Source of the DNA: Terriglobia bacterium
Lineage (GTDB): Bacteria; Acidobacteriota; Terriglobia; JAIQFV01
Reading direction: 5' to 3'
Assembly (NCBI GenBank): GCA_028716525.1
Contig: JAQUPQ010000034.1
Span: 1-43,931 of the forward strand
Length of the DNA stretch: 43,931 bases
Notes under the pieces: model-generated
What the model was told of the DNA's origin: nothing
Databases searched by the model: none
Seen by the model: the letters and a program-made list of their open reading frames with translations, nothing else
Made by a program: the position numbers and the translations under genes
Shown here: one piece after another, positions 1 to 43,931 of the stretch
Numbering within the stretch: the stretch's first letter is position 1
Layout: the number at the start of each line of letters is the position of its first letter

Positions 1-21
1 CTGGCGGTCGAAATTGTCGAG

Positions 22-462
22 GCGCCTGTAGCTCAGGTGGATAGAGTCCCCCGCGGGGGACCTTCTAAGCAGAGTATTGAATAGAACGATCGAAAACTGA
101 AAAACGATTCCGTTCGCTCTGTTTCTTACTGAAATTTTTGAGACATGTTCGACGGATTGCTGTGAGACGCGCCTGTAGCTCAGGTGGATAGAGTCCCCCA
201 CGGGGGACCTCCTAAGCAGAGGATTGAACAGGACAATCAAAAACTGAAAGACGATTCCGTTCGCTCTGTTTCTTACTGAAGTTTTTGAGACATGTTCGAC
301 GGATTGCTGTGAGACGCGCCTGTAGCTCAGGTGGATAGAGTCCCCCACGGGGGACCTTCTAAGCAGAGGATTGAATAGAACGATCGAAAACTGAAAAACG
401 ATTCCGTTCGCTCTGTTTCTTACTGAAGTTTTTGAGACATGTTCGACGGATTGCTGTGAGAC
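22..462 (+). repeat. Three tandem 147-bp repeats with broken tRNA-Arg 5' halves
   Basis: Three direct repeats begin at 22, 169 and 316, with a fixed period of 147 bp, and the intact tRNA begins one period later at 463. Each unit opens with the acceptor 5' strand and D-arm of the downstream tRNA-Arg(TCT). The 5' anticodon-stem strand is then replaced by the palindrome GTCCCCCRCGGGGGAC. The anticodon-loop part CTTCTAAGCAG follows, and the 3' half of the tRNA is missing. The rest of each unit is a nearly identical spacer of about 95 bp, the same sequence that lies directly upstream of the intact tRNA. The units therefore look like duplications of tRNA plus upstream region, not an independent repeat family. 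Confidence 0.93.
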
Positions 463-539
463 GCGCCTGTAGCTCAGGTGGATAGAGCATCTGCCTTCTA
501 AGCAGGAGGTCGCCCGTTCGAGTCGGGCCAGGCGCGCCA
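463..539 (+). tRNA. tRNA-Arg (anticodon TCT)
   Basis: A full 77-nt cloverleaf can be folded. The acceptor is GCGCCTG/CAGGCGC, the D-stem GCTC/GAGC, the anticodon stem TCTGC/GCAGG around loop CTTCTAA, and the T-arm GCCCG-TTCGAGT-CGGGC. A CCA end is encoded. The anticodon TCT reads AGA/AGG arginine codons. Broken copies of its 5' half lie upstream and copies of its 3' half lie at 8.9 and 10.5 kb, so this gene appears to have been the attachment site of an island. Confidence 0.97.
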
Positions 540-585
540 ATTCTTTCAATACGTTGTGCGGCTTTTTTCATTCCTGAAAAATCCA

Positions 586-603
586 CTGTAGTCGATTTTG
601 TAG
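586..603. repeat. 18-bp direct repeat near the left island end
   Basis: CTGTAGTCGATTTTGTAG occurs here, 47 bp after the tRNA-Arg end, and again in the same orientation at 8751-8768, shortly before the first tRNA 3' fragment. The two exact copies sit just inside the two ends of the putative island. They may be recombinase arm sites or remnants of a common end sequence; the function is not known. Confidence 0.7.
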
Positions 604-609
604 ATACTG

Positions 610-640
610 AAATCCGCAAGAATCAAAAAGCGGATTTTTT
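610..640 (+). terminator. Rho-independent terminator downstream of tRNA-Arg
   Basis: AAATCCGC (610-617) pairs with GCGGATTT (630-637) across a 12-nt A-rich loop and is followed by further T residues. It would stop plus-strand transcription coming from the tRNA-Arg(TCT). Confidence 0.75.
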
Positions 641-698
641 CGTAAGAAATAGCCGTAGTAAATCCACCAAGAAACACAAACTCACCCCCGTTTCTGCT

Positions 699-786
699 TC
701 GGGCATAGGTGCCCTAGGGAAAGAGGTCGTAAAGGCAATGGGACTGCGGCTCTGGGCGTGCCAACGAACCGGCATGTTGTCAGTCG
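699..786. repeat. Dispersed direct repeat, left copy (about 88 bp)
   Basis: The segment begins with the palindrome-like GGGCATAGGTGCCCTAGGG and ends with AACCGGCATGTTGTCAGT. A diverged copy in the same orientation lies at 2559-2645. The two copies bracket the SorC-type regulator and its tiny divergent gene. No gene is seen between 540 and 1024 apart from this repeat, the terminator and the hairpin at 964. Confidence 0.7.
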
Positions 787-963
787 GAGATTCAATTACA
801 ACATAAATCGGGACTGATACCAGCATAGATGGCAAAGCCCATCGGAACGAGCAACGGGCCATCTGAAATTCGTGGATTCCTTGACGTGTGGTGAAAGAAG
901 TGTGGTCGATGAGAGAATCGACAGGTAAAAGACTTCTTAAAATTTAGAGAAAATAAATAATTA

Positions 964-1000
964 AAGGGGATGTTAGTCTACTAGAGACTAACATCCCCTT
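964..1000 (-). terminator. 16-bp perfect hairpin, terminator for the tiny minus-strand gene
   Basis: AAGGGGATGTTAGTCT (964-979) and AGACTAACATCCCCTT (985-1000) form a perfect 16-bp stem with a 5-nt loop. Read on the minus strand, the stem is followed by a T-rich tract (AATTATTTATTTTC), as expected for a Rho-independent terminator. It lies 24 bp past the stop codon of the 31-codon gene at 1025-1120. There is no T-run on the plus-strand side. Confidence 0.82.
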
Positions 1001-1024
1001 GGGAATACCGCTGCGTGTGATTTT

Positions 1025-1120
1025 TCAGTCGTCATCGCCGTCTTGCGACGGTTGCCATGGGCCATTGTCGACAAAATCACCCAATACTTCACCTGCGGCA
1101 TCAAACGGGTCATCTGCCAT
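1025..1120 (-). CDS. Tiny acidic protein of 31 residues, divergent from SorC-type regulator
   Basis: This short reading frame has all the marks of a real transcription unit. A strong Shine-Dalgarno (AAGGAGG, with GGAGG 8 nt before the ATG) precedes it, a stop follows after 31 codons, and a T-tailed perfect hairpin lies 24 bp further on. The peptide is very acidic. It starts MADDPFDAAG, has one Trp (NGPWQP) near the C-terminus and ends SQDGDDD. No signal peptide or membrane segment is seen. A possible promoter (TTGACA, 17 bp, TGTCAT) has its -35 inside the palindrome at 1185-1200, so control by the divergent SorC-type regulator is likely. I do not recognise a family. It could be a small effector, a ligand for the regulator or a structural peptide; translation itself is inferred from the signals. 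Confidence 0.62.
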   Translation of the reverse strand: MADDPFDAAGEVLGDFVDNGPWQPSQDGDDD

Positions 1121-1161
1121 TGGAGTCTCCTCCTTTCAGCGTAAATTTTCTTGCAATGCGG

Positions 1162-1190
1162 ATGACATCAAATCTTTCTTTGCATGTCAA
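1162..1190 (-). promoter_or_regulatory. Putative promoter of the 31-residue protein gene
   Basis: On the minus strand a consensus -35 TTGACA (1185-1190) is separated by 17 bp from a weaker -10 TGTCAT (1162-1167). The -35 lies inside a 16-bp palindrome, which suggests repression by a protein bound there. The -10 matches only 4 of 6 positions, so this is tentative. Confidence 0.4.
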
Positions 1191-1244
1191 TATATTGACA
1201 AACATTGTCTAAATGAGACTTCATATTGACAGAATATGTCTAAT
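1185..1244. promoter_or_regulatory. Operator cluster of TGTC inverted repeats
   Basis: Three inverted repeats are packed between two divergent genes. They are the perfect palindrome TGTCAATATATTGACA (1185-1200), GTCT-aaatg-AGAC (1207-1219), and ATTGACA-gaata-TGTCTAAT (1225-1244). The first covers the -35 of the minus-strand promoter and the last covers the -35 of the plus-strand promoter. This is a typical layout for an autoregulated, divergently reading regulator, here most likely the SorC-type protein at 1409. Confidence 0.65.
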
Positions 1245-1254
1245 CTAATATCAT
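1226..1254 (+). promoter_or_regulatory. Sigma-70-type promoter of the SorC-type regulator
   Basis: A consensus -35 TTGACA (1226-1231) is separated by 17 bp from TATCAT (1249-1254). Transcription would start near 1261, leaving a leader of about 148 nt before the regulator start at 1409. Confidence 0.65.
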
Positions 1255-1259
1255 TCAGT

Positions 1260-1301
1260 TTACCCCTCAGACCATTGGTGGTACGAAGGAAACGTAGCCA
1301 T
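1260..1301 (-). CDS. Possible 13-codon leader-type peptide with duplicated ribosome site region
   Basis: On the minus strand a GGAGG sits 6 nt before an ATG that opens a 13-codon frame (starts MATFPSYHQW, ends SEG). The sequence upstream of its Shine-Dalgarno, TTGCAAGAAAATCTACGCTG, is nearly identical to the sequence upstream of the 31-residue gene (TTGCAAGAAAATTTACGCTG). The two tiny frames therefore share a duplicated 5' leader. No clear promoter is visible for it, and it may be a decayed copy. Confidence 0.3.
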   Translation of the reverse strand: MATFPSYHQWSEG

Positions 1302-1408
1302 TGTTGTCCTCCGGGACAGCGTAGATTTTCTTGCAAAAGCGTTTCCTTCAACCCGTTGGTCTCAGGGGTTTATTTTGTACGACCACACCGAATTTACTGG
1401 AGGTTGCG

Positions 1409-2437
1409 ATGCGCAATGAGCAAAGTGATCATCTCCGGAAACTGTTGAAAGCGTCCCATCTGTATTGCAAGGCCAAAGGCGAAATCAGCTATAGAAAGAT
1501 CGCCAAGGCGTTTGATCAAAACTACGCCAACTATGGGAAAAGGCTCATCGAGGAATCGAAGTTGCAGGGAATTATCACGTTTGAATACAAATATCATCCC
1601 CCTCGACTTGCAGGTCTTGAGTATGCTCTCGTACAGACTTTTAGCGCCCTAAGAGATGCGATTGTTACACCCTCAACTGAGGATTATGAATTTCAAAGAA
1701 GGCTCTGGGGAGAGGCTGCCGCCGAATATTTTGATAAGGAAATTGCACTGCCAAAGACCAAGGTGGGCTTGAGTGGCGGAAACACCCTGTATGAAATGAT
1801 TGCGGCTCTGCCGGAAAAGGACAGGGACATTATCCTTTACCCGACCGCAATAATTGGTAGGGGCCCGACGGTTGCCCACGTGGACCCTATAGCAAACGTT
1901 ACCCTGCTCTGGGCCAAGAGCGGAAGAAAGGCCGACAGGGCACATTACGTGACCGTATTACCTTTTGAGAAGGGCCAGCTAGTCCAAGACGTCCGCAAGG
2001 AATATAAACAATTTCTCAAGAGGGCAAAAGTTCAGGCAGTCTTGGAAGAGATGAAGTCGTTGGATGCCGTCGTGACAAGCCTGGGTCCAGCGAACGCAAG
2101 TGCAGAGTATATGAAATATACCCATTCCACGACTTTGGGGCTGCTCAAAGAGATGGGCATAACAAAAGAGAAGCTGCTGGCGATGGGCGCAGTAGGCGAC
2201 ATTTGCTATTGCTATCTCAAAGAGGATGGAAGCACTTCGCCAGATCTCGACTTCTTTCTGACCCTTGGAAGGGAGACGCTTGTAGAAATGGCATCAAAAT
2301 ATCCTCACAAAAAGGTAGTCGTCATCGCAGGAAAACACAAGATGGATCCGCTCAGAGCCGTCTTGAAGGGCAGACTTTGCAGTGTGCTTATAACAGATGA
2401 ATTGACAGCTGAAGAATTGGTGAGAAATTTCAAATGA
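1409..2437 (+). CDS. SorC/DeoR-type transcriptional regulator with sugar-phosphate-binding domain
   Basis: The protein has 342 residues from the ATG at 1409, chosen because GGAGG lies 5-6 nt ahead of it; an upstream in-frame ATG at 1331 has no such site. The N-terminal 50-60 residues are helical and basic (KASHLYCKAKGEISYRKIAKAF), as in a SorC-type helix-turn-helix. From about residue 90 the SorC sugar-binding domain is recognisable: VGLSGGNTLYEMI, then GAVGDICYCYLKEDG (compare the family hallmark GAVGDIC), then VVVIAGKHKMDPLRAVLKG and VLITDELTAEEL at the end. Family members sense phosphorylated sugars and control adjacent catabolic operons. No sugar pathway gene is next to this one. Its only close partner is the tiny divergent gene, with TGTC inverted repeats between them, so autoregulation plus control of that gene is the simplest reading. 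The ligand is unknown. Confidence 0.8.
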   Translation: MRNEQSDHLRKLLKASHLYCKAKGEISYRKIAKAFDQNYANYGKRLIEESKLQGIITFEYKYHPPRLAGLEYALVQTFSALRDAIVTPSTEDYEFQRRLWGEAAAEYFDKEIALPKTKVGLSGGNTLYEMIAALPEKDRDIILYPTAIIGRGPTVAHVDPIANVTLLWAKSGRKADRAHYVTVLPFEKGQLVQDVRKEYKQFLKRAKVQAVLEEMKSLDAVVTSLGPANASAEYMKYTHSTTLGLLKEMGITKEKLLAMGAVGDICYCYLKEDGSTSPDLDFFLTLGRETLVEMASKYPHKKVVVIAGKHKMDPLRAVLKGRLCSVLITDELTAEELVRNFK

Positions 2438-2558
2438 TGGGAGAAAGAACACCACAACTTCAACAAGTGCTATTTTTGATAATTTACCGATTTCAGATCA
2501 GCATAACAAATCCACAGAGTTTGTAAGGAGTGACTCTTTGGCACTCCGGGCACTCCCT

Positions 2559-2645
2559 CGGGCATTGGTGCCCTAGGGGATAGGCAGCAAACGCCAATAG
2601 AATTGCGTGGTTGCGCGTCTGCCTCAACCGGCATGTTGTCAGTGG
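2559..2645. repeat. Dispersed direct repeat, right copy
   Basis: This is a diverged copy of the segment at 699-786, again running from GGGCATTGGTGCCCTAGGGG to CAACCGGCATGTTGTCAGT. It occupies most of the 316-bp gap between the SorC-type gene and the recombinase operon. The frames that run through it read similarly in both copies, which reflects the repeat and not a protein. Confidence 0.7.
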
Positions 2646-2753
2646 GTGCCTTGCTTTTCTGTTTTTTCTTCCCTTTCGTCCTTTTCCAATCTGTATTCTG
2701 GTTCATCTTTTCCCGTCTTTCCGAATCATTCGATCCCTTGTATGGTGACCCCT

Positions 2754-2984
2754 ATGCCCTTTCCACCCACCCTCCAGGACTTGTATCCGCATTACACGCC
2801 TCAGCAGTTGCAGGCAGCCGAAGAAAATCTGCTGGCATATTTGGCCGTGGTCATGCGCATTTACGAGGGAATCCAGGCTGATCCGGCAAAGTACGCGGAA
2901 TTTCTGCGTTTGACAAATCAGAACCCATCTTTTAAGGTGCAGGGTGCCAAAAGCTTACCTTCCTTAACTTCCGCAAAACCATGA
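2754..2984 (+). CDS. Small protein of 76 residues coupled to the serine recombinase
   Basis: The frame starts MPFPPTLQDLYPHYTP and continues with helical segments (LQAAEENLLAYLAVVMRIYE, then DPAKYAEFLRLT). Its TGA stop overlaps the ATG of the recombinase (ATGA), so the two are translationally coupled. I chose the ATG at 2754 because a GGTGA lies 5 nt upstream; an ATG at 2742 would add four residues. From memory, short proteins with this LYP/AEENL/RIYE pattern are common upstream of large serine recombinases and resolvases, but I cannot name a defined family. A role as accessory factor for the recombinase is inferred from coupling only. Confidence 0.62.
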   Translation: MPFPPTLQDLYPHYTPQQLQAAEENLLAYLAVVMRIYEGIQADPAKYAEFLRLTNQNPSFKVQGAKSLPSLTSAKP

Positions 2985-4537
2985 AATCTCCAGTATATTT
3001 CGGATATATCCGCGTCTCCACTGCCAAGCAGGGAGAGCACGGGGTGTCCCTGCAGGAACAGCGCGCCGCGATCGAGCGTTACGCCCAGCACAATCAGTTT
3101 CCTATTTCCCAATGGTTTGAGGAACGGCAGACTGCGGCCAAGCGCGGCCGCTCCGGGTTTACCCGCATGCTCAAACTCCTGCGCTCAGGCAAAGCTCAAG
3201 GCGTCATCATCCACAAGATTGACCGCAGTGCCAGGAACCTCAAAGACTGGGCGGATCTCGGGGAACTCATTGACCAAGGTATTGAAGTCCGTTTTGCCAA
3301 CGAGAGTCTGGACTTGCATTCCCGCGGTGGCCGGTTGTCTGCTGACATTCAGGCTGTAGTGGCTGCGGACTTCATCAGAAACCTCCGGGAAGAAACCAAG
3401 AAAGGGATTTACGGGCGCTTGAAACAAGGCCTGTATCCGCGCCCAGCGCCTTTGGGCTATGTAGACCAAGGCCAGGGCCGACCCAAAGCCCTGGATGCCA
3501 CCTTAGGGCCGGTGGTGCGGCAGGTGTTTGAGCTTTACGCTTCTGGCCAATATACCTTGTTGGCTTTGCAGGACAAGGCCTATGCCATTGGCCTGCGGAA
3601 CCGCAACGGTAGGCGCGTCAGTTTTACTGGTTTGTCCTCCCTTTTGCATAACCCCTTCTACATGGGGCTCATCCGCATTCAGCGCACCGGAGAAACCTTT
3701 CCCGGGATTCATTCGCCGCTCATCAGCAAATCCCTGTTTGACCGGGTGCAAGATATGCTCCAAGGCCGCACCCGTGCCAAAACCCAAAAGTATGCCTTTG
3801 TGTTTCGTAAACTGTTTCGCTGCAAGTTCTGCGATTATGCGGTGGTGGGGGAAACCCACAAGGGCCATGTCTATTACCGCTGCCATACCAGAAATTGCCA
3901 AACCAAATATTTTACCGAAAGCGCCATTGAGAACGCGGTCCTGGCGCACATCTCTCCGCTGCAGCTGAATGCCGCAGAGCTGGCTTATCTGGAAAGCAAA
4001 ATCACGACCCTGCGGACGCATTGGACCAGCGAGAAGCATGTCCAAACCCAGGCCTTACAGTTGCGCCTGGGAAAACTACAGGAGCGCTTAGCCCGCCTCA
4101 CTGATGCGTATTTGGATCAAGCTCTGGAGAAGGATTTGTTTGAGGAAAGAAAAACCGCGCTTCTGATGGAGCGCAAGGACGTGGAAGAATCATTGGCCAA
4201 GGTGGAGGATGTAAACCGGTCAATCCCAGACGAGCTCACGGAATTCCTCGAACTCCTGAAATCCGCACCATTACAATACAAACTGGCAAACCCAGACCAA
4301 AAGCGGGAACTTCTGCAAACACTGACATCGAACCGGCAGGTGGCCGGCAAAAACGTGGAACTGGTGCTGAAATTGCCGCTCGCGGAGATTGCCAAGCGGC
4401 AAAAAATTCTAGATGGTGACCCATCTCATGGCCTGGCTCTTGTTTGGGATCCGTTGTTTGAACGGCTGGTTAGGATTTTCTCCGAAGCTAGAATGGGACT
4501 CAAAAATGCTCACTCTGATTCAAGTTTAGCACCTTAA
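2981..4537 (+). CDS. Large serine recombinase (resolvase/invertase superfamily)
   Basis: The protein has 518 residues. The N-terminal catalytic resolvase domain (about 1-150) carries YIRVSTAKQ with the nucleophile at Ser13 and the SLQEQ and DRSARN blocks. A recombinase DNA-binding domain follows (about 160-270). A zinc ribbon comes next with Cys281, Cys284, Cys301 and Cys306, and then a long helical, probably coiled-coil, region (about 320-430). Such enzymes cut and rejoin DNA at att sites through a 5'-phosphoserine link and serve as integrases of phages and mobile elements. The gene overlaps the small upstream gene by 4 bp. A paralogous C-terminal remnant lies 160 bp downstream (4700-4795), so more than one such element has passed here. 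Its length is normal and no frame damage is seen, so it may be active. Confidence 0.92.
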   Translation: MKSPVYFGYIRVSTAKQGEHGVSLQEQRAAIERYAQHNQFPISQWFEERQTAAKRGRSGFTRMLKLLRSGKAQGVIIHKIDRSARNLKDWADLGELIDQGIEVRFANESLDLHSRGGRLSADIQAVVAADFIRNLREETKKGIYGRLKQGLYPRPAPLGYVDQGQGRPKALDATLGPVVRQVFELYASGQYTLLALQDKAYAIGLRNRNGRRVSFTGLSSLLHNPFYMGLIRIQRTGETFPGIHSPLISKSLFDRVQDMLQGRTRAKTQKYAFVFRKLFRCKFCDYAVVGETHKGHVYYRCHTRNCQTKYFTESAIENAVLAHISPLQLNAAELAYLESKITTLRTHWTSEKHVQTQALQLRLGKLQERLARLTDAYLDQALEKDLFEERKTALLMERKDVEESLAKVEDVNRSIPDELTEFLELLKSAPLQYKLANPDQKRELLQTLTSNRQVAGKNVELVLKLPLAEIAKRQKILDGDPSHGLALVWDPLFERLVRIFSEARMGLKNAHSDSSLAP

Positions 4538-4569
4538 GGCAGGATTAAACAGAATCCGTGATCGCATAG

Positions 4570-4607
4570 GGCATTGCCCCCAGCAGCACTGCCCGAGGGG
4601 GAATGCC
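4570..4607. repeat. Imperfect palindrome downstream of the recombinase
   Basis: GGCATTGCCCCC (4570-4581) pairs with GGGGGAATGCC (4597-4607), with one bulged base and a 15-nt loop. It lies 33 bp after the recombinase stop. It could aid termination but has no T-run, and it resembles the other REP-like palindromes of the window. Confidence 0.55.
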
Positions 4608-4699
4608 TCGAAAGCCTTTAAATATAGGGATTTCTAGCGGCAGGATACTGGCGAGTGTCAGATATCTGTCTGCTCTTTATCCTGTACAAAACTGTAGTT

Positions 4700-4795
4700 A
4701 GTCCATCTCAGGGCGTGGCTCTTGCTTGGGATCCGCTGTTTGAAAGATTAGTAAGGATATTTTCCCTGGGGGGAGAATATGAATGGGAGTGCTAG
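4700..4795 (+). pseudogene. Remnant C-terminus of a second serine recombinase
   Basis: The frame reads SPSQGVALAWDPLFERLVRI followed by FSLGGEYEWEC and a stop. It closely matches the last part of the intact recombinase (DPSHGLALVWDPLFERLVRI, then FSEARMG). No start codon or upstream domain is present, so this is the leftover end of a related gene. Deletion by recombination between two recombinase genes, or insertion of one element beside an older one, would leave such a fragment. Confidence 0.8.
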
Positions 4796-4831
4796 GGATA
4801 GGTCGCTTGAAATTTTGTAAAGAGCAACCAT

Positions 4832-5575
4832 TCAGAGTCGTTTTGCCAGTTCTTCATATGCTGTAATGACATAAGGCATCTGAGGAAGAATTGTGCTCAT
4901 TTCTACATCCACAAGCGGGTTGTGGGCAGCGGTGTCGCCGAGAAACTTTATGCCCTTAATCTCATTCGCGGTTTTTGGCACCAAGAATGGAACACCGTGC
5001 AGTTTCTCCCGAGCCGCGGTTTCGATCATGTCCTTCAGGCCAATCCATCCGCCAGGTCGATTTTTTGCCTCTAGTAGATGCCCTTTGCCATTTTTAGTAA
5101 TCACAATAATAATGAGTTTTTCGAGGATTTTTCTCAGAAGAAATGCTGTACAGTTTCCGTTCTTCCCAAAGTTGCCTTGCAACTCTTCGAGTTCTCGACC
5201 GAAGTTTTTCTTCAAACGACCCATTAGCTTCTCGGAGAAGAGCTCCTCCTCAATCTCTCGGACTTTTTTTTTCTTCCCGATCGACCTCAGGGCTTCCTCT
5301 CTCTTCACGCTTGAAATGACCCAATAGTTGCCTCTATGGCCTGACAGCTTGATACCTTGTACAATATCAGCCCGCAAGAACTTCTGCATATAAGTCTGCA
5401 CATGATTCGTCTTCCATCGCTTTCCAAATCTATCCCTCAACCTCGATACGACTTCTTCACTTGAAATGGGAGAGTCAAAGGAACCATCAAGAATCAACTT
5501 TTGCAGCAGAGCGTATCGACTATTCGGGTCGATGGCTAAATTCCGCGCCCTTTCTTTGATGGATTTACCAGACAT
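4832..5575 (-). CDS. Winged-helix-like protein fused to a DUF4145/HEPN-like domain
   Basis: The protein has 247 residues from the ATG at 5575; a TTG at 5599 would add eight. The N-terminal part (about 15-95) has the same pattern as the three smaller proteins encoded upstream: LLQKLILDGSF, a middle helix (EEVVSRLRDRF), then FLRADIVQGIKLSGHRGNYW, like a winged helix with a basic wing. A Lys-rich linker follows. The C-terminal half (about 130-247) is helical, with CTAFLLRKILEKLIIIVI and IKGIKFLGDTAAHNP, which resembles DUF4145-type HEPN-related domains in its AAHNP box. The canonical HEPN RNase motif (Rx4-6H) is not clearly present, so RNase activity cannot be claimed. The start overlaps the preceding gene by 11 bp, marking it as the last gene of a four-gene operon. 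DNA binding and a defence or regulatory role are inferences. Confidence 0.62.
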   Translation of the reverse strand: MSGKSIKERARNLAIDPNSRYALLQKLILDGSFDSPISSEEVVSRLRDRFGKRWKTNHVQTYMQKFLRADIVQGIKLSGHRGNYWVISSVKREEALRSIGKKKKVREIEEELFSEKLMGRLKKNFGRELEELQGNFGKNGNCTAFLLRKILEKLIIIVITKNGKGHLLEAKNRPGGWIGLKDMIETAAREKLHGVPFLVPKTANEIKGIKFLGDTAAHNPLVDVEMSTILPQMPYVITAYEELAKRL

Positions 5576-5912
5576 ATGCAGCCTGCTTCTTCTTTCCAAT
5601 TACCTTCGAGCTTTTTCGCAGCTGTTTACGCCTCTGAAGGCGTAAAAGGGCCATCGCAACCCGATTAGCATCGCATGGGTAGACAGATTGTAACTTTGCA
5701 TGGACCTCATTGGAGGTCTTGGCTTGCTTAAAAAAGCCTTCCTCTCTTAATCGAAGAATATGGCCCGGCAAGGTCTTTGCTGAAGCTCCCTTGGCCGCGG
5801 GCTTGCGGCTAGTTTTCTGGCGCCCATTACCCCGCCCGCCTATCTCCTTCAAAGATTCTTGAACGAGCGCCTGGATTTGCTGGAGTTTTACAATAAGCGT
5901 TTTCTTGTCCAT
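5565..5912 (-). CDS. Small winged-helix-like paralog C (115 residues)
   Basis: It begins with an amphipathic helix (LIVKLQQIQALVQESLKEI, about 5-23), followed by a Gly/Lys/Ser-rich linker. The C-terminal domain of about 70 residues contains ILRLREEGFF, an NEVHAKLQSV helix and a basic end (LLRLQRRKQLRKSS). The order and spacing match the paralogs at 5960 and 6316 and the N-terminal half of the protein at 4832. It overlaps the next gene by 11 bp and follows paralog B by 47 bp. No Shine-Dalgarno is obvious, which fits translational coupling. The predicted role is DNA binding, with the N-terminal helix for oligomerisation; no family name can be given. Confidence 0.6.
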   Translation of the reverse strand: MDKKTLIVKLQQIQALVQESLKEIGGRGNGRQKTSRKPAAKGASAKTLPGHILRLREEGFFKQAKTSNEVHAKLQSVYPCDANRVAMALLRLQRRKQLRKSSKVIGKKKQAAYVW

Positions 5913-5959
5913 AAGTTTATGGCTTTCTTAATTGATGTAAAAGGATTGAAATGTGAGCC

Positions 5960-6310
5960 TCATTTACGGAGGGCATACTTCCATTTCTTGTCGCCTTTAT
6001 CACGAAACCTCGTAAGCACTCTTTCCCGCACCAAATTCAATAATCCCATGGACACAGTTGGTCTGGAGTAGTGCCTTCCATCTTGCCGCAAGAGTTCAAT
6101 AATTTCTGGCAACTGCTTCGGAGAGTTGAGTTTCCCTTCGTCGGCTAATAGCCTGATGCCCCCGGTAGCGCCAGAAGGTTCTTTTTTCACAACAGCAGAA
6201 AATGGTTTCTTTGAGGCGTGGCCAGCCTCGACACGCGCACCCGCAATATGCGCAAGTTCAGAAACTAAAGCCATGATTTGTTCTGCAATTTTTTTCGGAT
6301 CTTTTTTCAT
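5960..6310 (-). CDS. Small winged-helix-like paralog B (116 residues)
   Basis: An N-terminal helix (KKIAEQIMALVSELAHIAG) and a short linker lead to a C-terminal domain of about 65 residues. That domain contains IRLLADEGKLNSP, LPEIIELLRQDGRHYSRP and LLNLVRERVLTRFRDKG, ending KKWKYALRK. The segment HYSRPTVSMGLLNLVRERVL resembles a winged-helix recognition helix followed by the wing strands. The start lies 5 nt after the stop of paralog A, so the two are almost certainly co-translated. The function is unknown beyond likely nucleic-acid binding. Confidence 0.62.
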   Translation of the reverse strand: MKKDPKKIAEQIMALVSELAHIAGARVEAGHASKKPFSAVVKKEPSGATGGIRLLADEGKLNSPKQLPEIIELLRQDGRHYSRPTVSMGLLNLVRERVLTRFRDKGDKKWKYALRK

Positions 6311-6315
6311 ATTCG

Positions 6316-6672
6316 CTATTTGGTCATCTTAAAATATTTGTAATGCCCTTTTCCTCCAGGCTTCTCGCGATAAAGTATCCTCTTGCGAACGAGAAACCGC
6401 AAAGGTTTCATCAGCGTTGTGGATGGTTTATTTATCGCCCTCTGGTGGAGTTTGTTTACAATTTCTGAAATTTCTCTTCCTCCTTTAAAATAATCTTCCT
6501 GGACCAAGGAAACAATCTCCGCAGTCAGGCCAGAAAATTTTCCAGTGATTCCGTCATGTGAAGTTTTGGCCTTTGATTTTCTCTTCACTTCACCCCGATC
6601 GATACTCAAACACTCTTTCAGTTCCTGCAAAAGGGTCTCGATCTCTTGGATTATTTCAAAGCGTTTATCCAT
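6316..6672 (-). CDS. Small winged-helix-like paralog A (118 residues), first gene of operon
   Basis: This is the promoter-proximal member of the four-gene set. The N-terminal leucine/isoleucine-rich helix (IIQEIETLLQELKECL) could form a coiled coil. It is followed by a Lys-rich linker (VKRKSKAKTS) and a C-terminal domain with IVSLVQEDYFKGG, ISEIVNKLHQR and LRFLVRKRILYREK, ending KGHYKYFKMTK. The nearly consensus promoter at 6729-6758 lies about 50 nt upstream of its start codon. The operon looks more A/T-rich than the permease array, which fits acquisition with the tRNA-anchored island. Confidence 0.62.
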   Translation of the reverse strand: MDKRFEIIQEIETLLQELKECLSIDRGEVKRKSKAKTSHDGITGKFSGLTAEIVSLVQEDYFKGGREISEIVNKLHQRAINKPSTTLMKPLRFLVRKRILYREKPGGKGHYKYFKMTK

Positions 6673-6728
6673 ATGATTTAATCTCTATTTTATTACCAAT
6701 TAGAATTTCTAGTGTCTAACTACGCTTA

Positions 6729-6758
6729 ATTATAAGCAAATAGCGGATATTCTGTCAA
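6729..6758 (-). promoter_or_regulatory. Consensus sigma-70 promoter of the four-gene winged-helix operon
   Basis: On the minus strand TTGACA (6753-6758) and TATAAT (6729-6734) are both perfect hexamers with an 18-bp spacer. Transcription would start near 6721, about 50 nt before the first gene. The -35 region TTGACAGAATAT is shared with the SorC-type gene promoter. Confidence 0.82.
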
Positions 6759-7134
6759 GGTAGAAAATCATATTACAACCGAGTAAAAAAACAAGTGTCC
6801 AAGAATGGCTTATATATGAGGTTTTAGGACATTGGCATCAAATTTTTAATATATATCACTATGCTCAAAGACATCGCAAGGATATCCACAATTGCAGGCG
6901 TCCCTTGGCATGGATAAGTGCCGCTGTACGCTGCATCGGGAAACAGGCATCCAAAGCACGGTCCTGTTTCCTCTTTAACAAACACACACCTGATCCCTAT
7001 CAGCACTGACTCTTGTATATATGACCGTATTAATCTTTCCCTGAAATGCCGGTCACCGCGCCTTGGCGACGAGCCTAGACCCAATTGCCAATAGCGAAGA
7101 CCTCACCTTCTCTATTCCTGCAGGAAGATGTCCG
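6759..7134. other. Intergenic region with nothing recognised
   Basis: Between the operon promoter and the control region of the 461-residue gene there is no reading frame with a ribosome site, no RNA gene and no clear repeat that I can support. Confidence 0.5.
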
Positions 7135-7156
7135 CGCGCCGATAGGCGCGTATAAT
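7135..7156 (+). promoter_or_regulatory. Perfect -10 box with abutting palindrome
   Basis: A consensus -10 TATAAT (7151-7156) directly follows the inverted repeat CGCGCC-gata-GGCGCG (7135-7150). The palindrome occupies the spacer position and no good -35 is present. That suggests either an operator or an activator-dependent promoter for the gene at 7233. Confidence 0.5.
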
Positions 7157-7232
7157 GCTCGGCGTATGAAGATAGAAATGGGTGGGCTTCCCGTTTTTCC
7201 AAGTTGAGGGATCTGAATCGAGAGTTGTTTGA

Positions 7233-8618
7233 ATGAGCTTGGTACTTCCTCCCGACGTCGCTCGCATCTCAAGGCTGCGCTTTAACGCGCTGGCTGGTTA
7301 CAGCCGCAAGCCGAGTACCGAGTTATTTGCCGGTGAGATATCCTGGTATGAGCATAAGCGGGCACCCGTCCTTGGGGCACTGATTATCGTTTTCACGGAC
7401 GAAGATTTCGGTGGAATCATCATGGGTCGCGATGAAGGTCGTCGGATGAGATGTGTCGACGTGGTCGGATGGTACGATTCTCCTGAACAAGCGGAGATAG
7501 GGTTGATCGCGAGGCTCGAAAATTGGGCAAAGCGCCCGCTTGCAGATATGGAGCAAGGCGGCAGGCAATATCCATTTGTCGATATGTTTACACCGATAGT
7601 TCAACCCGCGAAAATGAGCACGGCCTTCGCGAGACTGCTCAATGCTGAAGGCTTCTCGTGCGGTCGAGGCATAATCGAAGCAATGATGCCCTATTTTGAA
7701 GATGTCGACAGCAATTTTGTCGAGCAATTCCAAAGCACCGGGTTCGATTCACGGATCTGGGAGCTGTATCTTTTTGCCCTTCTGACCGAAGGCGGGTATG
7801 TCTTTGACCGTCAATTTCAAGCTCCGGACTTCTTTTGCAACGGTATTTCACAGCAAATTTTCGTGGAAGCAGTAACAGTTAATCCTACGCGAAACGGCAA
7901 CATCATCACGGAACCACCGGTACCCGAAGACAAGCAGGAGCTTGTCGCCTATTTCAAGCAGTACATGCCTATCAAATGGGGCAGCGCACTGACCGGCAAG
8001 TTGCGTAAGGAGTATTGGGCATTGCCTCACGTTCAGGGAAAGCCCATCGTCTTTGCCATTCAAGATTTCCACGCTGACAGATCCATGACGTTCACGAATT
8101 CAACATTGAGCCCATATTTGTATGGCCTGGAGTTTGCTGCTTACTACGATGCGGATGGAAATCTTCAGGTGAGCGGGACGCCAATTCAAGAACATAGATG
8201 GGGAGATAAGTGCATTGAGTCCGGATTTTTCCGCCTGCCGAATTCTGAGATGATCAGTGGGGTCATTCAGAACCCAACCGCGACGATTTCAAAATTCAAT
8301 CGGATGGGGCATCTAGCCGGCTTTGGGAGCAAGGCAGTGCGCATGCTGAAGGCAGGCACGGCCTACGACCCCGATCCCAATGCGGCTCTTCCGAGGGAGT
8401 ACTTGCAAGATGTGAACAGCGAAGGATATCGAGAGACGTGGAGCGAGGGTCTAAATATATTTCACAACCCCAATGCCCGGTATCCCCTGGATAACTCCTT
8501 TTTCCCTCAGTGCATGAATCATCGGTTGATAAACAATCAGGTTGTGCATAACATCCCTGAATTCCATCCATTCACCGCGGAGACCTTCATTTTGAGTCCG
8601 AAGCGCACTGAAAATTAG
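7233..8618 (+). CDS. Uncharacterised 461-residue protein, possible nuclease-like core
   Basis: This long frame starts MSLVLPPDVARISRLRF and has no signal peptide or membrane segment, so a cytoplasmic protein is likely. I recall similar proteins annotated only as hypothetical. Conserved-looking stretches are APDFFCNGI, FVEAVTVNP, YMPIKWGSALTGKL, FAIQDFHA, EHRWGDK, TISKFNRMG and ETWSEGLNIFHNPNARYPLD. A Glu in a helix (IWELYLFALL, about 171-180), a PD pair (APDFF, about 192-196) and FVEAV (about 206-210) follow the order of a PD-(D/E)xK nuclease core. The expected Lys after the last Glu is missing (EAV), so catalysis is uncertain. It stands alone on the plus strand near the right end of the island. 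The start codon has only a weak ribosome site. Confidence 0.7.
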   Translation: MSLVLPPDVARISRLRFNALAGYSRKPSTELFAGEISWYEHKRAPVLGALIIVFTDEDFGGIIMGRDEGRRMRCVDVVGWYDSPEQAEIGLIARLENWAKRPLADMEQGGRQYPFVDMFTPIVQPAKMSTAFARLLNAEGFSCGRGIIEAMMPYFEDVDSNFVEQFQSTGFDSRIWELYLFALLTEGGYVFDRQFQAPDFFCNGISQQIFVEAVTVNPTRNGNIITEPPVPEDKQELVAYFKQYMPIKWGSALTGKLRKEYWALPHVQGKPIVFAIQDFHADRSMTFTNSTLSPYLYGLEFAAYYDADGNLQVSGTPIQEHRWGDKCIESGFFRLPNSEMISGVIQNPTATISKFNRMGHLAGFGSKAVRMLKAGTAYDPDPNAALPREYLQDVNSEGYRETWSEGLNIFHNPNARYPLDNSFFPQCMNHRLINNQVVHNIPEFHPFTAETFILSPKRTEN

Positions 8619-8829
8619 TGCTCGAGCCCGTGTCTTTCACCAAGACCTCAACTGCAAAGAGGATATCTACTACTTACCTCTGGCCGCGTGAGAAAATGAG
8701 CATGGCCTACAATCAGATTCTCCCTGTGATCTTCGATACGGTTCATTTGGCTGTAGTCGATTTTGTAGCTGTCGAACGCCACACGGTGCAATAAAATTCA
8801 ACAAATTTCCATAAGCATGCCACAACGGC
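8619..8829. other. Intergenic stretch before the right-end repeat
   Basis: Apart from the 18-bp repeat at 8751-8768, no gene, palindrome or promoter is recognisable here. Confidence 0.5.
8751..8768. repeat. 18-bp direct repeat near the right island end
   Basis: This is the second exact copy of CTGTAGTCGATTTTGTAG, in the same orientation as the copy at 586-603. Confidence 0.7.
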
Positions 8830-8926
8830 TTGCATCAGAAAGCCTTGTTTTTCGGCCATTTTCTGGTATTTTTGTCACCGCCTTCTAAGCAGGAGGTCGC
8901 GCGTTCGAGTCGCGCCAGGCGCGCCA
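8830..8926 (+). repeat. Island right-end repeat with tRNA-Arg 3' fragment (att-like, copy 1)
   Basis: About 49 bp starting TTGCATCAGAAAGCC lead directly into the 3' part of tRNA-Arg, from the anticodon loop to CCA (8880-8926, beginning GCCTTCTAAGCAGG). The T-arm still pairs (GCGCG/CGCGC). The same composite recurs at 10444-10539. A tRNA 3' fragment starting at the anticodon loop is the usual scar where an integrated element has duplicated its tRNA target. Confidence 0.75.
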
Positions 8927-9038
8927 AATTTGTGCCTTTTCCCCCATAGTTATCTTGATCGCCCGCATTTCTGGCGGGGTCGACCAGTTGCAGAGAAATT
9001 GAAGATGGAAGTTCGTAGCGTCCCGAAGAGAATCAATA

Positions 9039-9123
9039 TCGCCTGTAGCTCAGGTGGATAGAGTCCCCCACGGGGGACCTTCTAAGCAGGAGGTCGCGCG
9101 TTCGAGTCGCGCCTGGCGCACCA
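9039..9123 (+). pseudogene. tRNA-Arg(TCT) pseudogene with inserted palindrome
   Basis: This is an 85-nt relative of the tRNA at 463. It keeps the D-arm, CTTCTAA loop, T-arm (GCGCG-TTCGAGT-CGCGC) and CCA. The 5' anticodon-stem strand is replaced by GTCCCCCACGGGGGAC, exactly as in the repeats at 22-462. The acceptor has mismatches at positions 1/72 and 6/67, and the D-stem has lost a base. It should not fold as a working tRNA. Confidence 0.75.
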
Positions 9124-9187
9124 AATTTTTGAAGCCCTCGGAAGCTTTTTACGAATTCCCCGAAATTTCCATTTCATCAATTCCGTC

Positions 9188-9860
9188 GTTCTTGATATCC
9201 CTTCTGGATCAAGATTGGGTTCGGGTAGCGATGCCAAGTCCCCCGCGGGGGACGCAGGCAGCGGCTTTTAGCCTGTCTGCAAAAAGCCAGCTTCGTTATG
9301 GGGGTCAAGATGTCGTATTTGCCAATTGGGGTTGAGCGCTGGTGACGCCAACATCGGATTCTTCAAGATAAGATTCTTAGAACTCCCGCGAGATTAGATT
9401 GCCCTTTCAGGGCAAGTAATCAAACGGGCTTTTCAGACCCAGGGCGATGCCCTGGGCTATTGAAGCTTGCCCCTGCGGGACAATTGCTGGATCCGCTAAC
9501 GCAATATCGTCAATTTGGCCGTTGTTGATTTCCCTTCTGGATCAAGATTGGCTTTTGGTAGCGATGCCAAGTCCCCTGCGGGGGACGCAGGCAGCGGCTT
9601 TTAGCCTCCCTGCAAAAGGCCAGCTTCCTTATGCGGGTTAGGATGTCGCATTTGCCATTTGGGCGTGGGCGATGGTGGCGCTGACATCGAATTCTTCAAG
9701 ATACGATTCTTGGATGGCCCTTTCAGGGCAAGAAATCAAACAGGATCTTCATACCCAGGGCGCTGCCCTGGGCTATTGAAGCTTGCCCCTGCGGGGCAAT
9801 TGCTGGATTCGCCAACCCAATATCGTCAATTTGGTCGTTGTTGATATCCTTTCTGGATCA
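9188..9860. repeat. Tandem non-coding repeat of about 335 and 315 bp
   Basis: Units begin at about 9191, 9527 and 9841 with TTGATATCCCTTCTGGATCA or close variants. Each of the first two carries the palindrome GTCCCC(C/T)GCGGGGGAC, and the units also contain GCCCTTTCAGGGC, CCCAGGGCGCTGCCCTGGG and TTGCCCCTGCGGGGCAA type palindromes. The third unit is truncated. Frames through this stretch have no ribosome sites and change with the repeats, so I see no gene. Confidence 0.8.
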
Positions 9861-9879
9861 AGATTGAGTTCTGGCTGGG

Positions 9880-10440
9880 TGGCGCACACATGAGTTCTTA
9901 GCATGTGTGCGGATGCCGGAGTGAGCATTACATTTTCTGGTAGCCGGGATCCCGCAGAGCGGGATCCCGGACCACGAAAGGAAAATGAAATATTGGCGGG
10001 GTGGTGTCGTTGATTTTTCTTAGCTGCCGCAGTGCGGCACAAAAGGGTAGCCTAGCGTGTGGGCCCCGAATATGAGGAGCCCACACGCCAGGGCATAATC
10101 AGCCACAAACAATTCTTGTCTCTGGCCGCCCTGACAGGGCGGCCAGAGATTATTATTGTCATTGGGGGACGCATTTTGTCCTTGGGTTGCAGGACCTGAT
10201 AGAACTCGGCCCCTTAACCCAAGGCTACTACCTCTTGCCGCTCCGCGGCATGTGCGCGGACGGTTTGATGAGAGCAAATTGAATTCCAAGCGAAAGAGTT
10301 TGTGCTGTTTACTGCACACATCGAAAAAACCACGATGTGTGTGCGAACCCGCCATATCACGGTCTCCTTTCGGTAACCTGTAATATGAGGCAACGATCCC
10401 TTCTCGCTACCTTTTTCGGTAAGCTTTAATGTGAGTCAAT
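9880..10440. repeat. Cluster of REP-like palindromes
   Basis: Successive inverted repeats are visible: GCACACATG...CATGTGTGC near 9880-9910, GATCCCGC-agaGCGGGATC near 9948-9967, GCCGCAGTGCGGC near 10023-10036, GTGTGGGC...GCCCACAC near 10059-10087, and TCTGGCCGCC...GGCGGCCAGA near 10120-10147. There is no convincing coding frame. This resembles the palindrome-rich intergenic DNA seen upstream of the last two permease genes. Confidence 0.65.
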
Positions 10441-10443
10441 TCG

Positions 10444-10539
10444 TTGCATCAGAAAGCCTTGTTTTTCGGCCATTTTCTGGTATTTTGGTCACTGCCTTCT
10501 AAGCAGGGGTCGCCGGTTCGAGTTGGACCAGGCGCGCCA
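10444..10539 (+). repeat. Island right-end repeat with tRNA-Arg 3' fragment (att-like, copy 2)
   Basis: This is nearly identical to 8830-8926. The same leading segment ends in GGTCAC and then the tRNA-Arg 3' part (10492-10539). One base of the variable loop is lost and the T-stem is damaged (GCCGG/TGGAC), so this copy is the more decayed. Two such copies suggest two successive integrations at the tRNA. Confidence 0.72.
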
Positions 10540-10734
10540 AATCTACAGTTCATGTTTTTGGCAAACCCGAATGTTCAGGATCAAGACCATCAGCGCCATT
10601 CGCAATGCTCCTCTGACGCAGATTTAAGACCTTCGTGCTGTGCTCCGCTGAAGTTTCCTCTGTACGAGGCGTTTGCAACCGTATCAATCTGACAGAACCT
10701 CTTGGGGCATGATTCTTTCTTGTTTTTCATTCCA

Positions 10735-10759
10735 GGGACGATTCACTTCTATTCGTCCC
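10735..10759 (+). promoter_or_regulatory. Hairpin in the leader of the M13 peptidase gene
   Basis: GGGACGA (10735-10741) pairs with TCGTCCC (10753-10759). It lies just before the AAGGAG ribosome site of the gene starting at 10778. It could affect translation or be an operator; neither is proven. Confidence 0.4.
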
Positions 10760-10777
10760 GCCTAAGGAGCAACCATC

Positions 10778-12913
10778 ATGTTTGGACGTACCTTTCGAAT
10801 ATTTCTTTCTGTTTTCCTTCTGCTCGCGTGTGTGACGCTTTGGGCGCAGAAGTCAGACACCGCAAAAAAGAAATCCGCGCCTGCAAAGACTGCCACTGCG
10901 GCCAAAAAATCCACACCCACAGCGGCCAAGCCGAAGGCTGAACCCGTGGCTCAACCGAAATCATTCGATTTGAGCGCCATGGACAAAACCGCGAATCCCT
11001 GTGAGGATTTCTACGAGTACGCCTGTGGCAACTGGCGCAAGAACAATCCCATCCCTTCGGATCAATCCCGTTGGGGTCGCTTCAACGAATTGGCGGAATA
11101 CAATCGTCAAATCCTCCACCAGATCCTCGAAAAAGCCTCCGTCAAAGATCCCAAACGTTCGCCCATCATGCAGAAGATCGGTGATTTCTACGCTTCCTGC
11201 ATGGATGAAAAAGCGGTCGATGCAAAAGGCAGCGCTCCGTTGAAGCCCATCCTGAATCGCATTGCCGCCGTTTCCAATCGCGATCAACTGGTGGACACCC
11301 TGGCGTATTTGCATGCCCTGGGCGGAGCCGCCGTGTTCGGATTTGGAGCCCAGCCGGATCTGCACAACGCCAGCGTGATGATTGCCGGAATCAGCCAAGG
11401 CGGGCTGGGACTTCCGGATCGGGACTACTACATCAATCAGGATCCCAAATCCCAGGAAACCCGGCAGAAGTATGTCGAGCACATAGCCAAGACCTTCGAG
11501 TTGCTGGGCGACAACGCCGCAACGTCCAAGACCGAAGCCCAAGCGGTCCTCGCGATTGAAACCAAACTGGCTGAAGCCGCTTTTGAACGTGTCAAGATGC
11601 GAGATCCCAAGAACCGCGATCACAAGATGAATGTCTCGGAACTTGCCGCCCTGGCTCCGGGATTCAAGTTCGAGCGTTTCTTTGCTGCCACTGGCGCGCC
11701 CCAATTCACCGAAGTGAACGTGGTGCCGCCCGATTTCTTCCAAAAAGTAAACGGCGCTCTCGAATCTGTTTCGTTGTCCGACTGGAAGAATTATCTGCGC
11801 TGGCAGGCCGCGCGGGCCGCGTCGCCCATGCTTTCGGACAAGTTTGTGCATGAGAATTTTGATTTCTACGGGAAGTACCTGAACGGCCAAAAGGAAATCC
11901 AACCCCGCTGGAAACGGTGCGTTCAATCCACCGACCAGATGATGGGTGAAGCTCTCGGACAACCCTATGTCGCCGAAACCTTCGGCCCCCAGGGGAAACA
12001 ACGCATGCTGGTGATGGTGAATGCCTTGGAGAAGGCCTTGTCCACCGACATTAAGGATCTTCCCTGGATGACCCCGACCACCAAAGAGCAAGCGGAAGCC
12101 AAACTTCAAGCGGTCACCAACAAGATCGGATATCCGGAGAAGTGGCGCGACTACAAGTCTCTACGCATTGTCCGCGGAGATTTGCTGGGCGACGTGCAGC
12201 GGGCTCGCAGCTTTGAGGTGCATCGCAATTGGAACAAAATCGGCAAGCCGCTCGACAAGACGGAATGGGGTATGACGCCTCCCACCGTCAATGCCTATTA
12301 CAATCCCGCCGAGAATAACATCAACTTCCCGGCGGGGATTTTGCAGCCGCCGTTCTTTGACAAGCGCGTCGATGAGGCCGTCAATTTCGGCGGCATCGGC
12401 GTGGTCATCGGGCACGAGATCACTCACGGCTTCGATGATCAGGGCGCCAAGTTCGACCTGGCGGGAAATTTAAAGAACTGGTGGAGCGATGCCGACAAGA
12501 AGGAATTCGAAAAGCGCACCAGCTGCATCGCCGACGAATACAGCTCTTTTGTTTCGGTGGACGACCTGCACCTCAATGGGCGCCTGACACTGGGTGAAAA
12601 CACCGCCGACAACGGAGGAGTCCGCATCGCCTACATGGCGCTTCATAACCTCATGTCGCAGGATCCCAAGAACAAGGCCAATCAAGTCATTGAGGGATTT
12701 ACGCCGGAGCAGCGGTTCTTCCTGGGATTTGCGCAGGTGTGGTGCGAGAACCGCACGCCGGAAAGCGCCCGGGTGTTGGTGAAAACAGACCCGCATTCCC
12801 CCGGACGATTTCGGGTCATCGGCGTCGTTCAGAACGATCCGGATTTTGCAAAAGCATTCAGTTGCAAGACCGGTGACAAGATGGTCAGCGAGAACGCCTG
12901 CCGAGTGTGGTGA
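10778..12913 (+). CDS. Secreted M13-family (neprilysin/PepO-like) zinc metallopeptidase
   Basis: The protein has 711 residues. An N-terminal signal peptide (RTFRIFLSVFLLLACVTLWA, about 4-23) and a Lys/Ala-rich spacer (about 24-65) precede the M13 N-terminal domain, which opens with ANPCEDFYEYACGNW. The catalytic domain carries IGHEITHGFDDQG, with zinc ligands His546 and His550 and catalytic Glu547. It also has GENTADNGG, with the third ligand Glu607 and Asp611. The protein ends ENACRVW, the usual C-x-V-W terminus of the family. Such enzymes cut small peptides outside the cytoplasm; bacterial ones are often lipid-anchored or periplasmic. AAGGAG lies 8-9 nt upstream of the ATG. The gene is convergent with the permease array and probably not part of it. 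Confidence 0.95.
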   Translation: MFGRTFRIFLSVFLLLACVTLWAQKSDTAKKKSAPAKTATAAKKSTPTAAKPKAEPVAQPKSFDLSAMDKTANPCEDFYEYACGNWRKNNPIPSDQSRWGRFNELAEYNRQILHQILEKASVKDPKRSPIMQKIGDFYASCMDEKAVDAKGSAPLKPILNRIAAVSNRDQLVDTLAYLHALGGAAVFGFGAQPDLHNASVMIAGISQGGLGLPDRDYYINQDPKSQETRQKYVEHIAKTFELLGDNAATSKTEAQAVLAIETKLAEAAFERVKMRDPKNRDHKMNVSELAALAPGFKFERFFAATGAPQFTEVNVVPPDFFQKVNGALESVSLSDWKNYLRWQAARAASPMLSDKFVHENFDFYGKYLNGQKEIQPRWKRCVQSTDQMMGEALGQPYVAETFGPQGKQRMLVMVNALEKALSTDIKDLPWMTPTTKEQAEAKLQAVTNKIGYPEKWRDYKSLRIVRGDLLGDVQRARSFEVHRNWNKIGKPLDKTEWGMTPPTVNAYYNPAENNINFPAGILQPPFFDKRVDEAVNFGGIGVVIGHEITHGFDDQGAKFDLAGNLKNWWSDADKKEFEKRTSCIADEYSSFVSVDDLHLNGRLTLGENTADNGGVRIAYMALHNLMSQDPKNKANQVIEGFTPEQRFFLGFAQVWCENRTPESARVLVKTDPHSPGRFRVIGVVQNDPDFAKAFSCKTGDKMVSENACRVW

Positions 12914-13040
12914 CGAGAAAAGCAGTGACGAGTGGAAAAAGCAGTGGCTAGTGACAAGTGGCGAGAGATGGCTGCAAGCGCGCTTGCGTCTTCTCGTCAC
13001 TTATCACTTTTCACTCGTCACTGTTTACCCGTCGTCGTTC

Positions 13041-13065
13041 CCCGCCGAGAAGAACGCTCGGCGGG
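13041..13065. terminator. GC-rich hairpin between convergent genes
   Basis: CCCGCCGAG (13041-13049) pairs perfectly with CTCGGCGGG (13057-13065) across a 7-nt loop. It lies between the stop codons of the M13 peptidase (plus) and the last permease (minus). No T-run follows on either side, so termination is plausible but not certain. The flanks are filled with short GTGACGAGTGG / CCACTCGTCAC type repeats, also seen near 41268-41300 at the other end of the array. Confidence 0.5.
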
Positions 13066-13109
13066 CCTACCATGTTCGTCGGTCACTCATCACTCGCCAC
13101 TTGTCACTG

Positions 13110-15560
13110 CTATTCATACCTCAGCGCCACCATGGGGTCGACTTTCGTGGCGCGGCGAGCGGGTATCCAACAGGCCACCAAGGACACCGCGACAATGACC
13201 GACGCGACAACCATCACGGTCGGTGGATCCATCGGCCGGACACCATAAAGAAGATTCTCAATCCCTCGACCTGACAGAACAGCGGCTGCAATCCCCCCGG
13301 CCAAACCGGCAAACGTCGGTATCATGCCTTGCCTGAGAACCATACGTCTCAAATCCGATTCTTGTGCTCCCATCGCGAGTCGTATGCCCAGCTCATGGCG
13401 TCGCTGTTCGACGGAGTAGGCCACCACTCCAAAAATCCCGAGCGAAGCCAGAAGCAGCGCACTGAAAGCAAACAACAAAGCCAGAGACATTTGAAATCGT
13501 CGTCCTTCGACCGATTTGGAGACCAACTCTTTCATGGGCCGGAGTTGCACAATGGGGACGTTGGGATCCAAATTCTGCAGGACGGCTCGGAGCGCGCCCG
13601 CCATGCCTGCAGGGTCGGATGTGGTTCTCAAGACAATCGAAGCCGAGGCCGGAGCCGCTGCGGTTGGTTCGGCGTGCGAGTTTGGGGTGTAGACCATCAA
13701 CAGGGGAGGCTCATCCAGCCGCTCCGTTCGAATGTCGTCGACCACGCCCACCACCTCGGCGTTTTGTTCTCCGCCCCAGGAGGTAATACACGTTTGTCCA
13801 ATGGGATTGGCGCCCGGCCATAAACGCTGTGCCACACTCTTTGAAATGACAACCACGCTGCGGCGGCGATCGCCCTCCGAAACGTCCCGGCCAGCCAACA
13901 ATGGAATGTTCATGGTGTGGAAATATCCCGGGCTGATGGCCCGGAAGTTGGCGAGCGGAACTTTTCCTCCAGTTCGCTCATCGCCGGGCCGCCGGATATC
14001 GCACACACTTCCCTGCCCTTCCAGCGGCAACAAGTTGACCCAAGCCGTGGACGCGACACCTGGAAGCATTTGAACCCGCCTGAGAACCTCATCATAGAAC
14101 TTCTGACGGGCGGAAGCCTCGCTATAACTTTGAGGCGGGAGTTTGATGTCGGCCGCGAGCACATGCTCAACGGCAAATCCGGCATTGACACGAAGCAGGT
14201 GAATCAAACTCGTTGTCAATAACCCTGCGAGAATCAAGAGTGCGGCACTCAGGCCGACCTCAACACCAATCAGACTTTCTCTCAGTCGACGCGTCTTACG
14301 GCTTTCAGTTGTCGAGGAAGCACAGGTTTTGAGCGTGTCATGAGGCGACACGCCGGTGGCTTTCAATGCCGGAAGAATTCCAAAAAGCGCGGCCGTAAAA
14401 ATTGCAAGGAATGCCGCAAATCCAAAAACCCGGGCATCCATCGTAATCTCTTCGATTCGAGGAACGCTTTGAGCCGCGGCTCGCGCCAGCCACCCCACTC
14501 CAAAGTCCGCCAACCAAAGCCCCAAGGCCGCGCCGAGCACACTGAGAAGCGCACTTTCGGTGAACATTTGGGAGAGCAGGCGCTTTCTTGTGGCGCCCAA
14601 AGACGTTCGGATGGCCAGCTCGCGCATGCGTCCGGGAAGACGCGCCAGCATCAGATTGGCGAGATTCACGCAAACAATCAGAAGGACCGCGCCCACCGCC
14701 GCCAATAGAAAAAGCAGCCCGCGTCGGGCCGGTCCCACGACCGTAGCTTGGAGAGGCCACAGGTCTCCTCGAAGGTCGAATCCTTGCTTGGCATCGGCGG
14801 CAATCCGGGCCTGCACCAGATTCAATTCAGCCAGAGCCTGCTCCCTCGAGACGCCCGCCTTAAGCCGGGCCACAGCGGCAAAATCAAAATCGCCGATCAA
14901 ACCGGCATTGGCTACATCCACCCCCAAGGGTTTGAACAGATCGATACGACTTCCTAGGGAAACCAACGTTCCCATTTCTCGAGGCAGGTGGAACGAGGCA
15001 GGAAGAATTCCCACCACCTCATAGGATTTACCATCCAGCGTCACGGATTGGCCGATCACTGAAGGATTCTCATGAAAGCGCGTGCGCCAGAAATGGTCGG
15101 TCATCAGGACGACTCGATCGCGGCCCGGATTATCTTCCTCCGACACAAAGGATCGCCCTAATACCGGATGCACACCGAGCAAGGCGAACAGATTGCTGGA
15201 AGCTTTCCCGATTTCAATTTCTTCCGCCGGCCCTTGACCCGTCAAGGTCATGGAGGTTGAGTTTACAATGGCGATTTCATCAAACGAACGACATTCCTTT
15301 TGCCAGATTCGAAAATCGGGAACATTGGCGCCGAAGGACGGATATATTCTGGAAAATTGAGGAACGATATTACGAATCAAGTAGAGCTGTTCGGGATGGC
15401 GGAAAGCCAACGGCCGCAAAAGAACACTGTTGACTACCGTAAAGATGGCGGTATTTGCTCCAATTCCGAGCGCCAGCGTCAGCACCGCAATCGCAGTGAA
15501 GCCCGGCGATTTCCCCAACAATCGCAATCCGTAACGCAAGTCTTGAAGGAGCGTGTTCAT
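13110..15560 (-). CDS. ADOP-type permease 1 (last in array)
   Basis: This protein has 816 residues from the ATG at 15560, with GAGG 8 nt upstream; earlier in-frame starts lack a site. TM1 (about 18-42) lies in SPGFTAIAVLTLALGIGANT. A MacB_PCD periplasmic domain follows (about 50-255), then a three-helix FtsX block (about 270-400, containing NLANLMLARLPGRMRELAIR). A fifth helix (about 430-450), a second periplasmic domain (about 460-680) and a second FtsX block ending ATKVDPMVALRYE complete it. The duplicated layout matches ADOP (TIGR03434), whose substrate is unknown; the fold suggests a mechanotransmission or export role at the inner membrane. It has no ATPase partner here. Its stop faces the M13 gene, so it closes the array. 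Confidence 0.9.
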   Translation of the reverse strand: MNTLLQDLRYGLRLLGKSPGFTAIAVLTLALGIGANTAIFTVVNSVLLRPLAFRHPEQLYLIRNIVPQFSRIYPSFGANVPDFRIWQKECRSFDEIAIVNSTSMTLTGQGPAEEIEIGKASSNLFALLGVHPVLGRSFVSEEDNPGRDRVVLMTDHFWRTRFHENPSVIGQSVTLDGKSYEVVGILPASFHLPREMGTLVSLGSRIDLFKPLGVDVANAGLIGDFDFAAVARLKAGVSREQALAELNLVQARIAADAKQGFDLRGDLWPLQATVVGPARRGLLFLLAAVGAVLLIVCVNLANLMLARLPGRMRELAIRTSLGATRKRLLSQMFTESALLSVLGAALGLWLADFGVGWLARAAAQSVPRIEEITMDARVFGFAAFLAIFTAALFGILPALKATGVSPHDTLKTCASSTTESRKTRRLRESLIGVEVGLSAALLILAGLLTTSLIHLLRVNAGFAVEHVLAADIKLPPQSYSEASARQKFYDEVLRRVQMLPGVASTAWVNLLPLEGQGSVCDIRRPGDERTGGKVPLANFRAISPGYFHTMNIPLLAGRDVSEGDRRRSVVVISKSVAQRLWPGANPIGQTCITSWGGEQNAEVVGVVDDIRTERLDEPPLLMVYTPNSHAEPTAAAPASASIVLRTTSDPAGMAGALRAVLQNLDPNVPIVQLRPMKELVSKSVEGRRFQMSLALLFAFSALLLASLGIFGVVAYSVEQRRHELGIRLAMGAQESDLRRMVLRQGMIPTFAGLAGGIAAAVLSGRGIENLLYGVRPMDPPTVMVVASVIVAVSLVACWIPARRATKVDPMVALRYE

Positions 15561-15747
15561 CAATTCCACCTCACCCAATTGGAGTAGGTCCCGCATGCTG
15601 CGATGGCGAGCCCACCGAGTATCCTTCCATCAAATGATCATAGGACAAAGATGAATTGATAGGACACATCACTGACACCCGAAACCCAATCCCTGACCTC
15701 CGACATCCGCCAAAAAGCCGGCGGACCTTCGGCCTGACACCTCAAAC
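15561..15747 (-). promoter_or_regulatory. Shared ADOP leader, copy upstream of permease 1
   Basis: This intergenic leader has near-identical relatives upstream of permeases 2, 3, 4, 5 and 7. Reading toward the gene it contains a GC-rich hairpin (TCCGCC...GGCGGA), two direct TGTCCTAT boxes (here the second reads TGTCCTAT after about 19 bp), a conserved CGGTGGGCTCGCCATCGCAG stretch and the ribosome site GGTGAGGTGGAA. No clear -35/-10 or -24/-12 promoter is visible. The boxes could be regulator sites, but this is inference from conservation. Confidence 0.6.
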
Positions 15748-18177
15748 CTACTCATACCTCAGCGCCTCCATGGGATCGACTTTGGTTGCACGACGGGCAG
15801 GAATATAACCGGCCAGGGCGGCCACTCCAGCCAGAAGAACGGTAATTGCGAAGAGAACGCGAGTATCCATCGCGAGTGTGCCAAACAAGGCGCTCGAGAC
15901 GGCCTTGGTCAGCGCAAACACTAAGGGAACGCCGATGGCCAATCCGATGACGGCCAGTTTCATGGCCCGGCCCACCAACATTCCGATCACATCACCCGGC
16001 TGCGCCCCCAAGGCGATGCGAACGCCGATTTCGTGCGTCCGCTGAGTAACAGAAAAAGCCATCAGCGCAAAGATTCCAGCCGCGGCGAGCAGCAGGGCAA
16101 CGGCCCCGAAGGCCATCATCAGGCGCGAAGAAATTTCCACGCCGCTCAGATCGTCGGAGATAACTTGCTCCAGCGTCCGAATGTCGTAAGCAGAAACATT
16201 GGGATCCACGCTGCGAACTTGAGCGCGCGCTTCCGAGGCTAAATCGATGGGGTCGCCCGGAACTCGAAGCATGATTCCCGCAGAAGGCGGAGGAAGCTGG
16301 TCCAGCGGAAAATAAGCAGTGGGGTTAGGCTCCGTGTCGAATTGGGATTGGCGGATATCGCCCACCACGCCCACGACCGTATGCCAAGGACCTTCGGCGT
16401 TCGCCATTCCAAACTTCAGGCGTCGGCCGATGGCATCCTGGTCCGGCCAAATGCGGCGCACCAAACTCTGGCTCAGCACGATGACCGGAGGTGATTCCGC
16501 TCCGTCGGTGCGGGAGAAAAAGCGGCCTTCCACGAGCGGTACCCGCAGCGCCTGAAGAAATTCGGGAGTCACTGATTGGACGCCCGCCACTCGGAACTCT
16601 CCCGGGGCAGCGGGGGGTTGATCTTCGGCCCGATAGAGGGTTTGATTCCACCCCCAGCCGGACGGCAAGACGGTAACCGCCGCCGCGGAATTGACGTGAG
16701 GCAAAGCTCGCAGCCGCTCCATCAGTTGCGCATAGAAATGAACGATGCGGGCATTATCCGGGTATTCCGAATGGGGCAAGACAACGCGGAAGGTGAGGAT
16801 ATTGCTGCGATCGAATCCGGAATTTGTGTTCAGGAGATGCCGAAATCCTTTCACCATGAGACCGGCGCCCACCAGCAACACCAACGCCAAAGCCACTTCG
16901 GCAACCACCAAAACCGAGCGCAGGCGATGGCTCACCGGGGCCGAGGCGGCGTCTCTCCCGCCATCCTTCAGTGCTCCGTTCAAATCGAGTTGCGAGCCCT
17001 GGAAGGCCGGCGCTAGGCCGACAACGACTCCCGCCACAAACGAGACCATCAACGTGAACAGCAGCACCCTGGATTCAACTTGCAAATGCTTCAAGCCGGG
17101 AATGCGCTGCAGAATAAACGCCGGGATATCACGTCTCAAAATTTCCAGACCCCAGCTCGACAAAAGCAACCCGGCCACTCCACCGAGAGTCGCCAATATC
17201 AGGTTCTCCACAAGCAACTGCCGGAGGATACGCCCGCGACCGGCCCCCAGGGCGCGGCGGACGGCCATCTCTTTCTGGCGAACCGTGGCGCGTGCCATCT
17301 GCAAGTTGGCCACATTGGCACAGGCCAGAATAAGAACAAAAGCCGCGGCACCCAGCAGCATCATTAAAAATTGTCGAGACCCCGACGTCAGATCTTCCAC
17401 CAACCCAACCAGCCGCACGCTATGTCCGGCGTTGGTCTGGGGAAACTGTTGAGCCAGACTGCCGGCCAGTTGAGCCATTTCGGCTTCGGCTTGCGCTTTC
17501 GAAACGCCGGATTTCAGGCGTCCCATGACCTGCAGATAATGATCTGCGCGGTCCGCCTGCTCGCTTGCGTTGAGAGCCAGCGGAGCCCAAACTTCTGTCC
17601 CCACTGGAAAATCAAAGTCCGCCGGCATCACGCCGATTACCGTGAAACTCTCGCCGTTGAGCAACAAAGTCTTGCCGACCACCTGAGCGTCTCCGCCTGT
17701 GGATCGCTGCCACAAGCCGTGGCTCAATACCACCACGCGGCTGTGGTCTCCGGCATAATCACTTGCACCAATCGTCCGGCCAATCTGCGGTGTTATTCCC
17801 AGCAGTTGGAAAAAATCGGAAGTGACCTGGTAGCCTTCCACCCGCTCCGTGAATCCGGTCCGATTGAGATTGGCCGACCAACCATGCCCCGCCGACATCA
17901 ATTCGAGGGTCTTGCTCTGCTCCCGCCAGTCTCGAAAGTTCGCCGGCGCAACTGCCACATGAAAACGATCTTGCTTGGGTGCCGTTTCCCAAATCGCTAC
18001 GGTCCGATCCAAATCTTGGAAGGGAAAGGGTCGCAGCAACATGGCGTTCACGCTGCTGAATATGATGGAATTGGCCCCGATGCCGAGCGCCAACGTCAGC
18101 ACCGCAATCGCGGTGAAGCCCGGCGACTTCACCAGCATCCGAATTCCGTAACGCAAGTCTTGCAGAAGCGTGTTCAT
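15748..18177 (-). CDS. ADOP-type permease 2
   Basis: This protein has 809 residues, starting MNTLLQDLRYGIRMLVKSPG with GAGG 8 nt before the ATG. The first FtsX block includes LACANVANLQMARATVRQKE and ALGAGRGRILRQLLVENLIL. The second (about 680-809) includes AFSVTQRTHEIGVRIALGAQ and ends TKVDPMEALRYE. The periplasmic modules carry the usual landmarks (TSDFFQLLGITPQIGR in the first, QSLVRRIWPDQDAIGRR in the second) but otherwise differ strongly from the neighbouring copies. The distance to permease 3 upstream is 132 bp, the shortest leader of the array, and it lacks the GC hairpin found in the other shared leaders. Confidence 0.9.
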   Translation of the reverse strand: MNTLLQDLRYGIRMLVKSPGFTAIAVLTLALGIGANSIIFSSVNAMLLRPFPFQDLDRTVAIWETAPKQDRFHVAVAPANFRDWREQSKTLELMSAGHGWSANLNRTGFTERVEGYQVTSDFFQLLGITPQIGRTIGASDYAGDHSRVVVLSHGLWQRSTGGDAQVVGKTLLLNGESFTVIGVMPADFDFPVGTEVWAPLALNASEQADRADHYLQVMGRLKSGVSKAQAEAEMAQLAGSLAQQFPQTNAGHSVRLVGLVEDLTSGSRQFLMMLLGAAAFVLILACANVANLQMARATVRQKEMAVRRALGAGRGRILRQLLVENLILATLGGVAGLLLSSWGLEILRRDIPAFILQRIPGLKHLQVESRVLLFTLMVSFVAGVVVGLAPAFQGSQLDLNGALKDGGRDAASAPVSHRLRSVLVVAEVALALVLLVGAGLMVKGFRHLLNTNSGFDRSNILTFRVVLPHSEYPDNARIVHFYAQLMERLRALPHVNSAAAVTVLPSGWGWNQTLYRAEDQPPAAPGEFRVAGVQSVTPEFLQALRVPLVEGRFFSRTDGAESPPVIVLSQSLVRRIWPDQDAIGRRLKFGMANAEGPWHTVVGVVGDIRQSQFDTEPNPTAYFPLDQLPPPSAGIMLRVPGDPIDLASEARAQVRSVDPNVSAYDIRTLEQVISDDLSGVEISSRLMMAFGAVALLLAAAGIFALMAFSVTQRTHEIGVRIALGAQPGDVIGMLVGRAMKLAVIGLAIGVPLVFALTKAVSSALFGTLAMDTRVLFAITVLLAGVAALAGYIPARRATKVDPMEALRYE

Positions 18178-18309
18178 CTATTCTGCCTCACCTAATCTGA
18201 GATAATCCCGCTTGCGGCGACGGCGAGCCCACCGAGTTTCTTTCCATCAAGAGATCATAGGACATAGATGACAAGATAGGACACATGGCTGACCCCCGAC
18301 ACCTCAAGT
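18178..18309 (-). promoter_or_regulatory. Shared ADOP leader, shortened copy upstream of permease 2
   Basis: This is the same leader as at 15561-15747, with the TGTCCTAT boxes and the conserved stretch before the ribosome site, but without the TCCGCC...GGCGGA hairpin segment. Confidence 0.6.
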
Positions 18310-20724
18310 CTACTCATACCGCAATGCCTCGATGGGATCGACGCGCATGGCCCGCCGGGCCGGGATATAGCACGCCGTCAGCGCGATGCTCGCCAAAAGG
18401 AACGCCACCCCGACAAAAGTGGTCGAGTCGGTGGCGCTGACCTCGAACAACTCGCTGGTGATGAGCCGCGTCAATCCCAGGGAAGCCATCACCCCGATGG
18501 CTAATCCCGCTCCCACCAGCTTCATGCCATGAAACAAGACGAGTCGAAACATGTCCCGGCGTTGTGCGCCCAGAGCCATGCGAATGCCAAACTCATTGGT
18601 CCGCTGGCTCACCGAATAAGCGATCAAGCCGAACAATCCCACTCCCGCCAACATCAAAGCCAGGCCGGCAAAGAGGGCGAGGAGCAGCGCTGAAAAACGC
18701 GGCTCAGCCACCGACGCGCCAATGACCTCGTCCATGGTGCGAACCGTCGATAGCGCTTCATCTTTATCCAATGAAGTGACCACCGTTCGCAATTCCGAAG
18801 CGACCGCGGGCAAACCATTGGTTGTGCGGACCACGATGCTTAACCCGCCATAGGAATTTTGTGCGACGGGCACATACATTTGAGGCCGACGAGATCCATC
18901 CAGGCGCTCCTGATTCACGCTGCCCACAACGCCGACGATGGTCGTCCAGGGCGTATTAGCACCCATCCCGACATAGCGGATTCGTTTGCCGATGGGACTA
19001 TCGTTTGGAAAGTATCTCTTGGCAAAAGTCTGATCCACAACCACGACCTGGGGGGCTCCTGCAGTATCATTCCAAGTCAGCCCGTGTCCCTCGAACAAAG
19101 GAATTCCCATCGTCGCGAGATAACCCGGCGTGACTTGTCGAAAATTGGCATCTTCAAATTCGCTGGGTTGATAGACGTGTCCTTCGATGTGGAAGACATT
19201 GTCGCCATACTTCCCTGAAAGCGGCAGTTCCGAAATGGCCCCCGCCGCTTGGATGCCGGGTAAAGCAGCAACACGCTCCTCAAACTGCTGCATGAAGGCG
19301 CCGATTTTTGCGGGAGTGTCATAAATCTTCTGTGGAAGATTCAATTCAGCAGTGACGACATGTTGCGGCTGAAATCCCGGGTTCACGTGAAGCAGTCGCC
19401 AAAAACTCTTCACCATCAATCCCGCTCCCACGAGCAAAACCAACGAAAGGGCAATTTGCCCGACAACCAGCACGTTGCCGACCCGTGACCGAACCGGTGG
19501 AAAGCCTCTCCGTCCCGATTCGTGCAGGGCTTCGACAAATCGAACCCGCGAAAGGTGAATCGTTGGCGCCAATCCAAATAGCACTCCCGTCAACAAGGAG
19601 AGGGCGGCCGTGAACCCCAGCACCGCGGCGTTGACGTGAATTTCATCGAGCCTTGGCAAACTGGGGGGAGCCAGGCTTCGCAGCAGAGTCACACCCCAGG
19701 CGGCCGTCAACAGGCCGATGGCGCCGCCCGAACCGGCCAGCAAGATACTTTCTGTAAGCAACTGACGGACAATTCGACGAGTTGGTGCGCCGATCGCTTT
19801 CCGAATAGCCAGTTCACGGCGTCTTCCCGAGCTTCGCGCCAAGAGCAGGCTGGCCACATTGGCGCATGCAATCAGCAGGAGCAGGCCGACTGCTCCCATA
19901 ACCAGTAATAATTCGGTACGCACCGGCCCGGCAAACACTTCAGCCAGCGGGCGGACGCGGATTCCCCAGCCCTGATTCGTCTCCGGATAAGGTGCGTTAA
20001 TGGCGGGGGCGATAGCGTCCAGATCCGCCTGCGCTTGGGTTGCCGTCACTCCCGGTTTTATTTTTCCAACACCCACCAGGAAATGGGCAATACGCATATT
20101 CATGCCGCGATTCAACATCGGAGTGGGTTGCCAAACCTGGGCATCGGAAATCGTCGAGGGATCGGATGGAAGCACACCCACTACCGTGCTGCTGCGCCCG
20201 TCGAGTACCACGCTTCGCCCCACAATGCTGGGATCGCCACCAAACTGTTGTTTCCAAATGGAATTTCCTAAAATGACAATTTGCGGAAGCGCCACCTGCT
20301 CATCGGCAAATACAAAATCCCGGCCCAGAATGGGGTTCAGGCTCAACGCTCTAAAGAAATTCCAAGAGGCGATGACGCTCTTGACTTGCACAGGGTGTGA
20401 CCCATCGGTCAGATTTGAAATTCCTGAATGATAAGAAAGAACCGCGAGCTGCTCGAAGGTGTGATTCTGGGCGCGATAGTCTCGGTAATCGGGAGGAGAG
20501 ATCCCGGCGTCGTTTCCAAGCGCAAACTTTCCGTTGAGATAAACCAGACGATCCGCTGATGCAAACGGCAGGGGCCGAAGCAATACAGCATCAACCACGC
20601 TAAAAATGGCTGTGTTGGCCCCGATTCCGAGCGCCAGCGTCAGCACCGCAATCGCCGTGAAGCCCGGTGACTTCAGCAGCATCCGAATTCCGTAACGTAA
20701 ATCTTGAAGAAGTATGTTCGTCAC
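18310..20724 (-). CDS. ADOP-type permease 3 (GTG start)
   Basis: This protein has 804 residues. The start chosen is the GTG at 20724, which aligns with the ATG of permeases 1, 2 and 7 and has GAGG 5 nt upstream (GGTGAGGTGGAAGTG). A TTG 15 nt earlier is less likely because it would overlap the ribosome site. After the start, TNILLQDLRYGIRMLLKSPG leads into TM1. The first FtsX block reads NVASLLLARSSGRRRELAIR; the second contains AYSVSQRTNEFGIRMALGAQ and ends MRVDPIEALRYE. The second periplasmic module has TFAKRYFPNDSPIGKRI. Its 5' end is almost identical in DNA to that of permease 4, while the centres differ. Confidence 0.88.
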   Translation of the reverse strand: MTNILLQDLRYGIRMLLKSPGFTAIAVLTLALGIGANTAIFSVVDAVLLRPLPFASADRLVYLNGKFALGNDAGISPPDYRDYRAQNHTFEQLAVLSYHSGISNLTDGSHPVQVKSVIASWNFFRALSLNPILGRDFVFADEQVALPQIVILGNSIWKQQFGGDPSIVGRSVVLDGRSSTVVGVLPSDPSTISDAQVWQPTPMLNRGMNMRIAHFLVGVGKIKPGVTATQAQADLDAIAPAINAPYPETNQGWGIRVRPLAEVFAGPVRTELLLVMGAVGLLLLIACANVASLLLARSSGRRRELAIRKAIGAPTRRIVRQLLTESILLAGSGGAIGLLTAAWGVTLLRSLAPPSLPRLDEIHVNAAVLGFTAALSLLTGVLFGLAPTIHLSRVRFVEALHESGRRGFPPVRSRVGNVLVVGQIALSLVLLVGAGLMVKSFWRLLHVNPGFQPQHVVTAELNLPQKIYDTPAKIGAFMQQFEERVAALPGIQAAGAISELPLSGKYGDNVFHIEGHVYQPSEFEDANFRQVTPGYLATMGIPLFEGHGLTWNDTAGAPQVVVVDQTFAKRYFPNDSPIGKRIRYVGMGANTPWTTIVGVVGSVNQERLDGSRRPQMYVPVAQNSYGGLSIVVRTTNGLPAVASELRTVVTSLDKDEALSTVRTMDEVIGASVAEPRFSALLLALFAGLALMLAGVGLFGLIAYSVSQRTNEFGIRMALGAQRRDMFRLVLFHGMKLVGAGLAIGVMASLGLTRLITSELFEVSATDSTTFVGVAFLLASIALTACYIPARRAMRVDPIEALRYE

Positions 20725-20894
20725 TTCCACCTCACCCAATTGGAGTAGGTCCCGCTTGCTGCGATGGCGAGCCCACCGAGTTTCTTTCCATCAAGAGATC
20801 ATAGGACATAGATGACTAGATAGGACACATGGCTGACCCCTGACATCCGCCAAAGACCCGGCGGACCTTCGGCCTAGCACCTGGCACCTCAAAC
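20725..20894 (-). promoter_or_regulatory. Shared ADOP leader, copy upstream of permease 3
   Basis: This is nearly identical to the leader upstream of permease 4 (23454-23616), including the TGTCCTAT boxes, the GC hairpin and the GTG-start ribosome site. The high identity, greater than that of the coding centres, points to recent duplication or gene conversion. Confidence 0.65.
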
Positions 20895-23453
20895 CTACTC
20901 ATCCCTCAGCGCCACCATTGGGTCCACTCGAGAAGCGCGCCGAGCGGGCAGGAAAGCTGCCAATGCGGCAACGATGGCCAGCAGGATCGTCGCCAATGAG
21001 AGCACAATGCCATCCACACCACCAAATCCGAACAACAGACTCCTGATGAGGCGAGTCCCTCCCAACGCCACCGGAAGCCCCAGCGCAATTCCCAGCAGAA
21101 CGAGTTGCAGGGTTTCTCGCACCACATCGAAAATGATGTTGCCCGGCTGAGCACCCAGCGCCAGGCGAAGCCCGATGTCTCGAGTGCGCCGCGCCACGGT
21201 GTATCCCATGATCCCGTAAAGCCCGATACTGGCGAGCAGCATGGCCAGCAAACCAAACACACTTGCCAGCCACATGATGAGCCGATCGGTCCCAAGAGAT
21301 CGATCTACCCTTCCCGACAGCGTTTGGATATCGATTGGGAGAAGAGCGGAATTGGTTTCTCCCACCGCCCTGCGGAGGGAACCGGCCACGGCGGCGGGAT
21401 CCGCAAAGGTGCGAATTTCATAAGCCGCCATAGAATGTTCCCAGACGGGATTGAAAAATGGAAAATAGATGCGCGGCTGAATTTGCTCTCGCAGGCTGTT
21501 GATTCTTGAGTCGGCCACGACACCAACAATTTCCGCCTCTCCCGGATTGCCCGGAAAGATATCGCGGACATGCTTTCCGATCGGATTCCGGTTGGCAAAA
21601 TAGGTGTGCGCAAAGGCTTGGTTGATGACTGCGGCCCGCGGCCCTGGAGCGCTGTCATGAACTCCGATTTCACGGCCAATCAGCAGCCGAATCCCCAGTG
21701 TGGAGAAGTAACCCGGGCCGACGTGATCCATCCGGGAATGGGGGTGCAGGCCTGGCTGGGCCGTATACCCTTCCACCTCAATGGGGTCGCCGGAGTCCGA
21801 ACCTTGAAACAAGCCGTCACTGGACAACGTGGCTGCCTGCACTCCGGGGATGCCTGAGAATTTGTCCAGAAGCTCTTGGTGGAGCCGCAGGTTTGCCTGC
21901 CCCGTGTAACCTGCCGGAGCATCATCCACCATGAATTCCAGCACCTTCTCGCGGTTGTAACCCAGATTTACTTCCATCAACTTCATCAAACTGTGGACGA
22001 ATAACCCGGCCGCCACAAGAAGGATGAGTGATATAGCCACCTGGGCCACTACGAGAATCTTCCCTGTCGATAAGCGATGATGTGCGGATTCACCTGTTGG
22101 GCCCATAGAGCTGGATTTCAAAGCCTCCAACACATCGAATTGGCTTGATCGCAGGGCCGGAACCAATCCGACCAGCAACGTGGTCAGCACAGCGACAACC
22201 AAAGTGAAGCCCAACACTCGGACATCCGGCCGCAGGTGGAGTTGGATAGATTCGGGGCCTGTCACAGCAGCCGATACCAGGCGCAACAACAGGCTGTCCG
22301 CCCATTGCGCTATGAGCAGCCCCACACAGGCGCCCATCAGCGCCAACAGGAGGCTTTCCGTTAGTAGTTGTTGCAGCAGGCGGAAGCGTCCCGCCCCGAT
22401 CGCCGTTCGCACCGCGAATTCCCGGCGACGCGTTGTCCCTCGAGCCAGGAGAAGATTGCCAACGTTGGCGCAGGCGATCAACAATACGAGCGCGACGAGC
22501 GCCATAAGAAGTTTGAGTGGATTTCCATAAACGGCCTGGAGCGTGGAAGTGCCCCGCGAGCCGCCCTGCAAGTTGATCCGCTGCTCGAGATAATCCTGCC
22601 GGTCCCTCGGCGTGCCTCCCGGACCCAACGAAGATTGCAGAAATTGATGAAAGGCGAGATTGATGGCGGCCTTGGCGTTCTGGAGTGTCACCCCGGGTTT
22701 TAGTCGCGCCATGGCCTGCAGCCAAATGTACTGGTTCTGTAGCCCTGGAACAGAAGCCAGAAGATCGCGCCCGGGGTAGATGGCTTGCTGCATCGTCAAC
22801 GGAACCCACATATCCGGAACCCGTCCAACCGTTTCCCCAAAAAATCCCGGCGCTGCGATCCCGATAATTTCAAACGACGTTTGATGAATTCGAATGCTCT
22901 TCCCGAGGATGGTGGGATCGAGTCCGAACCGCTCCCTCCAAAAGGGATAGCCAATGACCGCCATCGCAGAGGCGCCTGGCACCCGATCCACTTCCGACGT
23001 GAACAGCCGGCCGGCCGCCGCCTTTACTCCGAGTGTTGAAAAGTAGCCGCCACTGACCAGCAGGACGTGCGCGGACTCCACCGGCGCGTACCCGCTCTGG
23101 GAGCTGCCAAAGCTCACTTGAAGTGGTGTGGGCTCGCTGTCTGCCGCGAAAATTCCGGAGAACACATCGTTGTGATCGCGCAAAAACTCAAACTCCGCAT
23201 AGGTCAGAAGTGACCGATCCCCCGACTCTTCACCGTAATCTCTTCCGTGTGCGTCGGGGTCTGTCAGCAAGACCAGCTCCTGGGGCGCGGTCACTGGGAG
23301 AGATCGGAATAACACATTGTCGAGCACATTGAAGACCGCCGAGTTGGCCCCGATGCCGAGCCCCAGCGTCAGCACCGCAATCGCTGTGAAGCCTGGCGAC
23401 TTCAGCAGCATCCGAATTCCGTAACGTAAATCTTGAAGAAGTATGTTCGTCAC
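20895..23453 (-). CDS. ADOP-type permease 4 (GTG start)
   Basis: With 852 residues this is the longest copy without a prefix domain; the start is the GTG at 23453. The extra length is mainly in the first periplasmic module, which includes inserts around DAHGRDYGEESGDRS and LGPGGTPRDRQDYLEQR. The first FtsX block contains ACANVGNLLLARGTTRRREF. The second contains GYTVARRTRDIGLRLALGAQ and ends SRVDPMVALRDE, with RDE instead of the more common RYE; permease 5 shares this ending. The second module has FAHTYFANRNPIGKHV. The longer first module may define a different periplasmic partner. Confidence 0.88.
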   Translation of the reverse strand: MTNILLQDLRYGIRMLLKSPGFTAIAVLTLGLGIGANSAVFNVLDNVLFRSLPVTAPQELVLLTDPDAHGRDYGEESGDRSLLTYAEFEFLRDHNDVFSGIFAADSEPTPLQVSFGSSQSGYAPVESAHVLLVSGGYFSTLGVKAAAGRLFTSEVDRVPGASAMAVIGYPFWRERFGLDPTILGKSIRIHQTSFEIIGIAAPGFFGETVGRVPDMWVPLTMQQAIYPGRDLLASVPGLQNQYIWLQAMARLKPGVTLQNAKAAINLAFHQFLQSSLGPGGTPRDRQDYLEQRINLQGGSRGTSTLQAVYGNPLKLLMALVALVLLIACANVGNLLLARGTTRRREFAVRTAIGAGRFRLLQQLLTESLLLALMGACVGLLIAQWADSLLLRLVSAAVTGPESIQLHLRPDVRVLGFTLVVAVLTTLLVGLVPALRSSQFDVLEALKSSSMGPTGESAHHRLSTGKILVVAQVAISLILLVAAGLFVHSLMKLMEVNLGYNREKVLEFMVDDAPAGYTGQANLRLHQELLDKFSGIPGVQAATLSSDGLFQGSDSGDPIEVEGYTAQPGLHPHSRMDHVGPGYFSTLGIRLLIGREIGVHDSAPGPRAAVINQAFAHTYFANRNPIGKHVRDIFPGNPGEAEIVGVVADSRINSLREQIQPRIYFPFFNPVWEHSMAAYEIRTFADPAAVAGSLRRAVGETNSALLPIDIQTLSGRVDRSLGTDRLIMWLASVFGLLAMLLASIGLYGIMGYTVARRTRDIGLRLALGAQPGNIIFDVVRETLQLVLLGIALGLPVALGGTRLIRSLLFGFGGVDGIVLSLATILLAIVAALAAFLPARRASRVDPMVALRDE

Positions 23454-23616
23454 TTCCACCTCACCCAATTGGAGTAGGTCCCGCTTGCTGCGATGGCGAG
23501 CCCACCGAGTTTCTTTCCATCAAGAGATCATAGGACATAGATGACTTGATAGGACACATCCCTGACCCCTGACATCCGCCAAAAACCCGGCGGACCTTCG
23601 GCCTGACACCTCAAAC
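23454..23616 (-). promoter_or_regulatory. Shared ADOP leader, copy upstream of permease 4
   Basis: This leader has the same elements as at 20725-20894: paired TGTCCTAT boxes, a GC hairpin near the upstream stop codon, and GGTGAGGTGGAA before the GTG start. Confidence 0.65.
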
Positions 23617-26139
23617 CTACTCATCCCTCAGCGCCACCGTGGGATCGACGCGCATCGCCCGTCGCGCCGGGATGTAGGAAGCAAAAAACGCAACGGCGAT
23701 GAGAACCGCTGTGACGCTGATGAAAGTTACAGGATCGTACGGAGTGACCCCAAAAATCATGGCGCTGATAAGCCGCGTCGCGCCAAGCGCAGCGGCAATG
23801 CCAATTGCGACCCCCGCGAGCGTGAGCCCAATTCCCTCCCGGATCACCATGCGCAGCACGTCTCGCTGTTGTGAGCCGAGCGCCAAACGAATACCGATTT
23901 CGTGGGTCTTGCGCGTCACGGAATAGGCCATCGTGCCGTAGAGGCCAATCATCGCGAGCAGAAGTCCGAGCAGACCGAAAACCGTCGTGAGGCGGGCGAA
24001 GAGGTTTTCCTGAGAGAGCGCTTCACGGGTCTGCTGCGCTTGCGTCTTCAGATCCATCAGGGGCAGCCGAGGATCCACTTGATGCACGGCATCGCGCAAC
24101 TGGGAAATCACCGCAACTGGAGGCCCTTGCGTGCGAACCTCAAAGTTCATTTCGTTTAGGCCGCCTTTCACTTGCGCGTATGAGAAGTACGCCCTCGGCC
24201 TATCCTCAGAGTGCGCGTAAGTGAGTTCAGCGCGCTTCACAACCCCGACAATCTCAACAGCCTTGACCGGATCGAACGTCAAACCCAGGCTGAAGCGATG
24301 GCCGATGGGGTTCTGGCCCGGGAGGAATTTGTTGACGAACGGCTCATCCACGACAGCCACAGCCGGAGAAGCGGCCGAGTCACTCGGCTCGATGCCTCGC
24401 CCGTAAACCAGAGGAATTTCCAAAGTGCCGAAAAAATCCGATGCCACGCGCAGCCAGCGAACTCTGGAGTCCGACGGTCTCGCCATGCCCTCAACTGTGA
24501 TGTTGCTGCTGCTCTGCCAGCCAGAAAGCGGCGCGTCTTGCGTCAGCGTCGCTGCCCGAACGCCGGGAACCGCGCGAACGCGGTCGAGCAATTGCGAATA
24601 GAGATTCACCAGGCGGGCGTCGTGGTAGCCGGCGCGGGTGGGATCCAGTCCAAAACTCAGCAGATTTTGTTGGTCGAAGCCGAAGTTCTTGTTTTCGAAA
24701 TTGACGAGCGTGCGTATGAAAAGGCCGGCGCCAACCATCAGCACCAGCGACGCCGCGACCTGTGCGACGATGAGCGATTGGCCGAGGCGATGCTGGTCGC
24801 GCCCGCCAGTGAGGTTGCTGGCCGCAGCCCTCATGGCGGAGGCAAGCTCAAATCGCGTCGCGCGAAATGCGGGCGCAAGCCCGAAAAGAATACCCGTCAA
24901 TACGGCCCCCGCGAACGTGAAGAGAAGGACTCTCGAGTCCGCTCCCGCGTCCAAAATGATCCGCGTCCCTCCGTCAGGCATCAACGCGACGAGCGCACGC
25001 GTACCCCAGCCCGCAAACGCCAGTCCCAGTGCGCCGCCGAGGATGGACAACAGGACGCTCTCCGTAAGCAGTTGGCGAATCAGGCGCAAACGGGATGCGC
25101 CGAGGGCAAGCCGAACGCCGACTTCTTTCTTGCGCGAAGTGGCGCGCGCCAGGAGCAGCGTCGCCACATTGGCGCACGCAATCAGCAGAATCAATCCGAC
25201 CGCAGCCATCAAAATATACAGCGGCTGTTGCGCGTTCTCCTGCAAGTGCGGCAGGCCCTGGCCTCCGTTCACAAGCGTCAGATGCGGGATTTGGTCTGCT
25301 CTCTCCTGGTGCCAGTCCTCGGTGACGAACTGCTGAAAAAGCTTATCGAACTCGCCCTGCGCCTGCTCCTTTGTGACGCCCTTTCTCAGCCTGCCGAACA
25401 CATTGAGGCATAGCCAATTCCGCGCCGTGAAGAATGAAGTCGCGCTGTCGTCTGGCACTCGACTCCATGGCCGCAAATTCGGTTTGTCGTCGAATGGCAG
25501 CCAGATGTCCGGCTCCGTCCCGGCCTCGACGCCGAAAAAAGCGCGGGGCGCGACGCCGACGATAGTGAAAGGAACACCATTCAACGTGATGTTTTTTCCA
25601 AGAATCGCAGGATCCCGAGCGAATTGTCGGGTCCAATAGGCGTAACTGATCACCACAACACGCGGCGCGCCGGGATCCTCGTCAGCGCCCGTGATCTCGC
25701 GCCCGAGTAACGGAGTGACGCCCAAGCCGGAAAAAAATTGGCCTGAAACCATCATGGCGTTGGCCAGCGTTGGCTCGTTGTTGATCTGGACACTGGCGTT
25801 CTCTTCATTGATGCCCAGCGGAGCGAAGGCAAAAATACTCGCAAGACTCTTGTTTTGTTCGCGGAAAAGTTGAAACGCCGGGTAAGAGTAGGTGAACCCT
25901 GCCCGCCAGCCAGTCATCGAGAATTGCGGCGGCCACTTGTTCTCGTCCCATTGGAAGAGGACGAGATGCTGCGGGTCTTTCACGGGAAGCGGCTTCAGCA
26001 TCACGGCGTTGATGATGCTGAAAATCGCCGTATTCGCGCCGATCCCAAGCGCCAGCGTCAGCACGGCAATCGCTGTGAAACCCGGCGACTTCAACAGCAA
26101 TCGGATTCCATACCGCAGATCCTGAAGAAGCGTGTTCAT
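23617..26139 (-). CDS. ADOP-type permease 5
   Basis: This protein has 840 residues, starting MNTLLQDLRYGIRLLLKSPG. The first periplasmic module has a long WDENKWPPQFSMTGWRAGF insert-like stretch and VSGQFFSGLGVTPLLGREI. The first FtsX block contains ACANVATLLLARATSRKKEV. The second has AYSVTRKTHEIGIRLALGSQ and ends RVDPTVALRDE. The second module has EPFVNKFLPGQNPIGHRF. Ribosome site GAGG lies 8 nt before the ATG. The gene follows permease 6 after 159 bp and is the first copy downstream of it to carry the shared leader. Confidence 0.9.
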   Translation of the reverse strand: MNTLLQDLRYGIRLLLKSPGFTAIAVLTLALGIGANTAIFSIINAVMLKPLPVKDPQHLVLFQWDENKWPPQFSMTGWRAGFTYSYPAFQLFREQNKSLASIFAFAPLGINEENASVQINNEPTLANAMMVSGQFFSGLGVTPLLGREITGADEDPGAPRVVVISYAYWTRQFARDPAILGKNITLNGVPFTIVGVAPRAFFGVEAGTEPDIWLPFDDKPNLRPWSRVPDDSATSFFTARNWLCLNVFGRLRKGVTKEQAQGEFDKLFQQFVTEDWHQERADQIPHLTLVNGGQGLPHLQENAQQPLYILMAAVGLILLIACANVATLLLARATSRKKEVGVRLALGASRLRLIRQLLTESVLLSILGGALGLAFAGWGTRALVALMPDGGTRIILDAGADSRVLLFTFAGAVLTGILFGLAPAFRATRFELASAMRAAASNLTGGRDQHRLGQSLIVAQVAASLVLMVGAGLFIRTLVNFENKNFGFDQQNLLSFGLDPTRAGYHDARLVNLYSQLLDRVRAVPGVRAATLTQDAPLSGWQSSSNITVEGMARPSDSRVRWLRVASDFFGTLEIPLVYGRGIEPSDSAASPAVAVVDEPFVNKFLPGQNPIGHRFSLGLTFDPVKAVEIVGVVKRAELTYAHSEDRPRAYFSYAQVKGGLNEMNFEVRTQGPPVAVISQLRDAVHQVDPRLPLMDLKTQAQQTREALSQENLFARLTTVFGLLGLLLAMIGLYGTMAYSVTRKTHEIGIRLALGSQQRDVLRMVIREGIGLTLAGVAIGIAAALGATRLISAMIFGVTPYDPVTFISVTAVLIAVAFFASYIPARRAMRVDPTVALRDE

Positions 26140-26298
26140 CTATTCCACCTCACTCAATTTGAGAAAATCTTGCCGGCTGCGATGGCGAGTCCTCCGAGTT
26201 TCCTTCCATCAAAAGGCCAGAGGACAAAGATGACTTGATAGGACACATGACTGACCCCTAATATCCGCCAAAAACCCGGCGGACCTTCGGCCTGGCCC
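26140..26298 (-). promoter_or_regulatory. Shared ADOP leader, diverged copy upstream of permease 5
   Basis: This leader is recognisable by the TGTCCTAT box, the GC hairpin segment and GTGAGGTGGAA before the ATG, but it has more substitutions than the copies at 20.7 and 23.5 kb. Confidence 0.58.
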
Positions 26299-28722
26299 CT
26301 ACTCATACCTCAACGCCACCATGGGATCGACACGCGTGGCGCGCCGGGCAGGAATGAAGCAGGCCAAGAGGCCAACGGCCCCGAGCACCAGCGAAAAACC
26401 TACGAAAACCAGAGGATCCGTCGCCGAGACTCCAAAAATCAAACTTGCCAACAAACGCGCCAGCATGAAAGCTATGGCAAATCCGATGGTGAGTCCCGTC
26501 CCCACCAGGAGGATTCCCCGCCGGGTGATCCATTGCAGCACTTGGTTGGGTTCTGCGCCGAGGGCCAAACGAATCCCGATTTCATGAGTCCGTTCCGTGA
26601 CGCCGTGCGCCATCACGCCGTATACTCCGGACGAAGCGAGCACCAACGCGATGAATCCCAAGACAGCCATCATGCTGGCGATGTAAGAAATGCCGATCAT
26701 TTCTTCTTGGGCCAGTCGGGCCAGGGTCTTGGGTTCATAAACCGGCTGTTCCGGGTCGATCTGGTGAATCCTCATGCGCAGGGCGGAAACGAAGCCGAGA
26801 GGATCGCCCGTCGTTCGCAGCAGAAACCTCACGTTCATATCTGCCTGCTGTGAGTAAGGAACGTACACAGCGCCGTCCGCGCTTCGGAAGTAAGGGTTGT
26901 ATTTGACATCCGAAACGACACCCACAATCGTGAGCCAGGGCAGTTTCGAATCAGGCTGTCCTTGTTTGATGCGTTTCCCAATGGCATTTTCTCCGGGCCA
27001 ATAACGCTCCGCGAGACCGCGATTGACGATGGCCACTCGCTGGGAGTTGGGTCCGTCGGCCCGGGTAAATTCGCGCCCTTGCAGCAAGGGCAAATGGAGC
27101 GTTCGAAAATAATTCGGGCTGATCGAATTGGCCATCGCGATGTGTCCCAAATCGGATTTCCAAGCTTTTCCGTCACCCGTGAAGGGATGAAAACTCAGAT
27201 TATCCTGGTTGGGGACGGCGGTAGAGATGGCGCCAGACTCCACACCGGGAATTGGCGCAATTTGTGACAGGGCTTGATCATAAAAATTGATCAACTGCGT
27301 TTGGCTGGAATACTGATCCTTAGGTAGCACCATGGCCGCGGTGAGCAGATTCTGCGGAGAAAACCTCTCATTGGCATCCATCATGCTGCGAAAACCCTTC
27401 ACGAGCAATCCCGCTCCAATTAACAGCACCAAAGAGGCCGCCACTTCTGCCACCACCAGGAGGCTTCGCAGCCGATGTGAGGCGGCGGGGGAACCGCCGC
27501 GACCGCCTTCTTTCAAAGCGCGCGTGACATCCGGGCGGGACTGGCTCAACGCCGGAGCAATGCCGGCAAGAATTCCGGCAAAGACGGCAATGGTCGCCGT
27601 AAACGCGACCGCCCTCCAATCCAAAGCAATGCGATTCCAACCCGCCACATACTGCGACAAGGCCGCAGGCATATTCGAAACAATCAATGAAACCGCCCAT
27701 TCGGCCATGAATAAGCCGGCAACCGCGCCAATCAAGGCTAAGGTGATGCTCTCGACAAGCAGTTGTCGCACCACGCGCCACCGGCTCGCGCCCAGCGCGG
27801 CGCGAACCGCAATTTCGCTCCATCGACCGGCCCCACGCGCCAGCTGCAAATTGGCGACATTGGCGCAGGCAATGAGCAATACAAATCCCACAGCACCCAG
27901 CAACAGAAGCATGAAGTTGTGGGTCAACTCATCCGTCGCATAAGTCTGAAAGCGCACAACTCGGATTTTCAGGCGGGAGTTGGAGCGAGGAAATTCTTGT
28001 TGCAGGTGCCCTCCGATGATCTCCAAATCTGCGGCCGCTTGTGAAACGGAGACTCCGGATTTCAACAAACCGATGGGAAACAAATAATTGTTGCTGCGGT
28101 CGACTTTGTCCGAATCGTCAAGGGCCAAGGGATGCCAAAGCTCCGTTCCCGGCGGGTATTGGAAATCCTTTCCCATAACGCCCACGATCGTATAGGTCTG
28201 CCCATCGATGCGGGTTTCCGTCCCAATAATCTTGGGATTGCCCCCAAATTGGCTCTGCCAGATGCTGTAACTGAGGATCGTTTCCGCGTCGTGCCCCGGT
28301 ATTCTCTCCTCCGGCAGAAATCCCCGTCCAAAAACCGGCTGGACGGCGACGGCTTTGAAGAAATTCGGAGTGACCCTTGCCGCCTGCAGACGCGTGGCGC
28401 CTCCCGGCACAATCAAATTCTCTCCGCGGTTGGCATACGCAGCAAACTCCTCGAACGAACGGCTCTGAGTACGAATGGCCTCGTAGTCGGCGGGATACAT
28501 CGAATTTTCGTTTGTGACGCCTGCAATTTGATTGAACACCAACGCCAGGCGATTGAGATTCGGAAAAGGTACAGGCCGCAACAACAGTGGATCGGCGACG
28601 CTAAAGATGGCGGCGTTTGCGCCGATACCCAACGCCAGTGTCAAGATGGCCAGCGCCGCGTATCCTGGCGCTTTCATAATCATTCGTATGCCATAACGGA
28701 TGTCTTGGAAGGAATTGGCCAT
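26299..28722 (-). CDS. ADOP-type permease 6 (own sigma-54 promoter)
   Basis: This protein has 807 residues, starting MANSFQDIRYGIRMIMKAPG, a different N-terminus from its neighbours. GGAGG lies 7 nt before the ATG. TM1 is in YAALAILTLALGIGANAAIF. The first FtsX block has ACANVANLQLARGAGRWSEI. The second has AHGVTERTHEIGIRLALGAE and ends TRVDPMVALRYE. The second periplasmic module has RGLAERYWPGENAIGKRI. It lacks the shared leader. Instead, a sigma-54 element at 28828-28844 and an enhancer-like inverted repeat at 28939-28955 lie upstream, so it probably heads a transcription unit running through permeases 5 to 1. Confidence 0.9.
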   Translation of the reverse strand: MANSFQDIRYGIRMIMKAPGYAALAILTLALGIGANAAIFSVADPLLLRPVPFPNLNRLALVFNQIAGVTNENSMYPADYEAIRTQSRSFEEFAAYANRGENLIVPGGATRLQAARVTPNFFKAVAVQPVFGRGFLPEERIPGHDAETILSYSIWQSQFGGNPKIIGTETRIDGQTYTIVGVMGKDFQYPPGTELWHPLALDDSDKVDRSNNYLFPIGLLKSGVSVSQAAADLEIIGGHLQQEFPRSNSRLKIRVVRFQTYATDELTHNFMLLLLGAVGFVLLIACANVANLQLARGAGRWSEIAVRAALGASRWRVVRQLLVESITLALIGAVAGLFMAEWAVSLIVSNMPAALSQYVAGWNRIALDWRAVAFTATIAVFAGILAGIAPALSQSRPDVTRALKEGGRGGSPAASHRLRSLLVVAEVAASLVLLIGAGLLVKGFRSMMDANERFSPQNLLTAAMVLPKDQYSSQTQLINFYDQALSQIAPIPGVESGAISTAVPNQDNLSFHPFTGDGKAWKSDLGHIAMANSISPNYFRTLHLPLLQGREFTRADGPNSQRVAIVNRGLAERYWPGENAIGKRIKQGQPDSKLPWLTIVGVVSDVKYNPYFRSADGAVYVPYSQQADMNVRFLLRTTGDPLGFVSALRMRIHQIDPEQPVYEPKTLARLAQEEMIGISYIASMMAVLGFIALVLASSGVYGVMAHGVTERTHEIGIRLALGAEPNQVLQWITRRGILLVGTGLTIGFAIAFMLARLLASLIFGVSATDPLVFVGFSLVLGAVGLLACFIPARRATRVDPMVALRYE

Positions 28723-28827
28723 CGCTGGTCCTCCGACTTTCGAATACTGATATGACTTGGCCTAGTAATACTGTTGGCTATTCCAAAGAAACGCTACGGA
28801 TGTAAGGCGCTCGCCCACAGTAATTCA

Positions 28828-28844
28828 ATGCAAGACAGTTGCCA
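28828..28844 (-). promoter_or_regulatory. Sigma-54 (-24/-12) promoter of permease 6
   Basis: The minus strand reads TGGCAACTGTCTTGCAT. This matches the RpoN consensus TGGCAC-N5-TTGCW at every invariant base, with GG and GC separated by the required 10 nt. Transcription would begin near 28816, about 95 nt before the start codon. Confidence 0.78.
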
Positions 28845-28938
28845 GGGAATGAGTTGGTGCAAACTATTTGGATTAAATGATGTTAGCTCAGTTCGGGGGG
28901 ATGATAGGGCTTGAGGATTGGTCGCTGGCGACAAGGCC

Positions 28939-28955
28939 TGTCTCGGAATCGGACA
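28939..28955. promoter_or_regulatory. Enhancer-like inverted repeat upstream of the permease 6 promoter
   Basis: TGTCTCGGAATCGGACA is a TGT-N11-ACA inverted repeat. Its start coordinate is exactly 95 above the end of the sigma-54 element. Similar 17-mers stand at the same distance from the sigma-54 elements of permease 8 and PadR, which suggests a common enhancer-binding protein. Confidence 0.68.
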
Positions 28956-29103
28956 GTGGAAGGAGCCCATTGGTGATTCAGGAATGTCGGCGCCCCGCTC
29001 CGGGCTGGACTTCAACGCCAATACCTAACGCCCAACAATTCAAATCAAGAAAAACACGAGAACATTCCGCCCGACACCCAATCCCTGACAACCTGTACCC
29101 GAC

Positions 29104-31539
29104 CTACTCGTACCGCAGGGCCACCAAGGGATCGACCTGCGTGGCCCGCCGCGCCGGAATGTAACACGCCAGCAAAGCCACCATTAATAGAACGACCGTC
29201 ACAAAAATGTAAGTCATTGGGTCCGTCGCACGAACGTCATAGAGCAGACTCGATAGCAAGCGCGTTAAGACTAACGCGGCCACAGCTCCGGCAACCACTC
29301 CCAGTGCCGTCAGTCCAAAAACGCGACTCAAGATCAACTTCAGGACATCCCTCCGTTCGGCTCCCAGGGCCATGCGAATGCCGATCTCATGCGTCCTTTG
29401 GCTGACGGAATAGGACGTAACTCCATACAGTCCGATAGCGGCCAAGGTCAAAGCGACGAATGCAAAAACTCCGAGAAGCAGGAATGCCAGCCGTTCGGCC
29501 GAGATGTTGCCGGCAACAATATCCTCCATCGTCCGGACATTGAAAATCGGTTGGTCCTTGTCCACTGACCAGATCGCGTTCTTGATGGCCGGCAAGATCG
29601 AACGAGTCGGCATGTCGGTCCGGATCACCATGCTGATCGTTTGGTCCGGACTTTGAAGATAAGGAAAGTAAACGGTTGGTCGGGGTTGTTGGTCGAAGCC
29701 GTTGTCGTAAACGCCACCCACCACTCCCACGATCTCTCGAACAGGATGGTTTGCGCCGGGAAATTCCAAATGCCGGCCGAGGGGATCTTGATCGGGGAAA
29801 TAGTGATGGGCCAAGGTTTCGTCAATCATCACAACGCGAGAACCATCCAGATTATCGTGATCGGTGAACGTTCGCCCGTGAAGCACCGGGATGCCCATCG
29901 TCTGAAAGAAACCGGAGCTCACATCACGAAAATCCGCCGCGTATCGAGTCACCTCCGGGGACGTTGCAGCTCCTTCAATCTTAAAAAGTCCGCGATCCTG
30001 ATCTTCCTGACTCATGGGAACAATCTCGGTCAGGGCCGCCGAACGTACGCCCGAAATCGATTGAACACTCCTCAAGAATTGCTGCAAGGCGACGGCTCGT
30101 TGATGCGGCTCCAGGTATTTCGAATCCTTCGTGTCCATGGGTAGCTTCATACGCAGCGCCAACCTATGCTCCGAAGCAAATCCTGGATTTGCTTTCATCA
30201 ATCGCCAAAAGCTCTGGATCATCAAACCTGCTCCTATAACCAAGGCAAAGGCCAAACCGGCCTCCACAATAACAAGGATCCCTTGCAGTTGATGGCCTCG
30301 GGCGCCAGCCAACGCACCACGTCCACCCTCATTGATCGTCTCCGTGAGATTCGCTTTTGAACTTTGAAGCGCCGGAATCAATCCAAACAGGAGCACTGTC
30401 AACACGGTCAAAAACACGGTGAAGAGGATCACGGTCCCATCCATTCGGATAGTGGGAAGTAAAATCGAATCGGAGGCCTGAACGACGGGAATACGCGAAG
30501 GCAGGACCCGCGTGAGCAACTCGGTGGTCCACAGCGCTAAAATCAAGCCGAGCGAACCTCCGGCCGTGGCCAGCAAGGCGCTTTCGGTCAAGAATGGACG
30601 CGCCACTTGAAGACGCCTTGCACCCAGCGCCAAGCGGATGGCCACTTCCTTCTGCCGGGCGACCGATCTCGCCAACATCAAATTGGCTACATTGACACAG
30701 GCAATCAGCAACACGAAAGTCACAGCGCCCAGCAAAGCCAGCAATGCAGGACGAATGTACTCCACTCGAACCTTCTCAACCGGGACGATTACGGCGCCCC
30801 ATCCTTTGCGATTGGGGCGCTCCTGTTCTATTTCTTTGGCGATGACATTCAAATCTGCCGTGGCTTGATTCAAAGTGGAGTCCTTCTTAAGTCGGCCCAG
30901 AACCCCTAAATCTCCGTCGGCGCGCCTGACCCAATCGTCATCAAAAGGAACTATCACGTCCATCGGAAACAGACTGGCAAAGGAGGCAGGAACCACGCCG
31001 ATGATGGTGTACGGCTCGCCATTCAGGGTCATCTCTCCGCCGATCGCGCCGGGATCCGCTCCGTATCGTCGCTTCCAATAGCCGTAAGAGAGCATGGCCA
31101 GGTTGTGGCGGGCGTGAGATTCATCCAATCGAAAGGTCCGCCCGAGGACTGGCTGTATGTCGAAGAAGTTGCCGAAATTCGTGGTTACTCGCAAACCCGT
31201 CACTTGTTCCGGTTCGCCGTGACCGGTGATTGTCCCGGTGCCGTGCTCAAACAGAAACAAGTCTTCAAAGGAACGGCTTCGTTCCTTCCACGTCAAATAA
31301 TCCAAACCCGCCGGACCGATGCGAGCCCATCCATTTTGGGGATTGTTATTCCATATCACAACCATGCGGTCAGAGTTTTTGACGGGAAGATGCCGGAGCA
31401 ATACCGAATTCACAACAGTAAAAATGGCAATATTGGCCCCGATGCCCAACGCCAGGGTCAACACTGCAATGATCGTGAAACCCGGCGACTTCATCAGCAT
31501 CCGAATTCCGTAACGTAAATCTTGAAGGAGTGTATTCAT
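29104..31539 (-). CDS. ADOP-type permease 7
   Basis: This protein has 811 residues from the ATG at 31539, starting MNTLLQDLRYGIRMLMKSPG; a start 18 nt upstream would overlap the ribosome site. The first periplasmic module contains VTTNFGNFFDIQPVLGRTF. The first FtsX block has ACVNVANLMLARSVARQKEV. The second module has ETLAHHYFPDQDPLGRHL. The last block has SYSVSQRTHEIGIRMALGAE and ends TQVDPLVALRYE. It carries the shared leader although its neighbours 6 and 8 do not, so the leader type is not simply blockwise. The spacing from permease 8 is 187 bp. Confidence 0.9.
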   Translation of the reverse strand: MNTLLQDLRYGIRMLMKSPGFTIIAVLTLALGIGANIAIFTVVNSVLLRHLPVKNSDRMVVIWNNNPQNGWARIGPAGLDYLTWKERSRSFEDLFLFEHGTGTITGHGEPEQVTGLRVTTNFGNFFDIQPVLGRTFRLDESHARHNLAMLSYGYWKRRYGADPGAIGGEMTLNGEPYTIIGVVPASFASLFPMDVIVPFDDDWVRRADGDLGVLGRLKKDSTLNQATADLNVIAKEIEQERPNRKGWGAVIVPVEKVRVEYIRPALLALLGAVTFVLLIACVNVANLMLARSVARQKEVAIRLALGARRLQVARPFLTESALLATAGGSLGLILALWTTELLTRVLPSRIPVVQASDSILLPTIRMDGTVILFTVFLTVLTVLLFGLIPALQSSKANLTETINEGGRGALAGARGHQLQGILVIVEAGLAFALVIGAGLMIQSFWRLMKANPGFASEHRLALRMKLPMDTKDSKYLEPHQRAVALQQFLRSVQSISGVRSAALTEIVPMSQEDQDRGLFKIEGAATSPEVTRYAADFRDVSSGFFQTMGIPVLHGRTFTDHDNLDGSRVVMIDETLAHHYFPDQDPLGRHLEFPGANHPVREIVGVVGGVYDNGFDQQPRPTVYFPYLQSPDQTISMVIRTDMPTRSILPAIKNAIWSVDKDQPIFNVRTMEDIVAGNISAERLAFLLLGVFAFVALTLAAIGLYGVTSYSVSQRTHEIGIRMALGAERRDVLKLILSRVFGLTALGVVAGAVAALVLTRLLSSLLYDVRATDPMTYIFVTVVLLMVALLACYIPARRATQVDPLVALRYE

Positions 31540-31726
31540 CACTTCCACCTCACCCAATTCGAGGAAATCCCGCTTGCTGCGATGACAAGTTCTCTGAGCT
31601 TCCTTCCATCAAGAGACCCTAGGACATAGATGCCCTGATAGGACACATCCCTAAAACCTGACCCCTGACACCCGACCCCTGATACCTGACATCCGCCAAA
31701 AACCCGGCGGACCTTCGGCCTGACAC
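31540..31726 (-). promoter_or_regulatory. Shared ADOP leader, copy upstream of permease 7
   Basis: This leader contains a TGTCCTAT box, the GC hairpin TCCGCC...GGCGGA near 31690-31710 and GGTGAGGTGGAAGTG before the ATG. It is more diverged in its middle than the 20.7 and 23.5 kb copies. Confidence 0.6.
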
Positions 31727-34210
31727 CTATTCATACCGCAACGCCACCATCGGATCCACACGCATGGCGCGGCGAGCCGGCACGAGGCTGGCCACGACAA
31801 CCACGGCGCCCATCAGGAACGTAATGGTCAGAAACGTCCACAGGTCGGTGACACCCACTCCATACAGCTCGGCGGCCAAAAAACGCGTCAGGAAAAACGA
31901 TGCCGCCACGCCGAAGGCCATTCCCACCAAAGCAATTCCCATCCCGTTCCCCAAAATCAATTTCAACACTTCACCGGGTCGAGCGCCCAAAGCCATGCGG
32001 ATGCCAATCTCGTGGGTCCGCTGCGACACCAGATGCGACATGACGCCGTAAATTCCAATGGCCGCGAGAACCAATGCCAACACACCAAAAAAACCAGTCA
32101 ACTCTGCCAACATGCGATTGGGAGTGTCTTGTATCGCCATCAGTGTCTCGAGGGGATCGACCGACGAGATAGGTTGTTTCCGGTCAACCGTCCAAATGGT
32201 GTCGCGGATATCGGAAGCCATGCCCGCAGAAATATCCGAGGTCCGCACGACAAATCCCAGCGTGCTCGATGGAAATTGCGACAAGGAAACGTACATCTGC
32301 CGTTCCGGGCGGGCGCGCAGTTGATACATCTTGATGTCGTCCACGACGCCCACGATGGTGCACATGGTGTGTTGCTCGCCGAATTGGAGACGCTTCCCGA
32401 TCGGATCTTCATTGGGCCAAAATTGTCGCGCCAGAGTCTGATTGATAATCGCCGCCGGTGAGCCCTCCGGAGCATCTTCCGAATTAAAGTATCGCCCCTT
32501 CACCAGACCGATCTGCATCGTCGAGAAATAATCCCTTGAGACGGCTGAAAAACGAGCGCCTAAAACTTCTCCCGGGCGTGGAGCGGGTCTTCCCGCAGCT
32601 TCAATTTCGACACCTTGGCCGAATCCTCCGAAAGGCACGGAACTGGCAGCCCCCGCTGAAACCACATGGGGTCTGGCTTTCAAGCGATTCAAAACTTCTT
32701 CGCTGAAATTCCGCCGGCTCGCCTCCTGCGCGTACCGTGTCTTGGGCAAATCCAATTGAGCTACCATCACGCCGGCGGGATTGTATCCGGGGCTGGAGCG
32801 CACCGAGTTAATAAAGCTCTTGACCAACAATCCCGTTGAAATGAGCACCACCACGGCTAAAGCAATTTCTGCTCCCACAAATAGGCGTCGTAGGCGGATG
32901 CCGCGACGACCCCCCGCAACTTGGCCTGCGGCTTCTTTGAGCGAGTCATTCAGATTGAATTTCGAACTCTCGAGGGCCGGTGCGAGGCCAAATACCAATC
33001 CGCAGATCAGTGCGATCGCCAGCGTGAAGCCCAGGGTAGTGAAATCCAGGGACACCTTCCCATAATTCACCAAGAAGCCGCGAATGTGGTTCGGAATGGC
33101 GGATTCAATCCAACTCATCCCCCAGGCGCCGAAAAGGGATCCAGCAACGGCGCCGAGGAAGAACAACAACAGCGATTCGGTGATCAGTTGACGCGCAATT
33201 CGACCTTTCGAAGCGCCGAGTGCGCCGCGCAAGGCGAATTCTTTGGTCCTCTGTGTGGCTCGCGCCAACATGAGATTCGCCACATTGGCGCACGCAATCA
33301 ACAGCACCAGGCCCACAATCCACACCATAATCATCAGCTCCGGCGTGCCTTCGTTCCGTCCAATCTCGACGGTCATGGGGCTGGTTAACCAAGTGATGTT
33401 TGCGTTCGTCTGCGGATACTGCTTCTCGAGACGCGCCAAGATCGCTGCAGCCTCCGACCCGGCTTGCGCCCTGCTGATGCCCGGCTTCAGCCGCCCAAAC
33501 GCCGAAAACCAATTGTTATTGCGATCCGCACGTTCCTTGTTGGTCAATGCCAAGGGCGTCCACACATTGGCCCAACCCATAAGTGGGAATTGGAATGTTG
33601 AAGGCATCACGCCCACGACCGTGTAGGGTTCGTCACCGATGGTAATGGTTCGTCCGATGATCTTGGGATCACCCGCAAACCGGCCTTGCCATAGCCCCTC
33701 ACCCAGAATGGCGACGTGCCCTCCGCCCTGCCGATCTTCTTCCGGAGTGAACGTGCGGCCGAGAATGGGTTTCGCGCCCAACGTCTCAAAATAATTCCAA
33801 CTGACACGCCCGCCCTCCACGAGCGCCGGCGGTCCGTCACCGGTGAGACTGAAGTTCCAAATGGCATACGCGGCGACGTCTTGAAAGGATTTGTTCTCTC
33901 TTTGAAAATCGATGAAATCGGCAGTCGAGCTGACCCCGTTGCTGGTCCATCCTCTCTTGTTGTCATGAGAAAGGAACATCATTAGGCGATCTGCTTGCGG
34001 ATACGGCAACGGCTTGATCAGCCAGGCATCGACATAACTGAATATTGCGGTGTTGACCCCGATTCCCAGTGCCAACGTCAACACGGAAATCAAAGTGAAC
34101 GCCGGCGCCTTCACCAAAATCCGCACGCCATAGCGCATATCCTGAAGCAGAGCGTCCAGCCATCTCAGGCCTGGCCGCTCGGCTGTAATCTGAGCCGACG
34201 GTGTGTTCAT
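31727..34210 (-). CDS. ADOP-type permease 8 (own sigma-54 promoter)
   Basis: This protein has 827 residues. It has a short extra N-terminus (MNTPSAQITAERPGLRW) before the common LLQDMRYGVRILVKAP, so TM1 sits at about 38-60. AAGGA lies 7 nt before the ATG. The first FtsX block has ACANVANLMLARATQRTKEF. The second periplasmic module has QTLARQFWPNEDPIGKRLQF. The C-terminal block has SHLVSQRTHEIGIRMALGAR and ends MRVDPMVALRYE. Upstream it has a sigma-54 element at 34403-34419 and an enhancer-like site at 34514-34530 instead of the shared leader. It probably leads a unit with permease 7. Confidence 0.9.
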   Translation of the reverse strand: MNTPSAQITAERPGLRWLDALLQDMRYGVRILVKAPAFTLISVLTLALGIGVNTAIFSYVDAWLIKPLPYPQADRLMMFLSHDNKRGWTSNGVSSTADFIDFQRENKSFQDVAAYAIWNFSLTGDGPPALVEGGRVSWNYFETLGAKPILGRTFTPEEDRQGGGHVAILGEGLWQGRFAGDPKIIGRTITIGDEPYTVVGVMPSTFQFPLMGWANVWTPLALTNKERADRNNNWFSAFGRLKPGISRAQAGSEAAAILARLEKQYPQTNANITWLTSPMTVEIGRNEGTPELMIMVWIVGLVLLIACANVANLMLARATQRTKEFALRGALGASKGRIARQLITESLLLFFLGAVAGSLFGAWGMSWIESAIPNHIRGFLVNYGKVSLDFTTLGFTLAIALICGLVFGLAPALESSKFNLNDSLKEAAGQVAGGRRGIRLRRLFVGAEIALAVVVLISTGLLVKSFINSVRSSPGYNPAGVMVAQLDLPKTRYAQEASRRNFSEEVLNRLKARPHVVSAGAASSVPFGGFGQGVEIEAAGRPAPRPGEVLGARFSAVSRDYFSTMQIGLVKGRYFNSEDAPEGSPAAIINQTLARQFWPNEDPIGKRLQFGEQHTMCTIVGVVDDIKMYQLRARPERQMYVSLSQFPSSTLGFVVRTSDISAGMASDIRDTIWTVDRKQPISSVDPLETLMAIQDTPNRMLAELTGFFGVLALVLAAIGIYGVMSHLVSQRTHEIGIRMALGARPGEVLKLILGNGMGIALVGMAFGVAASFFLTRFLAAELYGVGVTDLWTFLTITFLMGAVVVVASLVPARRAMRVDPMVALRYE

Positions 34211-34402
34211 CGTTTCATCCTTATTAAATTCTGCGCCAAAGCTCCATTAGATCGACCAGCGTTACTCCACAAAATCATTCGCACACTCAGGAAGATCAAG
34301 TTCCAATCCAATTTTGAATTTAAAGATGCATTTTTTTAGAACCCAATTCGCATGTCTTTGTGCCGGGGAAAGGCGCCTGTAGGCTTCCCACATTTCACCT
34401 TA

Positions 34403-34419
34403 ATGCAAGGCTAATGCCA
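34403..34419 (-). promoter_or_regulatory. Sigma-54 (-24/-12) promoter of permease 8
   Basis: The minus strand reads TGGCATTAGCCTTGCAT, a full match to TGGCA-N6-TTGCW with correct GG-GC spacing. The start site would be near 34391, giving a leader of about 180 nt. The interval 34211-34402 shows no gene or shared leader. Confidence 0.78.
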
Positions 34420-34513
34420 GCCCTCGTGTATTTTCAAGGGCTTGTACAATAACAAGTTAGACGCATTTGCATTTCGAGACCGGTGAACTTTAATGCCCGC
34501 TGCTGGCACCGTT

Positions 34514-34530
34514 TGTACCAAAAACGAACA
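34514..34530. promoter_or_regulatory. Enhancer-like inverted repeat upstream of the permease 8 promoter
   Basis: TGTACCAAAAACGAACA is a TGT-N11-ACA 17-mer. It is related to the sites at 28939 and 41815 and again begins exactly 95 above the end of its sigma-54 element. Confidence 0.68.
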
Positions 34531-34649
34531 ATGGAAATGTTTGCGTGGGAGGCTGTTAACGGATCTTGTCGGAGTGATCAATTCTGACCAACACTTGGAC
34601 GTGGAGGTCGGAGGGCTTCAATGCTTAAAATTTCTGTGGCCGATGTAGT

Positions 34650-34994
34650 CCCGTTCACGGGGCTTGATTCTCCCCGGCATCCCTTGAGGGACGGCGAAAG
34701 AGAATGGCTGTCTGAATTTCCTGTCGCCCCATCAATGGGGCTCAAAACAACAACCAGAAAAACGATCTCACACTAGACCCTTTTCCCCGCCGGTGAACCG
34801 GCGGGCTGAGAGCAGCAAGCCCCGTGAACGGGGCTGCAAAAAGCGGTGTGGACGGCGTGTGTTTGTGAAATTGTATTTCCTCGATTTCGCAGCTCTCAAT
34901 TAAAATCTCTCAAGAGAATCCGCCCACTCTCGACCTGAAATCTGACATCCGCCAAAAAGCCGGCGGACCTTCGGCCTGACCCCTGCCACCTGAT
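34650..34994. repeat. REP cluster downstream of permease 9 (copy a)
   Basis: This is a unit of about 345 bp packed with palindromes: CCCGTTCACGGGG, CATCCCTTGAGGGA, GCCCCATCAATGGGGC, CCCGCCGGTGAACCGGCGGG and GCCCCGTGAACGGGGC, then a TCCGCC...GGCGGA hairpin. It reaches the stop of permease 9. A nearly identical unit (37839-38186) reaches the stop of permease 10, and a partial third copy lies at 40965-41152. Confidence 0.8.
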
Positions 34995-37691
<2,697 letters not shown>

Positions 37692-38186
37692 AAGATTTTC
37701 CCTCGCCGGTGACACCATTCTCACGGCCGCTTCATTTTACGGCTGCCCTGAGTCCGCTTCAGCGGGCTTGCTCTTCCTCAGCCCGCCGGTTCACCGGCGG
37801 GAAGCAATCAAAAGCAATAATTCTTTAATTCTCTTGAAGCCCCGTTCACGGGGCTTGATTCTCCCCGGCGTCCCTTAAGGGACGGCGAAAGAGAATGGCT
37901 GCCTGGAATTCTCTGTCGCCCCATCAATGGGGCTCAAAACAATAACGAGAAAAACGATCTCACTCACGATCCTATTCCCCGCCGGTGAACCGGCGGGCTG
38001 AGAGCAGCAAGCCCCGTGAACGGGGCTGCAAAAAGCGTTGTAGACGGCGTGTGTTTGAGAAATTGCATTTCCTCGATTTCACCCCTCACTATTAAGATTT
38101 CTCAAAAGAATCGGCCCACTCTCGACCTGAAACCTGACATCCGCCAAAAAGCCGGCGGACCTTCGGCCTGACCCCTGACTCCTGAT
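37692..38186. repeat. Permease 9 leader and REP cluster (copy b)
   Basis: This 495-bp gap has two parts. Next to permease 9 is a leader also found upstream of permease 10, with a GCCCGCCGGTTCACCGGCGGG palindrome near 37781-37801. From 37839 to 38186 it is the same 345-bp palindrome unit as at 34650. I see no promoter motif or gene. Confidence 0.75.
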
Positions 38187-40817
38187 TCACTCATACCGCA
38201 ACGCCACCATGGGATCGACTTTCGTCGCGCGACGTGCGGGCACATAGCTGGCCAAAAGAACGATGGCAGCCAATAGCGCCGTCACGAGGACGAACACAGC
38301 AGGATCGGCGGTGCTGACTCCAAAAAGAAAACCCCGAAGTAAGCGCGTCAAGGCCAAGGCCACGGGCACTCCAATCAGAATGCCGATTCCGGCTATTCTC
38401 AATCCTTGGCCGAGCACCATAGAGAACACCGCGCTCCGAGACGCACCTAGCGCCATCCGCAGACCGATCTCATGCGTGCGTTGGGTGACCGCGTAGGCGA
38501 CCACGCCATAGACGCCCACGGATACGAGCAGCAGTGCCAACGCGGCGAATGACGACATCAACAACGCGCTGAGACGTTGGTCGACGGTGGAGTTGTCCAA
38601 CATCCACTTCATGGTGTGGACGCCCGAAATGGGCTGCTCACTGTCCAGCATCGCGACTCCTCGGCGAACCTCCGAGAGGACCGCGCCGACCGGCATGGTC
38701 GTTCGCAGCACAAACCAAGCAAAGTAATCCGACTCCTGAGCCATGGGGATGTATAACGCCGGCTCGGCCGGTCGGTCGAGCGTGTCGTGGCGGACATTGC
38801 CTACGACGCCGACAATGATTCGAGGGGGCGCGTGGGGCCCCGTGTGCGTCAGAACTTTTCCGATGGGATCTTCACCGGGGAAAAACCGGCGCGCAAATTC
38901 CTGACTGATGACGATCACCGGTGGAGAATCGCGGCCATCACGAAGATTGAATTCACGTCCCTGAATCAATGGAATACCCATCGTCTGGAAAAAGCCCGGT
39001 GTGACGAAGTCCTTTCTCGCTTGCGGTCGATTGCTGGAATCGTCGAGAGTCTTACCTTGAATCAAGAAGGTGGAGCGCATGCTGTCACCGCTTTCCGGCA
39101 GCGTGCTGGTGGCGGCGGCGGATGTCATGCCGGGCATTGAAGCCAGCCGATCCAGCAAACGGAGAAAAAAATCTCCCGGCAATGCGCCGGCCGCTCCTCG
39201 ACTATCTGCCCTCGAAACGCTGAAAACCACCCGGCCCTCGGGAACAAAACCGGGGTCGACGGCCCTCAAACGCAGAAAGCTCCGCATCAGCAATCCACCA
39301 CCGGCGAGAAGCACCAAGGAAATAGCAATCTCACCGGCGACCAACAACGTGCGGGCACGCCGCGCAGAGACCCTGCTCCCGGCGACCTGCTGACGAAGCG
39401 ATTCATCCGGAGACGTCCCCGCGGCGTGAAGAGCCGGCAAGAGCCCTGAGAGTAGCGCGGTCGCCAAGGACAAAAGGACCGCAAAGGAGAGCACTTGAGG
39501 ATCCAGTCGAATCGCGAAGCCCCGGGGTAGGAATTGAGCAGCGACCACGCTGAGCAGATCGATGGTCCAGCCCGCAAGGGCTATTCCGACGGTGCCGCCC
39601 AAAACCGCTAACAACAGCGCCTCCATAAGCCACTGTGAAAGCAGACGGGCACGAGAAGCGCCGAGTGCGGCGCGTATGGCGAACTCTCCCTGGCGAATGC
39701 TGGCCCGCGCCAGGAGAAGACTCGAGAGATTGGCGCACGCGATCAGTAGGACAAAGCCGACTGCTCCAAGAAGCACGAGCAACGCCGCACGAATATCGCC
39801 TACAAGACTGTCATGCAATCCGTACAGTCGGAATCCCCAAAGACCGGTATCGGCAGTATGCGTCGAAGCGAGACGCGAGGCAATCGTGTCCATCTCGACC
39901 TGCGCCTGGCTGAGGGAGATCTGTGGCTGCAGACGGCCGACGCAGCTTAACCAGTTCGAGCCGCGCTCGGTGAGTAGATCGCGGTCTGTCACGGTCTGGT
40001 TGAGGGATGCCCAGAGTTCCACTCCGGCAGGGAAGTCGAAGCCAGGCGGCATCACACCGATCACCGTTGCCGGAATGCGGTCCAGCCGGATCTGGCGGCC
40101 CGCGATGTGTGCATCACCTCCGAAGTATCGTTGCCAAAGCGCATAGCTGATCACAACGCCGGGCTCGATGGAACGATCATCTGAAAGCGTGGAGGAGCCG
40201 ACGAGCGCCCGCGCCTCCAATACATCAAAGAAAGCGGGCGTGACGACAACCGCCCGAAGTCGTTCGGGACGACGACCGCCGATGTTCATGGCCCAGTTGG
40301 AATAAGCGGCAAGCTGGTCGAAACTATTGGCCTGGTCGCGAATGCTCACGAAATCCGGGTAAGACAACGGGTTGTGGTAGACATTTAGGGCAGGGTTAGC
40401 ACCAAACAATGCGACCAGTCGATCGGAATGCACAAACGGCAACGGTCGCAGCAGCACCGAATATATGGCACTGAAGATCGCGGTGTTGGCGCCGATTCCG
40501 AGCGCTAGTGTGAGAACCGCAACCGCGGCAAAACCCGGCGATTTTCGCAACATGCGCGCACCGAAACGAAGGTCTTGCCAGAGGGCTTCGAGAAACGGCA
40601 AGCCACGGCGCTCCCGATATCTTTCTTTGGCTTGCTCCACACCACCAAGTTTGATGAGGGCTTGCCGCCGCGCCTCTTCCGGTGTCATCCCGGCCCGTAG
40701 GTTGTCATTGATGTGCATCTGAAGATGACTGTTGAGCTCTTGGCCGATGTCGTGGTCGGGTCGTTCTCCTCGGAACAAATTAATGACTCGAATGAACCAT
40801 GCTCGAAGTTGTCTCAT
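38187..40817 (-). CDS. ADOP-type permease 10 with N-terminal prefix domain (first in array)
   Basis: This protein has 876 residues from the ATG at 40817 (GAGGG 8 nt upstream). The prefix domain (about 1-75) is almost identical to that of permease 9. The first periplasmic module contains VTPAFFDVLEARALVG, and the first FtsX block has ACANLSSLLLARASIRQGEF. The second module has QEFARRFFPGEDPIGKVL, and the last block has AYAVTQRTHEIGLRMALGAS, ending TKVDPMVALRYE. It is the copy nearest the PadR gene, 486 bp downstream of it on the same strand, so it is the best candidate for PadR control. Confidence 0.9.
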   Translation of the reverse strand: MRQLRAWFIRVINLFRGERPDHDIGQELNSHLQMHINDNLRAGMTPEEARRQALIKLGGVEQAKERYRERRGLPFLEALWQDLRFGARMLRKSPGFAAVAVLTLALGIGANTAIFSAIYSVLLRPLPFVHSDRLVALFGANPALNVYHNPLSYPDFVSIRDQANSFDQLAAYSNWAMNIGGRRPERLRAVVVTPAFFDVLEARALVGSSTLSDDRSIEPGVVISYALWQRYFGGDAHIAGRQIRLDRIPATVIGVMPPGFDFPAGVELWASLNQTVTDRDLLTERGSNWLSCVGRLQPQISLSQAQVEMDTIASRLASTHTADTGLWGFRLYGLHDSLVGDIRAALLVLLGAVGFVLLIACANLSSLLLARASIRQGEFAIRAALGASRARLLSQWLMEALLLAVLGGTVGIALAGWTIDLLSVVAAQFLPRGFAIRLDPQVLSFAVLLSLATALLSGLLPALHAAGTSPDESLRQQVAGSRVSARRARTLLVAGEIAISLVLLAGGGLLMRSFLRLRAVDPGFVPEGRVVFSVSRADSRGAAGALPGDFFLRLLDRLASMPGMTSAAATSTLPESGDSMRSTFLIQGKTLDDSSNRPQARKDFVTPGFFQTMGIPLIQGREFNLRDGRDSPPVIVISQEFARRFFPGEDPIGKVLTHTGPHAPPRIIVGVVGNVRHDTLDRPAEPALYIPMAQESDYFAWFVLRTTMPVGAVLSEVRRGVAMLDSEQPISGVHTMKWMLDNSTVDQRLSALLMSSFAALALLLVSVGVYGVVAYAVTQRTHEIGLRMALGASRSAVFSMVLGQGLRIAGIGILIGVPVALALTRLLRGFLFGVSTADPAVFVLVTALLAAIVLLASYVPARRATKVDPMVALRYE

Positions 40818-41303
40818 AAGATTTTCCCTCGCCGGTGACGCCGTTCTCAATGCCCATCAACTTTACGGCTCACCGGAGTCCGCTTCAGCGGACTTGCTCT
40901 TCCTCAGCCCGCCGGTTCACCGGCGGGAACGGATCAATAACCATAAATCTGTAATTCTTTTGCAGCCCCGTTCACGGGGCTTGATTCTCCCCGGCGTCCC
41001 TTGAGGGACGGCGAAAGAGAATGGCTGTCTGAATTTCCTGTCGCCCCATCAATGGGGCTCAAAACAACAACCAGAAAAACGATCTCACTCAAGATCCTTT
41101 TCCCCGCCGGTGAACCGGCGGGCTGAGAGCAGCAAGCCCCGTGAACGGGGCTTCCATGAGAAGGCCTCTTCCATGAGAAGGCCTCTGCGACCCCAGCCCT
41201 CGCACAAAAGCCCCGCCTTGGTACTGCATGGGCTTGCCCCGATGCATCGGGGTGAAGGTTACCAAACTCGCCACTCGTCACTCGCCACTAATCACTGCTT
41301 CAT
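40818..41303. repeat. Permease 10 leader and partial REP cluster (copy c)
   Basis: This gap repeats the permease 9 leader next to the start codon, followed by the palindrome unit (40965-41152), which here lacks the final segment. Further on are two direct CCATGAGAAGGCCTCT copies (near 41153-41186) and CACTCGTCACTCGCCACT type short repeats before the PadR stop. No gene is seen. Confidence 0.72.
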
Positions 41304-41648
41304 TCACTGTTCTTCCGGCGACAAAAACCGCGCCAGGATGGAGGTCGTCTTCTCCCACTCGCGCTCTTCCTTCTCCACCTGCTTGCGACCGGCGCGCGTC
41401 AGTTTGTAGTACTTGGCCTTGCGATGGTTGTCGGAAACACCCCACTCTGAGGAAACGTATCCCTCCTGCTCCAACTTCAGAAGCGCCGGATAAAGGGTTC
41501 CGTAATTCACGACCAACCGCTGTTCGCTGGTTTGCTCAATACGCCGGGCGATGCCATATCCGTGCAACGGCCCCAAGGCTTGAAGCGTCTTCAAAATCAT
41601 CAAAGCCAGGGTTCCTTGCCATACATCGGTCTTCTCTTCAACGCTCAT
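41304..41648 (-). CDS. PadR-family transcriptional regulator
   Basis: This protein has 114 residues. The start is the ATG at 41648 because GAGG lies 6 nt upstream; the longer frame adds 73 residues without homology. The PadR winged helix covers about 8-90: WQGTLALMILKTLQAL, GPLHGYGIARRIEQ, VVNYGTLYPALLKLEQEGYV, then YYKLTRAGRKQVEKE. A C-terminal dimerisation helix follows. PadR proteins are usually repressors that respond to small molecules or stress, and PadR genes are frequently found beside ADOP genes in acidobacteria. It reads in the same direction as the ten permeases and lies upstream of all of them. It has a sigma-54 promoter of its own at 41705. Confidence 0.93.
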   Translation of the reverse strand: MSVEEKTDVWQGTLALMILKTLQALGPLHGYGIARRIEQTSEQRLVVNYGTLYPALLKLEQEGYVSSEWGVSDNHRKAKYYKLTRAGRKQVEKEEREWEKTTSILARFLSPEEQ

Positions 41649-41704
41649 ATCAGTCCTCTGGGTTCCCCATATTAAAACTCTCCACTCTCCTATTGTGAAC
41701 CCAT

Positions 41705-41720
41705 AGCAAGCCAAATGCCA
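41705..41720 (-). promoter_or_regulatory. Sigma-54 (-24/-12) promoter of padR
   Basis: The minus strand reads TGGCATTTGGCTTGCT, matching TGGCA-N6-TTGCW with correct spacing. The start site would be near 41693, leaving about 45 nt before the PadR start codon. Confidence 0.76.
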
Positions 41721-41814
41721 ATCAAAAATCAACGGAATCTCATTGTTCTCATGGATGTTAATCCGTAGGGTATGCGGTTGAACCGTTTTCGAACTGACCG
41801 CCGGCGGAAGGATC

Positions 41815-41831
41815 TGTCTCAAGAATGAACA
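41815..41831. promoter_or_regulatory. Enhancer-like inverted repeat upstream of the padR promoter
   Basis: TGTCTCAAGAATGAACA shares TGTCTC and the G-rACA end with the site at 28939 and starts exactly 95 above the end of the sigma-54 element, as at permeases 6 and 8. The rest of the 41649-42046 gap holds no gene that I can support. Confidence 0.66.
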
Positions 41832-42046
41832 CCCCGACGGTTTTTGCCCCACCATGAAAGGAACCACCGGGACGCTCCCCCGGCCATCGCGATATCATCG
41901 CTTTCCGAGCAGATTGACGCCCGCCTGCACGCAGTTTAGAATCCTCGCTCACCCATGCGCTCTGGAAGCGCCGCAGACCTCCACCGTCTGTATAGTTGGA
42001 CTTCTTGGAAAATATGAATCGGATCTACTAGGGAAGGATGAACCTC

Positions 42047-42511
42047 ATGAGCCAGTTCATTGCAGCCTCGATCATCCTCACAGGCACCATCAACCTTAAC
42101 GGCCCGATCGATGAAGTTTTCAAGCTTTTTTCGCCGATGGGAGAAAAAATGTGGGTACCGGGATGGTCGCCGGAGCTGATCCACCCCGCGGGTGTCGATT
42201 GGCAGGAGGGAATGATTTTTCGAACGCAGGAGGAGAAAGGCCCAGCTATCTGGACCGTGCTGCAATTGGATTGTGCATTCCACTCCGTAAATTATTTTCG
42301 CTCGGAAGTGAATCGCTACGCCGCTGTGGTCGAGGTTACATGCACGGCTCTTTCTGCCCGAACAACACAAGCGAGAGTGACGTATCATTTCATCGGCCTT
42401 ACCGAAGAGGGCAACGCGGAAATCAAAGCCATGACTCCAACCGCCTATCAGGAAAAAATGGCCCGCTGGACGAAATGGATCAACGAGTATCTGGCATCTC
42501 GAGTGAACTAA
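42047..42511 (+). CDS. SRPBCC (START-like/polyketide cyclase) family protein
   Basis: This protein has 154 residues from the ATG at 42047, which has AAGGA 8 nt upstream; an ATG at 42038 adds three residues. A start strand (ILTGTINLNGPIDEVFKLF) and the motif SPMGEKMWVPGWSPELIHP are typical of SRPBCC proteins, with the pocket-facing strands following (AIWTVLQLDCAFHSVNYF, AAVVEVTCTAL, ARVTYHFIGL). A long C-terminal helix (YQEKMARWTKWINEYL) closes the fold. The fold binds hydrophobic ligands; the substrate is unknown. It is divergent from padR, and no catalytic residues can be assigned. Confidence 0.82.
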   Translation: MSQFIAASIILTGTINLNGPIDEVFKLFSPMGEKMWVPGWSPELIHPAGVDWQEGMIFRTQEEKGPAIWTVLQLDCAFHSVNYFRSEVNRYAAVVEVTCTALSARTTQARVTYHFIGLTEEGNAEIKAMTPTAYQEKMARWTKWINEYLASRVN

Positions 42512-42599
42512 AGAATTCACGGTGTTCTGGATCCTGAACCGCTCCACAGATCTCCAACTCTCCACTAACCGCCCGTCACTGAAAACTGTCTTTCCGACC

Positions 42600-42628
42600 T
42601 TGTCGCCCGCGGTCCTCTGCGATAAAAT
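42600..42628 (+). promoter_or_regulatory. Promoter of tRNA-Arg(CCG)
   Basis: TTGTCG (42600-42605) and TAAAAT (42623-42628) are separated by 17 bp. The start would fall near 42635, some 17 nt before the tRNA. Confidence 0.6.
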
Positions 42629-42651
42629 GCCACGGTCGAGCCACACCGTGT

Positions 42652-42728
42652 GCGCCTGTAGCTCAGTTGGATAGAGCGTTTCCCTCCGAAGGAAAAGGCC
42701 GCTGGTTCGAGCCCAGTCAGGCGCACCA
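42652..42728 (+). tRNA. tRNA-Arg (anticodon CCG)
   Basis: This is a 77-nt cloverleaf with acceptor GCGCCTG/CAGGCGC, D-arm GCTC/GAGC, anticodon stem TTTCC/GGAAA around loop CTCCGAA, T-arm GCTGG-TTCGAGC-CCAGT and encoded CCA. It shares the acceptor with the tRNA-Arg(TCT) at 463 but is intact and single. Confidence 0.97.
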
Positions 42729-42853
42729 TTGTTCTAAACACTTTTCTTCACGCCCCCTCATCGCACATCCTTATTCAAGGTCGGTGTTGATATACTGCTG
42801 TCCACCCAGGAATCAGATGCAGGCCGGGAAAGGATGAAGCCAACGCCGGGCCG

Positions 42854-43732
42854 ATGAATTACTTTCTGAAGACCAGACTTTCAATCAGGCTTTTCCATTA
42901 TGTTCTCGGGATGTTCGTAGCGCTGGCCATGAACCCGCGAACACCTTGCCAGTTTATTCGGGAACAGCGCGATTGTTACAGCCAAGAAATGATTGCCAAC
43001 CCCAATCGACCCACCGTCGCAAACCCGGCAGATATCACGCAGTATGGTGTCTTGGAATTGGAGCAAGGATGGGAGCACGCTTGGCCGGCAGCCGGAGTTC
43101 ATCAAACCGATTTTCCGACTCTCTTGAAGTTTGGCTTGCTGTGCGGTCTGGAAATTCGCTGGGCCCCCACGGCATATCTTTCGCAAAGCAACTCAGCCGG
43201 CACTGAGCGAGGATGGGGCGACACTTGGCTGGGACCTCAATTCCTTTTCTATAAGCAAACAGCTCATATTCCCTCGTTGGCCCTCAGCTATGCGGTTAAG
43301 ATTCCGACGGCGAACCGGGACAAGGGTCTTGGAACGGGACGATTCGATCATGCCGTCACGCTGCTCGCAAGCAAGGATTTTGGAAAAACTCATGTCGATG
43401 TGAATGCCACCTACTTTCTCATCGGGCGCACACCCGTCGGATTCCTCCATGATTGGCAAATGAATCTTTCGGTGGCGCACCCGCTTCGAGGGCCTTGGGG
43501 ACTCACGACAGAAATTTACGGAAACACGCGACTCGATTCCAACACGCCGGGATTCGTATCATCCTTGTGGGCTCTAACGTATAATGTATCGCCGCGGTTG
43601 GTTCTGGACGGGGGAATTGATGTGGGCCTCTCGCGTGACGCACCGAACAAGCGTGTGTTTGCCGGGTTCACTTTTTCTCTTATTAATCTCTATCGCTTCT
43701 TCGGCAGCCGTTCAAATAGCCCCGGGCCTTAA
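42854..43732 (+). CDS. Outer-membrane beta-barrel-like protein (MetA-pathway/phenol-degradation type transporter family)
   Basis: This protein has 292 residues. A short hydrophobic N-terminus (LFHYVLGMFVALAM, about 13-26) could be a signal sequence. The body has alternating strands typical of the PF13557-like outer membrane family: YGVLELEQGWEHAW, then FGLLCGLEIRWAP, then the conserved GWGDTWLGPQFLFYKQ. SLALSYAVKIPTANRDKGLGTGRFD, broken here as two parts SLALSYAVKIPTA and NRDKGLGTGRFD, and further strand pairs to the C-terminus follow. Members are predicted barrels, some linked to uptake of aromatic or other hydrophobic compounds; the name does not prove a substrate. The ribosome site is weak, so the exact start is uncertain. 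It stands alone between two tRNA genes. Confidence 0.78.
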   Translation: MNYFLKTRLSIRLFHYVLGMFVALAMNPRTPCQFIREQRDCYSQEMIANPNRPTVANPADITQYGVLELEQGWEHAWPAAGVHQTDFPTLLKFGLLCGLEIRWAPTAYLSQSNSAGTERGWGDTWLGPQFLFYKQTAHIPSLALSYAVKIPTANRDKGLGTGRFDHAVTLLASKDFGKTHVDVNATYFLIGRTPVGFLHDWQMNLSVAHPLRGPWGLTTEIYGNTRLDSNTPGFVSSLWALTYNVSPRLVLDGGIDVGLSRDAPNKRVFAGFTFSLINLYRFFGSRSNSPGP

Positions 43733-43811
43733 GAGAACGCGCCTCACACATTCTGATTTCATGAAACAATTACTTACTGCTCCACTCAGCCGCATGCCGG
43801 GTTCTTTTTTG

Positions 43812-43840
43812 TTTACAAATTTTGCGTTCCAGTCTAAATT
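43812..43840 (+). promoter_or_regulatory. Promoter of tRNA-Lys(CTT)
   Basis: TTTACA (43812-43817) and TAAATT (43835-43840) are separated by 17 bp, 14 bp ahead of the tRNA. Confidence 0.55.
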
Positions 43841-43854
43841 TTTAGCCCGCTCGT

Positions 43855-43930
<76 letters not shown>

Positions 43931-43931
43931 A

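Follow-up and report, generated by a model that had tools for sequence, protein, structure and literature searches.

A serial winged-helix operon ending in a winged-helix/HEPN-like fusion on a Terriglobia genomic island: a candidate modular conflict system

Four minus-strand genes at positions 4832-6758 of a 43,931-nucleotide stretch of Terriglobia DNA (the window, by which we mean the whole stretch that was analysed) raise the question of why several small winged-helix proteins should be encoded one after another in front of a larger fusion protein, and whether the set could form a regulated complex, perhaps for defence, as the initial annotation had suggested. An ORF check of the window confirmed the four genes, here called P1 to P4, and the elements of the operon are as follows.

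6729 to 6758, minus strand: sigma-70 promoter TTGACA-18-TATAAT, 12 of 12 positions as in the consensus, top-ranked of the 5 sites in this region
6316 to 6672, minus strand: P1, 118 aa
5960 to 6310, minus strand: P2, 116 aa
5565 to 5912, minus strand: P3, 115 aa
4832 to 5575, minus strand: P4, 247 aa from the ATG at 5573-5575

The promoter had been described as perfect, and both hexamers indeed match the consensus at every position, with the -35 TTGACA at 6758-6753, a spacer of 18 nt and a TATAAT that ends at 6729, 57 nt upstream of P1. The overlaps or short gaps claimed between the genes were measured as a gap of 5 nt between P1 and P2, a gap of 47 nt between P2 and P3 and an overlap of 11 nt between P3 and P4. 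A 19-nt imperfect inverted match (84%) was seen between the promoter spacer at 6732-6750 (CGCTATTTGC) and the P1/P2 junction at 6309-6327 (CAAATAGCG); it could be an autoregulatory operator, but in the scan it did not rise above the chance level.

P1 consists of an N-terminal helix, a basic linker and a C-terminal winged helix (residues ~50-113), and P2 and P3 follow the same plan. All three are basic, with a predicted pI of 9.9-11.0 (9.88 for P1). They had been read as winged-helix paralogs of 115-118 residues, which agrees with the lengths of the ORFs, with their mutual BLASTP matches (P1/P3 E 1e-7, P1/P2 E 2e-6, P2/P3 E 0.005) and with the profile matches given below. The closest relative of P2 is a 106-aa gene of genome G366 (BLASTP E 2e-12), and the winged helix of P3 resembles, in a residue-by-residue comparison, the 111-aa and 113-aa genes of genomes G548 and G543. 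P4 was said to carry the same domain, and it showed no pairwise similarity to P1-P3 in a BLASTP-type test (E 0.17), so that its winged helix was accepted only after a test with a held-out profile. This profile was built from other genomes, with zero window proteins, and was scanned against 191 window ORFs. It recognised P1 (E 4.1e-14, 45.9 bits), P2 (E 2e-15, 49.8 bits), P3 (E 1.8e-18, 59.8 bits) and, most weakly, P4 (E 2.7e-5, 17.7 bits). The best of 500 shuffles of each protein reached 8.8, 6.4, 10.9 and 7.2 bits, respectively, every real score being higher, and none of the remaining ORFs scored below E 0.3, the next best being 0.33. Judged from sequence, a winged helix common to P1, P2, P3 and P4 thus holds. 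Weak matches to Pfam CARD_2 and Penicillinase_R and to NCBIfam RecX were set aside as due to chance or to a generic resemblance among winged helices.

In P4 the winged helix is N-terminal (residues ~20-90) and is followed by a DUF4145-like HEPN domain (residues ~116-247) with a GDTAAHNP box. P4 itself did not match DUF4145 (PF13643) in a Pfam search, and its homologues L047 (E 3.5e-4, 21.0 bits), L061 (E 0.0044, 17.5 bits) and L048 (E 0.24, 11.9 bits) all score under the gathering cut-off of 23.1 bits. A held-out DUF4145-type profile made from L061, L062 and L047, with P4 and L048 left out, matched P4 at residues 141-245 (E 3.3e-7). The AF2 model of P4 had a pLDDT of 37 from the single sequence versus 73 from an alignment of five homologues; it starts with a winged-helix-like part of three helices and a two-stranded wing at low confidence (50-65) and continues into a confident helical bundle (pLDDT ~80-93). 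With VIA-align, residues ~116-245 of the model were placed on HEPN folds, the rows being mostly HEPN at Z ~8-10.6, a range that helical bundles can also reach by chance. Among these were 2hsb (Z 10.4), the MntA-HepT complex 6m6u (Z 10.0) and 7ae8 (Z 9.6), and the best row was the ROQ domain of RC3H2 (Z 10.6), which is level with the rows of ordinary HEPN proteins and extends over the HEPN part alone. Foldseek also gave HEPN toxins as its top rows, with E values no better than 0.03. Because nearly every top row is HEPN and the sequence profile agrees, residues ~116-245 of P4 are predicted to adopt a HEPN fold. The DUF4145-like fusion therefore stands on its relatives' sub-cut-off matches, the held-out profile and the structural matches, and the check for unrelated folds returned the folds that had been proposed, a winged helix and, in the P4 model, HEPN.

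The HEPN RNase motif Rx4-6H is absent from P4, which reads KGIKFLGDTAAH216 with no arginine 5-7 residues before His216 (numbering of the 245-residue model); Gly211 and Asp212 stand where toxins of the 7ae8 type have an arginine at H-5. His216 and an upstream Arg146 are invariant across five proteins of the P4 group. Since the arginine before the histidine is missing, P4 may not be an RNase, and its sequence is compatible with a non-canonical enzyme or with no enzyme.

As to whether the genes occur together elsewhere, a profile of P1-P3 gave one solid match among 396 genomes of the phylum, in G366 (E 5.8e-6). There the 106-aa relative of P2 precedes a 154-aa ORF (147 aa if read from an internal ATG) that matches P3 in its N-terminal helix (E 9e-6) and differs in its C-terminal half. 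Next comes a protein of 261 aa that carries the motif NRGGRH and was assigned to a HEPN-type family whose members end in a winged-helix-like part. When this HEPN protein was used as bait in 84,980 species genomes, seven loci were found; wherever sufficient sequence was present upstream, small genes of N-terminal module, linker and winged helix lay before or beside the HEPN gene here too. The bait supplies a second, independent route to small winged-helix-like neighbours, which supports the association. A winged-helix profile rebuilt from five sequences matched 15 of 299 genomes of the class, and searching the whole phylum again with the final profile added no genome. Small genes were present in 13 of the 14 matched class genomes other than that of the window, the 14th, G602, having a NYN-domain protein with a weakly related winged helix. 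The gene adjoining them is a supported HEPN or PLD-like effector in 11 of these 13, a count that includes the broken DUF4145-like frame of G499; of the other two, G718 has a 244-aa alpha protein at the effector place and G673 reaches the contig end. Assignment of the G718 protein (L056) to HEPN was not supported (profile E 0.018). In G499 (L050:7300-8636) a small winged-helix gene precedes the frameshifted DUF4145-like gene, either a decayed copy or a sequencing error.

The full four-gene set recurs in G536, where three small genes, all matching the winged-helix profile, lie ahead of a same-strand gene for a 247-aa protein with 69% identity to P4 over 242 residues. The wider plan of small winged-helix genes with an effector extends to ~18 further bacterial genomes; the small genes vary widely, and at other loci several of those in the flanks were classed as winged-helix solely by eye. 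The gene-neighbourhood search that had been suggested as a check was thus carried out and returned both the four-gene set and its variants. P4 itself is sparse (1 of 396 phylum genomes), and direct searches with P4 and with P1-P3 gave no solid match among plasmids, phages, viral contigs or genome contigs. Weak first matches in G232 (L004, a Fur-type protein) and G150 (L005) were unrelated or of low complexity.

The last gene of the operon is the part that changes. DUF4145 HEPN effectors were found in the window, in G536, G652 and G149 and on contig C28 of the window's own genome, and NRxxxH HEPN effectors at loci L008, L013, L016-L020, L049, L051, L052 and L055, the assignment of the latter family to HEPN resting on weak Pfam HEPN similarity (E 0.06-0.09) and the motif. 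When a profile of the NRxxxH family was made from eight loci, it picked up L051, L052, L055 and the protein L014 of an archaeal plasmid (E 1e-30 to 2e-22) but missed P4. Membership of P4 in the NRxxxH family was therefore rejected, and two distinct HEPN-type families occupy this operon position. Loci L020, L018 and L017 each have three small genes and then an NRxxxH-type HEPN protein, the profile confirming 2, 1 and 0 of the three small genes, respectively, and the others being called by eye. In G543 and G548, three profile-matched small genes are followed by a 257-aa protein (235 aa where the contig stretch is cut) with a PLD-like half, in which HxRx4D was seen by eye and PADLOC PDC-S05 matched with E 2e-12 (L046); a further PDC-S05 match (E 1.2e-31) lies near L018. 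The number of small partners among the relatives varies from one to three and so does the gene order, with L019 having a small gene after the effector. On C28 (L061, ~38470-39770) a two-gene relative of the operon consists of a 192-aa ORF with a beta-type N-terminus that overlaps a 244-aa winged-helix-like/DUF4145 fusion, and G149 (L062) has the same gene pair. In G074 (L013), a serial winged-helix/HEPN operon is directly followed, at 8546-10292, by a 279-aa winged-helix-like and HEPN-like protein (RNGCGHP, an Rx4H-type motif by eye) and then by a TIR-TM gene (PADLOC E 6.5e-61). This exchange at one operon position supports the description of P4 as an effector-like fusion.

Two further observations concern outlying relatives. 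G602 encodes two NYN-domain proteins (PIN-like RNase fold; L035 and L041), 522-526 aa long, in which a winged helix of weak relationship lies near residues 430-480; they are possibly another effector type. On the Natronomonas pharaonis plasmid PL131 (L014, 5980-6852), a haloarchaeal NRxxxH HEPN relative lies near an ISH6-like transposase, which suggests that this family extends to archaea.

The output is exchanged while the small genes are retained, as is typical of effector-swapping conflict systems. We lean towards reading the operon as one form of a modular conflict system that spreads by horizontal transfer and is probably directed against phages or other elements. P1-P3 would be small nucleic-acid-binding or adaptor subunits, each with an N-terminal assembly module, a basic linker and a winged helix, and the N-terminal modules may be shuffled between winged-helix types. 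The small subunits would recognise nucleic acid or each other, and P4, made together with them, could dock into the same assembly through its own winged helix. Foreign nucleic acid, or a disturbance of the assembly, might then be the trigger, and the last gene would give the output, the HEPN domain of P4 acting on RNA or halting the cell. We infer the physical complex, its sensing role, the RNase or other output and the benefit against phages from this pattern, and the regulated complex and defence role first proposed for the locus have the same standing. More tentatively, we suggest an as yet unnamed immune-system class, bacterial and possibly archaeal (L014). Its sensor assembly would be built from one to three small winged-helix subunits, whose N-terminal modules can be exchanged, and would control a winged-helix-tagged effector that is itself exchangeable (HEPN, PLD-like, possibly TIR or NYN). 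Should this plan be borne out, present detection libraries overlook a defence or conflict architecture whose parts are too small and divergent to annotate. It would be a further way of linking the recognition of nucleic acid to a toxic output with no evident ATPase or nucleotide signal, and it would lend itself to direct tests, since effectors are exchanged while the winged-helix scaffold stays constant.

A toxin-antitoxin-like module, with P4 as a HEPN toxin, the small winged-helix proteins as antitoxins or autorepressors and no dedicated sensing of an invader, would account for small basic genes of DNA-binding type that precede a HEPN gene and overlap it translationally, and HEPN toxins are among the best structural matches of P4. 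The HEPN-MNT pairs (7ae8; MntA-HepT, 6m6u) share the HEPN fold and the small operon with the window locus, but the latter has no Rx4H motif and three winged-helix proteins in place of MNT, and no Pfam nucleotidyltransferase match was found in the operon. The presence of three different small partners rather than one, the varying number and order of partners among the relatives, including the gene after the effector in L019, and the missing catalytic arginine all speak against such a module, and we consider it unlikely.

Still less probable, in our view, is a regulatory or RNA-binding complex without enzymatic output, in which the HEPN domain would be a scaffold or RNA-binding surface, as in the ROQ region of Roquin (HEPN and winged helix), and the operon would control island or host genes. 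The missing arginine, the basic character of all the operon proteins and the RC3H2 ROQ row, which we treat as a lead, are in line with it; however, that row is tied and partial, the histidine is invariant in the P4 group, and a catalytic output is favoured by the PLD-like or Arg/His-pair HEPN proteins that other loci have in this operon position.

For the modular conflict system that we prefer, comparison with known systems gave likenesses in parts. No named system had been recognised at first sight, and none emerged from the searches: no PADLOC family matched P1-P4, up to E 5, none of the four was above the cut-off in PHROGs, Pfam or NCBIfam, and serial winged-helix genes with an exchangeable HEPN/PLD effector were not found described in a literature search that covered open-access journal papers. 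The DUF4145 HEPN family (PF13643) is the closest in kind, given the HEPN fold of the P4 model, the scores of its relatives and the conserved histidine, whereas the homologues of P4 stay under the gathering score and P4 has no canonical arginine. The family has been linked to restriction, Abi and other conflict genes (Anantharaman et al. 2013, PMC3710099), and a winged-helix fusion like P4 with three upstream paralogues was not found in the passages of that paper that were consulted. BREX BrxA/PglW offers a conceptual parallel, three HTH/winged-helix units serving as a composite DNA-binding device in a defence system (PMC12839542), but P1-P3 are individual small polypeptides instead of a single chain, sequence matches were not found, and no BREX genes were found with P1-P4 (no PADLOC match). 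A PDC-S05-like PLD domain serves as the effector in G543/G548 and TIR-TM adjoins the G074 locus, and both are absent from the window operon. Membership of modular HEPN-type conflict systems is most likely; such systems and effector swapping are already known, and the serial winged-helix arrangement with an exchangeable effector is new as far as tested.

The surroundings of the operon have the marks of an island, as had been supposed, with the following features.

463 to 539, plus strand: tRNA-Arg(TCT), left side of the island, with 3'-end copies at 8881-8934, 9078-9131 and 10494-10547
586 to 603 and 8751 to 8768, plus strand: 18-bp direct repeat CTGTAGTCGATTTTGTAG, enclosing a regulator, the recombinase, the operon and PD-T7-1
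2981 to 4537, plus strand: large serine recombinase (Pfam Resolvase 8e-29, Recombinase 1e-13, Zn ribbon 3e-7)
4703 to 4765, plus strand: 83% copy of the recombinase 3' end (4421-4483), a direct repeat between recombinase and operon
7233 to 8618, plus strand: PD-T7-1 homologue, 461 aa, divergent neighbour (PADLOC PDLC04073, E 4.7e-168)

PD-T7-1 was identified by experiment as an anti-phage gene (Vassallo et al. 2022, PMC9519451), and with the clear homologue at 7233-8618 the island has at least one defence gene of an experimentally known type; this homologue is a neighbour of the operon but forms a separate divergent transcription unit, apparently outside it. The operon has a GC content of 45% against 55% outside it, and operon GC was lower than flank GC in 18 of 18 measurable loci, the difference being up to 15 points and, in two, <1 point. 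The neighbouring defence genes, the low GC and the sparse distribution agree with a conflict system. Ordinary transcription factors of a mobile island, controlling its excision or maintenance and placed beside PD-T7-1 by chance, would fit the winged helices and the nearby recombinase and repeats but are very improbable, as the same set occurs elsewhere nearly always with an effector-like gene and several relatives had no recombinase noticed in the stretch examined, which suggests conservation apart from the mobile element.

The doubled 3' end of the recombinase looks like the result of a second element, itself carrying a recombinase, inserting into the end of an older one. Additionally, three tandem tRNA-Arg-like copies with a 147-bp period and an altered anticodon region (GAGTCCCCCGCGGGGGACC) lie before the intact tRNA-Arg(TCT) (window 1-547), and another altered-anticodon copy lies at 9040-9117; we read the tRNA-Arg copies as repeated insertion or decay at one tRNA. 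Direct repeats at 683-787 and 2542-2646, 1859 bp apart, flank a regulator gene with a sugar-binding domain (DeoR/LsrR-like), possibly another small inserted unit. Farther along the window, at 13110-40850, ~ten large tandem permease genes on the minus strand share the same N-terminal motif, the one tested being MacB_PCD/FtsX; they resemble the duplicated orphan permeases known from Acidobacteria.

Follow-up and report, generated by a model that had tools for sequence, protein, structure and literature searches.

Here we describe a 16-base palindrome, GTCCCCNNCGGGGGAC (P below), that several lineage-restricted families of REP-like repeats in the genome of a Terriglobia bacterium have as their hairpin core, and that also sits, bare of any repeat arms, in dead copies of a tRNA-Arg(TCT) gene. 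The reading we prefer, to which we give a probability of about 0.57, is that a REP core came to be copied, a single time, into an additional copy of the tRNA gene, most likely by a template switch, and that the dead allele was then duplicated. The window, by which we mean the whole stretch of DNA that was analysed, is the 43,931-nucleotide contig JAQUPQ010000034.1, one of 104 contigs in a genome of 4.20 Mb, and its features are collected in Table 1.

P occurs at six places in the window (46, 193, 340, 9063, 9238 and 9571). Strictly, the CG-centred form alone is palindromic throughout: the CA- and TG-centred forms have a mismatched central pair. The name that the first-pass annotation gave to all of them thus holds in full just for the CG form. 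With up to two mismatches allowed, the pattern gives 12 strand-matches at the six places, against an expectation of 0.05 and a largest count of 2 in 100 dinucleotide shuffles of the window. Across the genome there are 27 forward and 28 reverse exact matches, compared to 0 and 0 for the reversed pattern, and 46 forward and 49 reverse matches with at most one mismatch, compared to 1 and 2. Chance matching is ruled out by the shuffles together with this control. The distinct places number 51 (33 exact and 18 with one mismatch), one of which, on contig C104, is the overlap with the start of the window, leaving 50. The flank comparisons below cover 48 of these, the one-mismatch places C12:4108, which lies inside an ORF (L107), and C31:6274 being left out.

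Table 1. Features of the window that bear on P, with their positions, strand and source
Feature	Position	Strand	Evidence and remarks
Three 147-bp tandem units, each with a tRNA-Arg(TCT) 5′ half and P	22..462	+	TRF, sequence
P, CG centre, array unit 1	46..61	+	Sequence match
P, CA centre, array unit 2	193..208	+	Sequence match
P, CA centre, array unit 3	340..355	+	Sequence match
Intact tRNA-Arg(TCT)	463..539	+	ARAGORN; Rfam RF00005, 65.6 bits; GCATCTGC where the pseudogenes have P
Large serine recombinase (Resolvase, Recombinase, Zn_ribbon_recom)	2981..4537	+	Pfam; between the intact tRNA and the first 3′ fragment
tRNA-Arg 3′ half, att-like fragment	8881..8934	+	Repeat search
Full-length tRNA-Arg pseudogene with P	9039..9123	+	Sequence; derived from tRNA-Arg(TCT)
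P as GTCCCCCACGGGGGAC	9063-9078	+	CA centre, within the tRNA-like sequence 9039-9123
Class A REP-like element, GGTAGCGATGCCAA-[P 9238-9253]-GCAGGCAGCGGC	9224..9265	+	Inside a longer repeat
P as GTCCCCCGCGGGGGAC	9238-9253	+	Within the class A REP-like element
Second class A element, P at 9571-9586	9557..9598	+	Repeat comparison
P as GTCCCCTGCGGGGGAC	9571-9586	+	Within the second class A element
Second, degenerate tRNA-Arg 3′ half	10494..10547	+	65% ungapped identity to the first fragment

Of the six places in the window, four fall within sequence that comes from tRNA-Arg(TCT); the remaining two, near 9238 and 9573 as first reported, belong to REP-like repeats. That P stands at an identical position of the tRNA had been noticed at the outset, and this is borne out by the full-length pseudogene and by the three truncated copies of the tandem array. 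In the array (22-487 by TRF, period 147, 95% matches) each unit consists of a 5′ tRNA half with P, then CT(T/C)CTAAGCAG, then a spacer of ~96 bp. The assembly breaks inside this array, and the end of contig C104 that overlaps the window start (L079) carries, by eye, an MFS-transporter-like frame and a leader with TTGCCG and TTAGAAT ahead of array unit 1. All four tRNA copies read CGCCTGTAGCTCAGGTGGATAGA-P-CT(T/C)CTAAGCAG, and they are alike for 23 bp on the left side of P and for CTTCTAAGCAG on the right side, the one exception being CTCCTAAGCAG in unit 2. Since the four share one flank, they go back to one event followed by duplication.

At 9063..9078 P replaces GCATCTGC, and the smallest change that accounts for it is the replacement of CATCTG by TCCCCCACGGGGGA, that is, of 6-8 bp, with no visible target duplication. 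The part replaced is the 5′ strand of the anticodon stem; checked by hand, the minimal replacement destroys four of the five anticodon-stem pairs, while the anticodon loop and the D arm remain, the last pair of the D arm turning into G-U. The GCATCTGC that was lost forms a 3-bp inverted repeat around TC in its own right, something expected by chance once in 64. Unlike the gene at 463-539, the copy at 9039 is called as a tRNA neither by ARAGORN nor by Rfam at its gathering threshold. In this genome 46 tRNAs exceed the Rfam cut-off (150 of 178 candidates scored). The intact gene in the window is the only tRNA-Arg(TCT) found with an intact anticodon stem. The tRNA copies of P have none of the A, B or W arms: in local alignments of the 60-bp flanks of the tRNA copy with those of classes A, B and W the best scores were 5-8, where 200 shuffles of one 120-bp pair reached 10.5.

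Of 399 genomes of the class, this one alone matches the tRNA-P pattern with up to three mismatches; an exact scan of a wider collection of genome contigs, from which the window's own genome was possibly left out, gave 0 matches. The family was represented by three genomes, and the other two belong to another genus; each of these has one tRNA-Arg(TCT) match, with GCATCTGC followed by GCAGAGGGTCG and no P there. An empty site was sought in both by synteny, and their tRNA-Arg loci have other neighbours. Exact P is absent from one of the two and present at four places in the other (G002, L081-L083), all of them reading GTCCCCCTCGGGGGAC with a common right arm, TTG..GTACAGCCCGC, unlike any arm in the genome studied here. 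P-type cores thus also cap further repeats in that relative.

Outside the tRNA, P has several unrelated sets of flanks. The first-pass annotation had reasoned that one ancestral flank common to all copies would mean duplication and not insertion, and had asked for a genome-wide count of the palindrome and its flanks; with that count made, the argument holds for the four tRNA copies but not for the rest of the places compared. The 48 places compared fall into the tRNA (4), class A (13), class B (18) and others (13), or, counted by arm pair, into a1-a2 (13), b1-b2 (13), b2-b3 (4), t1-t2 (4), b1-w (2), e-e2 (2) and w2-b2 (1), with one or both sides unassigned in 9.

Class A, GGTAGCGATGCCAA-P-GCAGGCAGCGGC, is a GTAG-footed nested hairpin of ~42 bp, laid out as GGTAGCGATGCC-AA-P-GCA-GGCAGCGGC. 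GTAG-tagged REPs are marked by a short stem-loop (20-40 bp) that ends on one side in an unpaired GTAG, and class A conforms to this; the GTAG is unpaired in the minimum-energy DNA fold, and its AG is paired in the RNA fold. The copies are dispersed, mostly intergenic and many, as REPs are. Their mean pairwise identity is 0.94-0.96 in the 15 bp beside P, 0.41-0.48 in the next 15 bp and ~0.25 beyond, so that flank identity is on average at background beyond ~30-60 bp, even though some copies, including the two in the window, are embedded in longer repeats (units 333 and 316 bp apart in the window). The full class A pattern, with up to three mismatches, has 15 sites, a low number for a REP, all of them in this genome alone among the 399. 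A variant with the inner stem GTCCGCC..GGCGGAC stands at C18:27389, and the same with a changed end at C5:58126. Class B is longer, with several hairpins, and keeps a mean pairwise identity above 0.4 for ~60 bp to the left and ~120 bp to the right. The W repeat is again GTAG-footed, and its parental element (w-w2, at L088 on contig C83) has the core ATCCCCGTCGGGGGAT, two positions off P. The earlier suggestion that P is a REP-type element thus stands outside the tRNA, where P is the centre of REP-type repeats, but not for the tRNA copy, in which the core stands by itself and REP arms are missing.

Most P sites are extragenic. Of 33 sites, 2 fall in ORFs of at least 200 aa, and such ORFs cover 70% of the 425.8-kb sample in which this was counted, a sample chosen around P sites and Y1 genes, which biases its counts. 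Two candidate signals were set aside. A preference for the neighbourhood of tRNA genes is not indicated, since by eye 2 of the 46 distinct places outside the tRNA allele (C5:48215 and C21:38732) lie within 150 bp of a scored tRNA, which is not striking for mostly intergenic elements. GTCC is the commonest palindrome end in the P-centred sample (62, against a shuffle mean of 5.25 and a largest value of 11 in 20 shuffles), but CCCC (61) and CCCG (59) come up just as often and P itself makes up 23 of the 62, so no weight is put on GTCC..GGAC as a special signature. Elsewhere in the window, the palindrome GTCCCTT(A/G)AGGGAC occurs at 37870 and 40996 with identical 14-bp flanks on both sides, and the minus strand from 13110 to 40850 holds ten ORFs of ~800-900 aa, of which the one tested is a MacB/FtsX permease.

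The exchange of arms at P is the most interesting side result of the analysis. Both reciprocal types of chimera are present. L052, which was counted under class B, has W on the left, P, and B on the right (w2-b2), its left side identical to the W parent at 110 of 118 positions and its right side to the B parent at 83 of 97. L055 and L057, counted under others, have B on the left, P, and W on the right (b1-w), with identities of 57/64 to B and 54/66 to W for L055, and of 54/62 to B and 14/15 to W for L057. In L057 the far left also matches the W parent, at 20/21 positions of that parent's far-left flank, so the history of this repeat is not a simple one. In the chimeric cores the outer bases track their own arm, A/T on the W side and G/C on the B side, so the switch of arms lies inside the core. 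Sixteen base pairs are short for RecA-type recombination, and for that reason template switching would be favoured. It is a tentative and rather doubtful extension of these results that P-type cores serve as exchange joints, at which repeats swap their arms and from which the core alone can take the place of a short hairpin-like segment of a gene unrelated to them (here GCA-TC-TGC in the anticodon stem of the tRNA), hairpins of 14-16 bp thereby spreading without a transposon.

For the tRNA, the course of events that we propose is the following. A P core without the arms of any REP found here would have been copied, a single time, into a surplus tRNA-Arg(TCT) gene, taking the place of the 5′ strand of the anticodon stem and inactivating this gene copy. 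The most likely step is a switch of the replication template to a REP hairpin, with a microhomology of 1-2 bp at the junctions (AG on the left and C on the right). The dead allele would then have been duplicated locally, giving the array of three truncated units that precedes the intact gene and, ~9 kb downstream of that gene, one full-length copy. The anatomy of the copies, the single flank that they share, the bareness of the core and the arm-switching chimeras are seen in the sequence, whereas we infer the template switch, the direction from REP to tRNA and the order of the duplications. Several points count against this proposal. Microhomology of 1-2 bp could be chance. Both arms of the allele are tRNA, so either two exchanges or one short templated patch is needed, unlike in the chimeras, which take one switch. 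The core of the W parent is two positions off P, and L057 has the extra W match described above. In the predicted minimum-energy RNA fold of the whole pseudogene (9039-9123), which has no cloverleaf, P does not fold as its own hairpin, and only 4 pairs of P form in the predicted DNA fold of 9050-9095; the intact tRNA-Arg, folded as RNA, has four arms with the anticodon arm shifted. Finally, the right edge of P and the left edge of the att-like 3′ fragments coincide to 1-2 nt, a closeness that fits a role for a recombinase.

Integration at a tRNA gene usually leaves a recombinase gene together with a duplicated 3′ half of the tRNA, and the window has an integrase-type gene that adjoins such a duplication. 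In the first 3′ fragment, the start of the tRNA part corresponds, to 1-2 nt, to the end of P in the pseudogenes. At the second, a 64-bp stretch (~50 bp of left arm and 14 nt of tRNA) is 97% identical to 8830-8893. Taken together, the sequence of 540-10547 suggests the remains of integrative elements from two tandem integrations, one of them largely decayed. It is only suggestive, given the few bases that differ, that the truncated units, which read GCAGAGG or GCAGAGT, may preserve an earlier state of the host sequence, and that the intact gene, which reads GCAGGAGG, may have received its 3′ half with the integrated element.

Because the edges of P and of the fragments agree so closely, we keep as a rival route, unlikely as we judge it, that P reached the tRNA by site-specific recombination of the serine-recombinase element, the P allele being a hybrid attachment site with the right edge of P near the crossover. 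The recombinase itself is at hand, both 3′ fragments begin where P ends (CCTTCTAAGCAG) and have ~50 bp of left arm in common, and the truncated units run on after CTTCTAAGCAG into a spacer that is not tRNA. Against this, the left edge of P abuts tRNA as well, so the arm of the element would need to have carried the tRNA 5′ half and P. Moreover, the spacer occurs in this genome only here and in the overlapping end of C104, and it has no match in phage records, so that its identity with known phage sequence was dropped.

The first-pass annotation had proposed instead that P is a mobile REP-type element with a preferred target, and the corresponding rival, that a RAYT- or IS200-like transposase with a preference for tRNA genes moved it, we consider improbable. 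Class A is indeed a dispersed, GTAG-footed hairpin, and the search for a RAYT-type gene that the annotation called for turned up ten genes with Y1_Tnp (PF01797), L017 to L026. L017-L024 exceed the NCBIfam cut-off for IS200/IS605 and L025 falls just below it (50.7 vs 55). None of the ten passes the 80 bits of REP_Tyr_transpos (the NCBIfam REP-associated tyrosine transposase), the best being L026 with 65.8, and class A stands beside none of them in the 2.8-3.3 kb around each, apart from one unpaired 9/10 half-match at L020; no RAYT with class A on its flanks was thus found. One relative does lie among W- and B-kind repeats: upstream of the IS200-type gene of L017, at 127-207 bp, stands a GTAG-footed W repeat whose core is P-like, and downstream, at 119-221 bp, a repeat of class B type that lacks P. 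This part of contig C83 (L017 and L088) shows a possible REPtron-like arrangement. L024 has a one-mismatch P core 65 bp upstream, a weak link because other palindromes (GTCCCATCGGGAC and GTCCTGATGGGAC) also adjoin the gene. By eye, L018-L025 have a G-rich motif of the kind GGGGG..GG(G/A)TT near the gene start on the opposite strand, which was not seen at L017 and L026.

The tRNA itself speaks against such a transposase. GTAGC precedes P there as it does in class A, but GTAGCTC is present in many bacterial tRNAs, so the shared GTAG is weak evidence. A target preference would be expected to leave independent insertions in more than one tRNA context and REP arms at the insertion; what is found is one tRNA allele in four copies with one flank, a bare core, and tRNA bases replaced. 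No second D arm followed by GTCC..GGAC was found in the genome with one exact pattern of the common D-arm form, and P in other tRNAs was dropped as a candidate on this pattern. The supposed preference for tRNA is accordingly not supported.

Two further explanations are very unlikely. Several independent insertions of P at the same tRNA position might be read from the CG centre of unit 1 where the others have CA, but one G/A difference is no more than ordinary mutation, the adjoining bases are the same, and three of the copies are one tandem array. It is just as hard to believe that the P-bearing tRNA halves are a functional RNA, a leader hairpin array acting on the transcript of the intact tRNA-Arg: the array does lie directly upstream of that gene, and P forms a hairpin in the RNA fold of unit 3, the one unit folded, but the z-scores of the folds, -2.1 and -1.6, are modest, no promoter-like or terminator-like site came out of a consensus scan that covered 1-600, short of the leader on C104, and no other of the 399 class genomes has the tRNA-P pattern. 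A functional leader was rejected for want of support from the folds and that scan.

Among known systems, GTAG-tagged REPs, as far as the sections of Di Nocera et al. 2013 (PMC3733652) that concern them go, are the closest. Class A and W are likewise short dispersed hairpins with GTAG at one end, and P sites are likewise mostly extragenic. Unlike those REPs, class A is capped by a second palindrome, P, that is common to unrelated repeats; its copy number is low, and no RAYT was found that it flanks. The same sections report REPs inside protein genes and name none inside a tRNA gene. They also describe TIRtrons with their TIRYT transposases, including those of Acidobacteria, which the eight Y1 genes L018-L025 resemble by eye in being single and diverged with palindrome repeats nearby; the palindromes around them are mostly not P. 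Rickettsia palindromic elements (RPE) are palindromes inside genes as well, but the RPEs named there are in protein genes and RPE-1 is called longer, whereas here one bare core is in a tRNA pseudogene. In the titles and abstract openings of the literature on REPs or palindromes with tRNA we found no description of such a case, and what we sampled of the literature on chimeric REPs and template switching held no direct precedent.

REPs are usually thought to spread as whole elements, helped by a Y1 transposase. Here, one core is common to repeats with unrelated arms, reciprocal chimeras switch arms at that core, and the bare core lies inside a tRNA gene. P is apparently a genuine but modest curiosity in the spread of short hairpins through bacterial genomes. 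If the pattern is general in palindrome-rich genomes, the unit that evolves would be the hairpin and not the element, and that idea can be tested on the tRNA copy, where the junction is clean and the ancestral sequence known.
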